Assembly (NCBI GenBank): GCA_039973685.1
Contig: JBDWKL010000028.1
Location: forward strand, 1 to 64,000
Length of the DNA: 64,000 bases
Reading direction: 5' to 3'
DNA from: Hyphomicrobiales bacterium
GTDB taxonomy: Bacteria; Pseudomonadota; Alphaproteobacteria; Rhizobiales; JACESI01
Made by a program: the position numbers and the translations under genes. The notes beneath the pieces are model-generated. The model ran no database searches. It was given only the letters and a program-made list of their open reading frames with translations, and was not told the origin of the DNA. This document shows, piece after piece, positions 1-64,000 of this stretch (its first letter is position 1; the number at the start of each line of letters is the position of its first letter).

Positions 1-2
1 GG

Positions 3-965
3 ATCCCGGACGAGCGCCGTTACTCTTCAAAATGGTTCTACCAGTGTATTCAGTCACGCTACGGTTTTAACCCACATCACCTGCAACTAGCAGATGGCTG
101 TGAGTTCTTTATCGGGCAAGGCTGTAAGGTAGGCCTCGGTGGTCACTTGATGGGTCAAAAAGTGACTGACCAAGTGGCAGAGATGCGTTCACTACCAGCT
201 GGTATTGACCAACGCTCACCTGCTCGCCACCCAGATTGGTTGGGTCCAGATGATCTGGCACTCAAAATTCAGGAAATCCGTGAAGCAACAGATTGGCAAA
301 TTCCAATTCAGTTGAAGCTCGGCGCAGCGCGGGTTTACGACGATGTTCGTATGGCTGCAAAATGTGACCCTGATTCAATCTACATTGATGGCATGGAAGG
401 CGGCACGGGTGCTGGCCCACACTTGGCAACGGAAGAAACCGGTGTTCCAGGTATGGCCGCGATCCGTCAGGCCCGTCGTGCGATCGACGATATTGGTAAG
501 CGTGGCGAGATCACTCTCGTTTATGCTGGCGGTATCCGTAACGGTGGTGATGTTGCAAAAGCGATTGCCCTTGGTGCAGACGCCATTGCGATTGGTCACT
601 CAGCCATGATGGCGCTAAACTGTAACAAGGACATTCCTGAAGCAGATTATCCGTCAGAAATGGGCGTCCGTCCTGGTCAGTGTTACCACTGCCACACAGG
701 CCGTTGTCCAGTAGGTGTTGCGACACAGGATCCAGAGCTTCGTAAGCGTTTGGACCCAGATGAAGCAGCAGAGCGCGTCTATAACTTCCTTCACACATTG
801 ACGATGGAAGCACAGATGATGGCGCGTGCCTGTGGCAAGACCAATATCCATTCACTGGAGCCAGAAGATCTAGGAGCGCTTACAATGGAAGCCTCTGCAA
901 TCGCTCAGGTTCCTCTCGCTGGTACTGAATACACCGTTGGTGTTGACGACTACCACCACATTTAA
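3..965 (+). CDS. glxD: FMN-binding glutamate synthase-like subunit (GlxD/MgsC type), 5'-truncated
   Basis: The reading frame is open from base 3, so the start lies outside the window. The visible 320 codons match the C-terminal FMN domain of glutamate synthase large subunits. A phosphate-binding stretch (YAGGIRNGGDVAKAIALGAD) is followed by a Cys-rich segment (CYHCHTGRCPVGVATQD) where this family holds its Fe-S cluster. Stand-alone proteins of this type are GlxD, or MgsC of N-methylglutamate synthase, which makes N-methylglutamate from methylamine and glutamate. The partner subunits and the gamma-glutamylmethylamide synthetase would be expected upstream, outside the window. The nearby folD, amt and soxBDAG genes favour a methylated-amine role, but ordinary glutamate-synthase-like activity cannot be excluded. 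Confidence 0.85.
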   Translation: MPDERRYSSKWFYQCIQSRYGFNPHHLQLADGCEFFIGQGCKVGLGGHLMGQKVTDQVAEMRSLPAGIDQRSPARHPDWLGPDDLALKIQEIREATDWQIPIQLKLGAARVYDDVRMAAKCDPDSIYIDGMEGGTGAGPHLATEETGVPGMAAIRQARRAIDDIGKRGEITLVYAGGIRNGGDVAKAIALGADAIAIGHSAMMALNCNKDIPEADYPSEMGVRPGQCYHCHTGRCPVGVATQDPELRKRLDPDEAAERVYNFLHTLTMEAQMMARACGKTNIHSLEPEDLGALTMEASAIAQVPLAGTEYTVGVDDYHHI

Positions 966-1024
966 GCCCCGCTCGCTCAGCCGGACATCGTTCGGCTGTG
1001 GCGACAGGCACAAGGAGAGAATAA

Positions 1025-1435
1025 ATGGCTGGAACAAGCTATAAAGGCGCTGAAATTGAAGACGTCGATCACTTCCTCAAAGGTGGTGGTATCGACAGCG
1101 AGCGCGAACAAATCATCGGTCAGCACATTGGTTACCGTTATGACGTGAACCTATTGCCAGACTATGATCGTCTGACCCCTTTCTTGAAGGGTTATATCGA
1201 ATTCATGGGCTGGGAAGACCTCAACTGGCTTGAGGATGTTCACATGGGTTATGATGACGGTAAAGCAGCCGTTTTTGATCGTAACATCAACGGTTGGGTC
1301 GCAATTCCAGAAAGCATGGATTTGGCAGATAACCAGCAAGACCGTGACATGATTGCTCGTGAGCTTTTGATCAAGTTTCAAATGTCACCAGATCATCCAA
1401 TGGTGCAGTTGAACAAAGCTTATAAAAAGTTCTAA
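1025..1435 (+). CDS. Conserved-looking protein of unknown function next to glxD
   Basis: A 136-residue soluble protein that I do not recognise. It starts 59 bp after glxD with a strong ribosome-binding site (AAGGAGAG, 6 bases before ATG), so it is probably co-transcribed with glxD. It has no signal peptide or membrane segment and is rich in Asp, Glu, Tyr and Trp. It contains no cysteine and no obvious cofactor motif. An intrinsic terminator follows directly, which makes it the last gene of the glx/mgs transcript. The position suggests an accessory role in N-methylglutamate or glutamate metabolism, but this is inference from context only. Confidence 0.75.
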   Translation: MAGTSYKGAEIEDVDHFLKGGGIDSEREQIIGQHIGYRYDVNLLPDYDRLTPFLKGYIEFMGWEDLNWLEDVHMGYDDGKAAVFDRNINGWVAIPESMDLADNQQDRDMIARELLIKFQMSPDHPMVQLNKAYKKF

Positions 1436-1458
1436 TGCACTGCATTTAACGAGAATGA

Positions 1459-1493
1459 GAAAGCCCGCTGTTGATACGGCGGGCTTTTCTTTT
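1459..1493 (+). terminator. Intrinsic terminator ending the glxD transcript
   Basis: Arms AAGCCCGC (1461-1468) and GCGGGCTT (1479-1486) flank a short loop and are followed by TTCTTTT. The hairpin lies 25 bp after the stop of the 136-aa gene. Confidence 0.8.
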
Positions 1494-1667
1494 GGCAATG
1501 CGATGATGAGGTCATATCCAGCGTTATGATAAGCCCATGCAAGCAGGAGCGAAAGGTGCTGATCACGCTTGACATATTTGCGCCAGCACGTGACGAGTAT
1601 CGAAGAGCGGGCAGTGGTTTTGGTGGTTAGTAGCCGCTGTAAATAGATAGTAATTAGGAACTAAAAA

Positions 1668-2546
1668 TTGAACGATCATCGCATCATTGATGGCCGCGCT
1701 GTTCAGCAGAAATTGCTGGGCGAGATCGCAGGGCTTGTCGAAACACTGACACAGGAAAAACCAATTGGACGTCTTGTCTCTGTTAGCATCGGGGATGTCG
1801 CGGAGGTCGACGTTTACATCCGCAATCAAGAACGCGCTGCGGCGAAAGTCGGCATTCCTTTTGAACGTCTTGCATGGCCTGAGGCGATAACGCAGGCGGA
1901 AGCAAAAGCGCAATTGGTTGCGATGAACGACGACCCGACAGTGCTCGGCGTCATCTTGCAGCGGCCTGTGCCAGACAGCATCAATCTGCGTACCTTACAA
2001 TCAGCCATCCACCCGCTGAAAGACATTGAGGGCATGAACCCCGCATCCATTGGCAATATCGTTTATAACGATGTCACCATGGCGCCGTGTACGGCTGCTG
2101 CAGCCGTTGAACTTATCCGAGAAACTGGTCTCGATATGAAGGGCTTGGAAATTGTTATGGTGGGGCATTCTGAGATCGTCGGTAAACCTGCGGCCATGAT
2201 GTTAATGGCGGAAGGCGCGACGGTCACTGTTTGTCACCACATGACGCGATCTGTTGCCATGCATTCGCGACGTGCGGATGTTGTGGTTGTGGCTGTCGGA
2301 AAGGCGCATTTGATCGGGGCAGATATGATAAAACCGGGTGCTGCCGTTATTGATATCGGGATCAATCAAATCACAGATGACAACGGGAAGTCGCGCATTG
2401 TTGGCGATGTTGATACCGATGCGGTCAAAGAGGTCGCAAGCTGGATCACGCCTGTTCCGGGCGGCGTTGGCCCCGTTACTGTCGCGATCTTAATGCGCAA
2501 TGCCGCGCGTTCATGGGAGCGGCAGCTTGATATGGGGTGGGTTTAG
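1668..2546 (+). CDS. folD: FolD-like methylenetetrahydrofolate dehydrogenase/cyclohydrolase with altered catalytic residues
   Basis: A 292-aa FolD-family protein that would interconvert 5,10-methylene-THF and 10-formyl-THF. It shows the family N-terminus (IIDGRAV), the signature GHSEIVGKPAA and the C-terminal ITPVPGGVGPVTVA. The start is TTG with AGGA 8 bases upstream; no in-frame ATG would keep the conserved N-terminus. Tyr50 and Gln98 are kept, but the catalytic Lys expected four residues after the Tyr is Gln54, and the Asp of the KDVDG motif is Glu121 (KDIEG). In the bifunctional human enzyme the equivalent Lys is central to cyclohydrolase activity, so this copy may be mainly a dehydrogenase. 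Its setting among glxD and soxBDAG suggests a paralogue used for demethylation-derived C1 units. Confidence 0.85.
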   Translation: MNDHRIIDGRAVQQKLLGEIAGLVETLTQEKPIGRLVSVSIGDVAEVDVYIRNQERAAAKVGIPFERLAWPEAITQAEAKAQLVAMNDDPTVLGVILQRPVPDSINLRTLQSAIHPLKDIEGMNPASIGNIVYNDVTMAPCTAAAAVELIRETGLDMKGLEIVMVGHSEIVGKPAAMMLMAEGATVTVCHHMTRSVAMHSRRADVVVVAVGKAHLIGADMIKPGAAVIDIGINQITDDNGKSRIVGDVDTDAVKEVASWITPVPGGVGPVTVAILMRNAARSWERQLDMGWV

Positions 2547-2587
2547 CGTCTAGCATCCCATGCGTAAAAGTTGTGAGGGAGGTCGCT

Positions 2588-2737
2588 ATGCAGAGGCAAA
2601 ATCTGATTGATCTGGAACCGAGCGACATGCCGCTCTTCCAGGGCTGCTATTCACTCCACCGTATTGCCTCGCTTTATAGCAAGCGCCTGCTTCACCATGA
2701 ACGGGCGGGCATGCGTCGCGATGCTTATATAGATTGA
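2588..2737 (+). CDS. Small hypothetical protein between folD and P450
   Basis: A possible 49-aa protein starting at an ATG with a good ribosome-binding site (GGGAGG, about 5 bases upstream). Its stop overlaps the region where the P450 gene begins, as expected for translational coupling. The sequence is basic with several Tyr, His and Arg residues, and has no signal peptide, membrane segment or recognisable motif. It could be a real small gene or a translated leader for the P450. Only the RBS and the tight spacing support it. Confidence 0.35.
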   Translation: MQRQNLIDLEPSDMPLFQGCYSLHRIASLYSKRLLHHERAGMRRDAYID

Positions 2738-2745
2738 TTGTGTCA

Positions 2746-3936
2746 ATGCAGCAGGCTCAACCTCTTCCATTCCTGAACCTCAAAGACCCCAATTTTTCCA
2801 CAAAAGGGCAAGAGGCAAAGGATGCGCGGGCTGAGAACTGGTGTGCGGAAACACCGTTCGGTTTGGCTGTGCTGCGCTACCGCGAAGTAGGCCTTTTATT
2901 GCGAGACAAAAGACTGCGACAGGGCAGTTATGCGTGGCCGGACAAGAATAACCTAAAGGGCAGTTTCGCAGAATTTTGGAAGCGCTCGGTGATTTCCCGC
3001 GAAGGCAAAGATCACCGAATATTGCGTGACCTTGCCATTCCTTCGTTATCAGAGGAATTTGTTGATAGTTTAATTCCGCAATTTGATGTGGCGGCTGAGA
3101 CGCTTGCCAATGCTTTGCGTGGGCGTTCGTCATGCGAGTTTATGGAAGATTTTTCCATTCCCTTTGCAGGGCAAGCGATCTGTATCTTACTGGGGTTGCC
3201 GCTTGATCAGTGGTCGCAGATTTCACACGACGCATCAGACCTTGGTCTTGCAATGGGCATCAACGGCCTTGACCATCAAGAGACATTCAACGCGGCTTGT
3301 GATCGGCTGACGACATTGTCGCATGAATTGATTGCACGGGCGAGGGTAGGCGATGATCAAGCGAGTTATATTGCTCGTCTTGTGAGACGCTACGAAGAGA
3401 TGAGCCTTGAGGATGAGCAAGCGCTCGTCGACCTCATTCTGATTTCCATCTTCGGCGGTGTTGATACAACGCGCTCCCAACTTGGTTTTGCAATGAGCTT
3501 ATTCGCTGAACATAAGGACCAATGGCAGGCGCTTTGTGCTGATCCAAATTTGTGCCCGCAAGCAATCGAAGAAATCATCCGCGCTTGGCCAACCACCACA
3601 TGGGCGACCAGAGAAGCGGTTGAAGATTTCAGTTTTCAAAATGTTGAAATCAAAGCGGGGACCACGCTTCACATGCTGGTTCATTCTTCCGCAAGAGACC
3701 CGCAAATTTGCGAGGAACCATCGTTCAATATTCTAGCCCCGCGCAAACGTCATTTCGGCTTTGGCGGTGGGGCGCATCATTGTATTGGCCATTATGTCGC
3801 CCGCACGGATATGGCAAGCGCGTTGCGGGCTTTGGGGCGTGTGTTGCAGGACTTCGATGTGGAGGGTGCGCAGTATCTCCCAGATAGCGGCAACACTAGC
3901 CCCATAAGCTTGCCCCTTAGCTACAGCGTTAGATAG
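2746..3936 (+). CDS. Soluble bacterial cytochrome P450
   Basis: A 396-aa P450 of normal bacterial class length. The haem-binding loop is FGFGGGAHHCIGH, with the thiolate ligand at about Cys346. The I-helix oxygen-activation motif is GGVDTT and the K-helix ExxR is EEIIR. There is no membrane anchor, so it should be cytosolic and need a ferredoxin and reductase, which are not adjacent. The ATG at 2746 is preferred, although in-frame TTG (2734) and GTG (2740) codons overlap the stop of the small upstream frame. It follows folD on the same strand and ends 2 bp from a convergent gene. Substrate unknown; an N- or O-demethylation feeding C1 units to FolD is a context-based guess. Confidence 0.88.
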   Translation: MQQAQPLPFLNLKDPNFSTKGQEAKDARAENWCAETPFGLAVLRYREVGLLLRDKRLRQGSYAWPDKNNLKGSFAEFWKRSVISREGKDHRILRDLAIPSLSEEFVDSLIPQFDVAAETLANALRGRSSCEFMEDFSIPFAGQAICILLGLPLDQWSQISHDASDLGLAMGINGLDHQETFNAACDRLTTLSHELIARARVGDDQASYIARLVRRYEEMSLEDEQALVDLILISIFGGVDTTRSQLGFAMSLFAEHKDQWQALCADPNLCPQAIEEIIRAWPTTTWATREAVEDFSFQNVEIKAGTTLHMLVHSSARDPQICEEPSFNILAPRKRHFGFGGGAHHCIGHYVARTDMASALRALGRVLQDFDVEGAQYLPDSGNTSPISLPLSYSVR

Positions 3937-3938
3937 CC

Positions 3939-4511
3939 TTACTTTTTCAGCATCGTTACTGCTTCGTCCCAATCTGGTTGGAAGCCAACGATCACGATGT
4001 CATCGCCAATATTGGGATTGAAGACGCGGTTATGCCAAAGGGTGGCGCTGTGGGCGGCTTCTTCCTCTTTCAAGATGCGAACGTGGCAAGGGATTTTGTA
4101 ACTCTGGGTGAATTGCTGGAAAGATAATAGACACTTTCCTTCGACTAAGAGCTGCTCAACCAGTGCTGAATTCTTGGCAAAGAGTGCGGTCAGTTCATCT
4201 GAAAACTCAATCGCCCGTTGGTAGTGTGTTGCCTGCAAATAGGTGAGTGCCTTTTTGTAAACGTCTTGCGGATCGTTATGCTTTTGCACCTGAAACTTTA
4301 GAAAATCTGTGCTTTCTTCTGGGTTCTCTTTCACCATCAAAACGATGACGCCAGCGGATAATTGCGTTCCTTCGCCATCATAAAGGGCTGGGCGCATGCC
4401 TTGGCTAGGGCGGCCACCATCTTCGCGTAAAGCAATCTGACGGATGCGGCATTGCCACGTTAAAAAGTGGTGGGAATAGTCGTGTGGTTGCAAGGTTTTC
4501 TCACTTAGCAT
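3939..4511 (-). CDS. Hypothetical protein, about 190 aa
   Basis: A 190-residue soluble protein that I do not assign to a family. It has no signal peptide or membrane segment. The middle part (about residues 85-140) reads as amphipathic helices and the C-terminus as a mixed alpha/beta segment with a hydrophobic strand (DDIVIVGF). It is convergent with the P450 gene, 2 bp apart. The next gene upstream on the same strand is the 51-aa amt-linked gene, but a strong terminator at 4542-4567 lies between them, so it should have its own promoter. Length and codon use look like a genuine gene. Confidence 0.7.
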   Translation of the reverse strand: MLSEKTLQPHDYSHHFLTWQCRIRQIALREDGGRPSQGMRPALYDGEGTQLSAGVIVLMVKENPEESTDFLKFQVQKHNDPQDVYKKALTYLQATHYQRAIEFSDELTALFAKNSALVEQLLVEGKCLLSFQQFTQSYKIPCHVRILKEEEAAHSATLWHNRVFNPNIGDDIVIVGFQPDWDEAVTMLKK

Positions 4512-4541
4512 GATGATGTTATTTCTTAGATTTTAGTGCGG

Positions 4542-4567
4542 AAAAAAGGGCCGCCAAGTGGCGACCC
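4542..4567 (-). terminator. Intrinsic terminator of the amt operon
   Basis: On the minus strand GGGTCGCC and GGCGGCCC pair around the loop ACTT (one G-T wobble) and are followed by TTTTTT. It lies 27 bp after the stop of the small membrane gene and ends the amt transcript. Confidence 0.85.
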
Positions 4568-4593
4568 CTGATTTTGTTCGCTTTGTTAAGCGA

Positions 4594-4749
4594 TTAGTCT
4601 TTGTTGACCTTGGATTCGTGTGAGTGGCCAACCATAAGTGCGACAACGCACAGGATGACTGCGATAGCGAGCCAGATCCCTTCAGACCCAGCACCCACAT
4701 AATAAGCCGCGTCTGTTACCGCGTCCCAAGTTTCAAAAGATGCACCCAT
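4594..4749 (-). CDS. 51-aa single-pass membrane protein downstream of amt
   Basis: A small gene with start ATG at 4749 and stop at 4594. The ribosome-binding site AAAGGAA lies about 7 bases before the start. The product opens with a short acidic and aromatic segment (MGASFETWDAVTDAAYYVGA), has one hydrophobic helix (about residues 25-42, IWLAIAVILCVVALMVG) and ends in a polar tail with HSHESKVNKD. It starts 72 bp after amt, and the terminator at 4542-4567 closes both, so the two genes should share a transcript. I know no named family for it. A role as a subunit or modulator of the ammonium transporter is inference from position and membrane topology. Confidence 0.7.
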   Translation of the reverse strand: MGASFETWDAVTDAAYYVGAGSEGIWLAIAVILCVVALMVGHSHESKVNKD

Positions 4750-4821
4750 TGGTGTTTCCTTTCATGGTTTTCGTTAATTGAAGACCGGTAGGGCGTGAAG
4801 GTCACGCCTTACCGTGGCTGA

Positions 4822-6177
4822 TTACTCAGCAGGGTAAGCCACTGCTGGCACTTCAGAGATATCCAGACCGTCACGTTCCACTTTCTCAGAAACGCGCAAG
4901 ATGCCCATTGCATTGAAGAGTGAAGCGAAAACAAGACCCGGAACGAAGCCGATAAGCGCCATCACGATTGTACCAATCAACTGACCGAAGAAGCTGATTT
5001 GTGCTGCTCCCTCAGCTGCTGTTGATGGGATGCCAGAAGCGAAGATACCAACGCCAAGCACACCAACTGCACCAAGGACACCGTGAACCGTTACAGCACC
5101 AACTGCATCATCAATACCCATCTTCTCGATGAATTTTGCTGAAGCAGGCATGATGAAGGCACAAGCAACAAAGGCGATCGCAAATGTCATTGATGGCAGA
5201 TAAACGTCAAGACCAGCAGCTGTTGCGATAATGCCGCCAAGACCAGCAGACATCATCCAGAACGGATCACGTGTTGTCATCCATGCACCGATGATACCGC
5301 CACCGATTGCCATCAACAAGTTGAAGGTCAATGCAGAAAGCGTCATTGGTGTGCCGTAGATGTTTGTGAACTCTGTAGCAGACCAAGACCATGCTTCACC
5401 TGGGTAGATCAAACAAGCCATAAGGAAGCCCCAGAAACCCACGATAATCATCATCAAACCGATCATTGCCATTGGCATATTGTGACCTGTAATTTGGTTT
5501 GCTGAGCCGTCTGCATTGAATTTACCGATCCGTGCGCCGAGTGGGATAAGAACCCCGAGAGCGAAGAAACCAGAAATCATGTGAACAACACCAGAAGCAC
5601 CAAAGTCGTGGTAACCCCATTTTTGAACAAGCCAGCCATCTGCATGCCAACCCCATGCCGCAGCAACAACCCAAGCAAAAGAGCCGAGGATGATGGCAAG
5701 CACAACGAATGGTACGAGGCGGATACGTTCAATAACAGAACCCGACATAATGGAGGCGGTAGCACACGCAAACAACGTAAAGGCACCGACAAACACACCA
5801 GAAGCATTGTCACCCAAATGCGGGCCCATCACTTCTGTTGCAGGATTTGCAACGGCTGCTGCATAAGCCAAACCACTGATTTCATTTGGCCCGACACCAA
5901 AGTTTAGACCAGTTGGGAAAGCCCAATATACCCACCAGCCGAAAAAGTAGAATGTTGGCAGCATGAATGCGAAGGCCAAAATATTTTTAATTCCGGATGC
6001 TAGAACGTTCTTGGCGCGCGATGCGCCCATCTCATATCCCAAAAATCCGACGTGGATTAGGATCATAAGCGGTATCGTAAGATAATAATACGTCTCTGCC
6101 GCGACCGTATTTCCAGTCGCATTTGCGGCTTTCAAAGCTGCGACCTCCGCCATTAATTTGGCAACTTCCTCTTCCAT
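4822..6177 (-). CDS. amt: Ammonium transporter (Amt/MEP/Rh family) with N-terminal coiled coil
   Basis: A 451-aa inner-membrane ammonium channel. The twin pore histidines are His199 (SGVVHMISG) and His365 (AVTVHGVLG). The conserved Asp191 before the first His is present, and about eleven hydrophobic segments can be counted. The ATG at 6177 is chosen because GAGGGGG lies 8 bases upstream; an in-frame ATG at 6228 would add 17 residues but lacks a site. Residues 1-20 (MEEEVAKLMAEVAALKAANA) form a heptad-like acidic helix in place of the cleavable signal seen in E. coli AmtB. No glnK lies beside it; instead a 51-aa membrane protein follows. Near glxD and sox genes it may import ammonium or methylammonium. 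Confidence 0.95.
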   Translation of the reverse strand: MEEEVAKLMAEVAALKAANATGNTVAAETYYYLTIPLMILIHVGFLGYEMGASRAKNVLASGIKNILAFAFMLPTFYFFGWWVYWAFPTGLNFGVGPNEISGLAYAAAVANPATEVMGPHLGDNASGVFVGAFTLFACATASIMSGSVIERIRLVPFVVLAIILGSFAWVVAAAWGWHADGWLVQKWGYHDFGASGVVHMISGFFALGVLIPLGARIGKFNADGSANQITGHNMPMAMIGLMMIIVGFWGFLMACLIYPGEAWSWSATEFTNIYGTPMTLSALTFNLLMAIGGGIIGAWMTTRDPFWMMSAGLGGIIATAAGLDVYLPSMTFAIAFVACAFIMPASAKFIEKMGIDDAVGAVTVHGVLGAVGVLGVGIFASGIPSTAAEGAAQISFFGQLIGTIVMALIGFVPGLVFASLFNAMGILRVSEKVERDGLDISEVPAVAYPAE

Positions 6178-6235
6178 TAAATAGTCCCCCTCGATTGGTT
6201 TATTATCTGCGGCTAAATTAACAGCCAAAAATCGA

Positions 6236-6273
6236 GCATACCAAAATGGTCAACATTGGTATGCAATTGGTAT
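6236..6273. promoter_or_regulatory. Inverted plus direct TTGGTAT repeats upstream of amt
   Basis: GCATACCAA (6236-6244) and TTGGTATGC (6256-6264) form a perfect 9-bp inverted repeat with an 11-bp spacer. A third copy, TTGGTAT, follows at 6267-6273. The cluster sits 59-96 bp upstream of the amt start. It looks like an operator; no sigma-54 consensus was seen here. Confidence 0.5.
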
Positions 6274-6327
6274 TTAACCATTCATTAATAAATAAGTATA
6301 GCCCCAAATTTCCCGACTGAATTTCTC

Positions 6328-7293
6328 TTAAAAACTCGGCTGTTGGGGGCCTTTTTTTCGGTGCTGTAGCGGGGTTTCGTCGTATTTTCGGTAAAAGAAT
6401 TTTGCTAGATGCGAGGCAGATTGAAATCCGCAACTTACCGCAACCTCTGCAACCGATAGGGCGGTCTGCTTCAACAAACTACTGGCCCGCGCAAGCCTGA
6501 GGTCGCGATAAAAATGAGAGGGTGAGGCCCCAAGGTGGGTCCTAAACAATCGGTCTAATTGGCGGTGAGAAATGTTAAGCTCACTGGCAATTTTTGCGAC
6601 GGGTAATGGCACTTCTAAGGCTGTTTCCATTTTGAAAAGAGCATTAGAGACAGTCTCGTTGCGTGTGGCAAAACGAAAGGCGCGGGTTAGGTGTTGGGTT
6701 TGGTCGTCACCGCGTATCACATCATGGAAATAATTGTCCGCCACACGGCCTGCAATGGCTGTTCCCAGCGATGACGCTACGAAATTCAGCATTAAATCCA
6801 GACTGGCCGTTCCACCCGCACATGAAAATCGAAAGGCGTCGATCTCCATAATAGACGTGCGAACATCTAGGCTGGGATAAAGTTCACGATAAGCATTTTG
6901 GCATTTCCAATGAATTGTGGAGCGGCATTGGTTGAATAAACCTGCTTTGGCAACAAGGTAAGCCCCATCAGATAGCGACCCAATGCGACATTTTTCTCGC
7001 GCGCAATCACGAAGCCATTTTTCAACTTTGGGGTTAGAGAATAAATGCGTTCGTTCACCGCCGCACACCGCAATGACATCTGATTTAGCCGTGGGTGAAA
7101 TTCTTTCAACGGGCAACTCAATACCACTGGAGGATGCAACCATCCCGTTTTCTTCGCCAACTAAGGTCCATTCAAAATGGGTCTGATCAACCTCAACATT
7201 AGCCGCGCGCAGCACATCTATCGCGCTGGATAGGGCGACGAGGGAAAAGCCTGGCACCAAAAAAAAGGCAAATGTATTAGCGTGCTGCTTCAT
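6328..7293 (-). CDS. GlxA-family transcriptional regulator (DJ-1/PfpI domain plus AraC HTH)
   Basis: A 321-aa regulator. Residues about 5-190 form a DJ-1/PfpI-like domain (FFLVPGFSLVALSSAIDVLR, then DVIAVCGG and SLSDGAYLVAKAGL). The C-terminal roughly 100 residues are an AraC HTH pair (VAKIASELNISHRQLDRLF, VAEVAVSCGFQSASHLAKFF). This architecture includes GbdR, which controls glycine betaine, dimethylglycine and sarcosine catabolism, and GlxA. The ATG at 7293 is preferred over an in-frame TTG at 7311. The gene is divergent from soxBDAG, with direct repeats in the shared promoter, so activating sox in response to a methylated amine is a well-founded inference. Confidence 0.88.
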   Translation of the reverse strand: MKQHANTFAFFLVPGFSLVALSSAIDVLRAANVEVDQTHFEWTLVGEENGMVASSSGIELPVERISPTAKSDVIAVCGGERTHLFSNPKVEKWLRDCAREKCRIGSLSDGAYLVAKAGLFNQCRSTIHWKCQNAYRELYPSLDVRTSIMEIDAFRFSCAGGTASLDLMLNFVASSLGTAIAGRVADNYFHDVIRGDDQTQHLTRAFRFATRNETVSNALFKMETALEVPLPVAKIASELNISHRQLDRLFRTHLGASPSHFYRDLRLARASSLLKQTALSVAEVAVSCGFQSASHLAKFFYRKYDETPLQHRKKGPQQPSF

Positions 7294-7324
7294 GCAACCA
7301 TTATGAACCAATTCAATTGTGCAT

Positions 7325-7364
7325 GTCCAATTTATATTCTTATTTGTCCGATTTGTTGTTCGGA
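7325..7364. promoter_or_regulatory. Candidate operator between the regulator and soxB
   Basis: GTCCAATTT (7325-7333) and GTCCGATTT (7346-7354) are direct repeats offset by 21 bp, two helical turns, as AraC-type dimers often use. The second overlaps an inverted repeat TCCGA (7347-7351) / TCGGA (7360-7364). The cluster is centred about 115 bp before the soxB start. Confidence 0.45.
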
Positions 7365-7460
7365 ATTTATGTTATTGAGCAGAAGCTGGCGCTTAATTGA
7401 TTGCACTATCTTTAAATGACGGGTCTACTGCCTATCCGTCAGCAAGAAAGGCCAAGCCAC

Positions 7461-8711
7461 GTGAAATATTCAGCTCTATCCGTTTTAAAGCAGGGTCTTA
7501 CTGGCCATAAGGGCTGGAAACGCATGTGGCGTGATCCGGCACCAAAGGCTGAGTATGATGTGATCATCATCGGTGGCGGCGGTCATGGTCTTGCAACAGC
7601 TTATTATCTGGCAAAAGAGCACGGCATTACTAATGTCGCCGTGATCGAAAAAGGCTGGATTGGCGGCGGTAATGTTGGGCGGAATACGACGATCATCCGC
7701 TCTAACTATATGCATGCGCCAAATACTCATTTTTACGAGAAAAGCATGAAGCTTTGGGAAGGCTTGGAGCAAGACTTCAACTTCAACGCGATGATTTCCC
7801 AGCGCGGCATCGTCAATCTCTTCCATTCAGATGCCCAGCGTGACGGCTATGTGCGTCGTGGTAATGCCATGCGCCTTGCTGGTGTTGATGCAGATATTGT
7901 GTCGCCTGAAGAACTCAAGAAAATGGTGCCAATCCTCGATTTTGAAAATTCGCGTTTCCCCATCCAAGGCGGCTTAATGCAACGACGCGGCGGCACAGTT
8001 CGTCACGATGCGGTTGCTTGGGGCTATGCGCGTGGTGCAGATAGTCGCGGTGTTGATATTATTCAAAACTGCGAAGTGAAAGACATCATCATTGAAGGCG
8101 GCGCTGTGGTGGGTGTTGAAACCACCAAAGGAAAAATCATGGCGAAGAAAGTCGGCATGGCGGTCGCTGGCCACACCTCGCAAATCGCGAAAATGGCGGG
8201 TATCGAATTGCCAATTGAAAGCCATGTGCTTCAAGCTTTTGTGTCAGAAGGTATTAAGCCGTTGATTGATACAGTGGTGACGTTCGGAGCAGGGCACTTT
8301 TATATCAGCCAGTCTGACAAAGGCGGCTTGGTATTTGGTGGTGATCTTGATGGCTATAACTCTTATGCCCAACGCGGCAATTTGCCGATGATGGAACACG
8401 TTATGGCAGGCGGCATGGCGATTATGCCAGCCATTGGTCGTGTTCGGCTGCTGCGCCACTGGGGCGGTATTATGGATATGAGCTTTGATGGTTCGCCGTT
8501 CATCTGTAAAACGGGCGTTGATAAACTCTACCTCAATGGCGGTTGGTGCTATGGCGGATTTAAAGCGACGCCTGCCTCTGGCTGGTGCTTCGCGCACACA
8601 ATTGCAAAAGATGAACCGCATAAACTCAATGAGGCGTTCACCATTGAGCGTTTCCGTGAGGGACGAATGATTGACGAAAAGGGCGTTGGCCCAAGTCCGT
8701 GGATACAATAG
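7461..8711 (+). CDS. soxB: Sarcosine oxidase (or N-methylglutamate dehydrogenase) beta subunit
   Basis: A 416-aa FAD-dependent subunit that oxidises the N-methylamino acid. The dinucleotide-binding motif is VIIIGGGGHGLATAYYLA (about residues 34-51). GGGNVGRNTTIIRSNY and RHDAVAWGYARGA are strongly conserved in SoxB; His182 lies in the region where heterotetrameric enzymes carry covalent FMN. The GTG start at 7461 is chosen because family members begin M-x-YSAL; an earlier in-frame ATG at 7416 would add 15 unrelated residues. It is first in the order soxB-D-A-G. MgdABCD of the N-methylglutamate pathway is homologous with the same four-subunit design, so the substrate is not certain. Confidence 0.93.
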   Translation: MKYSALSVLKQGLTGHKGWKRMWRDPAPKAEYDVIIIGGGGHGLATAYYLAKEHGITNVAVIEKGWIGGGNVGRNTTIIRSNYMHAPNTHFYEKSMKLWEGLEQDFNFNAMISQRGIVNLFHSDAQRDGYVRRGNAMRLAGVDADIVSPEELKKMVPILDFENSRFPIQGGLMQRRGGTVRHDAVAWGYARGADSRGVDIIQNCEVKDIIIEGGAVVGVETTKGKIMAKKVGMAVAGHTSQIAKMAGIELPIESHVLQAFVSEGIKPLIDTVVTFGAGHFYISQSDKGGLVFGGDLDGYNSYAQRGNLPMMEHVMAGGMAIMPAIGRVRLLRHWGGIMDMSFDGSPFICKTGVDKLYLNGGWCYGGFKATPASGWCFAHTIAKDEPHKLNEAFTIERFREGRMIDEKGVGPSPWIQ

Positions 8712-8720
8712 GAGGCAACC

Positions 8721-9002
8721 ATGCATAGAATTAATTGCCCCTGGTGTGGGCTACGCGATGAAGCAGAATTTCAATATCAAGGCGACGCGACTGTTGTGCG
8801 CCCTGAGCCGGATGCGAGTGAAGAAGAGTTCTTCCGTTATGCCTATATCCGAGATAATCCGAAGGGCTGGCACACTGAGTGGTGGCATCACACTGGTGGG
8901 TGCCGTCAGTGGGTGAAAGTTGTACGCAACACGCTCACCCATGAGATACACGCAACAGGTGGTCCGCACGATGACCTTCCTCTGCCAGAGGGAGACAAAT
9001 AA
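8721..9002 (+). CDS. soxD: Sarcosine oxidase delta subunit
   Basis: A 93-aa zinc-binding small subunit. The zinc ligands expected for SoxD are all visible: Cys6 and Cys9 (CPWCG), His57 and Cys61 (HHTGGC). It also has the typical sequences YIRDNPKG and GCRQW. It starts 9 bp after soxB with AGGAGG upstream, and its TAA overlaps the soxA ATG by one base (TAATG), indicating translational coupling. It stabilises the heterotetramer and has no catalytic centre of its own. Confidence 0.95.
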   Translation: MHRINCPWCGLRDEAEFQYQGDATVVRPEPDASEEEFFRYAYIRDNPKGWHTEWWHHTGGCRQWVKVVRNTLTHEIHATGGPHDDLPLPEGDK

Positions 9003-11974
9003 TGAGCGCACATCGTTTAAAGAATGGCGGCATACTCATAGACCGTTCCAAGCCCGTGAACTTTACCTTTGATGGCAAGAGCTACCAAGGTTTTGAGGGC
9101 GATACCTTGGCATCAGCTCTGCTTGCCAATGGCGTCACCCTTATGGGCCGCTCGTTCAAATATCACCGTCCACGTGGGTGTTTAAGTGCGGGTTCAGAAG
9201 AGCCGAATGCCATCGTCGAAATGCGTTCTGGAGCACGGCGAGAACCGAATACGCGCGCAACCATTGCGGAGCTTTATGAAGGCTTGGAAGCAAAGTCACA
9301 AAACCGCTTTCCGTCTTTGGCGTTTGATGTTCAATCTGTGAACCAACTCCTCAGCCCGTTTTTGACCGCTGGATTTTATTATAAAACCTTCATGTGGCCT
9401 GCTTCCTTTTGGGAGCCAATCTATGAAAAGATCATCCGCCGTTCCGCAGGCCTTGGTAGTGCTGCGGTAGAGCCTGATCCTGATACTTATGAACACTCCC
9501 ATGATCACTGCGACGTTTTAGTTGTTGGTGGTGGTCCTGCTGGTTTGGCGGCGGCATTAAGTGCTGCGAAATCGGGCGGTCGCGTTATCCTTGCCGAAGA
9601 ACAAATGGCCTTCGGCGGTATGGTGTCGCCAACCGATATGATTGATGGCAAACCTGCTGACAAGTGGGTGGCGGAAACGCTTAAACAACTTGAAGGCATG
9701 AAGAACGTCACCATCATGCCGCGCACCACGGTGTTTGGTTATTATGACCACAACGTCATGGCAGCGCTTGAGCGTGTTAGCGATCATGTGAAAGAGCCAG
9801 AAGACGGCATGCCGCGTCAGCGCCTTTGGACCCTTCGGGCTAAAGAGGTGGTGCTTGCTTGTGGTTCCCATGAGCGGGCGATGACGTTTGACAATAACGA
9901 TAAGCCGGGCGTCATGCTCAACAACGCCGTTCGTACCTTCGTTGAAAAGTTCGGCGTGTCACCGGGTAAGAAGATTGCCTTTGTCACAACCAACGATGAT
10001 GCCTATCGCACGGCTGAAATCTTGCTTGATGCTGGTGTTGAGGTTGCAGTGATTGCAGATGCACGAACTGAGTTGAGCGAGGCAGCAAGTCGCATTAAAG
10101 CACGCGGTGTTGAGGTTGATCTTGGCACTATTCCAAGACAAGCAAATGGCGGTAAGCGGGTTAAAAGCCTGACGTTGCAAGCCTTAGATGGCATTGTCAC
10201 AAGAACCTTCGGTTGCGACTGCGTTGCAATGGCGGGCGGTTATTCGCCAGATGTGCATTTAGCAAGCCAAACAGGCGTGGCACCCGTATGGGATGATGCC
10301 CTCAAAGGCTTTGTACCACCTGCGCCCATCCGTGCAGAACGGTCTGCTGGTGCGTCAAAAGGTTCGTTTGATTTGGCCGCTTGTTTAGAAGAGGGCCATG
10401 CAGCTGGACTTGAAGCGGCAGGCGCTGCTGGCTTTGAAGCTAAAGCAGGCAATGCACCATCTGCGGAAGCAATCGCCAATGGTCCAATCGCCGCAATTTG
10501 GCGATGTGCTGGCAACGGCAAAGCCTTTGTCGATTTCCAAAATGATGTAACCGCAAAAGACATCACCCTTGCTGAGCAAGAAGGCTTCGTCTCTGTTGAA
10601 CATGCCAAGCGCTACACAACACTGGGCATGGCGACAGACCAAGGTAAAACCTCGAACGTTACAGGCATCGGCATTTTGGCCGAAGCGCGGGGCGAGCCGA
10701 TCCCTGATGTTGGAACAACCCGTTTCCGCCCACCTTATTCACCTGTGGCAATTGGTGCCTTTGCAGGCCATGAGCGTGGCTATGAATTCCAACCTGTGCG
10801 CCGCACGGCCATGCACGCATGCGGTGAAAAACTTGGCGCTGTCTTCGTAGAAGCGGGCCAATGGCTGCGACCACAATATTATCCAAAACCCAATGAAGGG
10901 GTAATGGAAGCAATTTACCGCGAGAGCAAACAGGTGCGCGAAACAGCGGGTATTTGCGATGTTTCAAGCCTCGGCAAAATTGAGATTTTCGGCGATGACG
11001 CGGGCGAGTTCCTAAACCGCCTTTATATCAACGGCTGGAAACTCCTAAAACCCGGCAAAGCGCGTTATGGCTTAATGCTGCGTGAAGATGGTTTTGTGTT
11101 TGATGATGGGACGACATCCCGCCTTGCTGACGACCATTACTTCATGACCACCACAACGGCGAATGCTGCCCGTGTGCTTTCTCATATGGAACATGCAAGC
11201 CAAGTGCTTTGGCCTGATTTGGATGTTCAGTTCTGTTCCGCCACCGAACAATGGTGTGGTGTTGCGGTTGCAGGTCCGAACGCTCGCAAGATTTTGGAAA
11301 AAGCTTTTGGCAAAGCGCTTGATATGAGCGAAGAGGCCTTGCCATTCATGGGCGTTCAAACCTTTGAGTGGAACGGCACGACAGCCCGCATCTTCCGCAT
11401 CAGCTTCTCTGGTGAACTTGCCTATGAGGTGAATGTGCCTTGGACCTATGGTGAGGAAATGTGGAATGCCATTTGGGACGCGGGTCAAGATCATGGGCTT
11501 ATCCCTTACGGCACAGAGGCGCTTTCTGTCTTGCGTATTGAGAAGGGTCATGTGGCCGGTAACGAACTAGACGGGCGCACAACAGCCGCAGACATGGGGC
11601 TAGGGCGCATGATGTCGTCTAAGAAGCCATTCATCGGTCAAAAACTCGCAGGGCGTGAAGGCTTGATTGCCGATGACCGCGAGCAACTTGTTGGCCTCAA
11701 ATTGATTGAGGGTGCGGAACGTCTTCGTGGCGGTGCGCATTTGTTTGAAGACGCTGATGACGCCAACCGCGAAAACGATCTTGGTTGGATCACTTCCGTC
11801 TGTGATAGCCCGCAACTTGGGTGCTGGATTGGTCTTGGCTATCTTAAAGGTGGCGTCGAGGCTTATGCAGGACAAACGCTTTATGCAGTAAACCCACTGT
11901 TTGGTGAAGCGCCAGCAGTAGAAGTTGTCTCACCTCATTTCTTCGATCCAAAAGGAGAGCGGCTCAATGGCTAA
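9002..11974 (+). CDS. soxA: Sarcosine oxidase alpha subunit
   Basis: A 990-aa subunit of usual SoxA length. Residues about 10-90 form a ferredoxin-like domain lacking cluster cysteines (FKYHRPRGCLSAGSEEPNA). Residues about 165-400 bind NAD (VLVVGGGPAGLAAALSAA). After a linker, residues from about 590 form a GcvT-like tetrahydrofolate domain (RRTAMHACGEKLGAVFVEAG, YGTEALSVLRIEKGH). It should pass the methyl-derived C1 group to THF as 5,10-methylene-THF. It overlaps soxD by 1 base and soxG by 8 bases, so all are co-translated. It may instead be the matching subunit of N-methylglutamate dehydrogenase. Confidence 0.94.
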   Translation: MSAHRLKNGGILIDRSKPVNFTFDGKSYQGFEGDTLASALLANGVTLMGRSFKYHRPRGCLSAGSEEPNAIVEMRSGARREPNTRATIAELYEGLEAKSQNRFPSLAFDVQSVNQLLSPFLTAGFYYKTFMWPASFWEPIYEKIIRRSAGLGSAAVEPDPDTYEHSHDHCDVLVVGGGPAGLAAALSAAKSGGRVILAEEQMAFGGMVSPTDMIDGKPADKWVAETLKQLEGMKNVTIMPRTTVFGYYDHNVMAALERVSDHVKEPEDGMPRQRLWTLRAKEVVLACGSHERAMTFDNNDKPGVMLNNAVRTFVEKFGVSPGKKIAFVTTNDDAYRTAEILLDAGVEVAVIADARTELSEAASRIKARGVEVDLGTIPRQANGGKRVKSLTLQALDGIVTRTFGCDCVAMAGGYSPDVHLASQTGVAPVWDDALKGFVPPAPIRAERSAGASKGSFDLAACLEEGHAAGLEAAGAAGFEAKAGNAPSAEAIANGPIAAIWRCAGNGKAFVDFQNDVTAKDITLAEQEGFVSVEHAKRYTTLGMATDQGKTSNVTGIGILAEARGEPIPDVGTTRFRPPYSPVAIGAFAGHERGYEFQPVRRTAMHACGEKLGAVFVEAGQWLRPQYYPKPNEGVMEAIYRESKQVRETAGICDVSSLGKIEIFGDDAGEFLNRLYINGWKLLKPGKARYGLMLREDGFVFDDGTTSRLADDHYFMTTTTANAARVLSHMEHASQVLWPDLDVQFCSATEQWCGVAVAGPNARKILEKAFGKALDMSEEALPFMGVQTFEWNGTTARIFRISFSGELAYEVNVPWTYGEEMWNAIWDAGQDHGLIPYGTEALSVLRIEKGHVAGNELDGRTTAADMGLGRMMSSKKPFIGQKLAGREGLIADDREQLVGLKLIEGAERLRGGAHLFEDADDANRENDLGWITSVCDSPQLGCWIGLGYLKGGVEAYAGQTLYAVNPLFGEAPAVEVVSPHFFDPKGERLNG

Positions 11975-12545
11975 GTTTTCAGCAATTCATGCCCTTGGCG
12001 ATAAAGAAGCGCTAGTGCGATCTCAAGAGGGGGCACCTGTGCGCATTGAGCTTGCAGAGTTCGGGTCTCTGGTTCAGCTGTTTGCCAAAAAGGGCAAAGA
12101 GGGCGCCGTTATGAAGAAGCTCGGCTTTGAAACAGAAGCGGGCAAAGGCATGAGCGCTAAAGGCATTACTTATTTGCCAATGGCACCTGGTCAATGGCTT
12201 GTTGTGGCCGATAAAGAGAAGAGCCCAGCCTTTGGTGATGAACTGGCGAAGGCTGTCGCAGGCATCGGTCATGTGTCAGAACAAAGTGCATCGCGCGTGC
12301 GTATTCGTATCTCAGGCGAGAATGCGCGTGATCTTATGTCACGGGGCTGTCGTTTGGATTTGCACCCCTCTGCTGCTGGTGAGGGCTTCACTGCTCAAAC
12401 TGTGATGGCGCAAGTTGGTGTGACGATCTACCAAAAGAGCAACAAGCCGGAATATGACCTTTACGTCTATTCAGGCTTTGCCCGTTCGTTCTGGCATTGG
12501 TTGACCCATACGGCGGAACAATTCGGCTATGAGGTTGTGGCTTAG
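11967..12545 (+). CDS. soxG: Sarcosine oxidase gamma subunit
   Basis: A 192-aa subunit, normal for SoxG. The ATG at 11967 has AAAGGAGAG about 7 bases upstream and overlaps the soxA stop by 8 bp. An earlier in-frame ATG at 11925 would add 14 residues from inside soxA and is less likely. The C-terminal region (VGVTIYQKSNKPEYDLYVYS, FARSFWHWL) is typical. It is the last gene of the sox operon and ends 9 bp from the convergent AsmA gene, with no obvious intrinsic terminator between them. Confidence 0.92.
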   Translation: MAKFSAIHALGDKEALVRSQEGAPVRIELAEFGSLVQLFAKKGKEGAVMKKLGFETEAGKGMSAKGITYLPMAPGQWLVVADKEKSPAFGDELAKAVAGIGHVSEQSASRVRIRISGENARDLMSRGCRLDLHPSAAGEGFTAQTVMAQVGVTIYQKSNKPEYDLYVYSGFARSFWHWLTHTAEQFGYEVVA

Positions 12546-12554
12546 AGCTAGCGC

Positions 12555-15500
12555 TTAGTTTCGTTTCAGCAGACCACCAAGACCTTTGATCAGCTTTTCT
12601 GCTTGCTCAGCAGGTGCCGCGACTGCTGGAACTTGTACGCCGCCAGCAGGTGCCGTGCTGCCACCGCCTGTTTGTTGCTGAATGATATTGCTTACCGCAT
12701 TGCCAATGCTTGATCCCGCAGGGGCTTTTGGCTTGGTACGCGGCACGGGAATATCCCCAGGCTGTAAAGCGGCAGCAGGTGCGCTTTGCTGATTGTTTTG
12801 ACCAAGGGCAGACCCAAGCGCACCAATGGCACCTGCGATGCCGCCACTGCCTTCTTGGTTGCCATTGCCACCGCTCAATAAGCCGCCAAGGGCTTTGGTC
12901 GCTGTACCTGCAATGCCGCCTTCACCGCTCGTAATCTTGCTTACAAGATCAGCAGGTTTACTTCCCGCAATTGCTGCAAATCCGCCGCCGAGTGATTTGA
13001 GCTTGGCAAGTCCAGCAGCTGGGTTTTCCAAAAATCCGCTGATGTCTGGGTAGATGCGTGGTTTTGCCCATGGGCCATCAATCACGACAGGAACCGAAAA
13101 GCCTGAGAGTTCATTATCTCCACCTTGACCTTTTAGGCTGGCAACAACTTTGGGGTCTACACGGTAGTTGACGGTCTGCGCTGGCATATTCGCGCTGCCT
13201 TTGCCGGTAACACGGACCAATGGACCAATGAGGCTTAGATCAGAATTGCTCGCAATCCCGTCTTTAATGTTGAAAGAGGCGTTAAATGCGCTGAAGTCAG
13301 TTTTTTCGGATTCACTATTGTTCCAGCCTGACAAAGCACCCGAAGTGAGGTTGCGCATGGAGCGGGCGATGTTGATGCCGCGCAAGGCTCCATTAGTAAA
13401 GGCGAATTTAGATGAGCCGTTAAGCGATGAAACCAATGATTTTTGCGATTTACCTGCAGCCGTTAAGGCGAGGTCAAGGGCGAGCCCGCCCTCGATGCGC
13501 GTAAATTCTGCAGCATCCGTTAAAAAGGGTAGGGCGCTGACATTGGCAGAGGTAAGAGACAGATTAAGCGCTGGCGTCGGTCCTGATGCATCAAGTTGAA
13601 CTTTGGCCGTACCAGTCCCTTCATATAGCCTCATATCGTCAAGGTTTGCATTGAGTTTGCCATTAGCGATGCTGGCTTTCAGTGTAAGCGGGCCAACACT
13701 CATGCCTTCTGCTTTGAGCGTTTTGACGCTGGCTGTTAGATCAATATTGGCAGCGTTTAAGGCGCTAAAATCAATTGGGTCAGCACTCCATTGTGCAGAC
13801 GAGCTGCCTGAATTGCTGCTTGAATTGCCGCCGCCAGATGAAGCGGACGTTGCAAGGTAGGGATTAACATCCAACAAGTCGAAATTGATTGTCGCGTTGA
13901 TTGCAGGCTTGCCCGCAAGATTGACGGACACTTCGCCTGTGCCTTTGATGTCGTCGAGTTCTGCGTTTAGCTTCTTGAGCGCGATGGTGTTCTCGCCCAC
14001 GGTAAGATCGGTTTTAATGTTGAATTTGCCGTAACCCTCGCCAGCCGGAAGCTCTGTGCCGAGCCATGCTGCTAGGCTTTTAAGAGATGGGCCACTTGCA
14101 CTTACTGTGCCTGATGCAGGCAGTGCTGTTGCGATGGTGCCATTAAAGCCAAGGTTTGCTTTTGATGATGAAAGACTGACATTGGTTGACGCAGCACCCC
14201 CACTAAGCAAGGCGTTGGGGTCTGCTGTCGCACTTAAACTAAGGCGTTCGCCGCGCCAGTTTGCATTGCCGTCTAATGAGATCGGTTTCGAGAACTCGTC
14301 GATCTTCACTGTGAGGTTTAATTTATTCACCACATCGGCCGCCGGATCTCCGACGACATCAGCAAGATTAAGGCCTTTTATTGTGGTGTTAGATAGCGAA
14401 ATAGAGCCTTTTGCATTAGCCGTATTGGTGATGTTCTCTGGGCTCGTCCCTTGAAAACCAAACGATAAATCAACACCGAGAAGGCCATCTAGTTTATCGA
14501 TTTGATCTTGTTGGCCTGCGATGGCGAGAAGCGATTTAAGCGAGAACCGTTCCGCCTTGATTGACCCATAGGTAGACAGGGGGGAGACTTTGGTGTCCGC
14601 AAAAATCGAACCGCTTGCAGAGCCGCCCACTAGGGATATGTCATCAATGATGAGGTTGGCTGCGCCATTGTTTAAAATCAGTTTTGCAGAAAGGTCTTCA
14701 ATTTTATAATCGCCAGACTGGATCGAACCCGATGCAAACGCAATATTGGTGTCTATGCTTTGAAGAGCGGACAGATCGTGGCCGATGGTTTCGGTTGAAC
14801 TTGTTGAATCATTATTTGAGCTTGCAGGGCTAACCGATTGTTTCGGGAAAAGTTTTTGAATATCGATCGCACCAAGATCAATCTTGCCTGACAGAAGAGG
14901 GCGTGGCGTTTTTGTGTTTACAGCAAGATCGACGAAGAACAGCGTGTCGATGATGCGTCCTTCTTCTAGCTTCAATGAAAATTCGCCATCAGACGCAGAT
15001 ACCTTGCCGCTTGCAACGACTTGGCCTGGGGCAATAGCATCGCTCCCCGCAGTCTTTTGAATGTCTGGTACATTCAGTTCCAAATCACCTGAGTAGAGCG
15101 TTTTAGCGTTTAAATCGAGCTTACCCTTGGTGCTTAATGTTGCCTCTTTGAAGGTCAGTTCTGTATCAATTGAGCCTTTGCTCTCGTTCAAAAAATTCTT
15201 GAATGAAGGTATTGTCCCACTCAAAGCGACAACTTCATCGTTGATGGCCGCAGATCCGGTCATCACCAGTGGCCCTTGAGGATCAGCAAGTGAGGCTGCA
15301 AGATTGAAATTTTTGACGATGGTCGGCGTTTCGCCTTGTTTGCCGACTTCGATACGCGCCTTATCTATCGCGAGCTTTTCGACACTTAGGGTGTTGAATA
15401 GCGTGGTAAATAATCCGTTCGCCGCTTCAGGGGCGTCATCTTGAGTTGTCGCAACCTCCGCTTGCTCTTCGCCATTGTTTGCCAAGAAAAGTGGGTTGCC

Positions 15501-15854
15501 GTCCTTATCAAGTGTCAGATTTATAAAAGGTGTATCCAGGCTGATTTCTTCAATCGCGATCGTACCGCTTATCAGTTTAGCCGCCGCCAGTGAAAAGCGA
15601 GCTTCTTCAGCCGATATGAGGGGGTCAGAATTGGGCGGGCTTATTTCAATCTTCTCAGCCTGAAGGGCAAGACTTGGGAAAACTGACATGGAGACATCCC
15701 CATTGAGCTCAATTCTCCATCCAGTGTTGTTCTCAATCAGATTGACAAGCTCACGCTTTATAGTCGCTGACGGCAGAATGAAGGGTGCAATAATAATTGC
15801 TGCTACCGCGATAGCGCCTAAAATTGCCACCCATTTTACGAGGCTGCGAAACAA
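12555..15854 (-). CDS. AsmA-family envelope protein
   Basis: A 1099-aa protein with one N-terminal membrane helix (about residues 5-29) followed by a long periplasmic beta-rich region of repeated short strands. The N-terminal part (TGWRIELNGDVSMSVFPSLA, then IEISPP) matches AsmA proteins, which belong to the repeating beta-groove family now linked to phospholipid transport between membranes. The C-terminal 150 residues are low-complexity, rich in Gly, Ala, Pro and Gln, and end in a basic LKGLGGLLKRN-like tail. It stands alone, convergent with soxG and divergent from the M14-like gene. Confidence 0.88.
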   Translation of the reverse strand: MFRSLVKWVAILGAIAVAAIIIAPFILPSATIKRELVNLIENNTGWRIELNGDVSMSVFPSLALQAEKIEISPPNSDPLISAEEARFSLAAAKLISGTIAIEEISLDTPFINLTLDKDGNPLFLANNGEEQAEVATTQDDAPEAANGLFTTLFNTLSVEKLAIDKARIEVGKQGETPTIVKNFNLAASLADPQGPLVMTGSAAINDEVVALSGTIPSFKNFLNESKGSIDTELTFKEATLSTKGKLDLNAKTLYSGDLELNVPDIQKTAGSDAIAPGQVVASGKVSASDGEFSLKLEEGRIIDTLFFVDLAVNTKTPRPLLSGKIDLGAIDIQKLFPKQSVSPASSNNDSTSSTETIGHDLSALQSIDTNIAFASGSIQSGDYKIEDLSAKLILNNGAANLIIDDISLVGGSASGSIFADTKVSPLSTYGSIKAERFSLKSLLAIAGQQDQIDKLDGLLGVDLSFGFQGTSPENITNTANAKGSISLSNTTIKGLNLADVVGDPAADVVNKLNLTVKIDEFSKPISLDGNANWRGERLSLSATADPNALLSGGAASTNVSLSSSKANLGFNGTIATALPASGTVSASGPSLKSLAAWLGTELPAGEGYGKFNIKTDLTVGENTIALKKLNAELDDIKGTGEVSVNLAGKPAINATINFDLLDVNPYLATSASSGGGNSSSNSGSSSAQWSADPIDFSALNAANIDLTASVKTLKAEGMSVGPLTLKASIANGKLNANLDDMRLYEGTGTAKVQLDASGPTPALNLSLTSANVSALPFLTDAAEFTRIEGGLALDLALTAAGKSQKSLVSSLNGSSKFAFTNGALRGINIARSMRNLTSGALSGWNNSESEKTDFSAFNASFNIKDGIASNSDLSLIGPLVRVTGKGSANMPAQTVNYRVDPKVVASLKGQGGDNELSGFSVPVVIDGPWAKPRIYPDISGFLENPAAGLAKLKSLGGGFAAIAGSKPADLVSKITSGEGGIAGTATKALGGLLSGGNGNQEGSGGIAGAIGALGSALGQNNQQSAPAAALQPGDIPVPRTKPKAPAGSSIGNAVSNIIQQQTGGGSTAPAGGVQVPAVAAPAEQAEKLIKGLGGLLKRN

Positions 15855-16182
15855 ATCCTATAGTCTCCCCAAAAACGACTCTTTAAAGCTAGCCGATTGT
15901 TAGTTCTAGCAAAGATTGAAGCATTTTGCGAGATAGTAATACTGTCTTTGCATCAAGCAAACCCACAATTAACGCTTCGTTTGAACGACTGTCTGTGTTC
16001 TTGCTGTTGTCGATTAACAATTGAAATAGGCCAGAATAAGGGGAAAGTCACCGAGTCTCGGCCATTTTATGGTTAATGATTTGTAAGCGATGGTTTGTTA
16101 AAGTTAAATTTGGCCATATTTGTCATTTTTAATTTGGCCAGCTCACCTAATTCAGTGACATTCTACATATTTGGGATGCAAT
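15855..16182. other. Divergent intergenic region, AsmA / M14-like gene
   Basis: 328 bp of AT-rich sequence with no convincing coding frame, repeat or RNA structure. It must hold the promoters of both flanking genes. TTAA-rich stretches around 16070-16110 do not match a full CtrA site. Confidence 0.5.
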
Positions 16183-17454
16183 ATGTTTATTTCGAAAAAC
16201 ATTTATTTTCTTCTAGCTGGCGTATTTTCTGCCACAACAATTTTGCCTGTCACCAGCAGTTTTTCTGCAAATAACACATCATTTTGTCACAAAAACCATA
16301 TCGAGTCTGAACGTTGTGGTGTGGCCGTTTCTTTGTTGCGAAAGCTATTGTTGCCGAAGCAACCAGCGCCACAACAAATCGATGAAGAGCAGGGAACGAC
16401 GACGGTTCAAGAACCTGTTAAAGTGGTTCCACTTGGCTTTATTCCGATCCCCAAGTCTCGTGCAAACCAGTTTGACCCAACCCGCGCCGTGTTGGCAAAA
16501 CCGGAAGCAATTGAAGTTATACCAGCAGAAACGGATCATCGGGCAGCCGTTACAAAAGCAAGTTTTTTAATTCCGTTTCCAACACCACGCCCAAGATACC
16601 AAACAAAATCCTCCCAGCAAGCAACTCAAGCAGCCGCAAGACCGCAAGTGACACAGGCATCAGCAAAGGGGTGTCTTGATCCGTCTCAGGTGGTTGATCC
16701 AGATATTCGTGGGCAACGTAAAACGCTCAGCAGTTCAAAATATTGCATTACTGAGACACGCGTGAGGGAAGGTGGGTTGAACTGGAAGCTTCATGTCATC
16801 AAAAACACAAAGCGATCTGGTCCGCTGTTTGTAATTCCGCATGACAATGAGAATTCTGCTTTTCCTTCCGCAATTTACGGCCTAGCAAAATATGGCGGCA
16901 CGTTAGTGGCTGTGGAAGCGGGCGAACAGCGCATCTTTAAAGGACAAGACCCGAACCGTAACTTTGGCACCACCCGTTCAGCCGCCGCGGCCTGTCCAAA
17001 ACAGCGCGCGCCTGCGCCAAAATACACCAATGCAATTATGGAGCACCGTAAATCAGGTCAACCAATTATAGCGCTTCACAGCAATTCAAACGGCTGGTCT
17101 GGTAATGGCGGTAGCGGTACAATCTCAATCAATCGCAACAGCAAAGTCATGCGCCCGTTCGTAACTGCTATTGCTCGTTCACGTCGCCTTGCGGATGAAG
17201 ATACGTTGATCGTGATCGCAAGCACCAAGCCGCCAGGAAAAGATCGCGAGCAGGCAAAGGCGTTGGAGTATTTCACGAAGAAAGCTGGCGTGAATGTGCT
17301 CTATGAATATGTAAAGCCAACCCAAAATGATTGTTCGCTTTCCAATTATGTGGTGCTCAACAAACTTGGTAGCTATTTCAACGTTGAAGTTGAGAACGGT
17401 GATGTGAAGACACAAAAGAATGTGCTTGATATCGTTATGGGTTATGTCCGTTAG
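16183..17454 (+). CDS. Secreted protein with M14 / AstE-like zinc carboxypeptidase fold
   Basis: A 423-aa protein with a signal peptide (about residues 1-29, cleavage near SSFSA-N). A Pro- and Gln-rich linker (about 55-160) precedes a C-terminal domain. That domain shows a pattern resembling M14 metallopeptidases: His220-x-x-Glu223 (IPHDNENSA), an Arg in DPNRNF (Arg259), a third His at 299 (ALHSNSNG) and Glu402/Glu404 (NVEVENGD) as candidate general base. Two Cys pairs may form disulphides. The ATG at 16183 gives the signal peptide; a TTG at 16171 is possible. A periplasmic peptide or muropeptide substrate is a guess. The bidirectional terminator at 17471-17510 follows. Confidence 0.7.
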   Translation: MFISKNIYFLLAGVFSATTILPVTSSFSANNTSFCHKNHIESERCGVAVSLLRKLLLPKQPAPQQIDEEQGTTTVQEPVKVVPLGFIPIPKSRANQFDPTRAVLAKPEAIEVIPAETDHRAAVTKASFLIPFPTPRPRYQTKSSQQATQAAARPQVTQASAKGCLDPSQVVDPDIRGQRKTLSSSKYCITETRVREGGLNWKLHVIKNTKRSGPLFVIPHDNENSAFPSAIYGLAKYGGTLVAVEAGEQRIFKGQDPNRNFGTTRSAAAACPKQRAPAPKYTNAIMEHRKSGQPIIALHSNSNGWSGNGGSGTISINRNSKVMRPFVTAIARSRRLADEDTLIVIASTKPPGKDREQAKALEYFTKKAGVNVLYEYVKPTQNDCSLSNYVVLNKLGSYFNVEVENGDVKTQKNVLDIVMGYVR

Positions 17455-17470
17455 AGCGCTGCTGAATAAC

Positions 17471-17510
17471 AATGAAAAAGCCCCGTCAGTATGAACGGGG
17501 CTTTTTCATT
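17471..17510. terminator. Bidirectional intrinsic terminator
   Basis: A perfect 16-bp inverted repeat, AATGAAAAAGCCCCGT (17471-17486) and ACGGGGCTTTTTCATT (17495-17510), around an 8-base loop. T-runs on both strands serve the M14-like gene and the convergent BA14K gene. Confidence 0.9.
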
Positions 17511-17546
17511 TTAGAGCGACCTTTTGTAAGGTTGCCTAGAATCTTC

Positions 17547-17942
17547 TCAATTATATGGAGAGTTGCAATAAGTTTCACCGTGGCGACGTGAGATATATGT
17601 GTCTGAGCGGTGGTCGTAAGTTCTGTACTTTGAGTAGCACCAGTCGAAATGCTTTTCCTGACGTCTCACACGGTATTCACGGCGCTTGCGGGGACGGTTG
17701 CGTGACTTAGAGGCTTCGCTTGCAAGCAATCCGCCAACAACAGCTGCGCTTACGCCGATCGTAGCGACACCTCGTTTTGTAAACTTTCCATTCTTTTTAA
17801 AGAAACCTACTTTTTCGATGGCAGTCGTTGTTTCGATGCTGGAAACTGAATTTATGCCGTTGGCATTCGCGGCCGTTGCCCCCACGAACACTGTTGCTGC
17901 TGCAAGTGTTGCAATCGCTAAATTTTTGAATGTATGCGTCAT
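17547..17942 (-). CDS. BA14K-family secreted protein
   Basis: A 131-aa precursor with a signal peptide (about residues 1-27, ending ATAANA). A hydrophobic, Gly/Ala-rich stretch follows (GVATIGVSAAVVGGLLA), then a basic Arg/Lys linker. The C-terminal BA14K motif is WCYSKYRTYDHRSDTYISRR, ending CNSPYN, with two conserved Cys. The family is named for a Brucella immunoreactive protein reported to have lectin-like properties and is common in Rhizobiales. The RBS AGGGAA precedes the ATG. A second member lies 225 bp upstream on the same strand, separated by a terminator. Confidence 0.85.
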   Translation of the reverse strand: MTHTFKNLAIATLAAATVFVGATAANANGINSVSSIETTTAIEKVGFFKKNGKFTKRGVATIGVSAAVVGGLLASEASKSRNRPRKRREYRVRRQEKHFDWCYSKYRTYDHRSDTYISRRHGETYCNSPYN

Positions 17943-18110
17943 CTTATTATTCCCTGTTTAAAATAACTGTCTAATTTTGTGTCTGAGCGTTTGTTCGCCC
18001 TTCGATGATTTAAATGTAGGGGAGCAGGAAACAAAAGATGTGCATTGATGCACATTGCATTCACTGGAATGACTAGCTGTTGAAAAACAACGTTTTCTAA
18101 TATGAGAAAT

Positions 18111-18141
18111 AAAAAAAGCCGGCCTCATAAGAGGCCGGCTT
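18111..18141 (-). terminator. Intrinsic terminator of the second BA14K gene
   Basis: AAGCCGGCCTC and GAGGCCGGCTT pair around ATAA. On the minus strand the hairpin is followed by seven T residues (the complement of 18111-18117). It lies just after the stop at 18167. Confidence 0.88.
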
Positions 18142-18166
18142 TTGTGTTTTAATCGGTGCACTCACC

Positions 18167-18625
18167 CTAGGTGAATGGCGAATTACAGCGCTTTTTACCG
18201 TGTTTGTACGAGATGAATGTATCTGTACGGGCATTGTACGTTTTGTATCGTTTTGCGCACCATGCAACGTGTTTACGTAATGCAAGGTTACCGCTGTGAC
18301 CATGATGACGACGACCAGACTTGATAGCTGAACCAACCACGACACCAGTAAGGATACCTGCACCAATACCTAATCCGATATTGCGACCTCTGAAGCCACG
18401 GCCACGGCTACTAAAACCACGTCCTCTGCTAAAGCCACGTCCGCCTCTGCTGAATCCACGGCCTCTAAAGCCACGTCCTCGTGATTGAACTTGTTCAATC
18501 GATTTGCCAGATTCAAAACTTGCAAGTGCATTTACTCCGCCAACTGCGTTGGCAGCTGTTGCACCCATCGACATTGCAGCTGCTGTCAACGTAGCAATCA
18601 CTGCTTTTTTAAGATTAGATGTCAT
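18167..18625 (-). CDS. BA14K-family secreted protein with RGRGF repeats
   Basis: A 152-aa precursor with a signal peptide (about residues 1-27). Residues about 48-82 are a low-complexity Arg/Gly/Phe tract built from repeated RGRGF and SRGRGF units. A glycine-rich hydrophobic stretch (IGLGIGAGILTGVVVGSAI) follows, then the BA14K motif WCAKRYKTYNARTDTFISYK ending CNSPFT. The very basic repeat suggests binding to polyanions such as LPS, peptidoglycan-linked polymers or nucleic acid, but that is inference. The signal peptide and C-terminus resemble the 131-aa neighbour, pointing to a tandem duplication. The RBS AAGGAA is clear. Confidence 0.85.
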   Translation of the reverse strand: MTSNLKKAVIATLTAAAMSMGATAANAVGGVNALASFESGKSIEQVQSRGRGFRGRGFSRGGRGFSRGRGFSSRGRGFRGRNIGLGIGAGILTGVVVGSAIKSGRRHHGHSGNLALRKHVAWCAKRYKTYNARTDTFISYKHGKKRCNSPFT

Positions 18626-18949
18626 GTTGCTGTTCCTTGTTCAGTTTTTGAGTCGACCATATGTCTCTAATTTTCCGCATTCTTTCAGCGACAATGGTCA
18701 TCTTCGCGTCGTGGTTTTTTATTCTCATATCTGCACGACCACTTCTATGGGGATACCCAACACGCAGAACTGTTTGTATTTGTAGTGTTTGTTTCCTGTA
18801 TGGAAGATGAATGGTTTGTTCAGGAAGGATATTAACTGGAATTAAAGTGATAAATGCTCGCAAATTAAGTTTATGGGCATATCGAAGCAATTAAACTTGC
18901 ACCAAGATTTCTCTTTGTTGCAATCTTTGAGGGTATCAGGGGGAACACT
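18626..18949. other. Divergent intergenic region, BA14K / Crp-like regulator
   Basis: 324 bp without a credible gene. It holds the promoters of the BA14K gene and the regulator. No repeat, hairpin or recognisable operator was found. Confidence 0.45.
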
Positions 18950-19633
18950 ATGAGTACGCTCGCAAACATCGATATTTTCTCAGAACTGCCTGAAAATGTG
19001 ATCGACAGCTTGTCAAAACGGTGTGCCTGGACGAAATATAATGAGCACGAGACCATTATCGACTTTGAAGATGATATTGGCAGTGTTTACTTCATTACAC
19101 GCGGAAAAGTGCGGGTTATAATCCGAACTGAGGGCGGCAAAGAAATAGTTCTTACCGAAATTGCGGAGAATAATATTTTTGGCGAACTTTCCGCCATTGA
19201 TGGGCTATCGCGGTCGGCAAATGTGGTTGCAATTGAGCCAACGCAAGTTGGTGCCATGTCTATATCCGTGTTCTTGGCTTCGATGCGCGAGTATCCAGAT
19301 ATGGCATTGGCTTTGATGCGACTGTTGAGTTCGCGGTTGCGCGCGTTGAACACGCGTTTGACTGAGCAATCCTTCCTTGATGCCAAACATCGTCTTTATA
19401 ACGAGCTATTACGGCAATCACGCCCGCGTAAAGGGTTTGAAGAGCAGCGCATTGTTTCGCCGCCGCCTGTTCAAAAAGAAATGGCGGAGAAGATAAGCTG
19501 CCGTCGTGAAGTGATTTCTCGCGAACTCGCCAAACTTAAAAAAGATGGCGTGGTGGAAGTTTTACGCGGAGGGTTGGTGATCCATAACCCAGCAAAACTT
19601 TCAAAAATGATCTCAGACGCTTGGGACCGCTAA
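18950..19633 (+). CDS. Crp/Fnr-family transcriptional regulator
   Basis: A 227-aa regulator. Residues about 5-120 form a cyclic-nucleotide-binding-type beta-roll with a good phosphate-binding cassette (FGELSAIDGLSRSANVVA), so cAMP or a related ligand is plausible. A long dimerisation helix follows. The winged HTH is at about 170-215 (MAEKISCRREVISRELAKLK). There are no Fnr-type N-terminal cysteines, which argues against oxygen sensing. It is convergent with betA, 7 bp apart. The target genes are not evident from the sequence. Confidence 0.9.
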   Translation: MSTLANIDIFSELPENVIDSLSKRCAWTKYNEHETIIDFEDDIGSVYFITRGKVRVIIRTEGGKEIVLTEIAENNIFGELSAIDGLSRSANVVAIEPTQVGAMSISVFLASMREYPDMALALMRLLSSRLRALNTRLTEQSFLDAKHRLYNELLRQSRPRKGFEEQRIVSPPPVQKEMAEKISCRREVISRELAKLKKDGVVEVLRGGLVIHNPAKLSKMISDAWDR

Positions 19634-19640
19634 GCCCTTC

Positions 19641-21302
19641 TTAGCGCTGACTTGTCTTCCAATTTGGATGAAACCATGGTTTCGCGTTTGATCTGGCCAA
19701 GGGATCGCGCCCTAGAATATGGTCAGATGCTTTTTCGCCAACCAATATTGATGGGCCATTCAAGTTGCCGTTGGTGATGCGTGGGAAGATGGAGCTGTCT
19801 GCCACACGCAAGCCATTAACGCCGATAACTCGACATTCAGGATCAACCACGGCCATCGGGTCATCAACGCTGCCCATTTTCGCTGTGCCACAGGGGTGAT
19901 AAGCGCTCTCGGCGTGTTCGCGGATGAAGCTGTCGAGTTCGTCATCGCTTTGTAGCGCATTGCCTGGTTGAATTTCCTTGCCAGCATAGGGTTTGAACGC
20001 CTCTTGCTCGAATATCTCTCGTGTCAGTCGAATGCAGGTTCTGAAGTTCTCCCAGTCTTCCGCTTTGCTCATATAATTAAACACAATGCGAGGCGGCTCT
20101 GATGGGTCAGATGATTTCAGCGTCACTTCGCCGCGTGAAGGGGAGCGCATCGGGCCGACATGGGCTTGGAAGCCATGACCTTCGGCTGCTGCTTGCCCAT
20201 CATAGCGCACGGCAATCGGCAGGAAGTGATATTGGATGTCTGGATAATCAACACCAGCAGCAGAACGGATGAAGGCCGCCGATTCAAATTGGTTGGATGC
20301 GCCAGGGCCTGTTTTGGTGAAGAGCCATCTCGCTCCCACATAGGCTTTGCCCAGAAGGTTCCAATATTTAAACAAGGTAATCGGCTGAAGGCTCGCCATT
20401 TGAATGTAGAGCTCAAGATGGTCTTGAAGGTTTTGACCAACGCCGCGCCTATCCGCCACAACTTCAATGCCATGCTCTTTAAGGTGAGGCGCGGGGCCAA
20501 TGCCTGATAGCATCAAAAGCTTCGGCGTGTTGATGGAGGAGGCAGCAACGATCACTTCGCGCTTTGCTCGCACAATTTCAACGCCCTTAGACGTTTTAAT
20601 CTCAACACCAACAGCACGGCCATCTTCAATGATAACGCGCTGCGCAAGGCCTTTTACAAGGTTGCAATTGTCTCGCTTGAGAGCGGGCTTTAAATAGGCG
20701 TTTGCAGCCGACCAGCGCTGTCCTTTGTGGACGGTCTGTTCCATCGGGCCAAAGCCTTCTTGCTGCTCACCGTTATAATCATCGGTGGTCTCAAAGCCTG
20801 CTTGTTTGCCTGCACTAACGAAGGCCTGAACCAGCGGGTTATCGCGTTTGCCGCGAGAGACATAAAGCGGACCATCTTTGCCGCGCCATTCAGCATCACC
20901 ACCGTGACCACCGCTTGACCAGTTCTCCATGCGTTTGAAATAAGGAAGCACGTCAGCATAGGACCAACCATCCGCACCGCTTTCTTGCCAATGGTTATAG
21001 TCACCCGCATGGCCGCGCACATAGACCATGCCGTTGATGGATGAAGAACCGCCAATTACCTTGCCACGGGGAGTGGCGAGGCGTCTGTTTCCCAGATGCG
21101 GTTCTGGTTCACTTTGATAACCCCAATCATAGCGCGGCATGTTCATAGGGTATGAAAGCGCACCAGGCATTTGGATCAGCGGGCCTGCGTCAGAGCCGCC
21201 AAACTCAATAACCAGCACACTGTTTTTGCCATCTTCTGACAGGCGATAAGCCATGGCACAGCCGGCAGAGCCTGCGCCTATAATGACAAAATCAGCTTCC
21301 AT
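19641..21302 (-). CDS. betA: Choline dehydrogenase / GMC-family oxidoreductase
   Basis: A 553-aa FAD enzyme of the GMC family. The N-terminal FAD motif is [20 protein letters not shown] signature 1 is [18 protein letters not shown], and signature 2 lies in the segment around [16 protein letters not shown]. The active-site His is in [10 protein letters not shown] and the C-terminal Asn in TNGNLNGPS. This pattern and length fit BetA, which oxidises choline to betaine aldehyde; related GMC alcohol dehydrogenases cannot be excluded. The ATG at 21302 is preferred over a TTG at 21311. No betB, betI or betC is adjacent, so it is an orphan that fits the sarcosine and glycine genes elsewhere in the window. 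Confidence 0.85.
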
Positions 21303-21439
21303 AACTCTCAATCCTACTCGCCACTCTACCTGACGTTTTATCCATCTTGGGGGAACCGTTGGTGTTCTTCCAGTATATCAAAATTTACACCTTTTAGCAT
21401 AGAGCATTCGCTTACTTTCGTCGTGGCTCGTGCTGGGCG

Positions 21440-22654
21440 TCAACCTTCGTCGGTTTGTTCTGCCTTGGTTATAAGCTCTACAACATAATCACCAATTGGC
21501 AGCGACGAGGTGGCGGCTGGAGAGGGGGCATTGCAAACATGCAACATGCGGGGTGTCTGTTTGACCAAGAAGTCATGATAGAGCGAGCCGTCACTCAATA
21601 CAGCCATAGCGCGGATGCCTGTTTTGTAGGGCTCCAAATCATCGAGGGTGAGCGATGGGCAGTATTTTTGACAGAGCGAAAGATAATAGCGCTTGCTCAG
21701 TGAATTACGGATTTCGCGTATGCCAAATTTTAAATTCTGGAATATGGAGAGCCAAAATCCCGAAAATCCGATCATCTGACCGAGGTCTTTGAAATTGATA
21801 GAGCCTTTCGCATACCCTTCACGCGCCAAGCCTAGCACGGCATTAGGGCCGATGGTTACTTCTCCGCCGATCATGGGAGTAAGGTGCACACCAAGGAATG
21901 GCAGGTCAGGGTTTGGAACGGGGTAAATCAGATGCTTCACCACATCATCAAGGCGGCGGTTGAGCTGGTAATATTCACCGCGAAACGGGACGACTTGAAA
22001 ATCAATATCAATCCCCGCCATTTTAGCAAGACGATCTGCCTGAAGGCCTCCGCAAACGGTGAGGTGGTCCGTTTTAAACTGTCCCTGTGATGTTTCAACA
22101 ATCACATGGTCAGCGTGTTCCATGATAGCTGTCACTTCAGAGTTGAGAACCACCTTGCCGCCGCTCTGTTCAACCAGCTCCGCCATTTTTCGCGTCATAG
22201 CTGGATAGTCAACAATGCCGCTGGTTTCATAAAATAGGGCACCGACGCCTGCTACACTAGGTTCACGTTCCCGCAACTCATCAACGCTCACACGTACAGG
22301 ATTTAAGCCGTTGGTTTTTGACCGTTCATAGAGCGCTTCCATACGGGGCAGTTCTTCGTCGCTGGTTGCTACAATCAGCTTACCAACTTGCTCGAATGCC
22401 ACTTGGTGCTTGCTACAAAACGCGATAGTTGCCTCAACGCCTTTATGGCAGAACTCCGCTTTTAAGCTGCCCGGTTGATAATAAACGCCTGCATGGATTA
22501 CCCCGCTGTTGCGCCCCGTTTGGTGAGCCGCAAGTGTGGCCTCTTTTTCCAAGACGGTGATGGATTTGTCAGGGTGTTTTTCAGATAGTTTAAGCGCTGT
22601 GGCCATGCCAACAATGCCGCCACCGATAATGAGGAAATCTGTGTTCATGGTCAT
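21440..22654 (-). CDS. lhgO: L-2-hydroxyglutarate oxidase/dehydrogenase
   Basis: A 404-aa FAD-dependent oxidoreductase of the DAO fold. It has an N-terminal GGGIVGMATALKL and the LhgO hallmark HQTGRNSGVIHAGVYYQPGS. VPFRGEYYQL and the C-terminal NAPSPAATSSLPIG are also typical. LhgO converts L-2-hydroxyglutarate to 2-oxoglutarate and passes electrons to the quinone pool. It is read in the same direction as betA (137 bp apart) and starts 41 bp downstream of the bfd stop, so bfd-lhgO could share a transcript. Confidence 0.92.
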   Translation of the reverse strand: MTMNTDFLIIGGGIVGMATALKLSEKHPDKSITVLEKEATLAAHQTGRNSGVIHAGVYYQPGSLKAEFCHKGVEATIAFCSKHQVAFEQVGKLIVATSDEELPRMEALYERSKTNGLNPVRVSVDELREREPSVAGVGALFYETSGIVDYPAMTRKMAELVEQSGGKVVLNSEVTAIMEHADHVIVETSQGQFKTDHLTVCGGLQADRLAKMAGIDIDFQVVPFRGEYYQLNRRLDDVVKHLIYPVPNPDLPFLGVHLTPMIGGEVTIGPNAVLGLAREGYAKGSINFKDLGQMIGFSGFWLSIFQNLKFGIREIRNSLSKRYYLSLCQKYCPSLTLDDLEPYKTGIRAMAVLSDGSLYHDFLVKQTPRMLHVCNAPSPAATSSLPIGDYVVELITKAEQTDEG

Positions 22655-22695
22655 GCCTGATGATCAGCACCTACGCCGCATATTGTCAAACAGGT

Positions 22696-23022
22696 TTACG
22701 CTTTTTGTTGTTTGCGCTTGAGCGAATTTTGGCGCATTTCCATCAGGCGAGCCGTTTCGCATCTGTTATGTTCTTCGCGAATTTCTGCAACGAACGGAAT
22801 AATGGATGTTTCAGGCGTATCAGCTTGTCTGTGGAAGTTCTCGGTTGTCGCCACAATGATATTGATCACATTTGGAAAACAGCCACAGCAACGACCACGT
22901 TTGTTCATCTCGTGATAAACGCGGGAAGGGGTGATGAGTGTCCACGGGTCTTCAGTGAGAAACCCACGGATTGTCTCTTCAATTTCCAGTTTTGTGACAA
23001 CATTACAGCTGCAAATCAGCAC
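22696..23022 (-). CDS. bfd: Bacterioferritin-associated ferredoxin-like [2Fe-2S] protein
   Basis: A 108-aa BFD-like protein. Cluster ligands are Cys4 and Cys6 (ICSCN) and Cys45 and Cys48 (RCCGCFP), giving the C-x-C...C-x2-C pattern of Bfd. It is longer than the roughly 64-aa E. coli Bfd through a C-terminal extension of basic helix. The start is GTG at 23022 with AAGG about 10 bases upstream. Bfd releases iron from bacterioferritin; the neighbouring rirA and fbpA make an iron-homeostasis setting clear. No bacterioferritin gene is seen in the window. Confidence 0.88.
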   Translation of the reverse strand: MLICSCNVVTKLEIEETIRGFLTEDPWTLITPSRVYHEMNKRGRCCGCFPNVINIIVATTENFHRQADTPETSIIPFVAEIREEHNRCETARLMEMRQNSLKRKQQKA

Positions 23023-23162
23023 GGGATATTACCTTCAATAGCTCGATACGCAAAATAAGTAGGTTGGTATTATGACATTTCTGATCTGGGATTCAATATG
23101 CAAAACCCATTAGTTCACACGGATGTGGCTGATTGTTATCGCCATGCTTAACTTTGTGAGAC

Positions 23163-23627
23163 TTAAGCGCTAGCCACCTGACCTTCTTCATTGAGCCCAA
23201 ACATACCCAAAAGCTCGCGAACACGTGACTTGTTTTCGACTAAGTCAGCGATTGTGTAGCTGTCTAAGACTTTGAAGAACGCACCGAGTGCTTCAGTCAA
23301 CGCTGAGTTGAATGCGCAGGAAGAGAGGAGCGGGCAGTCTGCGCCTTCTTCAAAGCACTCAGCCATAATGAATTTATCTTCAGTTGCGCGAATAACAGCG
23401 CCCAATTGCATTTCGCTTGCAGGTTTTGCCAAACGGATGCCGCCAGCACGCCCACGTTCGGTTGCAATGTAGCCATTGTCGACCAATGGCTTTAAAATTT
23501 TAAACAGGAAATACTCTGATACGTCATAGACTTGCGCGATGGTTGTGACCTTACTCAATTCTTCGGTATTGGCGGCGCAATACATCAAAATGCGAACAGC
23601 ATAATTAGATTGTTTTGTCAGGCGCAT
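23163..23627 (-). CDS. rirA: Rrf2-family iron-responsive regulator RirA
   Basis: A 154-aa Rrf2-type winged-helix regulator. The N-terminus MRLTKQSNYAVRILMYCA is characteristic of RirA. The three Fe-S cluster cysteines are Cys91, Cys98 and Cys104 (ECFEEGADCPLLSSC), as in rhizobial RirA. RirA represses iron-uptake genes when iron is plentiful and senses iron through a [4Fe-4S] cluster. RBS AGGAAAG lies upstream of the ATG. It sits between bfd and fbpA on the same strand, with a terminator-like hairpin separating it from fbpA. Confidence 0.93.
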   Translation of the reverse strand: MRLTKQSNYAVRILMYCAANTEELSKVTTIAQVYDVSEYFLFKILKPLVDNGYIATERGRAGGIRLAKPASEMQLGAVIRATEDKFIMAECFEEGADCPLLSSCAFNSALTEALGAFFKVLDSYTIADLVENKSRVRELLGMFGLNEEGQVASA

Positions 23628-23683
23628 TGAGTTGATTCTTTCCTAAGAAGGCAGAGCGAATAACGAGACCCTAGCATCATATT

Positions 23684-23722
23684 CAAACAAACAAAAGCTG
23701 CCGGTCCGTCGACCAGCAGCTT
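23684..23722 (-). terminator. Intrinsic terminator of fbpA
   Basis: AAGCTGCCGGTC (23695-23706) and GACCAGCAGCTT (23711-23722) form a 12-bp stem with one mismatch around CGTC. On the minus strand it is followed by TTGTTTGTTTG. It lies between the fbpA stop and rirA. Confidence 0.75.
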
Positions 23723-23796
23723 CTCGAGGAGGTGGCGATTTTTTGTTGGAGAAACCGGCCACCAGGAGACGATGATGTTCCGTCAATTCTCCGGCG

Positions 23797-24828
23797 TTAC
23801 GAGCTAGGACCACCATCATAGTCAACAGTGTCGACTAGTTCGCTCGCTTTATCACGCTTTGTGGCGATATCGTTGAGAGATAAAGCATCGGCTTTTAATG
23901 TGCCCCAGCTTGAAACACGCTCAGAAGCGGCGACGCCTTCTTTCACAGGGTATTCAAAATTCGCTGTTGCATAGAGGTTTTGCGCCTGATCGCCAGCAAG
24001 CCATTCCATCAATTTTACGGCATCTGCTTTGTTAGGAGCATGTTTTGTGAGCGCCATGCCTGAAATGTTTACGTGTGTTCCACGGTCATTTGCATTCGGG
24101 AAAAGAACTTTCACAGAAGCAGCCCATTCTTTTTGCTCAGGCTTCTTATCATTGGTCTGCATCAAGCCCATGTAATAGGTGTTGCCAAGTGCAATATCGC
24201 ATTCGCCAGCAAACACACCGTTCACTTGTGCGCGGTCATTGCCAGTAGGCTTGCGGGCAAGATTTGCCTTTACGCCGTCGAGCCATTCTTTTGCTGCCGC
24301 TTCACCTTTGTGGTTCACCATAGAAGCGAACAGGCCAAGGTTATAAACGTGCTGACCTGAACGGGTGCAGATTTTGCCTTTCCATTTAGGATCCGCAAGT
24401 TCTTCGTATGTGATTTCATTTTGAGCAACACGGTCTTTAGAGGCATAAACAACGCGTGCGCGTGTTGTAAGACCAAACCAGTGACCTTCGCCGTCTCGGA
24501 ACTGAGTAGGGATGTTGCCTGAAAGCGTGTCGTTGCTAAGGGCTTGTGTAACGCCGCCAGATTTAGCACCGTCTAAGCGGCTGATATCGACTGTGAGAAT
24601 AAGATCCGCAGGAGAGTTTTGACCTTCAGCTTTAAGACGCTCAACCAAACCTTTTTTCGCGAAGACGACATTTGTCTTAATACCCGTCTTCTTTGTGAAC
24701 TCAGCCAAAATCGGATTGATCAACTGTGGTTGACGGTAAGAGTAAATGTTGACCTCAGCTGCAGTGGCAGCCGTTGCGATTGTGGATGTCAATAAAGCCG
24801 CGATGGCTAGTTTGATTGAGTGAGACAT
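23797..24828 (-). CDS. fbpA: Ferric iron ABC transporter substrate-binding protein
   Basis: A 343-aa periplasmic Fe3+-binding protein (FbpA/FutA/AfuA type). The signal peptide is about residues 1-23 (ending ATAATAA-EV). The mature protein opens with NIYSYRQPQL, and the paired iron-ligand tyrosines are in GNTYYMG. The ATG at 24828 has GGAGAG upstream and gives a correct signal peptide; an ATG 48 bases earlier is less likely. No permease or ATPase gene is adjacent, so it must work with a transporter encoded elsewhere. An ICE-like palindrome lies about 95 bp upstream, indicating iron control by Irr. Confidence 0.93.
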   Translation of the reverse strand: MSHSIKLAIAALLTSTIATAATAAEVNIYSYRQPQLINPILAEFTKKTGIKTNVVFAKKGLVERLKAEGQNSPADLILTVDISRLDGAKSGGVTQALSNDTLSGNIPTQFRDGEGHWFGLTTRARVVYASKDRVAQNEITYEELADPKWKGKICTRSGQHVYNLGLFASMVNHKGEAAAKEWLDGVKANLARKPTGNDRAQVNGVFAGECDIALGNTYYMGLMQTNDKKPEQKEWAASVKVLFPNANDRGTHVNISGMALTKHAPNKADAVKLMEWLAGDQAQNLYATANFEYPVKEGVAASERVSSWGTLKADALSLNDIATKRDKASELVDTVDYDGGPSS

Positions 24829-24920
24829 TGGGGGTGCTCTCCAAGGTACAAGTGAATGTTGTCTTGTGTTTTTCATACCTAACTAAAACAGTCAAGATAA
24901 AATATGAGCAAAAACAATGG

Positions 24921-24953
24921 CTTAGAACTATTCTAATTTGGATCGATTCTAAG
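24921..24953 (-). promoter_or_regulatory. ICE/Irr-box-like palindrome upstream of fbpA
   Basis: TTAGAA-CTA-TTCTAA (24922-24936) matches the core of the rhizobial iron control element (TTTAGAA-N3-TTCTAAA) bound by Irr. A further half-site TTCTAAG follows at 24947-24953, mirroring CTTAGAA at 24921-24927. The site lies 94-108 bp upstream of the fbpA start. Confidence 0.65.
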
Positions 24954-25042
24954 ATGTCTGAAAAACTCAACAATTATAGATACTTGCCTCTTTTAGTTTA
25001 AAAGTCAGCCGATCAACAATTATTAGCTTTCGAACCTTCAGC

Positions 25043-26218
25043 CTAACGTTTGCGATCGTGCCGTTCGGTTGCTTTTTTTAAGCCGTGGGTAAGATGCTCA
25101 TCATTGGGGAAGTAATCTAACCCGAGCTGAAATGTATTTGCTGCGCTTTCAAAGTTTCGTTGATGCATCAAAAGGTTTCCTAAGCGCATATAGATTGCTT
25201 TGAAATTACCCCGGTGAGCCGAGTCATATTGTTGGAGAGCGTCAGAATAGATTTGAATTGCGCCTAAATGGTTTTGCTTATCAATTTCGTTGGTTGCTTT
25301 GGCAATAAGCGGTTGAGGGATGTTGGGAGCAATGATGACCGCTTGTGAAATAAGAGTATCGATCAAGCGTTGGGTAAGCTCTTCTGAATCATGAATTTTA
25401 TGGGATTTCAGAAGTTTTGCAAAATGGAGACTGGCCAGAGAGGTTAGCGGGACTGGCGGCAATGTCTTGGGTGGAACCGTTGGCACTCTATAGAGTGGCA
25501 CACGATCTGAACCTTCTACGCGTGTCTTGAGTTTCGCCAATGTCTCTTCATCAACATACCAATCATCCACATGTGAAAGATTTGAAAAAAGGCGCGTATA
25601 CCCTAAGGGTTCAAGCAGCGCTGCGATTTTTTCCCGACTTTCGGAGAAGTTGTGCTCCACAGCAATTGTACGAAATTGGTGATTGGAAAAATCGAAATCA
25701 GAGAGAATGTCAAATTCTGAACCTTCGGTATCGATTGAGATGAAATCAATGACACGCGGCGCGTCATGCCGATCAAGAAGGTCATTTAATCGTATTGTAG
25801 GCACCTGAAAAAACGTTGCCGTTTTGGTTTCTTGATTGCTGTCGGATTCTGTTTTAAGTTGTGGGGCGTTGATATGCGATCGTGCTGGCGTTTCTGGCAA
25901 AAAACAAAATTCGATTTGTTGATTAGATTCGGTCCAAATACATTCCGTGCTTACGTGACAATTTCTATTGGCTTGAAGAGAAGTATGGAACATGGGGGAG
26001 GGTTCGGCGACAATACCTGACCATCCAGTGGCTTCTAGCAAAAAAGAATTATTGGTATCGTGGCCATCAGTGGCACCAAATTCTACGAAGTAACCATCAT
26101 GTAGCCCATTCAACACCCACAAAGCCCAAATGTCCTGCCCAAACTGCGAGTAGCAAGATTGTGCATTGTGTGCAAAAAAATCAAGAAACTGTTCTTCGAA
26201 TTTATTCATATATGACAT
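25043..26218 (-). CDS. FkbM-family methyltransferase with C-terminal TPR-like repeats
   Basis: A 391-aa protein. Residues about 20-240 match FkbM methyltransferases: SQFGQDIWALWVLNG, the SAM-binding strand GYFVEFGATDG, and DFISIDTEGSEFDIL with its acidic cofactor segment. After a Pro-rich linker, the C-terminal roughly 100 residues (IQIYSDALQQYD, AIYMRLGNLLMHQRNFESAA) look like tetratricopeptide repeats. The likely substrate is a sugar or polysaccharide hydroxyl, but the gene stands alone, so this is uncertain. The first ATG (26218) is used; a second in-frame ATG lies 9 bases later. Confidence 0.8.
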   Translation of the reverse strand: MSYMNKFEEQFLDFFAHNAQSCYSQFGQDIWALWVLNGLHDGYFVEFGATDGHDTNNSFLLEATGWSGIVAEPSPMFHTSLQANRNCHVSTECIWTESNQQIEFCFLPETPARSHINAPQLKTESDSNQETKTATFFQVPTIRLNDLLDRHDAPRVIDFISIDTEGSEFDILSDFDFSNHQFRTIAVEHNFSESREKIAALLEPLGYTRLFSNLSHVDDWYVDEETLAKLKTRVEGSDRVPLYRVPTVPPKTLPPVPLTSLASLHFAKLLKSHKIHDSEELTQRLIDTLISQAVIIAPNIPQPLIAKATNEIDKQNHLGAIQIYSDALQQYDSAHRGNFKAIYMRLGNLLMHQRNFESAANTFQLGLDYFPNDEHLTHGLKKATERHDRKR

Positions 26219-26397
26219 CGATTAACCTGTGATCATTTGGTGTGCTTATTGGCTATGACTGAACAAATTGATTGTATCCAATACTACGAATTGTGTTGAA
26301 TACCAACCGTGTACAATGCCATGGCAAGGAACGCGCGCTTGAGCTTGATGCCAAGCTTGCGCTGGCACTTTTCAGGCTACCTTTTGTGATGGTTTGC

Positions 26398-28494
26398 TCA
26401 CTGGACCGTTGGTTGGCTCGTTTTTTGGCCTTTAATGTTCCAAGTAAACAGAATGGCGAAGGCTGCTAATGCAATGAGGTTGATCCATATTGATGTTGGC
26501 CATAGCAGGGTGACGCCTGTTCCAAGAACGAGCAAACGAAGCAGGATGTTGAGTTTGTTCTCCCAATAGCCCTCAATGCCCGCTGAAAGTGCCCACAGGC
26601 CGAAGACTGAAAAGAAGAAAATCTGGATCATCTCTGGCCAGTTGCCTGATAAGAACGGCGTGTAGGCAATGATCAATGGCACGAAGTACAATCCCTTGGC
26701 GATCTTCCAAGAGTAAAACCCAGTTTTCATCGGTGGTGCTTTGGCGATAGCGGCGGCGGTAAAGGCTGCCAGACAGACAGGCGGCGTTACATTGCTATCT
26801 TGGGAAAGCCAGAAGATCACCATATGCGCTGATAAGAGCGCCACGGTAAGAACTGCTGGATCAAAGGCGTTGTCGATAATCAGGTTCATGTTTTCAAGCG
26901 GAACGAGCGCAAGCAAAGCTGATGCATCAACTGAAGACATCGGCGCACCTAGGAGTGCTATTTTATCAGGGGCCGCGATGAGGAAGATTGCTTTGGCCGC
27001 TTCTGGCAAAGTGCCTGCCACCATCATGTCTACGATTTGGCTTTGCAAGATGAGTTGATAGAGCGCCGGCGCTGAAAGGGTGCCAAGCACAATATAGGCA
27101 GCTGTGACCGGTAGACCCATGCCGAGAATTAATGAGGCGAGGGCGACCAGCACAATTGCAACGAACAGGTTACCATCTGACCAGTTGGAAATCATCAACG
27201 AGAATGTGTTGCCAATGCCTGCCGTTGTAATGATGTTGACGATAAGGCCAACTGTACAAAGCAGAACGCCTGTCATGATCATATTGCGGGAGCCAAGTTC
27301 CAGAGCGCCCAAAATTTCTTTGATGCCCATGCGGCGTGGTGTCAGCCAAGAAGCGGCGATGCAAGTTAGAATAGCCCAGCCTGCTGCATAAGTCGGCGTG
27401 TAGCCTGAGACGAGTAGATAAATCAGCAATGCCACAGGTAGAATGAATTGTGGCCCACCTTCACGCAACACTTTCATTAAAGGCGGTTGTTCTTCGTGCA
27501 TCATGGCTGTTGCATTGGAACGTTTTGCCTCGATGCGTACGAAGAAGGCAACGGTTGCAAAATATAAGATCGCAGGCAGAAAGCTGACAGAGATGATGGT
27601 TGTGTAGGGAATTTGCGTGGTTGCAGCCATAACAAAAGCACCAGCGCCCATGATTGGAGGCATCAACTGCCCACCAGTGGAAGAGGCCGCTTCAACGCCG
27701 CCTGCAAAATGATTTGGAAAACCAGCACGCTTCATCAAGGGGATCGTGATCACACCTGTGGAAGCTGTGTTGGCAACGGCTGAACCAGAAATAGTGCCCG
27801 TAAGGCCACTGGCAATGACCGCCACAAAACCAGGCCCGCCAATTGTGCGTCCAGCGATTGCGCGGGCAAGGTCGATAATGAAATCACCAGCGCCTGACTT
27901 TAATAAAAAAGCACCGAAGATGATAAAGAGGAAAACGAAGGTAGATGAGATGCGCGCAATATTGCCGAAAATAGCGTCGTCACCATAAATAGATCGGAAC
28001 ATCAAGGTTTCGATTGAGAGGCCAGGGAATTTAAAGACACCAGGAACATAAGCGCCCCATACCGCTGCATAGGTTAGCGCAATGATGATGAGTGACGGGA
28101 TGATCCAACCCGTTGTGCGGCGGGTGAATTCGATGCCGCCTAGAATAACAACGGCGCCTGCGATCCAATCAAAAACGGAGAGGCGAACGCCACGCTCATA
28201 AATCGCATTTTCTGCGAAAACGAGATAGATGGCAGAGGCTGCAACCAAGACACCAAAAGCGATGTTTATGAATTGTATGCCCGATTTTGTTGCCCATGCA
28301 TTCTGCGTGACAGGAACGGCGAGGGCACACAGAAGGGCGAAACCTGCGTAGTGAAAACCATTTTGGATCAGGGTAGAGACATTGCCAAACGTGTTCATCC
28401 AAATGTGGCCAATGGCTAGTGCGATAGCGAGAGTGATGGTGGCCATTTCGAGGAAGGAGGCTTTTCCTTCGGCGGACTTATCAAGTTCGGTCAT
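26398..28494 (-). CDS. TRAP transporter fused permease (DctQM type)
   Basis: A 698-aa polytopic inner-membrane protein combining the small (Q) and large (M) TRAP permease parts, as is usual in TAXI systems. The M-type core is clear (SGLTGTISGSAVANTASTGV, EAASSTGGQLMPPIMGAGAF). Further pairs of membrane helices at the C-terminus are typical of the long fused form. The ATG at 28494 is preferred over a TTG at 28509. It lies 147 bp downstream of the TAXI binding-protein gene, with structured RNA between them, and shares its sigma-54 promoter. Solute import would be driven by a sodium or proton gradient. Confidence 0.93.
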   Translation of the reverse strand: MTELDKSAEGKASFLEMATITLAIALAIGHIWMNTFGNVSTLIQNGFHYAGFALLCALAVPVTQNAWATKSGIQFINIAFGVLVAASAIYLVFAENAIYERGVRLSVFDWIAGAVVILGGIEFTRRTTGWIIPSLIIIALTYAAVWGAYVPGVFKFPGLSIETLMFRSIYGDDAIFGNIARISSTFVFLFIIFGAFLLKSGAGDFIIDLARAIAGRTIGGPGFVAVIASGLTGTISGSAVANTASTGVITIPLMKRAGFPNHFAGGVEAASSTGGQLMPPIMGAGAFVMAATTQIPYTTIISVSFLPAILYFATVAFFVRIEAKRSNATAMMHEEQPPLMKVLREGGPQFILPVALLIYLLVSGYTPTYAAGWAILTCIAASWLTPRRMGIKEILGALELGSRNMIMTGVLLCTVGLIVNIITTAGIGNTFSLMISNWSDGNLFVAIVLVALASLILGMGLPVTAAYIVLGTLSAPALYQLILQSQIVDMMVAGTLPEAAKAIFLIAAPDKIALLGAPMSSVDASALLALVPLENMNLIIDNAFDPAVLTVALLSAHMVIFWLSQDSNVTPPVCLAAFTAAAIAKAPPMKTGFYSWKIAKGLYFVPLIIAYTPFLSGNWPEMIQIFFFSVFGLWALSAGIEGYWENKLNILLRLLVLGTGVTLLWPTSIWINLIALAAFAILFTWNIKGQKTSQPTVQ

Positions 28495-28535
28495 AGCTGT
28501 AGCCTGCAATCTTTTTTAAGTTTGTAAAAATCAAA

Positions 28536-28615
28536 GGGGCGCACAGCTCCGGACCGCACGCCCCCAGACCATGAAAACTCTCCAACTGGAGGGATCAAAG
28601 ATCAAGTTTCCATGG
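28536..28615 (-). other. Structured intercistronic region between TAXI gene and permease
   Basis: Two inverted repeats lie between the genes: CCATGAAAACT (28569-28579) with AGTTTCCATGG (28605-28615), enclosing CTCCA/TGGAG, and GGGGCGCAC-GCACGCCCC (28536-28565). Such structures often protect or attenuate mRNA, favouring higher binding-protein levels. Confidence 0.5.
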
Positions 28616-28641
28616 CCATCAGGTGTATGTGATACAGATAC

Positions 28642-29670
28642 TTATTGGGCTACTAGGTTTGCTGGAATTTCAATGCCAACTTCTTTGTAGTATTTCGCAG
28701 CACCTGCATGAAGCGGAACTGGAAGGCCACCAATCGCGCGTTCAATAGCCATCGCTTTTGTCGCAGGGTGGATTGCGTTCAAGAACGGAAGGTTCTCGTA
28801 CATTGTCTTCGTGATCTGGTAGACCGCGTCCTCATCAACACTTGCGTGTGTTGCAAGGAAGTTTGGCTGTGCAATTGTGCTCACGTCGTCTTTTTGACCT
28901 GGGTATGTGCCAGCAGGAATTGTGAACTTAGTCCAAAGACCTTTGCCGCCATCAGCTTTTGCTGCTTGTTCATCTGTAAATGAAAGCAATTTCACGCCTT
29001 CACCTTTTGATGCAAACAATTTTGTAACAGCACCCGTTGGAACACCAGCAGGTGTACCCATGCCAACCGCTTTGCCATCAGCAACAGCATCAGCAGAAGG
29101 GCCGTAACCACCGTGAACAAGGCTGTAGTCGGTGTTAATGTCGATACCAAATTCAGCAAGGATCGTAGCATTGGAACCGATTGTACCTGAGTTCTTTCTG
29201 CCAAGTGCCAGAGACTGACCTTTAAGAGCAACGACGTCTTCGATCGTGCCTGTTTTAGCTGCATCAGCTGAAACAACGAACTGCTCAACATTCTGCCAAA
29301 GCATAGAAACAGAGCGCAAATCTTTTTGCGGACCGTCTGCTTTTACGGGGCCAGTGCCTGTTGCAGCATAGTGACCGAATAGACCTTGGATAATAGCAAA
29401 CTGTGCTTCACCTTCGCGAAGAAGGCGTACGTTTTCACCAGAGCCAGCGGAGTTAATTGCTGACATGCTGATTTTTTGCTTCGGCTGCAGCTTTACTTTT
29501 GTCAGTGTCGCGATTGCAACGCCGACTGGGTAATAGGTGCCACCAGTTGATGCGGTTGAAAGAATGTAGCTGCGTTCCTCTGCGGCCTGCGCTGAAGCGC
29601 CCATGCCTAGAACGAGTGTTGCAGATGTAGCGACAGCAATGGCTGTGCTTTTAAGTGAAAAATGTTTCAA
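28642..29670 (-). CDS. TAXI-family TRAP transporter solute-binding protein
   Basis: A 342-aa periplasmic protein with a signal peptide (about residues 1-29, ending GASAQAA). The TAXI hallmark STASTGGTYYPVGVAIA starts the mature protein, and a conserved serine-rich binding loop follows (SAINSAGSGENVRLLREGE). It delivers solute to the fused TRAP permease encoded next. TAXI substrates include glutamate and 2-oxoglutarate in characterised cases; the substrate here is unknown. Transcription should start from the sigma-54 promoter at 29728-29743, activated by the adjacent DctD-like regulator. Confidence 0.93.
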   Translation of the reverse strand: MKHFSLKSTAIAVATSATLVLGMGASAQAAEERSYILSTASTGGTYYPVGVAIATLTKVKLQPKQKISMSAINSAGSGENVRLLREGEAQFAIIQGLFGHYAATGTGPVKADGPQKDLRSVSMLWQNVEQFVVSADAAKTGTIEDVVALKGQSLALGRKNSGTIGSNATILAEFGIDINTDYSLVHGGYGPSADAVADGKAVGMGTPAGVPTGAVTKLFASKGEGVKLLSFTDEQAAKADGGKGLWTKFTIPAGTYPGQKDDVSTIAQPNFLATHASVDEDAVYQITKTMYENLPFLNAIHPATKAMAIERAIGGLPVPLHAGAAKYYKEVGIEIPANLVAQ

Positions 29671-29727
29671 TTTCTTCCTCCCGAAGATTTTTTAGCTTGC
29701 GTAGCTTTGAATAGCTGACGAGAGGGT

Positions 29728-29743
29728 AGCAACATATGTGCCA
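29728..29743 (-). promoter_or_regulatory. Sigma-54 (-24/-12) promoter for the TAXI-TRAP operon
   Basis: The minus strand reads TGGCAC-ATATG-TTGCT, an excellent match to the sigma-54 consensus TGGCAC-N5-TTGCA/T with GG and GC at the invariant spacing. It lies 58-73 bp upstream of the TAXI start and downstream of dctD. Confidence 0.88.
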
Positions 29744-29748
29744 GCGTG

Positions 29749-29776
29749 GCAATAACCGTTAACCGACTGTTATTGC
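29749..29776. promoter_or_regulatory. Inverted repeat next to the sigma-54 promoter, candidate DctD site
   Basis: GCAATAAC (29749-29756) and GTTATTGC (29769-29776) are a perfect 8-bp inverted repeat with a 12-bp spacer. It is immediately upstream of the -24 element, closer than enhancer sites usually are. Confidence 0.55.
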
Positions 29777-29853
29777 AGAAAGAACAGAATAAGCATCATC
29801 TTGTCTTCGGCGGAAACCTGCCGAGGCGGTGTGTTTGATCGGCAGAAAATTGC

Positions 29854-31203
29854 CTATTTTTTGCGACTAAGTCCGTAGCGCTGCATTTTGTCGTTTAATG
29901 TACGGCGGGGAATGTCGAGCGCTTTTGTGACCGCATTTATGTTTCCATTGTTCTGGTCAAGCGCGATGGCAATTTGAGCCCGTTCAAAATCGGCGACTTG
30001 ATCATGCAATGGACGGCTTTGCTCAGATGGTTTGTGTGTCCGGCTGATCAGGTTTTCGATGTTTGTTTGTTCATCAGAGCGGGCGAGGGTGTATCGCTCG
30101 GCGATGTTCTTTAATTCACGCACATTACCCGGCCAGCTATGGGCATGGAGGGCGGCAAACCCATTGCTATCGACGGGTTGAGCCGTGCAATTGAACTGCG
30201 TCTCTGCAATGGCGACGAAATGCTTGAACAGGAGAGGGATGTCTTCCATGCGTTCGCGAAGGGGCGGGACGTTGATTTCTATTGTGTTGAGACGATAATA
30301 AAAATCGTCTCTAAAACGGCCCTCTCGGATTGCATCTTGCAAGTCTTCATTTGCCGCTGAGATAACGCGCGCATTGATCTGGACAGGTTCATTACTTCCT
30401 ACCCTTTGAACGGTGCCTGTTTCCAATGCACGTAATAATTTTACCTGCATATCAAGCGGTAGGCCGTTGATTTCGTCGAGGAACAGTGTGCCATTGTGAG
30501 CATATTGAAAAGCACCAATCCGAGCCGCATCAGCGCCAGTAAAGGCTCCTTTTACGTGTCCGAAAAATTCGCTCTCAAATAAGTCTTTTGGGATAGCGGC
30601 ACAGTTGAGCGGATGAAAGACATTGCTGGCCCGCTCGCCGCTTTCATGTAATGCGCGGGCGACAAGTTCTTTACCGGACCCTGTCTCGCCGTTGATGAGA
30701 ACGTTCACATTGGTTGAGGCAATATGGGCAATATCAGCACGCAAGGCACGTATAGCAGCACTCTCGCCGATAATATAACGGGATAACCCGCTTGCCTGAC
30801 CAAGGCGATCTTTAAGTTGGCGATTTTCTAAAACCAATGCCCGTTTCGCGCAGGCTCTTGCGACAGTTTCCGCGAGTTTTTCTGGTGAGAAGGGTTTCTC
30901 GATAAAATCATAAGCAGACCGCTTCATGGCATCCACTGCCATTGCGACATCACCGTGGCCTGTCATCAAGATTACAGGGATATCGGCATCTTTCTGCTTC
31001 ACAGCATCGAGCAGTGCCATGCCATCCATATTTGGCATTTTGACATCACTAACAACGATGCCTTCAAAGCTTTGATCAATATGATCCAAAGCTGTTCTAG
31101 CATCACCAAATGCTTGGACGTTGAAGTCGGATAAAGATAGCCACTGTTCAACAGAACGTCGCATATCTTTCTCGTCATCAATCAGGATGACTTGCTTACT
31201 CAT
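29854..31203 (-). CDS. dctD: Sigma-54-dependent response regulator, DctD-like
   Basis: A 449-aa NtrC-class activator. The receiver domain (about 1-125) has Asp53 (VVSDVKMPNMDG) as phosphoacceptor and Lys in IEKPF. The AAA+ domain (about 145-380) has Walker A GETGSGKE, the sigma-54 contact loop GAFTGA and Walker B TLFLDEIN. A Fis-type HTH ends the protein (NINAVTKALDIPRRTLNDKM). It overlaps dctB by 4 bp (ATGA). Its most likely target is the sigma-54 promoter 111-126 bp downstream of its own stop, which drives the TAXI-TRAP genes. The DctD name reflects similarity; control of C4-dicarboxylate uptake is not shown here. Confidence 0.9.
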   Translation of the reverse strand: MSKQVILIDDEKDMRRSVEQWLSLSDFNVQAFGDARTALDHIDQSFEGIVVSDVKMPNMDGMALLDAVKQKDADIPVILMTGHGDVAMAVDAMKRSAYDFIEKPFSPEKLAETVARACAKRALVLENRQLKDRLGQASGLSRYIIGESAAIRALRADIAHIASTNVNVLINGETGSGKELVARALHESGERASNVFHPLNCAAIPKDLFESEFFGHVKGAFTGADAARIGAFQYAHNGTLFLDEINGLPLDMQVKLLRALETGTVQRVGSNEPVQINARVISAANEDLQDAIREGRFRDDFYYRLNTIEINVPPLRERMEDIPLLFKHFVAIAETQFNCTAQPVDSNGFAALHAHSWPGNVRELKNIAERYTLARSDEQTNIENLISRTHKPSEQSRPLHDQVADFERAQIAIALDQNNGNINAVTKALDIPRRTLNDKMQRYGLSRKK

Positions 31204-33053
31204 TCCACATTACTCAATAAATCCGCCCCAGATTGAACCAGCGGCAACCTGACTGAAAAGACAGCGCCGCCCGTTTCGCTATTTCTGGCTCGTAACATAC
31301 CGCCCATTTCTTCCACAAGGCCAAAAGAAATAGCAAGCCCAAGGCCGACACCTTGCTCCAGTGGTTTGGTGGTCACGAAGGGATCGAAAACTTTATCGAG
31401 TACTGCCTCATCAATGCCCGGTCCATTATCAATGAAGCGGAGGAGGGCGAAGTCGTTTTCTTGCTGTAGTGAAATATCAAGGGATTTCGCCTGCTCGCCG
31501 TCTTTTAAAACATCAAGCGCATTGGTCAAAATGTTTGAGATGACCTGCTGCAAGCGATGGTCCGATCCACGCACGATGAAGTCGCCTTCGTGGCCCGTAT
31601 ATTTTAAACCGATGCTGTGTTCTTGAAATCTAGGTCGGAATTCACGCAGTACTTTGGACAGTAGTTTTGGCAGAGCAATGTCGGTGTTTTCTTGGTTTGT
31701 GGTTCTGGAAAATAACTTCAAGTCGCTTGTGATTTTTGAAAGCCGGTCGGTAACTTCCCCAATATCTATCAGCGCTTGTTCCGTCTCTTCATATTTCTCG
31801 CGTTCAAGCAGCAATCGCCCGCTTGCGGAAAATGTCTTGATAGCGGCAATCGGCTGGTTCACCTCATGGGCAATCGCCGCAGACATACGACCGAGGGCTG
31901 ACATTTTGCTCGCTAGGACCAATTCTTCTTGTGTTACTTGAAGGTCAGCCTCAGCCTTTTCGCGTACCGCAATTTCTTCGGTCAGCTTGGTGTTGATCTT
32001 TTTAATGCGTTGGGCTTCGGTTGCCTCTCGTAAGAGCTGCCGTTTGCGTGTTTTTTCCTGCCAATATAATAGAGCAACCAGAATGAACAAAAGGCCGCCA
32101 GCGAGAAACAACATCACCACCAATCGAGTGGTTTTTGCAGAGGACATACTTGCTAAATAATGCACACTCCATTGTGGTGAAGACAGCTGCGCGGATGCTT
32201 TTAAGTAGGCACTCTGATTGACGTGGACTGCACTCACGCCGCCAATTGAAAACTCTTTGAAATCAATCGGCTCGAGGTCTTGCCCAACAAAGGTTTGATT
32301 GCGGTCAATCCTTTGTCTGACCTTAGCTGTAAGTGGGCTGAGCGTGCGAAAAAGCCAATTGGGGTTGGAGGCTGAAACGACAACACCGTCTTTATTGGTC
32401 ACCATGACCAACTCACCACCTTCTTGCCAAGCTGTTTGAACGCCCTCAAGCTCAACTTTGACAACCACGACCCCTAAAATACGGCTGATCGCATCATCAG
32501 AAAAAACGGGTCGCGAGATAAAATAGCCAGAGCGCCCCGTGGTGTAACCCACCGCAAAGAAACGCCCTTCGCGACCTTCAATCGCGTCGCGATGGTAAGG
32601 GCGAAAACCGTAATTGCGCCCTTCAAAGCTTTTTTCTTTTGCCCAATTACTGGAAGCAACGGTTGTTCCATCAGGCTGCAGAACAAAGATAACAGCCGCA
32701 CCAGATGCCGTTGCAGTACTCGATAAATAATCACGCACATCTTGCAGGCCGCTGCCTTCTTGTAACAGGTCTTGCACGGCATCATGTTGGGCGACGAGCA
32801 AAGGCACATGGCCAAGTGTATTGAGGGCCGTTTCAAGGGTTGTGCGATAGAGCTTCACCCGCTCCTGTGAAACGCTCTCCAAACGGGTGAGTGATACCAT
32901 CATGGCGGCCTTGCCAGATTGCCAAATTGTAACCGTTGTGAGAATAACCAAGGCGGCCATAAATAGAAGCCACTTTGGCTGACCAAAGACCCTGCGCACA
33001 GTTGGGAAAACCGTCGTTCGATTGAGATCGATTGTGTCTAGTTTCGCGTCCAT
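31200..33053 (-). CDS. dctB: Membrane sensor histidine kinase, DctB-like
   Basis: A 617-aa kinase. Two membrane helices (about residues 30-48 and 313-330) enclose a periplasmic PDC-type sensor domain (SNWAKEKSFEGRNYGFRPYH, TGRSGYFISRPVF), as in DctB. A coiled coil follows, then the H-box MSAAIAHEVNQPIAAIKTF, the N-box ISNILTNALDVL, and the G-boxes DNGPGID and GVGLGLAIS. The ligand is probably a small carboxylate, as for characterised DctB, and the output is phosphorylation of the overlapping DctD. Confidence 0.92.
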   Translation of the reverse strand: MDAKLDTIDLNRTTVFPTVRRVFGQPKWLLFMAALVILTTVTIWQSGKAAMMVSLTRLESVSQERVKLYRTTLETALNTLGHVPLLVAQHDAVQDLLQEGSGLQDVRDYLSSTATASGAAVIFVLQPDGTTVASSNWAKEKSFEGRNYGFRPYHRDAIEGREGRFFAVGYTTGRSGYFISRPVFSDDAISRILGVVVVKVELEGVQTAWQEGGELVMVTNKDGVVVSASNPNWLFRTLSPLTAKVRQRIDRNQTFVGQDLEPIDFKEFSIGGVSAVHVNQSAYLKASAQLSSPQWSVHYLASMSSAKTTRLVVMLFLAGGLLFILVALLYWQEKTRKRQLLREATEAQRIKKINTKLTEEIAVREKAEADLQVTQEELVLASKMSALGRMSAAIAHEVNQPIAAIKTFSASGRLLLEREKYEETEQALIDIGEVTDRLSKITSDLKLFSRTTNQENTDIALPKLLSKVLREFRPRFQEHSIGLKYTGHEGDFIVRGSDHRLQQVISNILTNALDVLKDGEQAKSLDISLQQENDFALLRFIDNGPGIDEAVLDKVFDPFVTTKPLEQGVGLGLAISFGLVEEMGGMLRARNSETGGAVFSVRLPLVQSGADLLSNVE

Positions 33054-33291
33054 GTCTTGTGCCGAAAACTATTCCCTAGGGTTTCTATCACGAGCGTTGT
33101 GCTTAGATGAGTTTATCGAAGTGTAGTACAACCCATCCAGTTTTAATACATGTAGGATGGGTGTTTCCTATCGTCTGTTGATGATGACAGTATTTTGCTT
33201 GCATCTTTAGATGCTCTGCAGGAGAAATATTGAAACATTGGTGAGCGACAATCCGCCGTGATCCATGCGCTCCATGAAAAGAAGAAAATTG

Positions 33292-34317
33292 ATGGCCGAT
33301 AACTTCATCCCCTTACGTGCGACTTATGATGGTATTTCTCCTAGCATCAAAGGCGAACTTGCCAATGCGGGAGAGGGCGCTGTTGTCCTTGGTCGCGTTA
33401 CACTTGGCAACCGCGCATCGCTCGGTGCTTTCGCCGTTTTGCGTGCTGATGGCCATGACGTTGTAATTGGTGATGACTTCCACCTAGGCAGCCACGCAAC
33501 AGTGCACATCGCCCACGATATTTACCCCACGAATATCGGTGACCGAGTAACCTGCGGAAACAATGTTGTCATCCATGCCTGCGATGTGGGGGATGGCTGT
33601 GTGGTTGAACGTGATGCCGTTATTCTCGACGGTGCAAGCGTTGGCGCGGGTGCGGTCATTTCTGCTGGCTCGGTTGTGTTTCCTCGTAGCCAGTTGGAAG
33701 GTGGTTGGCTCTATAGGGGTTGTCCCGCCAAGCCAGTCGCAAAGCTTGCGGCAGCTCAACTGCATGAGTACCACCAGAATATTCGCAACGCAGAACCCAA
33801 CGCTGAGCGTGAGACTATCGAGACAACGACTAAACCAGATTGTTTCGTTGCGCCTTCCGCACTGGTGCAGGGGACTGTTTCAGCTGGGGATGGTGTTGGA
33901 ATATGGTATGGCTGCAAACTTGCTGCACATTCTCATCGCATCTTAATTGGGGCGGGTAGCAATATCCAAGACAACAGCATTCTAACCTGCAACCAAACAG
34001 ATATCGTGCTCGGTCCTGGCGTTACTATCGGCCACAACGTAACGCTATCTGACTGCACGATTGAGCAAGGCAGTTTGATCGGTATCGGTGCGCGTATTTC
34101 CGCTGGCACCGTGGTTGAAAGTGATGTCCTTGTGGCAGCTGGTGCTCATACAGAACAAGGGCAGCGTCTTACATCAGGGAAAGTTTGGGCAGGCCGTCCC
34201 GCACGCGCTATCGCAGATATGGACGCTGGCAAACGCCAGATGATGAGCGAAATATTGGGCCTATACAGAGGCTACGCCGATGACTTCCGCGCAACACCAC
34301 ATGAACCGCTTGTTTGA
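33292..34317 (+). CDS. Tandem gamma-carbonic-anhydrase-like protein (two left-handed beta-helix domains)
   Basis: A 341-aa protein made of two gamma-carbonic-anhydrase-like hexapeptide-repeat domains, residues about 25-152 and 183-308. Each ends in the family closing motif (GGWLYRGCPAKPV; SGKVWAGRPARAI). Single-domain relatives such as YrdA are about 180-200 aa. By alignment to the family, domain 1 keeps the zinc ligands equivalent to His81 (His72) and His122 (His95) but has Asn90 for His117. Domain 2 has Thr232 and Ser253 at the first and third positions but keeps His248 for His117. The start at 33292 is chosen from the conserved N-terminus; in-frame ATGs at 33265 and 33274 are possible. The reaction is unknown. 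Confidence 0.85.
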   Translation: MADNFIPLRATYDGISPSIKGELANAGEGAVVLGRVTLGNRASLGAFAVLRADGHDVVIGDDFHLGSHATVHIAHDIYPTNIGDRVTCGNNVVIHACDVGDGCVVERDAVILDGASVGAGAVISAGSVVFPRSQLEGGWLYRGCPAKPVAKLAAAQLHEYHQNIRNAEPNAERETIETTTKPDCFVAPSALVQGTVSAGDGVGIWYGCKLAAHSHRILIGAGSNIQDNSILTCNQTDIVLGPGVTIGHNVTLSDCTIEQGSLIGIGARISAGTVVESDVLVAAGAHTEQGQRLTSGKVWAGRPARAIADMDAGKRQMMSEILGLYRGYADDFRATPHEPLV

Positions 34318-34340
34318 ATGCCTCGCCGTTAATTGCCCGC

Positions 34341-36137
34341 TTACAGCGTTTTCAAATATTCGATCAGCGCCTTTGCGCCTTCAGGGTCGTTCGACCAGTC
34401 TAGCTTATAAGTGTTGCTGTCGGCGCTAATGTCTTTGTCGTGACCTTGGTTGCTTAAAACCTCGGCTATCTTGGTGTCAAAGACGTAAGCGGCAGAATTC
34501 TGATCTTTATCGGATAAAGGCATTTGCCATGAAAAGCCCAGTTTGGTCTTGTCGTAAGATAATCTGCTTTTCACAAATTGATCGGGTCTACTTTTAGGCA
34601 TCAGCAGGTGGTAGAGCGTTGGGATAGAGCCATTATGGAGGTAAGGGGCTTGTGCCCATATGCCACCAAGGGGAAGGGCGTTGTATCCAAGCTGCTGGCC
34701 TGAGTCTGCCATGATCAGGTCTTCGCGGCCAACAAGCGAAACGCCGTCAAACTCGGCGCAAGGGCGCGCGGATTGACCGTGTATTTTTACTTCCGTGGAA
34801 GGCGAACAAACGCTTGCAAGACGCGCTACTCCCGCATCGCGAATGGGGGAGGTTACAATCTTGGCGCGATTAAATTCTGTTCCTAGGTTGTCATAGACTG
34901 TGCCGTTATTATCGCGATGGCAGGCACTACAATTTTCTTCAAAAAGAGCGCGGCCTTTGCTCGCAAGTTTGGTATCCACCTCAAAAGGATAAACAGGGGC
35001 GGGTAGAGCGCTCAGCAACTTGCTTGAATAAGCGGAAACACGAATATCATTGTCGTTCAAGCCCGAGGTTAGCTGAGCTGCAAGGTTGCGGTAAATCGGC
35101 AGCGGAATATTGCCGTTCCATTGGCCGCCGCCGTTATGAATATTGAGCTTGTCACTGTCCCAGCTAACTTTCCGTCTATCTTGCTGCCATACGGCCATGA
35201 AGTCGGTTATGCCTGGTGTTGGTGGTTTGATAAACCACCAAGCAATAAGGCGATCAAAAAAGCCCTCTATTTTGTTGAAGCCGCCGGTGGTGCTGATGCC
35301 TGTTGCGTCCGCCATGCCGGGCGTACCATCCCAAAAAGCCTGACCGAGCGCTTTGTAACTTTGATCCTTTAAGATCTCTAAGGCCTCATAGTCTTGTTCT
35401 GCTTTGGTTATGAAGGCATCAATGAGTTTCGGTGCTTGACGCTTAAAGTTTTCAATTTGGGAGCGTTCATAGTCTGCGTTTAGGTGGCGGCCTTGGTATT
35501 GGTAGTTTTGATAAAAGTAATTCGGGTTTTCCGCGTGAACTTTATCGAGCGCGTTTAAGAAAATAGTCGAGGCTTTTTCGCGCTTGCCAGCGTCGTCCCT
35601 TGCGCCGTCAACAATGGCTTGCACAGATTTGAAAATGCGCAGTTTGAATTGAACGATGTTGAATTCTGAATTAATCCCGCCATCAAGATAAATGGTCTTG
35701 TCATCATCGTCTTTGATGCGGCCAATATGGCAAGAGCCACAGGTTACACTTGTGTAATCGACGCTATCGGTTGGCAGAGTTTCTCGATTGAAAAAGCTCA
35801 GGCCTATGCCGCTTGCGATGGGGTAATTGAGGTCACGTTCATCGTGGAAGAGACCAACGACATCAAGGAAATTCTCTTTGCTGCCCCAATGCTCAGGCGC
35901 GACCCGTGGGAGTAATTTTAAAAGAATGAAAGGTATGCCGTCGCTCTGACTGAATGCATGTTTGGCAAACCATGCATAATCAACGCGGTGTTTTTGGAGA
36001 TAAGCTTCATGTGCTGCGCGGCGAAACGTCTGCTCAGCTTGCCAAGTTGCTGCGGTGTCTTGGGCGCGTAACGAGCCGAGATTCGTGGAAACAGCGAGAA
36101 TAAAAAAAGTCAAAATGGCTTTAATCGAGATAGACAT
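34341..36137 (-). CDS. Periplasmic di-heme cytochrome c (RoxA / c-peroxidase-like)
   Basis: A 598-aa protein with a signal peptide (about residues 1-25, ending SLRAQ). It has two c-type haem motifs, CGSCH (Cys133-His137) and CSACH (Cys403-His407). The C-terminal segment APYLHNGSIPTLYHLLMP is typical of the di-heme peroxidase/RoxA superfamily. The ATG at 36137 has GGAAC upstream and gives a proper signal peptide; an ATG at 36209 would add 24 residues. It is divergent from a second, larger relative at 36345. RoxA-type enzymes cleave polyisoprene, while others act as peroxidases or mature proteins; which applies here cannot be told. Confidence 0.85.
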   Translation of the reverse strand: MSISIKAILTFFILAVSTNLGSLRAQDTAATWQAEQTFRRAAHEAYLQKHRVDYAWFAKHAFSQSDGIPFILLKLLPRVAPEHWGSKENFLDVVGLFHDERDLNYPIASGIGLSFFNRETLPTDSVDYTSVTCGSCHIGRIKDDDDKTIYLDGGINSEFNIVQFKLRIFKSVQAIVDGARDDAGKREKASTIFLNALDKVHAENPNYFYQNYQYQGRHLNADYERSQIENFKRQAPKLIDAFITKAEQDYEALEILKDQSYKALGQAFWDGTPGMADATGISTTGGFNKIEGFFDRLIAWWFIKPPTPGITDFMAVWQQDRRKVSWDSDKLNIHNGGGQWNGNIPLPIYRNLAAQLTSGLNDNDIRVSAYSSKLLSALPAPVYPFEVDTKLASKGRALFEENCSACHRDNNGTVYDNLGTEFNRAKIVTSPIRDAGVARLASVCSPSTEVKIHGQSARPCAEFDGVSLVGREDLIMADSGQQLGYNALPLGGIWAQAPYLHNGSIPTLYHLLMPKSRPDQFVKSRLSYDKTKLGFSWQMPLSDKDQNSAAYVFDTKIAEVLSNQGHDKDISADSNTYKLDWSNDPEGAKALIEYLKTL

Positions 36138-36344
36138 GAACTGTTCCAATTTAAACGCGCGAAGGAGCGGTGTTAACGCATAAAGGGCGTCTCGTTTTCG
36201 TCTCGACATAATTTATCATCAAGCTTCTATCTGGCCAATCTATTTTGGCTGTCAAATGTGATCAAGATTAGGTCAATTGTGAATAGACTTGGCCTTATCT
36301 CGTCAGTATACATGCTTATTAAGCAATAATTTCGGGAAGTGCTT

Positions 36345-38384
36345 ATGAAGCGAATATTTTGGTTTGTATTACCTGTACTTATACTGGAAGCAATATTTAT
36401 TGGTACTCAATATTTTTCAGGCCAAAACTATAGTGAGGGTGCCTATAAGGCATCGCCTGACGATCCTGCGATTAATGTTGAGCTGGATCAAGGCTGGGAT
36501 GATGAATCGAGAGCATTTTGGTATGAGGCAACCCAAGGTTCGCGCCTTTTGCCGCTTGAATGGATGGAAGCGCTGGAGCAGCGGGGATCCACGGCTCTTT
36601 TTATGGATCCAGACCACGTAGAATCTCATAACTTTATTCCAAGAAGAGTCCATGTGCCCGATCGTGAGAATTTGGCGCAGCTGACGCTTGGAATGGCGCT
36701 CAATAATCAATCTGACCTTAATTTTTCGCGCACTCAATTACGATGGAAGCCGAACCAAACAGATAAAGAATATTGGGCTGGATTTACCTGTTCTGCCTGC
36801 CATACCTCCCGTATCACCTACAAGGGGCAGGAAATGAGAGTTGATGGTGGTGGTTCGCTTATGAACTTCCAGTCATTTATGTATGAGTTCAATTTAGCGC
36901 TTGAAGAGACGTATATCGAAAAGGCCAAGTGGGACCGTTTTGCGTCGAAGATTTTGGTGGATGCTGAAGCTAAGGCTGAATATGGCGACAAACTGAGAAC
37001 CGAGTTTAAAAAGGTTCTTGATTGGCAAAAACGAGAGGCTTCTAGCAATTTCACCTTCGTCAAATATGGGTATGGCAGGATTGATGCCTTTGGCCACATC
37101 TACAACAAGATCGCCTTGCTGCTTAAAGATGGCGATCAAGAATTTAACCAGCCTGATGCGCCGGTAAGTATCCCTTTCATCTGGAGCGCGCCGCAATACA
37201 ATAAGGTGCAATATAACGGTGCTGCACCACGGGTTTATTTTTGGGGTGTTGATGTTGGTGCACTTGCCAGAAATATGGGCGAATTTATTGGTGTTTTTGG
37301 GGATGTGACCGTTGAGAAAAAGATCGATAAAGATGGTTTTGCATCAAGCGTTGATCTTAAAAATCTATACAGCCTTGAAAAATCAACAGAACATATGCGC
37401 TCGCCTAAATGGCCGACAAAGATTTTTGGTCCCCATGATGAAGAGGAAAAAAAGAACGAGGCAAAGCTCGTTGCGCGAGGGGAGGACCTTTATCAACAAA
37501 ATTGTCTTCTGTGCCATGATGTGGTCGACCGCACGGATACAAAGCGGGACATCGTTGTTCAGGAGAACTATCTAGCAAGCTCGGCGAAAATTGCTGAAGA
37601 GCGATTACAGTACCTTCCTAAAAACCTACACAATCAGCGCATCGAAAAACTGTCTACCGATCCTTGGATGGCGTGCAATGCTTATTCAGCGACGCTGCGC
37701 ACAGGATTGTGGAGCAGTGATCGGGCGGTTGCGTCTAATGTTGATTTCAAGAGTATTGAGCGCGGTGATCCTGTTGCCTTGGGTGAGAAGATAGAAGCAA
37801 GTAAGCTTTTGAGCCTAACGGTTGCGGGTATTCTGGCTGCCAATCAGAGCAATGTGACTGAATTGATTGGTACTAGCTTCTTAAGTGCGCCGAGTATTCC
37901 CAGAGGAATAGGTGGAATTGATGATGACGCGTCCGTGGTTGAGCTGGGCAGCGAATGGCAAAACTACGATCGAAAGACTGATAAAGCGAAGCGTTTGGAA
38001 GACTGTTTGCGGGTCTGTCTCCTGCTTTCGGGACATGATGTAAGAAACAATTATCTCGGTTACACAAGTCGCCCTTTGAATGGCATATGGGCAACAGCGC
38101 CTTTCTTACACAATGGATCGGTTCCTACATTGTATGATTTACTCTTGCCTGCAGACCAGCGTCCTAATTGGTTTTGGACGGGCAGTTATGAATATGATCC
38201 AGTTAAGGTCGGTTTCATCACCAATAAAACGGAAGCAAATCGTTTTCTGTTTGAGGCGCGTAACAGTACGGGTGGTGCTTTGAACTCTGTTGATGGCAAC
38301 ACCAACCGAGGGCATGATTACGGCAATGAAAAGTTTAGCGACGAGGATCGCATGGCGCTCATCGCTTATTTGAAAACATTATAG
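36345..38384 (+). CDS. RoxA-like di-heme cytochrome c, membrane-anchored
   Basis: A 679-aa protein with an uncleaved-looking N-terminal hydrophobic helix (about residues 4-20). The haem motifs are CSACH (Cys149-His153) and CLLCH (Cys387-His391). Near the C-terminus it has APFLHNGSVPTLYDLLLP followed by QRPNWFWTGSYEYDPVKVGF, which I associate with the RoxA/RoxB-like branch of di-heme enzymes, as does the roughly 680-aa size. The ATG at 36345 has GGGAAG upstream; a GTG at 36339 is the alternative. A catalase-like haem protein follows 12 bp later and is surely co-transcribed. A dioxygenase acting on an unsaturated lipid or terpenoid is a reasonable but untested idea. Confidence 0.85.
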   Translation: MKRIFWFVLPVLILEAIFIGTQYFSGQNYSEGAYKASPDDPAINVELDQGWDDESRAFWYEATQGSRLLPLEWMEALEQRGSTALFMDPDHVESHNFIPRRVHVPDRENLAQLTLGMALNNQSDLNFSRTQLRWKPNQTDKEYWAGFTCSACHTSRITYKGQEMRVDGGGSLMNFQSFMYEFNLALEETYIEKAKWDRFASKILVDAEAKAEYGDKLRTEFKKVLDWQKREASSNFTFVKYGYGRIDAFGHIYNKIALLLKDGDQEFNQPDAPVSIPFIWSAPQYNKVQYNGAAPRVYFWGVDVGALARNMGEFIGVFGDVTVEKKIDKDGFASSVDLKNLYSLEKSTEHMRSPKWPTKIFGPHDEEEKKNEAKLVARGEDLYQQNCLLCHDVVDRTDTKRDIVVQENYLASSAKIAEERLQYLPKNLHNQRIEKLSTDPWMACNAYSATLRTGLWSSDRAVASNVDFKSIERGDPVALGEKIEASKLLSLTVAGILAANQSNVTELIGTSFLSAPSIPRGIGGIDDDASVVELGSEWQNYDRKTDKAKRLEDCLRVCLLLSGHDVRNNYLGYTSRPLNGIWATAPFLHNGSVPTLYDLLLPADQRPNWFWTGSYEYDPVKVGFITNKTEANRFLFEARNSTGGALNSVDGNTNRGHDYGNEKFSDEDRMALIAYLKTL

Positions 38385-38396
38385 GCGGTTTGTTAG

Positions 38397-39542
38397 ATGT
38401 CACGGTTGAGTAAAACCTTAAAAATAGCAGGGTTAAGCCTTATAGGCGTGACCGCGATTTTGTGGGGAGCGGATAAATTTGAGAACAAATTGCCGCCAGA
38501 GCTGAGGGGCGCGGAAGATCTTGAGCGTGCAACGTTTGATGCGATCATCAAACAAATTATTGCGGACTTGGAAGGGGCAACTCGTGCTCAGCCAGGAACG
38601 GTAACGCGGGATGCACATGCGAAATCTCATGGCTGCTTGAAGGCAACGTTTGAGGTTGAAGACGAGTTGCCTCAGAATTTGAAGGTGGGCATGTTTGCCA
38701 ATGCGGGCGCGGAATATAAGGCGTGGGTGCGCTTTTCCAATGGTGCTTTCAAACCTCGCCATGATATTGATTTTGATGGCCGTGGTTTAGCGTTGAAAAT
38801 TCTCAATACGCCACCAACAACCAAAGCATCGGAAACGGGGCCTGTTGATCAGTTTGATATTCTTCTTGGCAATTATCCGGTTTTCTTCTCACCTAATCCA
38901 GTGGACTATTTCGACTTTGTGAAAGCTGGGGTTCTTATTGGCAAACCCGATGGCTTGAGAAAATATTTCATGCCAAATTTAAATCCATTCAGCTGGCGTA
39001 TACGGCCATTTATAGATGCTTACACAAACAGCAGTTTGGAAATTACCACGCCGCTCAACATGCAGTATTTTTCAATGTCGCCTTATGGTTTCGGTGACAA
39101 GCAACAGATTAAATATACAGCAAAGGCGTGCACAGTAGACCAAGCCGATGTCGTGTTAAATCTCGATAAGAGCAACCCTAATTATTTAAGGGGAAATTTG
39201 AAAAAGCATCTCGATGTTGCGCCTGCGTGTTTTGCGTTATCTGTACAGGTCAATGACGGGTCGGTTTCTGTTGAAGATGCATCAGCGGACTGGAGCGAGG
39301 ACGTGATGCCGTTTCAAGAAATTGGCCGCATCAAAATTCCAAAGCAGGATTTTGCGAACGCCCATAGTGACGATTTTTGCGAGCATTCAGATTTTAATCC
39401 AGCAAGAACGCCCGATGAATTTCAGGCATTGGGTGGTCTTAATCGTCTAAGAAAAGAGGTCTACACGGCGATTTCTGGTTATCGGCATGGGCGTAATGAG
39501 AGAGCCGTATCAGACCCTCATCTTGCTTGGGACAAGGAATAG
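38397..39542 (+). CDS. Catalase-superfamily haem protein (small, cAOS-like)
   Basis: A 381-aa protein with an N-terminal membrane or signal helix (about residues 8-24). The distal-His region is AHAKSHGCLKATFEV and the substrate channel segment YKAWVRFSNGAF...DFDGRGLALKI. The proximal side is HSDFNPARTPDEFQALGGLN followed by RLRKEVYTAISGYRHGRN. This short catalase-related family is distinct from classical catalases (about 480 aa or more) and includes relatives of coral allene oxide synthase that act on fatty-acid hydroperoxides. It starts 12 bp after the RoxA-like gene. Processing a peroxide made by its di-heme partner is an attractive inference. Confidence 0.82.
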   Translation: MSRLSKTLKIAGLSLIGVTAILWGADKFENKLPPELRGAEDLERATFDAIIKQIIADLEGATRAQPGTVTRDAHAKSHGCLKATFEVEDELPQNLKVGMFANAGAEYKAWVRFSNGAFKPRHDIDFDGRGLALKILNTPPTTKASETGPVDQFDILLGNYPVFFSPNPVDYFDFVKAGVLIGKPDGLRKYFMPNLNPFSWRIRPFIDAYTNSSLEITTPLNMQYFSMSPYGFGDKQQIKYTAKACTVDQADVVLNLDKSNPNYLRGNLKKHLDVAPACFALSVQVNDGSVSVEDASADWSEDVMPFQEIGRIKIPKQDFANAHSDDFCEHSDFNPARTPDEFQALGGLNRLRKEVYTAISGYRHGRNERAVSDPHLAWDKE

Positions 39543-39601
39543 CCTAGAGCTAGAACTAGAGAGGGCTGTTGTGGCCTCTCACCTGCTGAAAGCATTGAAT
39601 T

Positions 39602-39868
39602 TGTAAAAAGCGAAAAAAGCGGACGCATGAGACTTATCAAGTTGTCGAAGGCGAATTTAAAGGAGACCGCCATAGCCACAGGGCTATCCGCTTTTCAGGT
39701 GATGTTGGAGACATTTTTGATGCGCGATATAATCCGCGGCAGGGGAAATTCCAAACTTTAACCGGTATTTTCTTATGGGGGATTGGCAGTTTATTTATGG
39801 CACTTTTCGGTGTTTGGATGTTCAGGTGTCGCGAATACATAGCAAGCCGTGTCGTAGGCCTAACCTAG
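39602..39868 (+). pseudogene. 5'-truncated remnant of a DUF3592-like membrane protein
   Basis: The frame from 39602 to the TAG at 39866 has no good start but reads as protein. It contains GEFKGDRHSHRAIRFSGDVG, then DARYNPRQGKF, then a membrane helix (LTGIFLWGIGSLFMALFGVW). The order 'V-G-D, Y-x-P, then hydrophobic helix' resembles the C-terminal half of DUF3592 proteins. The N-terminal half is missing, with a stop just upstream at 39596. Alternatively this is non-coding sequence that reads well by chance. Confidence 0.4.
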
Positions 39869-39891
39869 TAGGCGGCCTGGAATGAAATCAG

Positions 39892-40140
39892 GTGGACCAA
39901 TTCAGTGGGGGAGGATCAGCCAACGACAAGATTGCGTTCAGACGCTTGACTGGCTCACGGTCTGGCAATGTTATGAAATTTGATAAATCAGAACTCGAAG
40001 CGTTTTATCGTGGAATGCGATGGAAAACACAAAGGTTGCACAAAGGGTCGTTTGACGATGCAATCAAAGCCTTGGTTATGATTATGGTAATGATTGAAGG
40101 GGTTCTAAAACAAACAACCTATTTAAAAACAAGAATTTAA
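39892..40140 (+). CDS. Small hypothetical protein beside tRNA-Ser
   Basis: A possible 82-aa protein from GTG 39892, or 55 aa from ATG 39973. The C-terminal part (FDKSELEAFYRGMRWKTQRL, then FDDAIKALVMIMVMIEGVL) reads like amphipathic helices of a real protein. No ribosome-binding site is convincing and no family is recognised. It ends 10 bp before the tRNA-Ser 3' end and follows a broken gene, so it could itself be a remnant. Confidence 0.35.
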   Translation: MDQFSGGGSANDKIAFRRLTGSRSGNVMKFDKSELEAFYRGMRWKTQRLHKGSFDDAIKALVMIMVMIEGVLKQTTYLKTRI

Positions 40141-40150
40141 ATAGAATTAG

Positions 40151-40240
40151 TGGCGGAGACGAAGGGATTCGAACCCTCGATACGGTTCCCCGTATACGCC
40201 CTTAGCAGGGGCGCGCCTTCAGCCACTCGGCCACGTCTCC
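40151..40240 (-). tRNA. tRNA-Ser (GCT)
   Basis: A 90-nt class II tRNA. The acceptor stem pairs GGAGACG with CGTCTCC, the anticodon loop CTGCTAA gives GCT, a long variable arm (GTATACGGGGAACCGTAT) follows, the T-loop is GGTTCGAATCC, and CCA is encoded. Confidence 0.97.
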
Positions 40241-40571
40241 ACGGACTGGGTTACAGAAAAGCTAAAGGGATATCAAGCCGAAAACTAAGAAATCAGACAT
40301 AGAATGTATCATCTCGCTGTTTTGGTGTTGAGATTGTCAAATTTTCTTACCGGATTTCAGGTTTGGTGAGTGATTTGGAGGGAAAAAAGTGGCTTGTTCG
40401 CTGTATGCGTTCAACACCATAAGGTGAGGGGGAATTTCAGAAATAAAGCGTGATGGGCTTGATTAAATTCATCATTTACCTTTTATTAACCACGGTGCGG
40501 GCGGCCTTTGCGGGTCGCTTGATGTGGTGCGCTTACTTTTAAATCTGATGCTCAAGGGAGCAAGTAAGCCA
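40241..40571. other. Intergenic region, tRNA-Ser / small secreted protein
   Basis: 331 bp with no credible gene. It should carry the tRNA-Ser promoter (minus strand) and that of the 105-aa gene (plus strand). A TTGACA-like hexamer on the minus strand (40335-40340) has no clear -10 partner. Confidence 0.4.
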
Positions 40572-40889
40572 ATGATGAAAATAACAATGCTTAAGTCCGT
40601 AACACTCGCTTTGTCGATGCTTGTGACTGGTTTTGCAGCAACCGTTCCTGCCAATGCGTTGGTGGTTGTTGAAGAAAATGCCGGTGTGAACATCATCCGC
40701 AATGTGAAGACTTTTTCAGCCTTTACAAAACAAGTGCGCGACAAGCGCTCAATTGGATCCTCAACCTTGATAAAGCCTGAGCAGACATTGAGCGATCAGG
40801 AAATCGCGCGCTGCAATCGCCGCGCACGAATCATTTCAGTTGCAGATAATGCGACCGTTGTCCGTTCTGGGGCAGGGTACTGCCAATAG
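40572..40889 (+). CDS. Small secreted protein of unknown function
   Basis: A 105-aa precursor with a strong signal peptide (about residues 1-28, ending TVPANA). The mature part of about 78 residues is basic and has two cysteines (IARCNRRAR and the C-terminal GYCQ) that could form a disulphide. Two adjacent ATGs (40572 and 40575) are possible starts. An in-frame ATG at 40524 would spoil the signal peptide. It is convergent with rlmB, 7 bp apart. No family was recognised. Confidence 0.65.
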   Translation: MMKITMLKSVTLALSMLVTGFAATVPANALVVVEENAGVNIIRNVKTFSAFTKQVRDKRSIGSSTLIKPEQTLSDQEIARCNRRARIISVADNATVVRSGAGYCQ

Positions 40890-40896
40890 ACGAGAG

Positions 40897-41724
40897 TTAA
40901 GCCTCGCTGCTTGTCTTTCCAAGATGCTGCCGCGCTAGGTAAAGCGATAGGGCGGCGGCATTTGATACGTTGAGGCTTTTAATCTCGCCGGGCATGTCCA
41001 AACGCGCCAGAATGTCACAGCGTTCCCGTGTGAGGCGTCTTAGGCCTTGGCCTTCGGCGCCAAGCACAAGAGCGATCTTGTTACCGTGTAAGCTCTCGGT
41101 CATGTCTTTGGGGCCTTCGCTATCAAGGCCAACGGTCAAGAAGTCGAAGCTTTGGAGCTTATCAAGCGTCTGCGCGAGGTTGCTCACTTGTATCATCTCA
41201 ATATGATCTAATCCGCCAGAAGCGATTTTTGCCATGAGGCCATTTTCGCGCGGTGCGTTCTTGTGCGTTGAAATTACGGCTTCAGCGCCCAAAGCAACGG
41301 CTGAACGAATAATTGCGCCGACATTATGCGGGTCGGTGATTTGATCCAGCACGACAACCAACGACATGGTATCAGCATCATGAATGTCGCCACCTTCTAA
41401 GGGGCGGGTGATAAGGGCGAGGCCTTGGTGAACGGCACCAGCGCCCGTGATTGCATTGATCTCATCATTATCAACGACAGCAATGGTAAGCCCACGCGCT
41501 TTGGCTTCATCAAAATGTTTGTCGGCAGCCTGTTCCGTTGCGAGGAATCGTTTGATCTGTCGGTTCGGGTTTGCGATCGCAGCTGTAACGGCGTGCGAGC
41601 CATAAAGCACAATTTCGTCACCACTAAGTCCAAGAGAGGGGCGCTTCTTCGGCTTTGTCGTGTGTCTTTGTTGTTTTTTTTGATCACCCGACTTTGAGGA
41701 ATTTTGGTTGCGTCTCGTGCTCAT
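40897..41724 (-). CDS. rlmB: 23S rRNA (guanosine-2'-O-)-methyltransferase, TrmH/RlmB family
   Basis: A 275-aa SPOUT methyltransferase that would 2'-O-methylate a guanosine in 23S rRNA. An N-terminal basic tail precedes the substrate-binding domain (YGSHAVTAAI). The SPOUT motifs are all present: NVGAIIRSA, LVLGAEGQGLRRL and IKSLNVSNAAALSLY. The ATG at 41724 is preferred over a TTG two codons earlier. It is divergent from the tRNA-Tyr/tRNA-Gly pair. Confidence 0.93.
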   Translation of the reverse strand: MSTRRNQNSSKSGDQKKQQRHTTKPKKRPSLGLSGDEIVLYGSHAVTAAIANPNRQIKRFLATEQAADKHFDEAKARGLTIAVVDNDEINAITGAGAVHQGLALITRPLEGGDIHDADTMSLVVVLDQITDPHNVGAIIRSAVALGAEAVISTHKNAPRENGLMAKIASGGLDHIEMIQVSNLAQTLDKLQSFDFLTVGLDSEGPKDMTESLHGNKIALVLGAEGQGLRRLTRERCDILARLDMPGEIKSLNVSNAAALSLYLARQHLGKTSSEA

Positions 41725-41825
41725 GTTCAAGCGTATCCATGGTTTTGTGTTTCACAATTTCACCATCCCTAGACCCTTCAACCAAGAAAGAACAGAGAGA
41801 GTTGAAATTACCGCGTTATTTTCCA

Positions 41826-41854
41826 TTGACAGGTCGGTTCCATATCGCCATAAA
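41826..41854 (+). promoter_or_regulatory. Candidate sigma-70 promoter for tRNA-Tyr/tRNA-Gly
   Basis: TTGACA (41826-41831), a 17-bp spacer and CATAAA (41849-41854), about 80 bp before tRNA-Tyr. The -35 is perfect and the -10 is weak. Confidence 0.45.
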
Positions 41855-41936
41855 CCAGTTCGATCATCACTGATTACCAGATGATATCCCGTCAAATTTG
41901 ACGAAAGGCGAGCTTACCCGCTCGTTACGTTGATAG

Positions 41937-42021
41937 GGAGGAGTGCCCGAGTGGCTAAAGGGGGCGGACTGTAAATCCGCTGGCTATGCCTACGTTGGTT
42001 CGAATCCAACCTCCTCCACCA
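41937..42021 (+). tRNA. tRNA-Tyr (GTA)
   Basis: An 85-nt class II tRNA. The acceptor stem pairs GGAGGAG with CTCCTCC, the anticodon loop CTGTAAA gives GTA, the T-loop is GGTTCGAATCC, and CCA is encoded. Confidence 0.97.
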
Positions 42022-42059
42022 TCAACCCCTGGTTTTTTGTGTTATAGTGATCAACGGAT

Positions 42060-42133
42060 GCGGGTATAGCACAATGGTAGTGCAGCAGCCTTCCAAGCTG
42101 AATATGCGGGTTCGATTCCCGCTACCCGCTCCA
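42060..42133 (+). tRNA. tRNA-Gly (TCC)
   Basis: A 74-nt tRNA, 38 bp after tRNA-Tyr. The acceptor stem pairs GCGGGTA with TACCCGC, the anticodon loop CTTCCAA gives TCC, the T-loop is GGTTCGATTCC, and CCA is encoded. The pair is probably one transcript. Confidence 0.97.
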
Positions 42134-42880
42134 TAATTAACTCCCAGTTATTTTGTATATCTTGGTTCTCCCACAGCAGGGTTGCTTTCGTTCCAATAAA
42201 TCCAAATGTGGATGGGCTGCGTCACAGAGTGATTTTCGCTGTAATGATAAATTTTAAGCAAACCAGTATGCGCGAAATCTCATAATCGCCATAGCTTCGA
42301 CCATTACTATTTTGAGCTGTAGTTTCTAACGTGCATTCATGGCTAGAAGTAGTTTTATACCTCTACCTGTAGAATAGGGGCTGCATTACCTCAGTGCGTA
42401 AAACAAAATAATCCACTTAATTTATAACAAGAGTAATTGCATAAAAATCAGGCAATTATCGATGAGGCTATAGTAAAATTAGTTTCTCTTGACGATAAAA
42501 GTTGTCTGCGTTGCTCTATGAATACTCTCTCGGTGATATTTTATAAAGTACACTTTTTGGGTGCGGTTTAAATGGTGAAGCATCAAACTGAAAAACCCTA
42601 AGTCTATGTAATTATACTATAATTTCTATCTATCAAATTTGGCGAACATAAGTTGTGGGGAAGGGTGCTGGTGCATGAGGTTGTATTAGCAATCGCAGAA
42701 TGGTCGTTGTGGATTGGAATGTCCAGCGACTAATACTTTAAGAACGCTAATATTGTGATTTGGGAAAATAGCCCGCAAAAAAATACAATTATGATGTTGA
42801 TTAATACTAGCCCGATGGTAGGGTTTTCATTGTAGATTTAACCTACTCAAAAAGCTGAGTTAATTTCTAGGGAGGAAACA
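42134..42880. other. Long AT-rich intergenic region before the polyol operon
   Basis: 747 bp with no credible coding frame on either strand and clearly higher AT content than its surroundings. It must contain the smoE promoter near its right end. No tuf, secE or nusG follows the tRNA pair, although that order is common in alphaproteobacteria. No intact mobile-element gene or terminal repeat was found. Confidence 0.5.
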
Positions 42881-44188
42881 ATGAAAGCATTTAAGAGCTG
42901 TATGTTGGCAGCTGCGTTCACAACGACTACTGCATTGACAGCATTCGCTGGCGAACTAACGATTGCGACTGTAAACAACGGTCACATGGTAGAAATGCAA
43001 AAGTTTACACCGGAATTCGAAAAAGCGAATCCTGGTATCAAACTTAACTGGGTAACACTTGAAGAAGGCACTCTACGCCAACGTGTTACAACAGACATCG
43101 CCACTAAAGGCGGCCAATTCGACGTTATGACAATTGGTATGTACGAAGCACCGATCTGGGGTAAGCAAAATTGGCTTGTTCCGTTGGAATTCGATGCTAG
43201 CTACGATGTTGATGACATCTTGCCAGCTATGCGCGGTGGCTTGAGCTACGATGGTAAGCTTTATGCTGCACCATTCTACGGCGAAAGCTCAATGATCATG
43301 TACCGTAAGGACTTGGTTGAGGGCGCTGGTCTTAAAATCGAAGACAACCCAAGCTGGGATCACATTAAAGATGTAGCTGCAGCACTTCACAAGCCAGATG
43401 ATGGCGTGTTTGGTATCTGCTTGCGCGGTAAACCAGGCTGGGGCGACAACATGGCGTTTATTACGACCATGGCAAACAGCTTCGGCGCACAATGGTTTAA
43501 TCAAGACTGGACACCAGCACTTGATAGCCCAGAGTGGGAAGCTGCTGTATCATTCTATGTAGACCTTCTAACTAAATATGGTCCTCCAGGATCAGAAGGT
43601 AATTCATTCAATGAAATCCTCGCACTCATCAACGAAGGTCGTTGTGGTATGTGGATTGATGCAACAATTGCTGCGTCATTCGTAACAGATCCAAAACAGT
43701 CTAAAGTTGCTGATAAGATGGCTTTCGCACAAGCTCCACAGAAAGTGACCACTAAGGGCGCTAACTGGCTTTGGGCTTGGTCTCTTGCGATCCCTGCTGG
43801 ATCAAAGCAAGCTGACGATGCTAAAAAGTTCATCGAATGGGCGACATCTAAAGAGTACATCGAGCTTGTAGCTTCAAGAAACGGCTGGGGAAGTGTTCCA
43901 ACTGGTACACGTCAGTCTACTTACGACAATCCTAAGTTCCAGGAAGCTGCGACTTTTGATGAAGCCGAGCTTAAAGCTATCCTTTCTGCTAACCCAGAAG
44001 ATTCAACGCTGAACCCATCACCATATGTTGGTGTACAGTTCGCTGCGATCCCTGAGTTCCAGTCAATTGGTGTTGCGGTAGGTCAGCAAATGACAGCTGC
44101 ACTTGCTGGACAAATCTCAGTTAAGGAAGCTTTGAAGAACTCCCAAGCAGCTGCCGACCGCGAAATGCGCAAGGCTGGCTATTACTAA
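42881..44188 (+). CDS. smoE: Polyol (sorbitol/mannitol) ABC transporter substrate-binding protein
   Basis: A 435-aa periplasmic binding protein with a signal peptide (about residues 1-23, ending LTAFA-GE). It belongs to the extracellular solute-binding family 1 and has features of the SmoE/MtlE polyol group (FDVMTIGMYEAPIWGKQNW, YAAPFYGESSMIMYRKDL, IPAGSKQADDAKKFIEW). RBS GGGAGG is strong. It is the first gene of an operon with smoF, smoG, an AraC regulator, a polyol dehydrogenase, smoK and a sugar kinase, which fixes the substrate class. A terminator hairpin directly follows, giving it higher expression than the permeases. Its codon use looks optimised. Confidence 0.93.
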   Translation: MKAFKSCMLAAAFTTTTALTAFAGELTIATVNNGHMVEMQKFTPEFEKANPGIKLNWVTLEEGTLRQRVTTDIATKGGQFDVMTIGMYEAPIWGKQNWLVPLEFDASYDVDDILPAMRGGLSYDGKLYAAPFYGESSMIMYRKDLVEGAGLKIEDNPSWDHIKDVAAALHKPDDGVFGICLRGKPGWGDNMAFITTMANSFGAQWFNQDWTPALDSPEWEAAVSFYVDLLTKYGPPGSEGNSFNEILALINEGRCGMWIDATIAASFVTDPKQSKVADKMAFAQAPQKVTTKGANWLWAWSLAIPAGSKQADDAKKFIEWATSKEYIELVASRNGWGSVPTGTRQSTYDNPKFQEAATFDEAELKAILSANPEDSTLNPSPYVGVQFAAIPEFQSIGVAVGQQMTAALAGQISVKEALKNSQAAADREMRKAGYY

Positions 44189-44238
44189 GAAGTAGTCGAT
44201 GATCCGGTTTGGATGATTTCCGGAGCATCTACGTAACG

Positions 44239-44269
44239 GCTCTGGTGCCTCGTGCACCAGAGCTTTTTT
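44239..44269 (+). terminator. Intra-operon terminator hairpin between smoE and smoF
   Basis: Perfect arms GCTCTGGTGC (44239-44248) and GCACCAGAGC (44254-44263) around CTCGT, followed by TTTTTT. It sits 50 bp after smoE and 17 bp before smoF, so it probably causes partial termination. Confidence 0.85.
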
Positions 44270-44285
44270 CCACCGAGGAGGCATC

Positions 44286-45146
44286 ATGAATCCGACTTTA
44301 GCAAGATGGCTGCAAGCGCCGAGCATTATCTTATTGCTCATATGGATGATTGTGCCACTGTCAATGACAGTTTATTTCTCGACCCAGCGCTACCTGTTGC
44401 AGAAGCCTCAGTTGTCTGGATTTATTGGGTGGTCGAACTACGAGTTCTTCTATACCGATCCTCGTTTTTGGCCTGCCGTATTAAATACGCTTATTTTGGT
44501 TGGCTCCGTCCTCGCAATAACAGTATTCTTAGGCCTCGCGATTGCTATTTTGATTGACCGTCCATTCCCTGGTCGGGGCATTGCGCGGGTCATGTTGATT
44601 TCTCCATTCTTTATCATGCCAACAGTCAATGCGCTGCTTTGGAAAAACATGATGATGGACCCTATTCAAGGTCTACTCGCCGTTGTATCTCGCTTCTTTG
44701 GGGCTACCCCCATCGAATGGCTCGCAGATCTCCCGCTCTTTTCTATCATATTGATAGTGAGTTGGCAGTGGACCCCGTTTGCTATCCTTATTTTCATGAC
44801 CTCTTTGCAAAGTCAGGATCGTGAACAAATGGAAGCTGCCACCCTTGATGGTGCAGGCTTCTGGGCAAAATTCTGGAATCTAACGCTGCCTCATTTGGCT
44901 CGACCGATCTCAATTGTGATTATGATCCAGATGATTTTCCACCTCTCAGTTTTCGCTGAAATCCTTGTCACAACAAGTGGCGGACCTGGTACTTCATCGA
45001 CGAACTTAACATTCCTCATCTACCAAGAAGCTCTCTTTGGCTTTGACGTTGGTAGCGCTTCGGCGGGTGGCGTTTTTGCGATCATCTTAGCTAATATTGT
45101 CGCATACTTCCTCGTGAAGGCTGTCGGCAAAAATCTAACGGTTTAA
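44286..45146 (+). CDS. smoF: Polyol ABC transporter permease
   Basis: A 286-aa inner-membrane permease of the MalF-like class with six hydrophobic segments. The cytoplasmic EAA loop, which contacts the ATPase, reads EAATLDGAGFWAKFWNLTLP. The start ATG has GAGGAGG close upstream. It pairs with the SmoG-like permease 12 bp downstream, binds the SmoK ATPase encoded later in the same operon, and receives substrate from SmoE. Confidence 0.93.
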   Translation: MNPTLARWLQAPSIILLLIWMIVPLSMTVYFSTQRYLLQKPQLSGFIGWSNYEFFYTDPRFWPAVLNTLILVGSVLAITVFLGLAIAILIDRPFPGRGIARVMLISPFFIMPTVNALLWKNMMMDPIQGLLAVVSRFFGATPIEWLADLPLFSIILIVSWQWTPFAILIFMTSLQSQDREQMEAATLDGAGFWAKFWNLTLPHLARPISIVIMIQMIFHLSVFAEILVTTSGGPGTSSTNLTFLIYQEALFGFDVGSASAGGVFAIILANIVAYFLVKAVGKNLTV

Positions 45147-45158
45147 TTGGGTGTGGCT

Positions 45159-45989
45159 ATGACTGATAAACAAAAAGAAGTTCTCAAAAATCGGATTGCA
45201 ACGACCGCAGCATGGGTTGTAACGATCTTATTTTTCTTCCCAATTTTCTGGATGTTTTTGACAAGTTTCAAGACAGAAGGGCAGGCGATCGCAGTGCCAC
45301 CTTTGCTGTTCTTTGATCCGACAATTGAAAACTACACACTGATCAACGAGCGTACAGATTACGTGAAGCACGCTTGGAATTCGGTCATTACAAGTGTTGG
45401 CGGTACAGCTTTGGCTATGTTGATTGCTATCCCAAGTGCTTATGCAATGGCGTTTAGCCCGGGGCGTTGGACGAAAGACATTCTGCTTTGGATGCTTTCA
45501 ACGAAAATGCTTCCAGCTGTTGGTGTGCTTATGCCGATCTACCTGATTTCTCAGTATTTTGGTTTGCTCGATACACGCATTGCGCTGGTTATCATTTATT
45601 CACTGATCAACCTTCCGATTATCATGATGATCTTGTTCAATTATTTCCGCGAAATTCCGAAGGAAATTCTAGAAGCAAGTCGTATGGATGGAACATCGAC
45701 GATGAACGAGATTACCCAAATTGTTATGCCACTTGCATGGGGCGGTCTTGCTTCGACGGCGTTGTTGTCGATCGTCTTGTTGTGGAATGAAGCGTTTTGG
45801 TCGATTGCTTTGACTTCAGGTGATGCAGGTACCTTGGTATCTTTGGTTGCGTCATTCTCTAGTCCTGAAGGCTTGTTCTGGGCGAAACTGTCTGCCGTAT
45901 CAATGTTGGCATGTGCTCCTATCATGATCTTTGGGTGGCTTACTCAAAAGCAATTGGTGCAAGGCCTTACTTTCGGTGCGGTCAAATGA
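45159..45989 (+). CDS. smoG: Polyol ABC transporter permease
   Basis: A 276-aa permease of the MalG-like class with six membrane segments and an EAA loop (EASRMDGTSTMNEITQIVMP). The ATG at 45159 is chosen; a TTG directly after the smoF stop (45147) would add four residues. Its stop codon lies inside a small perfect hairpin (ATGATGAA/TTCATCAT, 45986-46004), which has no T-run and is probably not a terminator. Confidence 0.92.
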   Translation: MTDKQKEVLKNRIATTAAWVVTILFFFPIFWMFLTSFKTEGQAIAVPPLLFFDPTIENYTLINERTDYVKHAWNSVITSVGGTALAMLIAIPSAYAMAFSPGRWTKDILLWMLSTKMLPAVGVLMPIYLISQYFGLLDTRIALVIIYSLINLPIIMMILFNYFREIPKEILEASRMDGTSTMNEITQIVMPLAWGGLASTALLSIVLLWNEAFWSIALTSGDAGTLVSLVASFSSPEGLFWAKLSAVSMLACAPIMIFGWLTQKQLVQGLTFGAVK

Positions 45990-46049
45990 TGAAGCTTTCA
46001 TCATCTCCGACTCTATATTTGGCATTTTAATTGAAATTTGTGGTGAACG

Positions 46050-46946
46050 ATGTCGATTATTGAACCAGAACTTGAGTATGTGGATCGCGGGATACAAAGT
46101 ATCCGCTATCTTGAACATGGCTGGCCGACGAAACTTTGTCGTTGGCATAGCCATGCGGAGTACGAATTGCATTTCGTTGCTGAGACGCATGGAAAAGCAT
46201 TTATCGGCGATCATATCGGCGAATTCGAACCTGGTTCTTTGTTTTTGACAGGCCCATACCTACCGCACAATTGGATTACGGATGAGTACACCAATCCTAC
46301 ACCCGTGGATGTGCGTGATATGCTGGTTCAGTTTAGCCAAGAAAATATCGATCAGCTGACAAAGGCTTTTCCTGAATTTCGTGAGTTTGTTCCTTTGTTG
46401 GAATTGGCGAAATCGGGAATTGAGTTCACTGGTTTTAGCCCTGATATGGCTCGCACTCATTTAAAGCGCATCAGAGATGCAAAAGGGGTCGAGCGTATCG
46501 TCTCTTTTCTGCGCTTCTTATACAGATTGAATGAGCATGCCGAAAAACGGCCACTTTCAGTGGCTGGCATGGTTCATCCTGAAGGCAATTCGAAACAGGC
46601 CCGTATTGCAGAAGTTGTTGATTATATTTCCGGGAATTTTGCTGAAAATATCTCACTTGAGATTGTCGCCAAAATGGCCGGTATGAGCACAACATCTTTT
46701 TCTCGGAATTTTCAAATTGTAACTGGCAATAGATTTACGGAGTTCGTTAATCGGGTTCGCATCAGCCAAGCCTGTTCGTTGCTTTATTCAACGGACAAAC
46801 AGATCTCAACAATCTGCTTTGATGTAGGCTTTCAAAACCTAGCAAACTTCAACAGACAATTCCTGAAGATGAAGGGATTGACCCCCAAAGAATATCGAGA
46901 AATAGCCGTTAAAGGCCTTGTGTCCGATAGTTTGGAATTACAGTGA
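46050..46946 (+). CDS. AraC-family regulator inside the polyol operon
   Basis: A 298-aa regulator. The N-terminal cupin-type sensor domain (WHSHAEYELHFV, GDHIGEFEPGSLFLTGPYLP) would bind a sugar or polyol. The C-terminal AraC domain has two HTH motifs (LEIVAKMAGMSTTSFSRNF, ISTICFDVGFQNLANFNRQF). It lies between smoG and the dehydrogenase and overlaps the latter by 4 bp, so it is part of the operon. It probably activates the operon in response to mannitol, sorbitol or arabitol. Confidence 0.9.
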   Translation: MSIIEPELEYVDRGIQSIRYLEHGWPTKLCRWHSHAEYELHFVAETHGKAFIGDHIGEFEPGSLFLTGPYLPHNWITDEYTNPTPVDVRDMLVQFSQENIDQLTKAFPEFREFVPLLELAKSGIEFTGFSPDMARTHLKRIRDAKGVERIVSFLRFLYRLNEHAEKRPLSVAGMVHPEGNSKQARIAEVVDYISGNFAENISLEIVAKMAGMSTTSFSRNFQIVTGNRFTEFVNRVRISQACSLLYSTDKQISTICFDVGFQNLANFNRQFLKMKGLTPKEYREIAVKGLVSDSLELQ

Positions 46947-48373
46947 GTATCAGCCTAATGGACACGTGTAGTCCCGTAGTTAAGAAAACGAAATACGATA
47001 ATAAAGCGTGCGATATTGGCGTTTTACACCTAGGCTATGGTGCCTTTCACCGTGCTCACCAATCCGTTTATTTTGATGACTATATGGAATCAACTGGCGA
47101 TTTGCGCTGGGGTATTGCGGCTGTGAATTTGAGAGAGAGCGAAAGTGAATCTTTCAATGCAATCTCGGACAGTGATGGCTATTTACTGAAGACTATAGCT
47201 CCAAATGGCGATGAAACGTTTCGAATGGTGCGATCGCATTGCCGGTTTGCCGATTGGAGTAATGATAGTGATGAGGCAGAAAAGCTTGCGAGCTTGCCGA
47301 GTGTCCATATCATTTCTGTTACGGTTACAGAGAGCGGTTATTATCTAAACGACGATATGACGCTTAATCTCGATGATGAACTTATTTCGAGCGAAATCGC
47401 CGGTGAGAAATGCTGTTCAGTTTATGCTTATTTGCTGCGCGCTCTTAAAGGGCGGGCTGACACGATTGACCAACCGATTAACGTTTTTTGTTGCGACAAT
47501 ATTCGGGCAAACGGAAAAATGCTTTCGCGTAATTTCAAAGCTTATCTGAAAGCTTGTGGCGAAAACGAGTTGATTGATTGGGTCAATGAAAATGTTGGCT
47601 TTCCCTGTTCGATGGTGGACAAAATTACACCGCGCGCAACGGGAGCTTTGAAAACTGAGATCAAAGCACTCTTTCCTGGTCAATCTCTCAATCCAATTCA
47701 TGCCGAAGCGTTCTCGCAATGGGTATTAGAAGATAAATTTACAGCACCAACTCCCCAACTTGATAAAGTTGGTGTGGAAATTGTTGATGATGTTGACCCG
47801 TTTGAAGAGACCAAGATCAGAATATTGAATGGTGGGCATACAGCTCTTTGTTACTTGGGTGCTCTTGCCGGTTTAAATACATTTGACGAGATTATGGATC
47901 GGGCGGACCTGCTGCAATTCTATTACGATTTCGAGAAAAGCGAAGTTTTGCCAGGGCTTGATCTTGATGTGCCGTTTGACAAGAACGTCTATGTTGAGAC
48001 GGTTGCTGATCGCTTTTCTAATCCAGCGCTCGCTGATCAGCTGGAACGGATTTGTATGGATGGGTTTTCTAAGATGACCATCTATATTCGTCCAACGATC
48101 GAGTCATGCCTGGAGCAAGGCATAACGCCCTATAAGAGCTTCGCGAGTATTGCCAGTTGGTATGTTTATGCCAAGCGGTTCTCATTAGGTGAAGTACATA
48201 TTATTTATCATGAACCTTTGTGGGGGCAGCTTGAACCTCTCTTGGAGGTTGGCGCAGAAGAGAAATTTGCCAAAACAAAACAATTATGGGGGGACTTGCC
48301 TGAACGTTATGGCGAGTTCGTGCCTTGTATGTTGTCGGCAATTAAACAAATGGAGCAATCATGGCCGGTGTAA
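46943..48373 (+). CDS. mtlK: Mannitol dehydrogenase-family polyol oxidoreductase
   Basis: A 476-aa long-chain, metal-independent polyol dehydrogenase, NAD-linked. The N-terminal Rossmann region (IGVLHLGYGAFHRAHQSVY) and the conserved catalytic region FPCSMVDKITPR then KIRILNGGHTALCYLG are clear. It would convert mannitol to fructose, or D-arabinitol or sorbitol to the matching ketose; the family does not fix the substrate. The GTG start at 46943 overlaps the araC stop (GTGA); an in-frame ATG at 46958 is the alternative. It overlaps smoK by 13 bp. Confidence 0.9.
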   Translation: MSISLMDTCSPVVKKTKYDNKACDIGVLHLGYGAFHRAHQSVYFDDYMESTGDLRWGIAAVNLRESESESFNAISDSDGYLLKTIAPNGDETFRMVRSHCRFADWSNDSDEAEKLASLPSVHIISVTVTESGYYLNDDMTLNLDDELISSEIAGEKCCSVYAYLLRALKGRADTIDQPINVFCCDNIRANGKMLSRNFKAYLKACGENELIDWVNENVGFPCSMVDKITPRATGALKTEIKALFPGQSLNPIHAEAFSQWVLEDKFTAPTPQLDKVGVEIVDDVDPFEETKIRILNGGHTALCYLGALAGLNTFDEIMDRADLLQFYYDFEKSEVLPGLDLDVPFDKNVYVETVADRFSNPALADQLERICMDGFSKMTIYIRPTIESCLEQGITPYKSFASIASWYVYAKRFSLGEVHIIYHEPLWGQLEPLLEVGAEEKFAKTKQLWGDLPERYGEFVPCMLSAIKQMEQSWPV

Positions 48374-49419
48374 CAATTCAGAATGTAAAGAAGTCTTATG
48401 GCGATCTGCAGGTTATGCATGGCGTCGATTTAGATATTGAAGATGGTGAATTTGTCGTTTTTGTTGGACCATCTGGTTGCGGCAAATCTACATTGCTACG
48501 AATGATCGCTGGTCTTGAAGATATTACAAGCGGTGATGTGTCGATTGGCGATAATGTCGTAAACGATGTGGCGCCTTCAAAACGTGGTGTTGCTATGGTG
48601 TTTCAGACCTATGCGCTTTACCCACACATGACAGTTTATAACAATATGGCGTTTGGTTTAAAACAAGCCAAGACACCTGAAGCTGAAATTGAAAAACGCG
48701 TACGTGAAGCAGCTCGAATTCTCGACATCGAGAGCTATTTAGAACGTACACCGCGCGCTTTGTCAGGCGGCCAACGCCAACGTGTTGCCATTGGTCGTGC
48801 GATTGTACGTGAACCTCAGGTATTCCTATTCGACGAACCGTTATCAAACCTTGATGCAGCTCTTCGCGGCCAAACAAGGCTTGAAATCGCACGCCTTCAT
48901 GAGCGCCTTGGAGCGACGATGGTCTATGTAACCCATGACCAAGTTGAGGCGATGACACTCGCTGACAAAATTGTTGTTTTGCGGGATGGACGTGTTGAAC
49001 AAGTTGGCCCACCTATGGAGCTTTATAACCGCCCAGATAATCTGTTTGTGGCTAGTTTCATCGGCAGTCCAGCAATGAATTTCTTTGATGGCGAGGCTTC
49101 AGGTAAGAGTCTTGCTATTGGTGGCGCTAAGAAAATTAAAGTTGCCGCTGATGCATTGAGCAAAAACATAGTGATTGGGATTAGACCTGAACACTTGGTT
49201 AGCTGCACAAAAGCGCAAGCGCTTATTTCTGGTAAGCTTGACCTTATTGAGCAGCTTGGTGACCATGTGCTTGGACATATTACCACGGAGACTGGTGTTG
49301 AGTTTGTGGCTAAGGCTGTCGAATTAACAGGCGTCAAACGCGGTGATACTGTGCACTTCAATGCGGATCCTGAAAATATCCATATGTTTGATAAAGACAG
49401 TGGAGGGCGCTTGCGGTGA
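48361..49419 (+). CDS. smoK: Polyol ABC transporter ATP-binding protein
   Basis: A 352-aa MalK-type ATPase. Walker A is GPSGCGKST, the ABC signature LSGGQRQRVAIGRA, Walker B VFLFDEPLSNLD, and the switch His lies in VYVTHDQVEAM. The C-terminal roughly 110 residues form a TOBE/OB regulatory domain (IGIRPEHL). It energises the SmoEFG system. Overlaps of 13 bp with the dehydrogenase and 4 bp with the kinase show tight translational coupling. Confidence 0.95.
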   Translation: MAGVTIQNVKKSYGDLQVMHGVDLDIEDGEFVVFVGPSGCGKSTLLRMIAGLEDITSGDVSIGDNVVNDVAPSKRGVAMVFQTYALYPHMTVYNNMAFGLKQAKTPEAEIEKRVREAARILDIESYLERTPRALSGGQRQRVAIGRAIVREPQVFLFDEPLSNLDAALRGQTRLEIARLHERLGATMVYVTHDQVEAMTLADKIVVLRDGRVEQVGPPMELYNRPDNLFVASFIGSPAMNFFDGEASGKSLAIGGAKKIKVAADALSKNIVIGIRPEHLVSCTKAQALISGKLDLIEQLGDHVLGHITTETGVEFVAKAVELTGVKRGDTVHFNADPENIHMFDKDSGGRLR

Positions 49420-50342
49420 TCATTTGCTGCGGCGAAGCATTAATTGATATGCTTCCTCGTCAACTACCAAGCGGCGAGGATGTGTTTTATCCTGTCGCTG
49501 GCGGGGCGATTTTTAATACAGCAATAGCATTGGGGCGGCTTGGCCTCGATGCTGGAATGGTAAGCGGCATCTCTTCGGATATGTTTGGCGATCAATTGAT
49601 CGAAGCGCTTCAAAATTCCAAAGTTGATACCCAATATTGTGTCCGAATTGACCAACCGACAACGCTTGCTTTTGTTAAGCTAACAAACGGCCAAGCACAG
49701 TATTCGTTTTTTGATGAAAATTCTGCTGGGCGCTCGTTGAGTGCCGATAAAATTCCAAGTTTTTCTCAAGCGATTAGCGCATTTCACTTTGGTGCCATAA
49801 GCCTTATCCCAGAGCCCTGTGGTTCCGCTTATGAGGCGTTGCTGACAGATAATGCCCCACATAGCGTTATTTCGCTGGACCCTAATATCCGCACAAGTTT
49901 CATTACTGATGCAATCAGCCACCGTGCCCGCATCAATCGCATGATCTCAAAGGCTGATATTGTGAAGGTATCTGACGAGGACCTTGATTGGATTATCGAG
50001 GGCGGCGATCATCATTCAGCGATTGATAAGTGGCTGCAAGAAGGCGTGAAAGTCGTCTTAATGACAGAAGGCTCTGCGGGGGTTACAGCTTATAACAAAG
50101 CTGGAAAGTGCCACCAGAGCGCAAAAAAGGTCGAGGTCGTCGATACAATTGGCGCCGGTGATACGTTCAATGCGGGCTTCTTGGCGGGCCTTGAAGAGAA
50201 GGGGTGTTTAACAAAGACGGCCCTTGCTGACATTAGCAATGATAATCTACATCATGCTTTGAATATGGCGAACAATGTCGCCGCCTATACAGTTTCCCAA
50301 GCGGGCGCTGTTCCGCCTTGGCGTGAGCAAATCGGCTCGTAA
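49416..50342 (+). CDS. PfkB-family sugar kinase, probably fructokinase
   Basis: A 308-aa ribokinase-fold kinase. The N-terminal substrate region is GEALIDMLP followed by the GG-containing segment PVAGGAIFNTAIALGRLG. PfkB signature 2, with the catalytic Asp and anion hole, is DTIGAGDTFNAGFLAGL. The GTG start overlaps the smoK stop (GTGA). As the last gene of the polyol operon it should phosphorylate the ketose made by the dehydrogenase, most simply fructose to fructose-6-phosphate. No intrinsic T-run terminator follows, only inverted repeats at 50394-50457. Confidence 0.9.
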   Translation: MIICCGEALIDMLPRQLPSGEDVFYPVAGGAIFNTAIALGRLGLDAGMVSGISSDMFGDQLIEALQNSKVDTQYCVRIDQPTTLAFVKLTNGQAQYSFFDENSAGRSLSADKIPSFSQAISAFHFGAISLIPEPCGSAYEALLTDNAPHSVISLDPNIRTSFITDAISHRARINRMISKADIVKVSDEDLDWIIEGGDHHSAIDKWLQEGVKVVLMTEGSAGVTAYNKAGKCHQSAKKVEVVDTIGAGDTFNAGFLAGLEEKGCLTKTALADISNDNLHHALNMANNVAAYTVSQAGAVPPWREQIGS

Positions 50343-50393
50343 TCAATATTTGAACGCCAATTCAGGCTGATTAACGTGCATTTTTGTGCGAAA

Positions 50394-50457
50394 TTTCCAA
50401 GTAATTTGGGTTGCGTAGCTCATTTAACTTGGAAACTATACTGTCAATTTAGACAGT
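50394..50457. repeat. Nested inverted repeats after the kinase gene
   Basis: TTTCCAAGT (50394-50402) pairs with ACTTGGAAA (50427-50435), followed by ACTGTC (50440-50445) and GACAGT (50452-50457) around AATTTA. They may form two consecutive hairpins ending the polyol transcript. Confidence 0.5.
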
Positions 50458-51119
50458 TTCTTCTCCCTCAATTATTCTAGCTTGTTGTGCTCTTTCCATG
50501 CATTGTTGTGTGGATTTGCACCTGCACGGCTGTATCCGTTTGTAAATTAAAAGGCTAATTCAAGTGCGTACTATTGCTTGAAAAACGGGGGTTTGGGCAG
50601 CGAATTCACCTTGTGTTTCAGGTGTTACATGTGATTCCATAAGCTTTCAAACGATACGAAATTTGCGCAAAACTTGTATTATTTCTCGTGTCGAAATTAT
50701 TAGGTTGTTCGATTCGACGGTTCGTCTTTTTCAGAAAGGCGAGTCGGCATGAAAAGATTCAAGGCACTGGTGGTTTATTGACGCAAATCCAATATAAAAA
50801 CTTGTCAAGTCCACGATTTTCCATAACGGTCGGAACATTAGTTTGGGTTGATGCTAATTTGCAACATGACATTTTTTGGGGTGTATTTTTTTGAAAAAGA
50901 AGATTGATTAAAGTCTTACGAGTTAAATTCTAAGTTATTGTAATTTAATATAAAATTTTACTAAAAATGATAATTTCGACCACTTAATAAAATAATGGAA
51001 CTGTTAAGCATATCGATTTTCAAGACAAAAATGTACATCTTTAAGGTTGTTTAGTATTGGTGATTTGGAGAAATGGCCGAGTTTTCCAGTCAATCGCTTC
51101 GTTTATGCCTCGTTAACTA

Positions 51120-51149
51120 TTGACGTTTTTCCCTTCAATCGTGGATATT
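51120..51149 (+). promoter_or_regulatory. Candidate promoter of the barrel protein gene
   Basis: TTGACG (51120-51125) and GATATT (51144-51149) with an 18-bp spacer, about 65 bp before the start ATG. A moderate match to sigma-70 hexamers. Confidence 0.35.
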
Positions 51150-51214
51150 TAGGCCATGTGACGGGTGTGTTTACCCTTACATACCCAACCACTTGTGATT
51201 TATGGAGGATTACA

Positions 51215-52645
51215 ATGATCGAAAATATGGAAAGAGCGGAGACATTAGGGCAACGCTTGATCGGGGCAGGACGCAACAGCGCACTAGCTCTTCTAACTAC
51301 TACAATGCTGGTTTTCCCAATGGTGGGCACAGCCAACGCAGCAGACCTTGAAGAAATTCAAGCACCAGCTGCTGAAGAAGATCCACTAACACTATTTGGT
51401 GGCCGTTTGAAAATTGGTTTGGGTGCTGCACAGCACTTCAATGCACTTGAGGCAGATTCTGACTCAGCATTCTTCCCAATCAATGCAGACACAGACCCAA
51501 GCTTCCAGCGTCTTCGCTTTAACTTGGAACTAACTTTCCACATCACAGACAACATTTTCGCGTTTGTTGATATTGCGGAAGAGCCAAATGACTTCCAAGG
51601 TCTAGACCCATTCTCATTGAACCAAGACTTCGGTTTCATTGATTTGAACCTTACAGGTTTGGCTGGCCTCGACGATGGTCCAGAAGTTCACTTGAAAACT
51701 GGTAACATCGGTGTTGGTACATTTGATGGCTTGCACAGCTTCTCAGATGGTTCTGTTGTTCAGGGCAACCCATTGATCGGTAACTCACCAACAAGTTTTG
51801 GTACTGCTCAATCAGGCGCACAGCTTGTAATCTCCGATCAGCTTGATGGCTTTGTTAAGTCATACAGCGCTGACGTAGCGGTTACAGTTCCAACATTTGG
51901 TGGCGATTCAAACCCAGACAAAGGCTTCAACCTTTTGGTTGGTGCAGGTGTAGATACAACATCTGGTCTATCATTCAGCACACGCTTCTTCCTTGGTGGC
52001 GGTGGCGACCAAATCGGTCAGGGTGATTCTGTTGCAGTTGGTAACGTTGCAGGCATTTTCTCACTTGACGGCGTACAGACTGATGGCTTGTTTGCTGGTG
52101 ACGGCGACAACTACTTCCTAGCTTCAAACAACCGCTTCGGTGGTAACGGTGGCAATGGTGATGGTCAGTCATCACGTATTTTCCACCAAAACTTGTTGCC
52201 AGGTGTTGATGGTCAAATCCTTCAGTTCAACGCGCAATACCGTTCACAGAACTTCGGTCCAGGCACATTGATCCGTGCATGGGGTGGTTTTGCTGAATCA
52301 GATTTCTCGTTTGTTGATGCAGACGGTAACCAAACTTCTGGTGGTAACCCAAATACTATCGGTGTTATCGAACGTGAAAGCTCAATTTCTTTCTGGGGTG
52401 TAGGCATTCAGCAGTTCTTGTTGAAAGACAAGTTCTACGTAGCTGGTCGCTTTACTCAAGTTAGAAACACAACAGATGATGTTGATGGTGGTAACCTTGA
52501 GCGCCTACAAGTTGGTGCTGGTTGGTTCATCGATGAGCGTTCACTATTCAAAGTTGAATATGTAAACCAAGACGAAGATGAAAACTCTGCAGGCGATACC
52601 GGTGGTTTCGACGGTATTGTTACTGAATTGTCTGTACGTTTTTAG
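51215..52645 (+). CDS. Abundant outer-membrane beta-barrel protein of unknown family
   Basis: A 476-aa precursor. The ATG at 51215 has GGAGG upstream and gives a long-n-region signal peptide (hydrophobic ALALLTTTMLVFPMVGTANA). The mature part is strand-rich with alternating hydrophobic residues and many Gly, Asn and Asp loops. It ends in ELSVRF, a terminal Phe typical of outer-membrane barrels assembled by BamA. Strongly biased codon use and a good terminator suggest high expression. It is not a clear match to the usual alphaproteobacterial porins I know. It could be a porin or another passive channel, perhaps serving the polyol operon upstream, but that link is only positional. Confidence 0.75.
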   Translation: MIENMERAETLGQRLIGAGRNSALALLTTTMLVFPMVGTANAADLEEIQAPAAEEDPLTLFGGRLKIGLGAAQHFNALEADSDSAFFPINADTDPSFQRLRFNLELTFHITDNIFAFVDIAEEPNDFQGLDPFSLNQDFGFIDLNLTGLAGLDDGPEVHLKTGNIGVGTFDGLHSFSDGSVVQGNPLIGNSPTSFGTAQSGAQLVISDQLDGFVKSYSADVAVTVPTFGGDSNPDKGFNLLVGAGVDTTSGLSFSTRFFLGGGGDQIGQGDSVAVGNVAGIFSLDGVQTDGLFAGDGDNYFLASNNRFGGNGGNGDGQSSRIFHQNLLPGVDGQILQFNAQYRSQNFGPGTLIRAWGGFAESDFSFVDADGNQTSGGNPNTIGVIERESSISFWGVGIQQFLLKDKFYVAGRFTQVRNTTDDVDGGNLERLQVGAGWFIDERSLFKVEYVNQDEDENSAGDTGGFDGIVTELSVRF

Positions 52646-52679
52646 GTTTTCGAACTCTAAAATTTAACGTATAAGTTTT

Positions 52680-52716
52680 GGAGAGGCAGATTTTCTGCCT
52701 CTCCATTATTATTATT
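52680..52716 (+). terminator. Intrinsic terminator of the barrel protein gene
   Basis: GGAGAGGCAGA (52680-52690) and TCTGCCTCTCC (52694-52704) form a perfect 11-bp stem with a 3-base loop, followed by ATTATTATTATT. The next gene starts only 26 bp after the stem. Confidence 0.85.
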
Positions 52717-52729
52717 GGAGCTAGAGAAT

Positions 52730-53671
52730 ATGCTAAATACCAGTGCTGTGTGTAAACGTTCAAAAGACCGGATGGTTGTTGGTTGGGTAACTGCGTTTGC
52801 TGTCGCGATAATCGCGACTTTTGGTGCAACACCGACGACAAGCGCTCAAGATATTTGGCGGTCACCCCTGGGTGTGGTGAAAATTGTAGATGCGGAAAAG
52901 ACGTCATCCAATCAGCATCCCATTTCGTTTAGCGACAGTGATGTCTACTTTGCCCTACGGGCACTTAAAGTTCAAAAAAAGAGCGGTTTAGGTAATATTG
53001 TTTCAAGAGCACGGGGCAACAAGCGATCGTCTTTTTTGTTTCTAGATGATGACGCGAGAACGCTAACTCCTTTTCTTGTCCAAGCATTCCGGCAAGCGGG
53101 TAGAGGCCAAGATGTTTTCTTTTCCCTAAAATCTAGCCGCGGTGGCACAGGACAGCAACTACTTGCTTCATCTAGCGTTGTTACATCAGGGCGGGCGTTT
53201 TATCGCGGTAACCGACTTAACATCATATTTGGTTCTGCATTGAATGATGCCGGCCGCGCAACAGGTGCTGTGGATTCTAGTGCGAATAGATTTGGGATCC
53301 GCAAGACACGCAAATCGTTGCAAGGCAGAGATGGATCAAGAAGCTCAAAATCACGGATTGCTGTCGACATTTTAGCAACTGACAGTGTGAAGTTAGCACG
53401 CCTACACGGAAAAGTACGTAATGACTGGGTCGTGGTTGGTTTGGATTCAGCGACACAAGCTGGTGCTGGCCAAATTGGTGGGCAACGGCAGCAAGCTGCA
53501 ACACCATCTGTTGCTCAGTCACCTGCAGCCAGCGCTGCGCCAGCGCGCGCAAGATCAAGCGGCAGTGCAGAACAGCAATTGGCTAAATTGAAGTCATTAA
53601 GAGACAAGGGTCTTGTGACGGAAGAAGCTTACCAAGCTCAGATTTTGAAGATTCTTGATAGGTCTTTATAG
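52730..53671 (+). CDS. Secreted or membrane-anchored protein with C-terminal SHOCT domain
   Basis: A 313-aa protein with an N-terminal hydrophobic segment (about residues 17-38, VGWVTAFAVAIIATFGATPT), a signal peptide or anchor. The middle region (about 60-230) is Ser, Arg and Lys rich with no recognised fold. A Gln/Ala/Pro linker leads to a C-terminal SHOCT motif (LAKLKSLRDKGLVTEEAYQA), a short oligomerisation domain. The ATG at 52730 has GGAG 9 bases upstream. It may be read independently of the barrel gene because a terminator lies between them. Function unknown. Confidence 0.75.
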   Translation: MLNTSAVCKRSKDRMVVGWVTAFAVAIIATFGATPTTSAQDIWRSPLGVVKIVDAEKTSSNQHPISFSDSDVYFALRALKVQKKSGLGNIVSRARGNKRSSFLFLDDDARTLTPFLVQAFRQAGRGQDVFFSLKSSRGGTGQQLLASSSVVTSGRAFYRGNRLNIIFGSALNDAGRATGAVDSSANRFGIRKTRKSLQGRDGSRSSKSRIAVDILATDSVKLARLHGKVRNDWVVVGLDSATQAGAGQIGGQRQQAATPSVAQSPAASAAPARARSSGSAEQQLAKLKSLRDKGLVTEEAYQAQILKILDRSL

Positions 53672-53734
53672 GCTTTAGTATTGGTGCCTCTGGAATGGCA
53701 CTGGTATCATTTGACGAGAATTAGTTGAGATTTT

Positions 53735-53773
53735 ACTCGGCCACTCATTGGAGATGGCCGAGTTTAGTCTTTT
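53735..53773 (+). terminator. Intrinsic terminator of the SHOCT protein gene
   Basis: Perfect arms ACTCGGCCA (53735-53743) and TGGCCGAGT (53755-53763) around an 11-base loop, followed by TTAGTCTTTT. Confidence 0.82.
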
Positions 53774-53852
53774 ATACAGGTCATTTCCGACAATCGTGCC
53801 ATGCCAAATTTAATTAGGTGTGCCACCCAATGTCCAACCAAGAGCTTTCGTT

Positions 53853-55304
53853 ATGAGTGCAAAAACAATTCCGGTGCAACCATTTGATTTGGTGGTTTTT
53901 GGTGCGACGGGTGATCTCGCGAAACGAAAGATTTTCCCGAGTTTATTTAAACGTTTCGTTGCGGGGCAGATGCCTATAGAGGCCAGAATAATCGGCGCCG
54001 CACGTAGCGACATGGATCAGGCTGGGTTTGTGGATGCGATCAGAAACGCATTTCATGAATTCGCGTCGGTCGCGAAAGACGAAGAAGAAGCCTTAGAGCA
54101 ATTTCTCGGCCTCATCGATTATGTGCCAATTGATGTCTTTGGTGATGCTGGGTGGGACACGCTCCGCGACCTTTTTCGTGAAGATGTGATCCGCGCTTTT
54201 TATCTATCGGTCGCGCCGTCGTTGTTTGGCGACATTGCTTCAAAGCTTGGCGAGTATGGCATTAAAACCGCGGACTCGCGCATTATCGTTGAAAAACCGT
54301 TTGGTAAGGATGCTCCCAGTGCACGCGAGCTAAACCAAAAGCTACGCCAAAACTTTGAAGAAAAACAAATTTATCGCATCGACCATTATCTTGGCAAAGA
54401 AACGGTCCAAAATTTAATGGCATTGCGGTTTGCCAATGGATTGTTTGAGCAATCATGGAACGCGCAAAATATTGATCATGTCCAAATCTCAGTGTCCGAA
54501 ACACTGGGTGTTGAGGGGCGTGGTGAGTATTTTGATAAATCAGGTTCTATGCGCGATATGGTGCAAAACCACCTTCTACAATTGCTATGCCTAATCGCCA
54601 TGGAGCCACCGGCACGATTTACGCCTGATGCGGTTCGAGATGAAAAACTGAAGGTGTTACGCGCGCTGGATTCGATTGCGGCGGAAGATGTTGTTCGTGG
54701 ACAATATCGCAGTTCTGAGGCTGGCGAAAATTACGTTGATCATGCGAAGAACCCAGATAGTCGGACTGAAAGTTTCGTTGCGATGAAGGTGGACATTTCC
54801 AACTGGCGCTGGTCTGGAACGCCGTTTTATTTGCGAACCGGCAAAAAACTGCGTCAGCGCATTTCCGAGATTGTTATTAGCTTCAAAAAACCACCGCATT
54901 CTATCTTCTCAATGAATGCGCCACTTAAAGGCAATGAGCTCATCATTCGTTTGCAACCGGATGAGGGGATCACTTTGAAAATGACCATCAAAGAACCCGG
55001 CCCAGGTGGTATGCGCTTGGCGGAAGTACCACTGGATATGTCATTTGCCGATGCACTTGATAGTTCACAAGCAACGCCTGATGCTTATGAGCGTCTGATC
55101 ATGGATGTTATCCGTGGTGATCAAACATTGTTCATGCGTGACGATGAGTTGGAAACCGCTTGGGAATGGATGGATCCCATTATTGCGGCTTGGGATGCGG
55201 GTACTCAAAAACCATTCGGGTATCAAGTTGGAAGTGCTGGGCCAGAAGAGGCACTTATGATGGTTCACAAGGACGGTCGGCGCTGGCGAGGGCTTGGAGA
55301 GTGA
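53853..55304 (+). CDS. zwf: Glucose-6-phosphate 1-dehydrogenase
   Basis: A 483-aa Zwf. The NADP-binding motif is VVFGATGDLAKRKIFPSLF, and the active-site segment is RIDHYLGKETVQNLMALRF, with the catalytic His. Downstream, VQISVSETLGVEGRGEYFDK and FYLRTGKKL are also typical. The ATG at 53853 fits the family N-terminus; a GTG at 53820 would add 11 residues. It makes 6-phosphoglucono-lactone plus NADPH and starts the zwf-pgl-edd operon of the Entner-Doudoroff route. Its stop overlaps the pgl GTG by 4 bp. Confidence 0.97.
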   Translation: MSAKTIPVQPFDLVVFGATGDLAKRKIFPSLFKRFVAGQMPIEARIIGAARSDMDQAGFVDAIRNAFHEFASVAKDEEEALEQFLGLIDYVPIDVFGDAGWDTLRDLFREDVIRAFYLSVAPSLFGDIASKLGEYGIKTADSRIIVEKPFGKDAPSARELNQKLRQNFEEKQIYRIDHYLGKETVQNLMALRFANGLFEQSWNAQNIDHVQISVSETLGVEGRGEYFDKSGSMRDMVQNHLLQLLCLIAMEPPARFTPDAVRDEKLKVLRALDSIAAEDVVRGQYRSSEAGENYVDHAKNPDSRTESFVAMKVDISNWRWSGTPFYLRTGKKLRQRISEIVISFKKPPHSIFSMNAPLKGNELIIRLQPDEGITLKMTIKEPGPGGMRLAEVPLDMSFADALDSSQATPDAYERLIMDVIRGDQTLFMRDDELETAWEWMDPIIAAWDAGTQKPFGYQVGSAGPEEALMMVHKDGRRWRGLGE

Positions 55305-55993
55305 CTGATTTGATTACACGTTATGATAGCCGCGAACAGCAAACCGAGGCGTTAGCTGCAACTGTTGCTCATCAACTTGATCAGGCGATTAAATTGCGCG
55401 GTCATGCTAGTCTTGCCATTCCAGGTGGAACCACACCTGCACCATTCATGCAGGAATTGTCGGCGCACGATATCAACTGGAAATGCGTCACAGTGACGAC
55501 AACTGATGAGCGGGTGGTTGATGAAACTTCTGATCGCTCTAATGCTAAGCTCGTTGGTGAAAACCTGCTTATAAACCACGCTAAAGACGCCCAGTTTTCA
55601 TCACTCCACAGTAGTGCCAGTGAGCAAGAGGCTGGGCTTTTAGAATTGCACGACCGCGTTCAAAAACTGCTCCCGCTTGATGTTTGTGTTCTTGGTATGG
55701 GTGCAGATATGCATATCGCCAGTCTCTTCCCAAAGGCGGAAGGGCTTGAAGAGGCGATCTCCTTGGATTGCCAGCGCAATGTTGCGGCTGTGACACCTGT
55801 TTCAGGTGATGAAAAACGGATCACGTTGACCGCGCCAGTGCTGGTAAACAGCGCCAACCTTCACTTGCTTATTGTGGGGAAGGCAAAGTTAGACGCTCTT
55901 AATTTAGCCAAAGCGATGAGCGAACAAAAAGAAGCGCCTGTGCGCGCAATTTTAGGGCACTCCGCTTTAGAAATTCATTACGCAGAAAGTTGA
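55301..55993 (+). CDS. pgl: 6-phosphogluconolactonase
   Basis: A 230-aa DevB-type lactonase hydrolysing 6-phosphogluconolactone. Typical segments are LAIPGGTTPAPFMQEL, VTTTDERVVDETSDRSN and LGMGADMHIASLFP, with RITLTAPVL nearer the end. The GTG start at 55301 overlaps the zwf stop. The open frame continues further upstream inside zwf, but the family length (about 230) and the overlap support this start. It lies 5 bp before edd. Confidence 0.95.
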   Translation: MTDLITRYDSREQQTEALAATVAHQLDQAIKLRGHASLAIPGGTTPAPFMQELSAHDINWKCVTVTTTDERVVDETSDRSNAKLVGENLLINHAKDAQFSSLHSSASEQEAGLLELHDRVQKLLPLDVCVLGMGADMHIASLFPKAEGLEEAISLDCQRNVAAVTPVSGDEKRITLTAPVLVNSANLHLLIVGKAKLDALNLAKAMSEQKEAPVRAILGHSALEIHYAES

Positions 55994-55998
55994 TCACA

Positions 55999-57810
55999 AT
56001 GCATCCGCTGAACGATAAACTAAAACGTGTCACAGACCGCATTATTGAGCGGAGTGAAAAAACTCGAAGCATCTATCTCGCTAATATGGCGGCGGCAAAG
56101 CCTGATGGGCCAGCGCGCTCACTTCACGGTTGTAGCAACCAAGCTCACGCTTATGCAGGGGTGGTGGAAGACCAACCTGCTATGGTGAAAGAGGACGCTG
56201 GAAATTTAGGTATTGTAACTGCCTATAACGATATGCTTTCAGCGCACCAACCGTTTGAAGTATATCCTGACGCCATTCGCCAAGCGGTGCGTGAAATTGG
56301 TGCGACCGCCCAAGTTGCTGGTGGCGTTCCTGCAATGTGTGACGGTGTGACACAGGGCACTGCGTCAATGGAGCTTAGCCTGTTTTCTCGCGACGCTATC
56401 GCCATGTCTGCGGGTATCGCGCTTAGCCACAACACATATGATGCTGCTGTATTTCTTGGGGTCTGCGACAAGATTGTTCCAGGTCTTGTGATCGCCGCTC
56501 AAGCCTTTGGGCATATTCCAACTGTGTTTTTGCCAGCGGGCCCGATGACTTCAGGCATCTCCAATGATGAGAAAGCTAAAGTTCGCCAGCAATTTGCAAC
56601 AGGTGAAGTAGGTCGTGACACACTCTTGAAAAGCGAAATGGGGTCGTATCACGGGCCAGGTACTTGCACTTTTTACGGCACGGCGAATACGAACCAGATG
56701 TTGATGGAATTCATGGGGCTGCATTTGCCCGGTGCGAGTTTCGTTAATCCAAACACACCACTTCGCGACGCCTTGACCAAAGCAGGTGCTGTTCATGCTT
56801 TGTCATTGAGCGCACTGGGAAATAATTATACGCCAGTTTGTGATATTTTGGATGAGAAGGCCTTTGTAAATGGCATCGTCGGATTGAATGCAACCGGCGG
56901 TTCGACGAATTTACTTATCCACTTAATCGCTATGGCTCGGGCAGGTGGCATTATCCTCGACTGGGAAGATTTTAGCGACCTATCAGACACCATTCCGCTT
57001 CTCACGCGTGTTTATCCAAACGGCCTTGCTGACGTGAACCATTTCCACGCTGCTGGCGGTCTTGGCCTGCTTATCCGTAATCTTCTTGATAATGGTCTTT
57101 TGCATGAAGATGTGAAAACGATCATGGGTGAGGGGCTTTATTCTCATACCAAAGAGCCAAAGTTGACAGATGACGGCGTTGAATGGGTTGATGGACCTGC
57201 AGAAAGCCTCGACGACCGCATCATCAGACCTGTTTCATTGCCGTTTCAAGAGACGGGTGGGCTAAAACGCCTTGATGGTAATCTTGGCACTGCGGTGATG
57301 AAGGTTTCTGCTGTTGATGAGAAAAACCGGGTTATTGAAGCGCCATGTCGCGTCTTCTCGGATCAAGTGCAGGTGAAAGAGGCGTTTCAAGCAGGCGAAT
57401 TGACTGGCGACGTGGTTGTTGTTGTTCGCTTTCAAGGGCCAAAAGCCAACGGCATGCCAGAACTACACAGCCTGACACCAATGCTTTCTATTCTACAGGC
57501 GCGGGGGCAAAAGGTTGCTCTGGTGACTGACGGGCGGATGTCGGGCGCTTCAGGCAAGGTGCCTGCTGCGATCCATGTGTCACCAGAAGCATTAGACGAT
57601 GGGGCTATCGCTAAGTTGCGTGATGGCGATCTGGTTTTAGTCGATGGTGAGAAGGGAACGCTTGAGATTTTGACGGATGGCGTTTTGGATCGACCGTCTG
57701 AGAAAATCAACCTCGATGCGAACAACGTCGGTTCGGGACGTGAGCTTTTCCAGAACTTCAGAAAAGTCGTGACGTCAGCAGATAGCGGCGCGAGCGTATT
57801 TGGTTTCTAG
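55999..57810 (+). CDS. edd: Phosphogluconate dehydratase
   Basis: A 603-aa Edd of the IlvD/Edd family, an Fe-S enzyme converting 6-phosphogluconate to KDPG. Family segments include GIVTAYNDMLSAHQPFE, AGGVPAMCDGVTQG, SYHGPGTCTFYGTANTNQM, and near the C-terminus VTDGRMSGASGKVPAAIH. Conserved cysteines for the cluster are in AMCDG and GTCTF. The ATG at 55999 is preferred over a TTG at 55990. No eda (KDPG aldolase) gene is adjacent, so it must be elsewhere. A bidirectional terminator follows. Confidence 0.97.
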   Translation: MHPLNDKLKRVTDRIIERSEKTRSIYLANMAAAKPDGPARSLHGCSNQAHAYAGVVEDQPAMVKEDAGNLGIVTAYNDMLSAHQPFEVYPDAIRQAVREIGATAQVAGGVPAMCDGVTQGTASMELSLFSRDAIAMSAGIALSHNTYDAAVFLGVCDKIVPGLVIAAQAFGHIPTVFLPAGPMTSGISNDEKAKVRQQFATGEVGRDTLLKSEMGSYHGPGTCTFYGTANTNQMLMEFMGLHLPGASFVNPNTPLRDALTKAGAVHALSLSALGNNYTPVCDILDEKAFVNGIVGLNATGGSTNLLIHLIAMARAGGIILDWEDFSDLSDTIPLLTRVYPNGLADVNHFHAAGGLGLLIRNLLDNGLLHEDVKTIMGEGLYSHTKEPKLTDDGVEWVDGPAESLDDRIIRPVSLPFQETGGLKRLDGNLGTAVMKVSAVDEKNRVIEAPCRVFSDQVQVKEAFQAGELTGDVVVVVRFQGPKANGMPELHSLTPMLSILQARGQKVALVTDGRMSGASGKVPAAIHVSPEALDDGAIAKLRDGDLVLVDGEKGTLEILTDGVLDRPSEKINLDANNVGSGRELFQNFRKVVTSADSGASVFGF

Positions 57811-57852
57811 CAGCTGTAAGAACCGCTAATTTATAAGCTTGTAAAAAAATAA

Positions 57853-57879
57853 ACGGGAGTGATGAAACAGCACTCCCGT
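57853..57879. terminator. Bidirectional intrinsic terminator after edd
   Basis: ACGGGAGTG (57853-57861) and CACTCCCGT (57871-57879) are a perfect stem with TTTATTAT to the right and, on the minus strand, TTATTTTTTTAC. It serves edd and the convergent small gene. Confidence 0.87.
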
Positions 57880-57910
57880 TTTATTATATTATTAGTCTTG
57901 TGTTTGGTTC

Positions 57911-58189
57911 TTACTTTGAGCCAACCCAAGGAGCGAATTCTTTTGCAGCAGAATTGCTTGTGCGGTTTCCACCATCAAAATTCGAAGTGATATTGCTTTT
58001 GAAGCTGTTCAGGCTGAACTGATTGTGGCTTGTTGCATTAACGCCGCGATTTCCGTCAAAAGTTGAGCTTACATTGTTGTCAAAGCCAGTAGGGTGAAAT
58101 TGTGTGTTGCCTAAAGGTGATTCAGCAAGGGCAGCACCAGCAGAAAGAACGACAGCGGCTGCAGCGGTTGCGATAAGAACAGTTTTCAT
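57911..58189 (-). CDS. Small secreted protein with FDG-type repeats
   Basis: A 92-aa precursor with a clean signal peptide (about residues 1-22, ending GAALA-ES). The mature roughly 70 residues are rich in Asn, Ser, Phe and Gly, without cysteine. They contain two similar units, NVSSTFDGNRG and NITSNFDGGNR, spaced about 28 residues apart, each preceded by an F- and N-rich stretch. RBS AAAAGGAAA precedes the ATG. Low-complexity secreted proteins of this size are common in Rhizobiales, but I know no function. It is convergent with edd across the terminator. Confidence 0.7.
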   Translation of the reverse strand: MKTVLIATAAAAVVLSAGAALAESPLGNTQFHPTGFDNNVSSTFDGNRGVNATSHNQFSLNSFKSNITSNFDGGNRTSNSAAKEFAPWVGSK

Positions 58190-58544
58190 TTTAATTTCCT
58201 TTTCAAATGTTTTCGTTTTCTTCGTCTACAAACCAGAAGTGTGTATTGCGGCTTTCACCTTCAAATGAACTAAACGCGAATTTTCGTTATGGTTTAATCA
58301 CGCGTGGGAATGAGCTGATGTTTCTTATTATTGGTGATGTGTTGCCGCATGTGATGAAGTTTGATGCATTAAAATTCGACATCAAACGCAAGTGAATGAC
58401 TTCTGCTTGGCTTGTCATCGGGAGTATTGTATTGGAAATACGTAATGCTCGCGTGGGCGGATGCCCGCGTTTGACATAATTTATCATCATCAATTCGACT
58501 AGAAATTAGCTGTCGAAACAAATTGAGAAGAAATAGAGGTTTTG
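58190..58544. other. Divergent intergenic region, small secreted protein / ialB
   Basis: 355 bp with no credible gene. A GC-rich hairpin (GCG-T-GGGC / GCCC-GCG, about 58450-58472) lies 75 bp before ialB; it has no proper T-run and its role is unclear. Confidence 0.4.
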
Positions 58545-59174
58545 ATGTTTAATTTGCTACGTGTGTCCAAACTGCTAACTGGCTCGTTAGTTGGGCTTGG
58601 AGTAAGTGCTGGTGCTGTTAATGCGCAGGATGCGGGTGCAAATGCGCAAAACGGCGCAGCGGCGCAACCAAAGGGTTGGTTTAAAGTTTGTGAGATAAAC
58701 AAGCAGACGAATAAAGAGACCTGCGCTGTGAACATTCAAATTCTCAATGAGAAAAATGCGCCAATCGCGCAGGCTCGTATTGTGGAGCAAAAGGGTGCCC
58801 CAGCGAAGTTGTTTACAGTTATTGTTCCGCCGGGGTTGTTGATTCAATCTGGTTTGCGCATTCAAATTGATAAACAAAATTTGGGAACAGCCAAATACGA
58901 AATCTGTACGCCGCGTGCATGTATTGCTGAAGCTCGTTTTGATGGAAAACTAATTACTGCCATGAAGCGCGGTAAGCAATTGCAAATTATTGGGATTGGT
59001 AAAGACCGTAAGCCTGCTGGTTTCCCTGTTACGCTCACAGGTTTCACGGCTGCTTATGATGGGCCATCGGCTGATCCATCTAAGTTCCTTGCTGCTCAAC
59101 CTGATACCCTTGAGCAAAAATTACAACGCAAAGCCGCCGAAGCACGTAAAAATCGGTTTGAGCAAAGTAACTAA
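58545..59174 (+). CDS. Invasion-associated locus B (IalB) family protein
   Basis: A 209-aa periplasmic protein with a signal peptide (about residues 1-26, ending AGAVNA-QD) and an Ala/Asn/Gln-rich mature N-terminus. The IalB-type core is present: GWFKVCEINKQTNKETCAVN, VIVPPGLLIQSGLRIQIDKQ, and YEICTPRACIAEARFDGKL, with two cysteine pairs for disulphides. The ATG at 58545 is used; a TTG just before it is possible. IalB is named from Bartonella, but family members are widespread in non-pathogenic Rhizobiales, so no virulence role is implied. It ends about 40 bp before the gcv regulatory region. Confidence 0.88.
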   Translation: MFNLLRVSKLLTGSLVGLGVSAGAVNAQDAGANAQNGAAAQPKGWFKVCEINKQTNKETCAVNIQILNEKNAPIAQARIVEQKGAPAKLFTVIVPPGLLIQSGLRIQIDKQNLGTAKYEICTPRACIAEARFDGKLITAMKRGKQLQIIGIGKDRKPAGFPVTLTGFTAAYDGPSADPSKFLAAQPDTLEQKLQRKAAEARKNRFEQSN

Positions 59175-59213
59175 GAAAAGACTGTAAAATTTGACGAGAT
59201 GAATCGGCTTCCA

Positions 59214-59290
59214 CATGTAAACTGTGGGGTCGATGAGACAGAAGTTGACAAGAATTTCAATCTCCGACACATTTTACTTCAGTTTACATG
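59214..59290. promoter_or_regulatory. gcv promoter flanked by an 11-bp inverted repeat
   Basis: CATGTAAACTG (59214-59224) and CAGTTTACATG (59280-59290) are perfect inverted repeats. Between them lie TTGACA (59245-59250) and a weak -10 (CACATT, 59268-59273, 17-bp spacing). The right arm reaches the first base of the glycine aptamer. Confidence 0.5.
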
Positions 59291-59516
59291 CGGGAGAGTT
59301 CAGGCGTTTGTTCGTCTGGCACCGAAGGAGCAACTATCCCGGAATCTCTCAGGTATCACGGACCGCTTGTAAATTTTCTACGGCTGACAGTCGTTAGAAA
59401 GACGACTCTGGAGAGCAACGATAAATCGTTCACCGACGGGGGCAAGCATATCGCTCGCTTATTTGATTGAGCTGATATGTGAATTCTCTCAGGTTTTTGA
59501 CAGAGGGGACATGCTG
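59290..59516 (+). promoter_or_regulatory. Tandem glycine riboswitch upstream of gcvT
   Basis: Two glycine aptamers in series. Aptamer 1 (59290-59366) shows GCGGGAGAG, CACCGAAGGAGCAA, GGAATCTCTCAGGTA and a closing GACCGC. Aptamer 2 (about 59404-59516) shows CTCTGGAGAG, CACCGACGGGGGCAA, ATTCTCTCAGGTTTTTGACAGAGG. This is the classic tandem gcvT element; it should switch gcvTHP on when glycine is plentiful. gcvT begins 42 bp later. Confidence 0.93.
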
Positions 59517-59557
59517 AATTTCAGCATGTGCTCAATTGTGTCAAACCGGAGAATAAA

Positions 59558-60682
59558 ATGTCTGAGACCTCTGAAAACCTTCAACAAACCTCTTTGCATG
59601 ATTTGCATGTTGAATTGGGCGGCAAAATGGTCGGCTTTGCTGGCTATTCGATGCCTGTTCAATATCCGGCTGGTATCGTAACGGAGCACAATCACACCCG
59701 CTCAAAAGCAGGGTTGTTTGATGTGTCCCACATGGGGCAAGTTTTGCTAAAGGGTGAAAGCCATGCTCATGTGAGTGCTGAGCTTGAAAAGCTTGTTCCC
59801 GGCGACATTGCAGCCCTTGATATTGGCCGCACACGATACACTCAATTCACCAATCAAGAAGGCGGTATTCTGGATGACCTGATGGTCACCCGCACAAAGG
59901 ATGATGGAACTCTCTATTTGGTGGTGAATGCTTCGCGTAAAGATGACGATCACGAGCTGATGGTTGCTGGCCTTGGTGATGCCGTCGAAATTGAACGTAT
60001 AGAAGACCGCTCATTGATCGCTCTTCAAGGCCCAGCGGCTGAACGTGTTTTGAGCGATCTTGCCGACGGCATAGAGGATATGGCGTTCATGTCTTCTGAA
60101 ATTATCAGCATTGATGGCATTGAGTGCTGGGTTTCAAGATCAGGGTATACGGGCGAGGATGGCTTTGAAATTTCCGTTCGCGATGATGAGGCGGTTTCAC
60201 TTGCTCAAAAATTACTCGCCAATGATGATGTCTTGGCTTGCGGTCTGGGCGCTAGAGATTCCCTCCGCCTAGAAGGTGGCCTTTGCCTTTATGGAAATGA
60301 CATTGATGACACGACCAGCCCAATCGAGGCAGGCTTGATCTGGTCGATCTCAAAACGACGCCGCGCGGAAGGTGGATTTCCAGGTGCCGATAGAATTCAG
60401 TTAGAAATTGTAAAGGGTGCCAGCCGCAAACGTGTTGGCATCAAGCCGGACGGCAGAGCGCCTGCGCGCGACGGTGTCGAGATACAAGACACATCAGGCA
60501 ATGCAATCGGCACCATAACATCCGGCGGCTTTGGCCCGAGCATCACAGCCCCAATTGCCATGGGTTATGTTCCAACAGACCATGCCGCAATCGGCACAAA
60601 ACTCAATCTCATCGTTCGAGGAAAAGCACTGCCTGCAACAGTGGTGGCTCTTCCTTTCGTTCCTAATAATTTCAAACGCTAG
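59558..60682 (+). CDS. gcvT: Glycine cleavage system T protein (aminomethyltransferase)
   Basis: A 374-aa tetrahydrofolate-dependent T protein. Family segments include [63 protein letters not shown] and the C-terminal TSGGFGPS. The ATG at 59558 has GGAGAA upstream. It releases ammonia and forms 5,10-methylene-THF from the H-protein intermediate. It is the first gene of gcvTHP, under the glycine riboswitch. Confidence 0.96.
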
Positions 60683-60705
60683 AAACATGCCTAGGGAGGT
60701 ACCTC

Positions 60706-61071
60706 ATGACGACTAAATATACCGAAGACCATGAATGGATAACTGTTGAGGGTGATGTCGCTACATTCGGCATTACAGATCACGCACAAGAACAATTGGG
60801 CGAACTGGTGTTCGTTGAATTGCCGCAAGTGGGCGCTCAACTGGCAAAAGGCGGCGATGCTGCTGTGGTTGAATCTGTAAAAGCTGCAAGCGATGTTTAC
60901 GCACCCGTTTCTGGTGAAGTTGTTGAAACGAACACAGCGCTTGATGGCGAACCAATAAAGGTCAATGAGGATCCTGAGGGTTCTGGCTGGATGGTCAAAA
61001 TCAAGTTGTCAGACGCAAGTGAATTAGACGGCATGCTTGATAAAGACGCTTATTCAAAACTTATTGGCTAA
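60706..61071 (+). CDS. gcvH: Glycine cleavage system H protein
   Basis: A 121-aa lipoyl carrier of normal length. The lipoylation site is Lys59 in [18 protein letters not shown]. The N-terminus YTEDHEWI and the [10 protein letters not shown] strand are typical. It starts 23 bp after gcvT with GGGAGG upstream and shuttles the aminomethyl group between P, T and L proteins. Confidence 0.97.
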
Positions 61072-61086
61072 AATTTGGAGATCCAC

Positions 61087-63993
61087 ATGACTTCACGGCG
61101 CGAACGCTTAATGGACCTGCAATCAGGTGCCAATTTTATTCCTCGTCACATTGGCCCGCGAGATGATGATGTAGCATCCATGTTGAAGGTAGTGGGCGCA
61201 AGCTCACTGGATGATTTGATTGAAAAAGTCATCCCCGCAGACATTAGGATGGAAGGCTCGCTTGAACTTCCTGAAGCAAGAAGCGAACGGAACACACTTT
61301 CAGATTTGCGCCGTACTGCCAGTAAGAACCAACTGTTCACGTCGATGATTGGCATGGGCTATTATGGTTGCATCACGCCCAAGGTAGTGTTGCGCCGATT
61401 GCTTGAAAGTCCGGGTTGGTACACGGCCTATACGCCTTATCAAGCAGAAGTCAGTCAGGGGCGCCTTGAAGCACTGATGAATTTTCAGCAAATGGTAAGC
61501 GACCTAACAGGCCTTGATCTTGCCAACGCCTCTTTGCTTGATGAGGGCACAGCGGTTGCAGAAGCAATCTCCATGGCAAGGCGTATTTCTAAGAGTTCGA
61601 AAGAGAGTGTCTTTTTAGACGCGGATACGCACCCGCAAACAATCGCGGTTGTTCAAACCCGTGCGGAAGCGCTAGGCCTTAACGTGATTATTGGCGCGCC
61701 TGAGAAGGACTTGAACGCAGACGACGTATTCTGTGCTGTTTTCTCTTATCCAGCCTCTAGCGGTCAGGTGAGTGATTATTCAGCCCTTACAGACGCTTTG
61801 AAGGGCGCAGGGGCAATCTCGATCTTTGCAACGGATCTATTAGCCCTCGCACTCCTCAAGTCTCCAGGCGAGCTTGGGGCTGATATAGCCGTTGGTTCAT
61901 CCCAGCGTTTCGGTGTCCCGATGGGATATGGCGGACCACATGCCGCATTTTTTGCGACACGGGACCAATACAAGCGATCAATCCCAGGACGCATCATCGG
62001 CGTTTCAGTCGATGCCAATGGTAACTCTGCCTATAGAATGGCACTACAAACCCGTGAGCAGCACATACGGCGCGATAAAGCGACAAGTAACATTTGTACC
62101 GCACAAGTCTTACTTGCCGTCATAGCAGGCATGTTTGCCGTTTATCATGGTCCAGATGGTCTTCGCCAAATTGCTGGCAGAGCGCATCGCTATGCAGAAA
62201 TCTGCGCGCATGAGATTAAACGTCTTGGCTATGATGTGATCAATGATTGTTTCTTTGATACGATTACCGTGCATGTGCCGGGTCGCGCTCACGCAATTAT
62301 TGCAAAGGCACGGGAGAAGAAAATCAATCTGCGCCTCATTGATGGCGACCACTTGGGCATCTCGACTGATGAGACAACCAGACGCTCTGAAGTTGAGAGC
62401 TTGTTATCTTGCTTCAACAGCAAGGCGATGAACGGGCGCACCCTTGATCAAGTGGATGACGAAGTGGTCGAGTGCATTCCTGATAGCTTGCTGCGCACCT
62501 CTGAATTTATGGCTCATCCCGTGTTTCAGCTTTATCACAGCGAGACCGAGCTGCTTCGCTATCTGCGTAAGTTGCAAGAAAAAGATATTGCCCTAGACCG
62601 TTCGATGATCCCGCTTGGTTCGTGCACCATGAAATTGAACAGCACCACCGAGATGATCCCGATCACATGGCCTGAGTTTTCTCACATCCATCCTTTTGCA
62701 CCGTTAGAACAAGCGCAAGGCTATCAGCTACTGTTTGAAGAAACGGAAGAAATGCTGTGTGAGATCACAGGCTTTGATGCGATTTCTCTGCAGCCCAATG
62801 CCGGTAGTCAGGGAGAGTATTCAGGCCTGCTTGCTATTCGGGCTTGGCACTTGGCAAATGGCGATCAAAACCGCGACATCTGCCTGATACCAACGTCAGC
62901 GCACGGCACAAACCCTGCGTCTGCTGTTATGGCCGGAATGAAAGTCGTGGCTGTACGATGTGATGACGACGGCAACGTCGATGTTGAAGACCTCAAAGCA
63001 AAAGCGGTCGAGCACAAAGATAACCTTGCAGCACTGATGATCACATACCCATCGACACACGGTGTATTTGAAGCTGCTGTTCGTGAGATTTGCGACATCA
63101 TCCATGCGAACGGCGGGCAGGTCTATCTTGATGGCGCGAACCTCAACGCACTGGTTGGTATTGTTCAACCAGGGAAAATTGGCGCTGATGTTTGCCACAT
63201 GAACTTGCACAAAACGTTCTGCATTCCCCATGGCGGCGGCGGGCCGGGTGTCGGCCCAATTGGTGTTGGCGCTCACCTTGCCAAGTTCTTGCCGGATCAT
63301 CGGGTCGTGTCAGGTGTTAATCCCGCTGCAGCAGGCCATCAGACGATCGGGCAAGTATCGGCAGCGCCTTGGGGGTCAGCGTCCATTCTACCGATCTCAT
63401 GGTCTTACATTGCAATGATGGGAAGCGATGGTTTGAAGAAGGCAACGCAGATTGCAATTCTCAATGCCAATTATATTGCAGCCCGACTGCGTGATTATTT
63501 TCCGGTGCTTTATTCAGGGCCGGGTGGTTATGTGGCGCATGAATGCATTCTTGATATGCGCTCCTTGAAAGAAACCCTCGGCATCACGGTTGAAGATGTT
63601 GCAAAGCGGCTTGTCGATTATGGCTACCATGCACCGACAATGTCTTTTCCAGTTGTTGAAACCATGATGGTTGAACCAACAGAATCTGAGAGCAAGCAGG
63701 AAATTGATCAATTCTGTGAAGCGATGATTTCAATTTCTCAAGAAATTAATGAAATCAGAGAAGGGAAAGTGAGTGCCGACAATAGCGTGCTTACCAACGC
63801 ACCACATACGCAGGAATTGCTGATGGGAGATTGGGACAGACCTTATTCCAAGCAGCAAGCGTTCTTCCCGTTGTCCTATGTTCAGGCAGACAAATATTGG
63901 CCGCCAGTTGCGCGGATTGATAATGTCTATGGTGACCGCAATTTGGTTTGCGCCTGCCCACCAATGGAAGACTATATGGAAGCAGCGGAGTAA
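61087..63993 (+). CDS. gcvP: Glycine dehydrogenase (decarboxylating), P protein
   Basis: A 968-aa single-chain P protein, complete in the window (E. coli 957 aa). The N-terminal half has [12 protein letters not shown] and [18 protein letters not shown]. The C-terminal half has the PLP-binding Lys in [20 protein letters not shown] and the conserved [12 protein letters not shown]. The ATG at 61087 has GGAG 6 bases upstream; a TTG at 61075 is possible but less likely. It decarboxylates glycine and loads the aminomethyl group on GcvH. The stop falls 7 bases before the end of the window. Confidence 0.97.
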
Positions 63994-64000
63994 CCCACAC

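Follow-up and report, generated by a model that had tools for sequence, protein, structure and literature searches.

A fused double γ-carbonic-anhydrase-like protein whose two domains conserve complementary halves of a putative composite metal site

A gene in a 64,000-nucleotide stretch of DNA from a Hyphomicrobiales bacterium (hereafter the window) encodes two γ-carbonic-anhydrase-like domains on one chain, and throughout the family of fused homologues each domain keeps one of two complementary sets of the residues that are invariant or nearly so in ordinary γ-carbonic anhydrases (γCAs). We consider it probable that the protein is a metalloenzyme of the γCA type, in a single chain and with composite active sites of one kind only. 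When the reading is judged step by step, the composite site itself appears highly likely, and activity of the fused protein as a carbonic anhydrase is only slightly favoured. The gene and its layout are as follows, in coordinates of the window:

33292-34317, + strand: fused double γCA-like gene, 341 amino acids, supported by the open reading frame and by full-length homologues
33316-33792, + strand: domain 1 (D1), residues ~9-167, a left-handed β-helix (LbH) with C-terminal helix 154-167, from family matches and the model
33793-33813, + strand: residues 168-174, belonging to the D1-D2 linker; in block 171-180 the confidence of the model drops to ~53
33814-34290, + strand: domain 2 (D2), residues ~175-333, an LbH with C-terminal helix 312-333, from family matches, the model and structure comparison

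An in-frame ATG at 33265 is a possible earlier start that would add 9 residues. Both D1 and D2 match γCA families in a PDB sequence search and, as two separate stretches, in NCBIfam. The best PDB match of D2 is a plant complex I γCA (E = 2.6e-30), while D1 is closest to bacterial γCAs. The fused protein lies under the curated cut-off of every named γCA model, which counts against the γCA-type reading; for the NCBIfam gamma carbonic anhydrase model NF050158 it scores 168.6 bits over two stretches, below a 250-bit cut-off that is likewise reached by 0 of 58 genomes of the class. The window protein scores 99.9 bits with PaaY (TIGR02287; cut-off 319.6) and 93.6 bits with CaiE (cut-off 305).

In γCAs, two of the metal-binding histidines belong to one subunit and the remaining one to its neighbour (PMC7447434, PMC13261364). 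Arg45 contacts Asp47 within its own subunit and Asp61 of the neighbouring one (Arg45 of A with Asp61 of B), residues that correspond to Arg59, Asp61 and Asp76* of Cam; a pocket-tyrosine position is supplied by the second chain, and a hydrophobic LIG(M/I) patch is reported as the CO2 pocket (PMC8000050). The window protein distributes these elements over its two domains. D1 carries the following positions, with counts over 94 distinct fused homologues:

33442-33444, + strand: Arg51, equivalent to Cam Arg59; 94 of 94 in D1, lost in most D2
33448-33450, + strand: Asp53, equivalent to Cam Asp61; 94 of 94 in D1
33505-33507, + strand: His72, equivalent to Cam His81, a metal ligand in γCAs; 94 of 94 in D1 (21 of 21 in the unbiased set described below)
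33559-33561, + strand: Asn90, at the position of Cam His117; His in 0 of 94 D1, mostly Arg
33574-33576, + strand: His95, equivalent to Cam His122, a metal ligand in γCAs; 94 of 94 in D1 (again 21 of 21 in the unbiased set)

The corresponding positions of D2 are:

33961-33972, + strand: Asn224, Gln226 and Asp227, equivalent to Cam Asn73, Gln75 and Asp76; 94 of 94 in D2
33985-33987, + strand: Thr232, at the position of Cam His81; His in 11 of 94
34033-34035, + strand: His248, equivalent to Cam His117, a metal ligand in γCAs; 94 of 94 in D2
34048-34050, + strand: Ser253, at the position of Cam His122; His in 3 of 94
34264-34275, + strand: Tyr325 and Tyr328, spaced like the pocket tyrosines Tyr161 and Tyr164 of PMC8000050 and assigned by that spacing

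No single domain of the window protein holds the full trio of metal histidines, and Arg59, Asp61, Asn73, Gln75, Asp76, His81, His117, His122 and the pocket tyrosine are each represented exactly once per chain. The alignment bore out every residue that the original prediction had named (His72, Asn90, His95, Thr232, His248 and Ser253). Across the 94 homologues, D1 has the complete set Arg59, Asp61, His81 and His122 and lacks His117, and D2 has the complete set Asn73, Gln75, Asp76 and His117, without exception; for D1 His81 and His122 this count is biased in L052-L131, because the contig scan that supplied those sequences used D1 motifs containing His72 and His95. No D2 residue entered these motifs. 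The unbiased figure for D1 His72 and His95 comes from whole-protein searches and is 21 of 21. All 21 of the sequences examined first display the complementary pattern, one of them (L014) with extra His in D2. The complementary loss of histidines first noticed in a single protein is thus fixed across the family and spans more than the three histidines, and no random loss of these residues occurred among the 94 sequences.

Ordinary γCAs provide the reference for this split. In 53 of them the three histidines, Arg59, Asp61 and Gln75 are invariant, Asn73 is present in 51, and the Asp76 position holds Asp in 45 and Glu in 8. Of 26 columns conserved to at least 85% in the ordinary enzymes, five are kept in D1 only (P17, R51, D53, H72, H95) and six in D2 only (I217, N224, Q226, H248, G264, Y325), and together these columns would make up one site. 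The Asn73 and Gln75 equivalents are never retained in D1, and that of Asp76 in 10 of 94. Tyr325 is conserved in 98% of ordinary γCAs, in 93 of 94 D2 and in none of the D1 representatives, and Tyr328 occurs in 68 of 94 D2. The hydrophobic LIG(M/I) patch is altered in D1 and retained in D2 as LIGI, with L262 and G264 kept only there. In this CO2-pocket patch D1 has Glu (Glu106, 33607-33609) in 79 of 94 sequences at a position where ordinary γCAs have an invariant Gly.

The published inter-subunit triad Asp61-Arg59-Asp76* divides between D1 and D2 just as the histidines do. Such a placement, with Arg59 and Asp61 on D1 and Asp76, Asn73, Gln75 and Tyr on D2, is what is expected if only the interface between the His81/His122 side of D1 and the His117 side of D2 is functional. 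By alignment, the D1 residues correspond to the first wall of a γCA site and the D2 residues to the second; we infer from the spacing along the β-helix that Asn73, Gln75 and His117 lie on the same wall as Asp76. The proposal of a single kind of metal site at the D1/D2 interface accordingly gains in plausibility from this complementary retention and loss, which includes Arg59 and Asp61 versus Asp76. The split is not strict in every member, and His81 and/or His122 are retained in D2 of 13 of the 94 sequences, which counts against it. Only L014 (genome G076) has all three histidines in D2; its D2 has neither Arg59 nor Asp61, and it is a possible intermediate. In L027 and L030, Arg59 and Asp61 are still present in D2. 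By their sequences, L014 and L027/L030 look like less reduced states.

The predicted structures are consistent with two domains held in a fixed relation. AlphaFold2, run with 20 family sequences, modelled the window protein with a pLDDT of 92.4 and a pTM of 0.91, and a divergent relative with values of 84.2 and 0.87; for two domains of similar size, these pTM values indicate a defined D1/D2 packing. Both domains form an LbH followed by a C-terminal helix in the model and in structure comparison, so that the original prediction of two LbH domains on one chain holds for both halves, in family matches and in models alike. PDB entry 3c8v superposes on both domains of both models (303 and 302 residues, r.m.s.d. 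3.4 Å, Z = 27.9 and 24.9, VIA-align), which means that double-LbH chains with such a domain arrangement occur in nature. On the composite-site reading, this packing would be the one that brings His72 and His95 beside His248. The top inter-domain covariation pair joins residue 10, in the N-terminal strand of D1, to residue 298, in a D2 hairpin, and the pair 10-322 is also among the top 20; the signal is weak, with a Neff of 57 and scores inflated by kinship. According to the literature, the N-terminus of the γCA chain that gives Arg59 lies near the C-terminus of the chain that gives Asp76, and this proximity and the pair 10-298 are weak hints that the packing is the site-forming one. No covariation was seen between positions 90 and 67 and positions 211, 213 and 232, where a compensating contact between the D2 and D1 walls was sought. 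A pairing of the D1 N-terminus with the D2 C-terminus, suggested by DSSP strands 8-10 and 337-339, was discarded, as strand 8-10 recurs in the second model but 337-339 does not.

In the mechanism that we propose, one wall of the site would come from D1, through the metal histidines His72 and His95 and the Arg51-Asp53 pair. D2 would build the other wall from His248, from Asn224, Gln226 and Asp227, from the tyrosines 325 and 328 and from its hydrophobic LIGI patch. At a D1/D2 interface resembling the subunit interface of a γCA trimer, these walls would meet around a single metal ion, Zn(II) or Fe(II), and a metal-bound hydroxide would carry out the chemistry, presumably CO2 hydration. The glutamate that serves as proton shuttle in Cam is absent from the fused protein, as it is in CamH-type γCAs, and this counts against carbonic anhydrase activity. 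Some CamH-type γCAs are inactive.

Between a site within one chain and a site between chains, we tentatively favour the former. γCAs are trimers, and chains of two domains cannot fill a trimer in such a way that all its interfaces are alike, which counts against the composite-site reading. The site might instead pair D1 and D2 domains of different polypeptides, or the trimer might be completed by an LbH domain that a further chain contributes, an arrangement that we regard as possible though not the favoured one. It is in line with the literature view that γCA rings require three domains and with a D1-D2 linker that is long and poorly predicted, and the published contact of one N-terminus with the next C-terminus does not alone force a cis arrangement; against it, the monomer models already fix the D1/D2 packing at the pTM values given above, and the covariation pairs 10-298 and 10-322, weak as they are at this Neff, join the two domains. 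That the protein is a degenerate, metal-free structural remnant that drifted after duplication is very improbable: each domain alone does lack ligands needed for a site, but eight complementary residues would not survive drift in 94 of 94 sequences while the reciprocal positions vary, and in several genomes the fused gene is the only γCA-like gene. Least probable of all is a hexapeptide acyltransferase that merely resembles a carbonic anhydrase. Such enzymes have the LbH fold in common with the protein, and an early annotation read 'carbonic anhydrase/acetyltransferase', but the nearest families are γCAs and the conserved residues are γCA metal and pocket residues.

Among 397 genomes of the order, whole-genome protein searches found full-length fused homologues in 15, the window's genome being one of them. 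More divergent ones occur in the class, and four homologues lie on plasmids. The contig scan yielded 80 loci, all encoding proteins of fused length, from Rhodobacteraceae, Hyphomicrobiales, Methylobacterium, Burkholderiales and others, and the homologues span many alpha- and betaproteobacteria; no relative was present in the viral contigs searched. The nearest relatives come from Silicimonas and Lutimaribacter, at 66% across 340 residues. In FastTree and in a 67-row IQ-TREE analysis, the D1s form one clade and the D2s another. FastTree placed D1 and D2 apart, which suggests a fusion of two unlike γCAs, but a constrained D1+D2 clade is not rejected (p-AU 0.739) and has the higher likelihood; duplication is therefore a candidate origin. 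One duplication and fusion followed by reciprocal loss is the simplest account compatible with the data. The duplicated, fused gene of the original description is compatible with the D1+D2 clade, its duplication being a possible origin.

At 29 of the 80 loci, a gene more than 60% identical to the large subunit of 2-hydroxyisobutyryl-CoA mutase lies within the fetched flank. The two genes are neighbours at L034, L035, L036, L039, L052-L054, L056, L059-L071 and others, and the fused γCA often accompanies these mutase genes, an association that seems to have gone unremarked. In Xanthobacter Py2, Methylibium PM1 and Agrobacterium, the cluster comprises genes for a GntR regulator, a B12-binding subunit, a CoA ligase, a MeaB-like G-protein, the mutase large subunit and a cobalamin adenosyltransferase. 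The published mutase operon consists of hcl, hcmAB, meaH and a GntR gene, with no carbonic anhydrase mentioned (PMC7176365), and none of the papers searched deals with a fused γCA or with a carbonic anhydrase in this operon. In Methylibium PM1 (L035:8217-10996), a thiamine-dependent lyase gene and the fused γCA gene overlap by 4 bp, which suggests translational coupling. The order lyase-γCA recurs in the Burkholderiales loci L062, L081 and L083. Locus L045 (genome G227) has partial ligase and MeaB homologues, an intact fused γCA and adenosyltransferase, and no mutase large subunit in the stretch; it looks like a decaying mutase operon.

Other loci are arranged differently. In Methylobacterium the fused gene stands apart from the mutase operon, and in L037, L048 and other loci of this genus it adjoins a moaE-like (molybdopterin synthase) gene, as judged by eye. 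In the window, too, the gene is on its own, oriented divergently to a sensor kinase/regulator pair and to a TAXI-TRAP transporter, and the window's genome (G000) has no 2-hydroxyisobutyryl-CoA mutase (best match 42%) and no ordinary γCA. Three genomes of the same genus (G001-G003) show the reverse, with an ordinary γCA and no fused gene, a pattern suggestive of replacement following horizontal transfer. An ordinary γCA is absent from 13 of 20 genomes with the fused gene, compared with 12 of 43 good-quality genomes of the class (Fisher p = 0.007, uncorrected for kinship). The fused protein may thus substitute for the ordinary enzyme.

These neighbourhoods bear on a further explanation, in which the composite site is real and the enzyme is a CoA-thioester hydrolase resembling PaaY that would clear CoA esters of the 2-hydroxyisobutyrate pathway, such as 2-hydroxyisobutyryl-CoA or formyl-CoA. 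The mutase gene at 29 of 80 loci and the lyase overlap in Methylibium speak for it, as does PaaY itself, a γCA relative that is described as a thioesterase in phenylacetate catabolism (PMC13261364); one report also attributes γCA activity to PaaY (PMC467105). We nevertheless find a hydrolase unlikely, as all pocket residues are those of ordinary γCAs and the PaaY model scores far under its cut-off. The window's genome and the Methylobacterium loci have no mutase operon nearby, and a role in the mutase pathway therefore cannot be the only one. For the γCA-type enzyme with a composite site, we lean slightly towards a broader reading: a widespread and hitherto unnoticed γCA class with one polypeptide and one intact, obligately heterotypic site, in which the second wall of each domain has been freed from catalysis. 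Members of this class would have joined the 2-hydroxyisobutyryl-CoA mutase operon by recruitment and, in other places, would replace the ordinary γCA.

The original prediction regarded the arrangement as not described. No paper on a fused γCA was found in the literature searched, but two related cases are known: the γCA trimer of plant complex I with its one site (PMC7447434, PMC7567890) and 3c8v, a solved double-LbH chain. 3c8v, a 'putative acetyltransferase' of Desulfovibrio desulfuricans G20, has two LbH domains on one chain in the same mutual arrangement; it is only 15-17% identical, and our literature search found no paper on its function. PaaY and CaiE are γCA-like proteins encoded in CoA-ester catabolic operons too, but unlike the fused protein they are single-domain.

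γCA sites normally lie between identical subunits. The ordinary CamH/YrdA-type enzymes share with the fused protein the fold, the C-terminal helix, the metal histidines, the residues Arg59, Asp61, Asn73, Gln75 and Asp76 and the pocket tyrosine. Each of their chains, however, has a single domain, and their homotrimers have three equal sites, where the fused protein has two domains with half a site each. Natural complementary half-sites on a single chain would offer a clean system for studying the loss of symmetry in interface enzymes and the number of sites needed per trimer, and the gene adds a conserved, unassigned member to a biotechnologically interesting pathway, that by which 2-hydroxyisobutyrate and fuel oxygenates are degraded. 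The nearest known principle, by analogy, is the mitochondrial complex I heterotrimer of plants (γCA1/γCA2/γCAL), in which one zinc site is intact and the partners have lost complementary ligands (PMC7447434, PMC7567890). There, three separate chains are bound to complex I, whereas the fused protein is a single bacterial chain, outside the plant class with its separate γCA and γCAL subunits, and its split also covers Arg59/Asp61 versus Asn73/Gln75/Asp76/Tyr. The fused protein may thus bear on what the silent plant subunits have undergone, and it is itself well explained as a γCA variant with a conserved composite site rather than as a new kind of enzyme.
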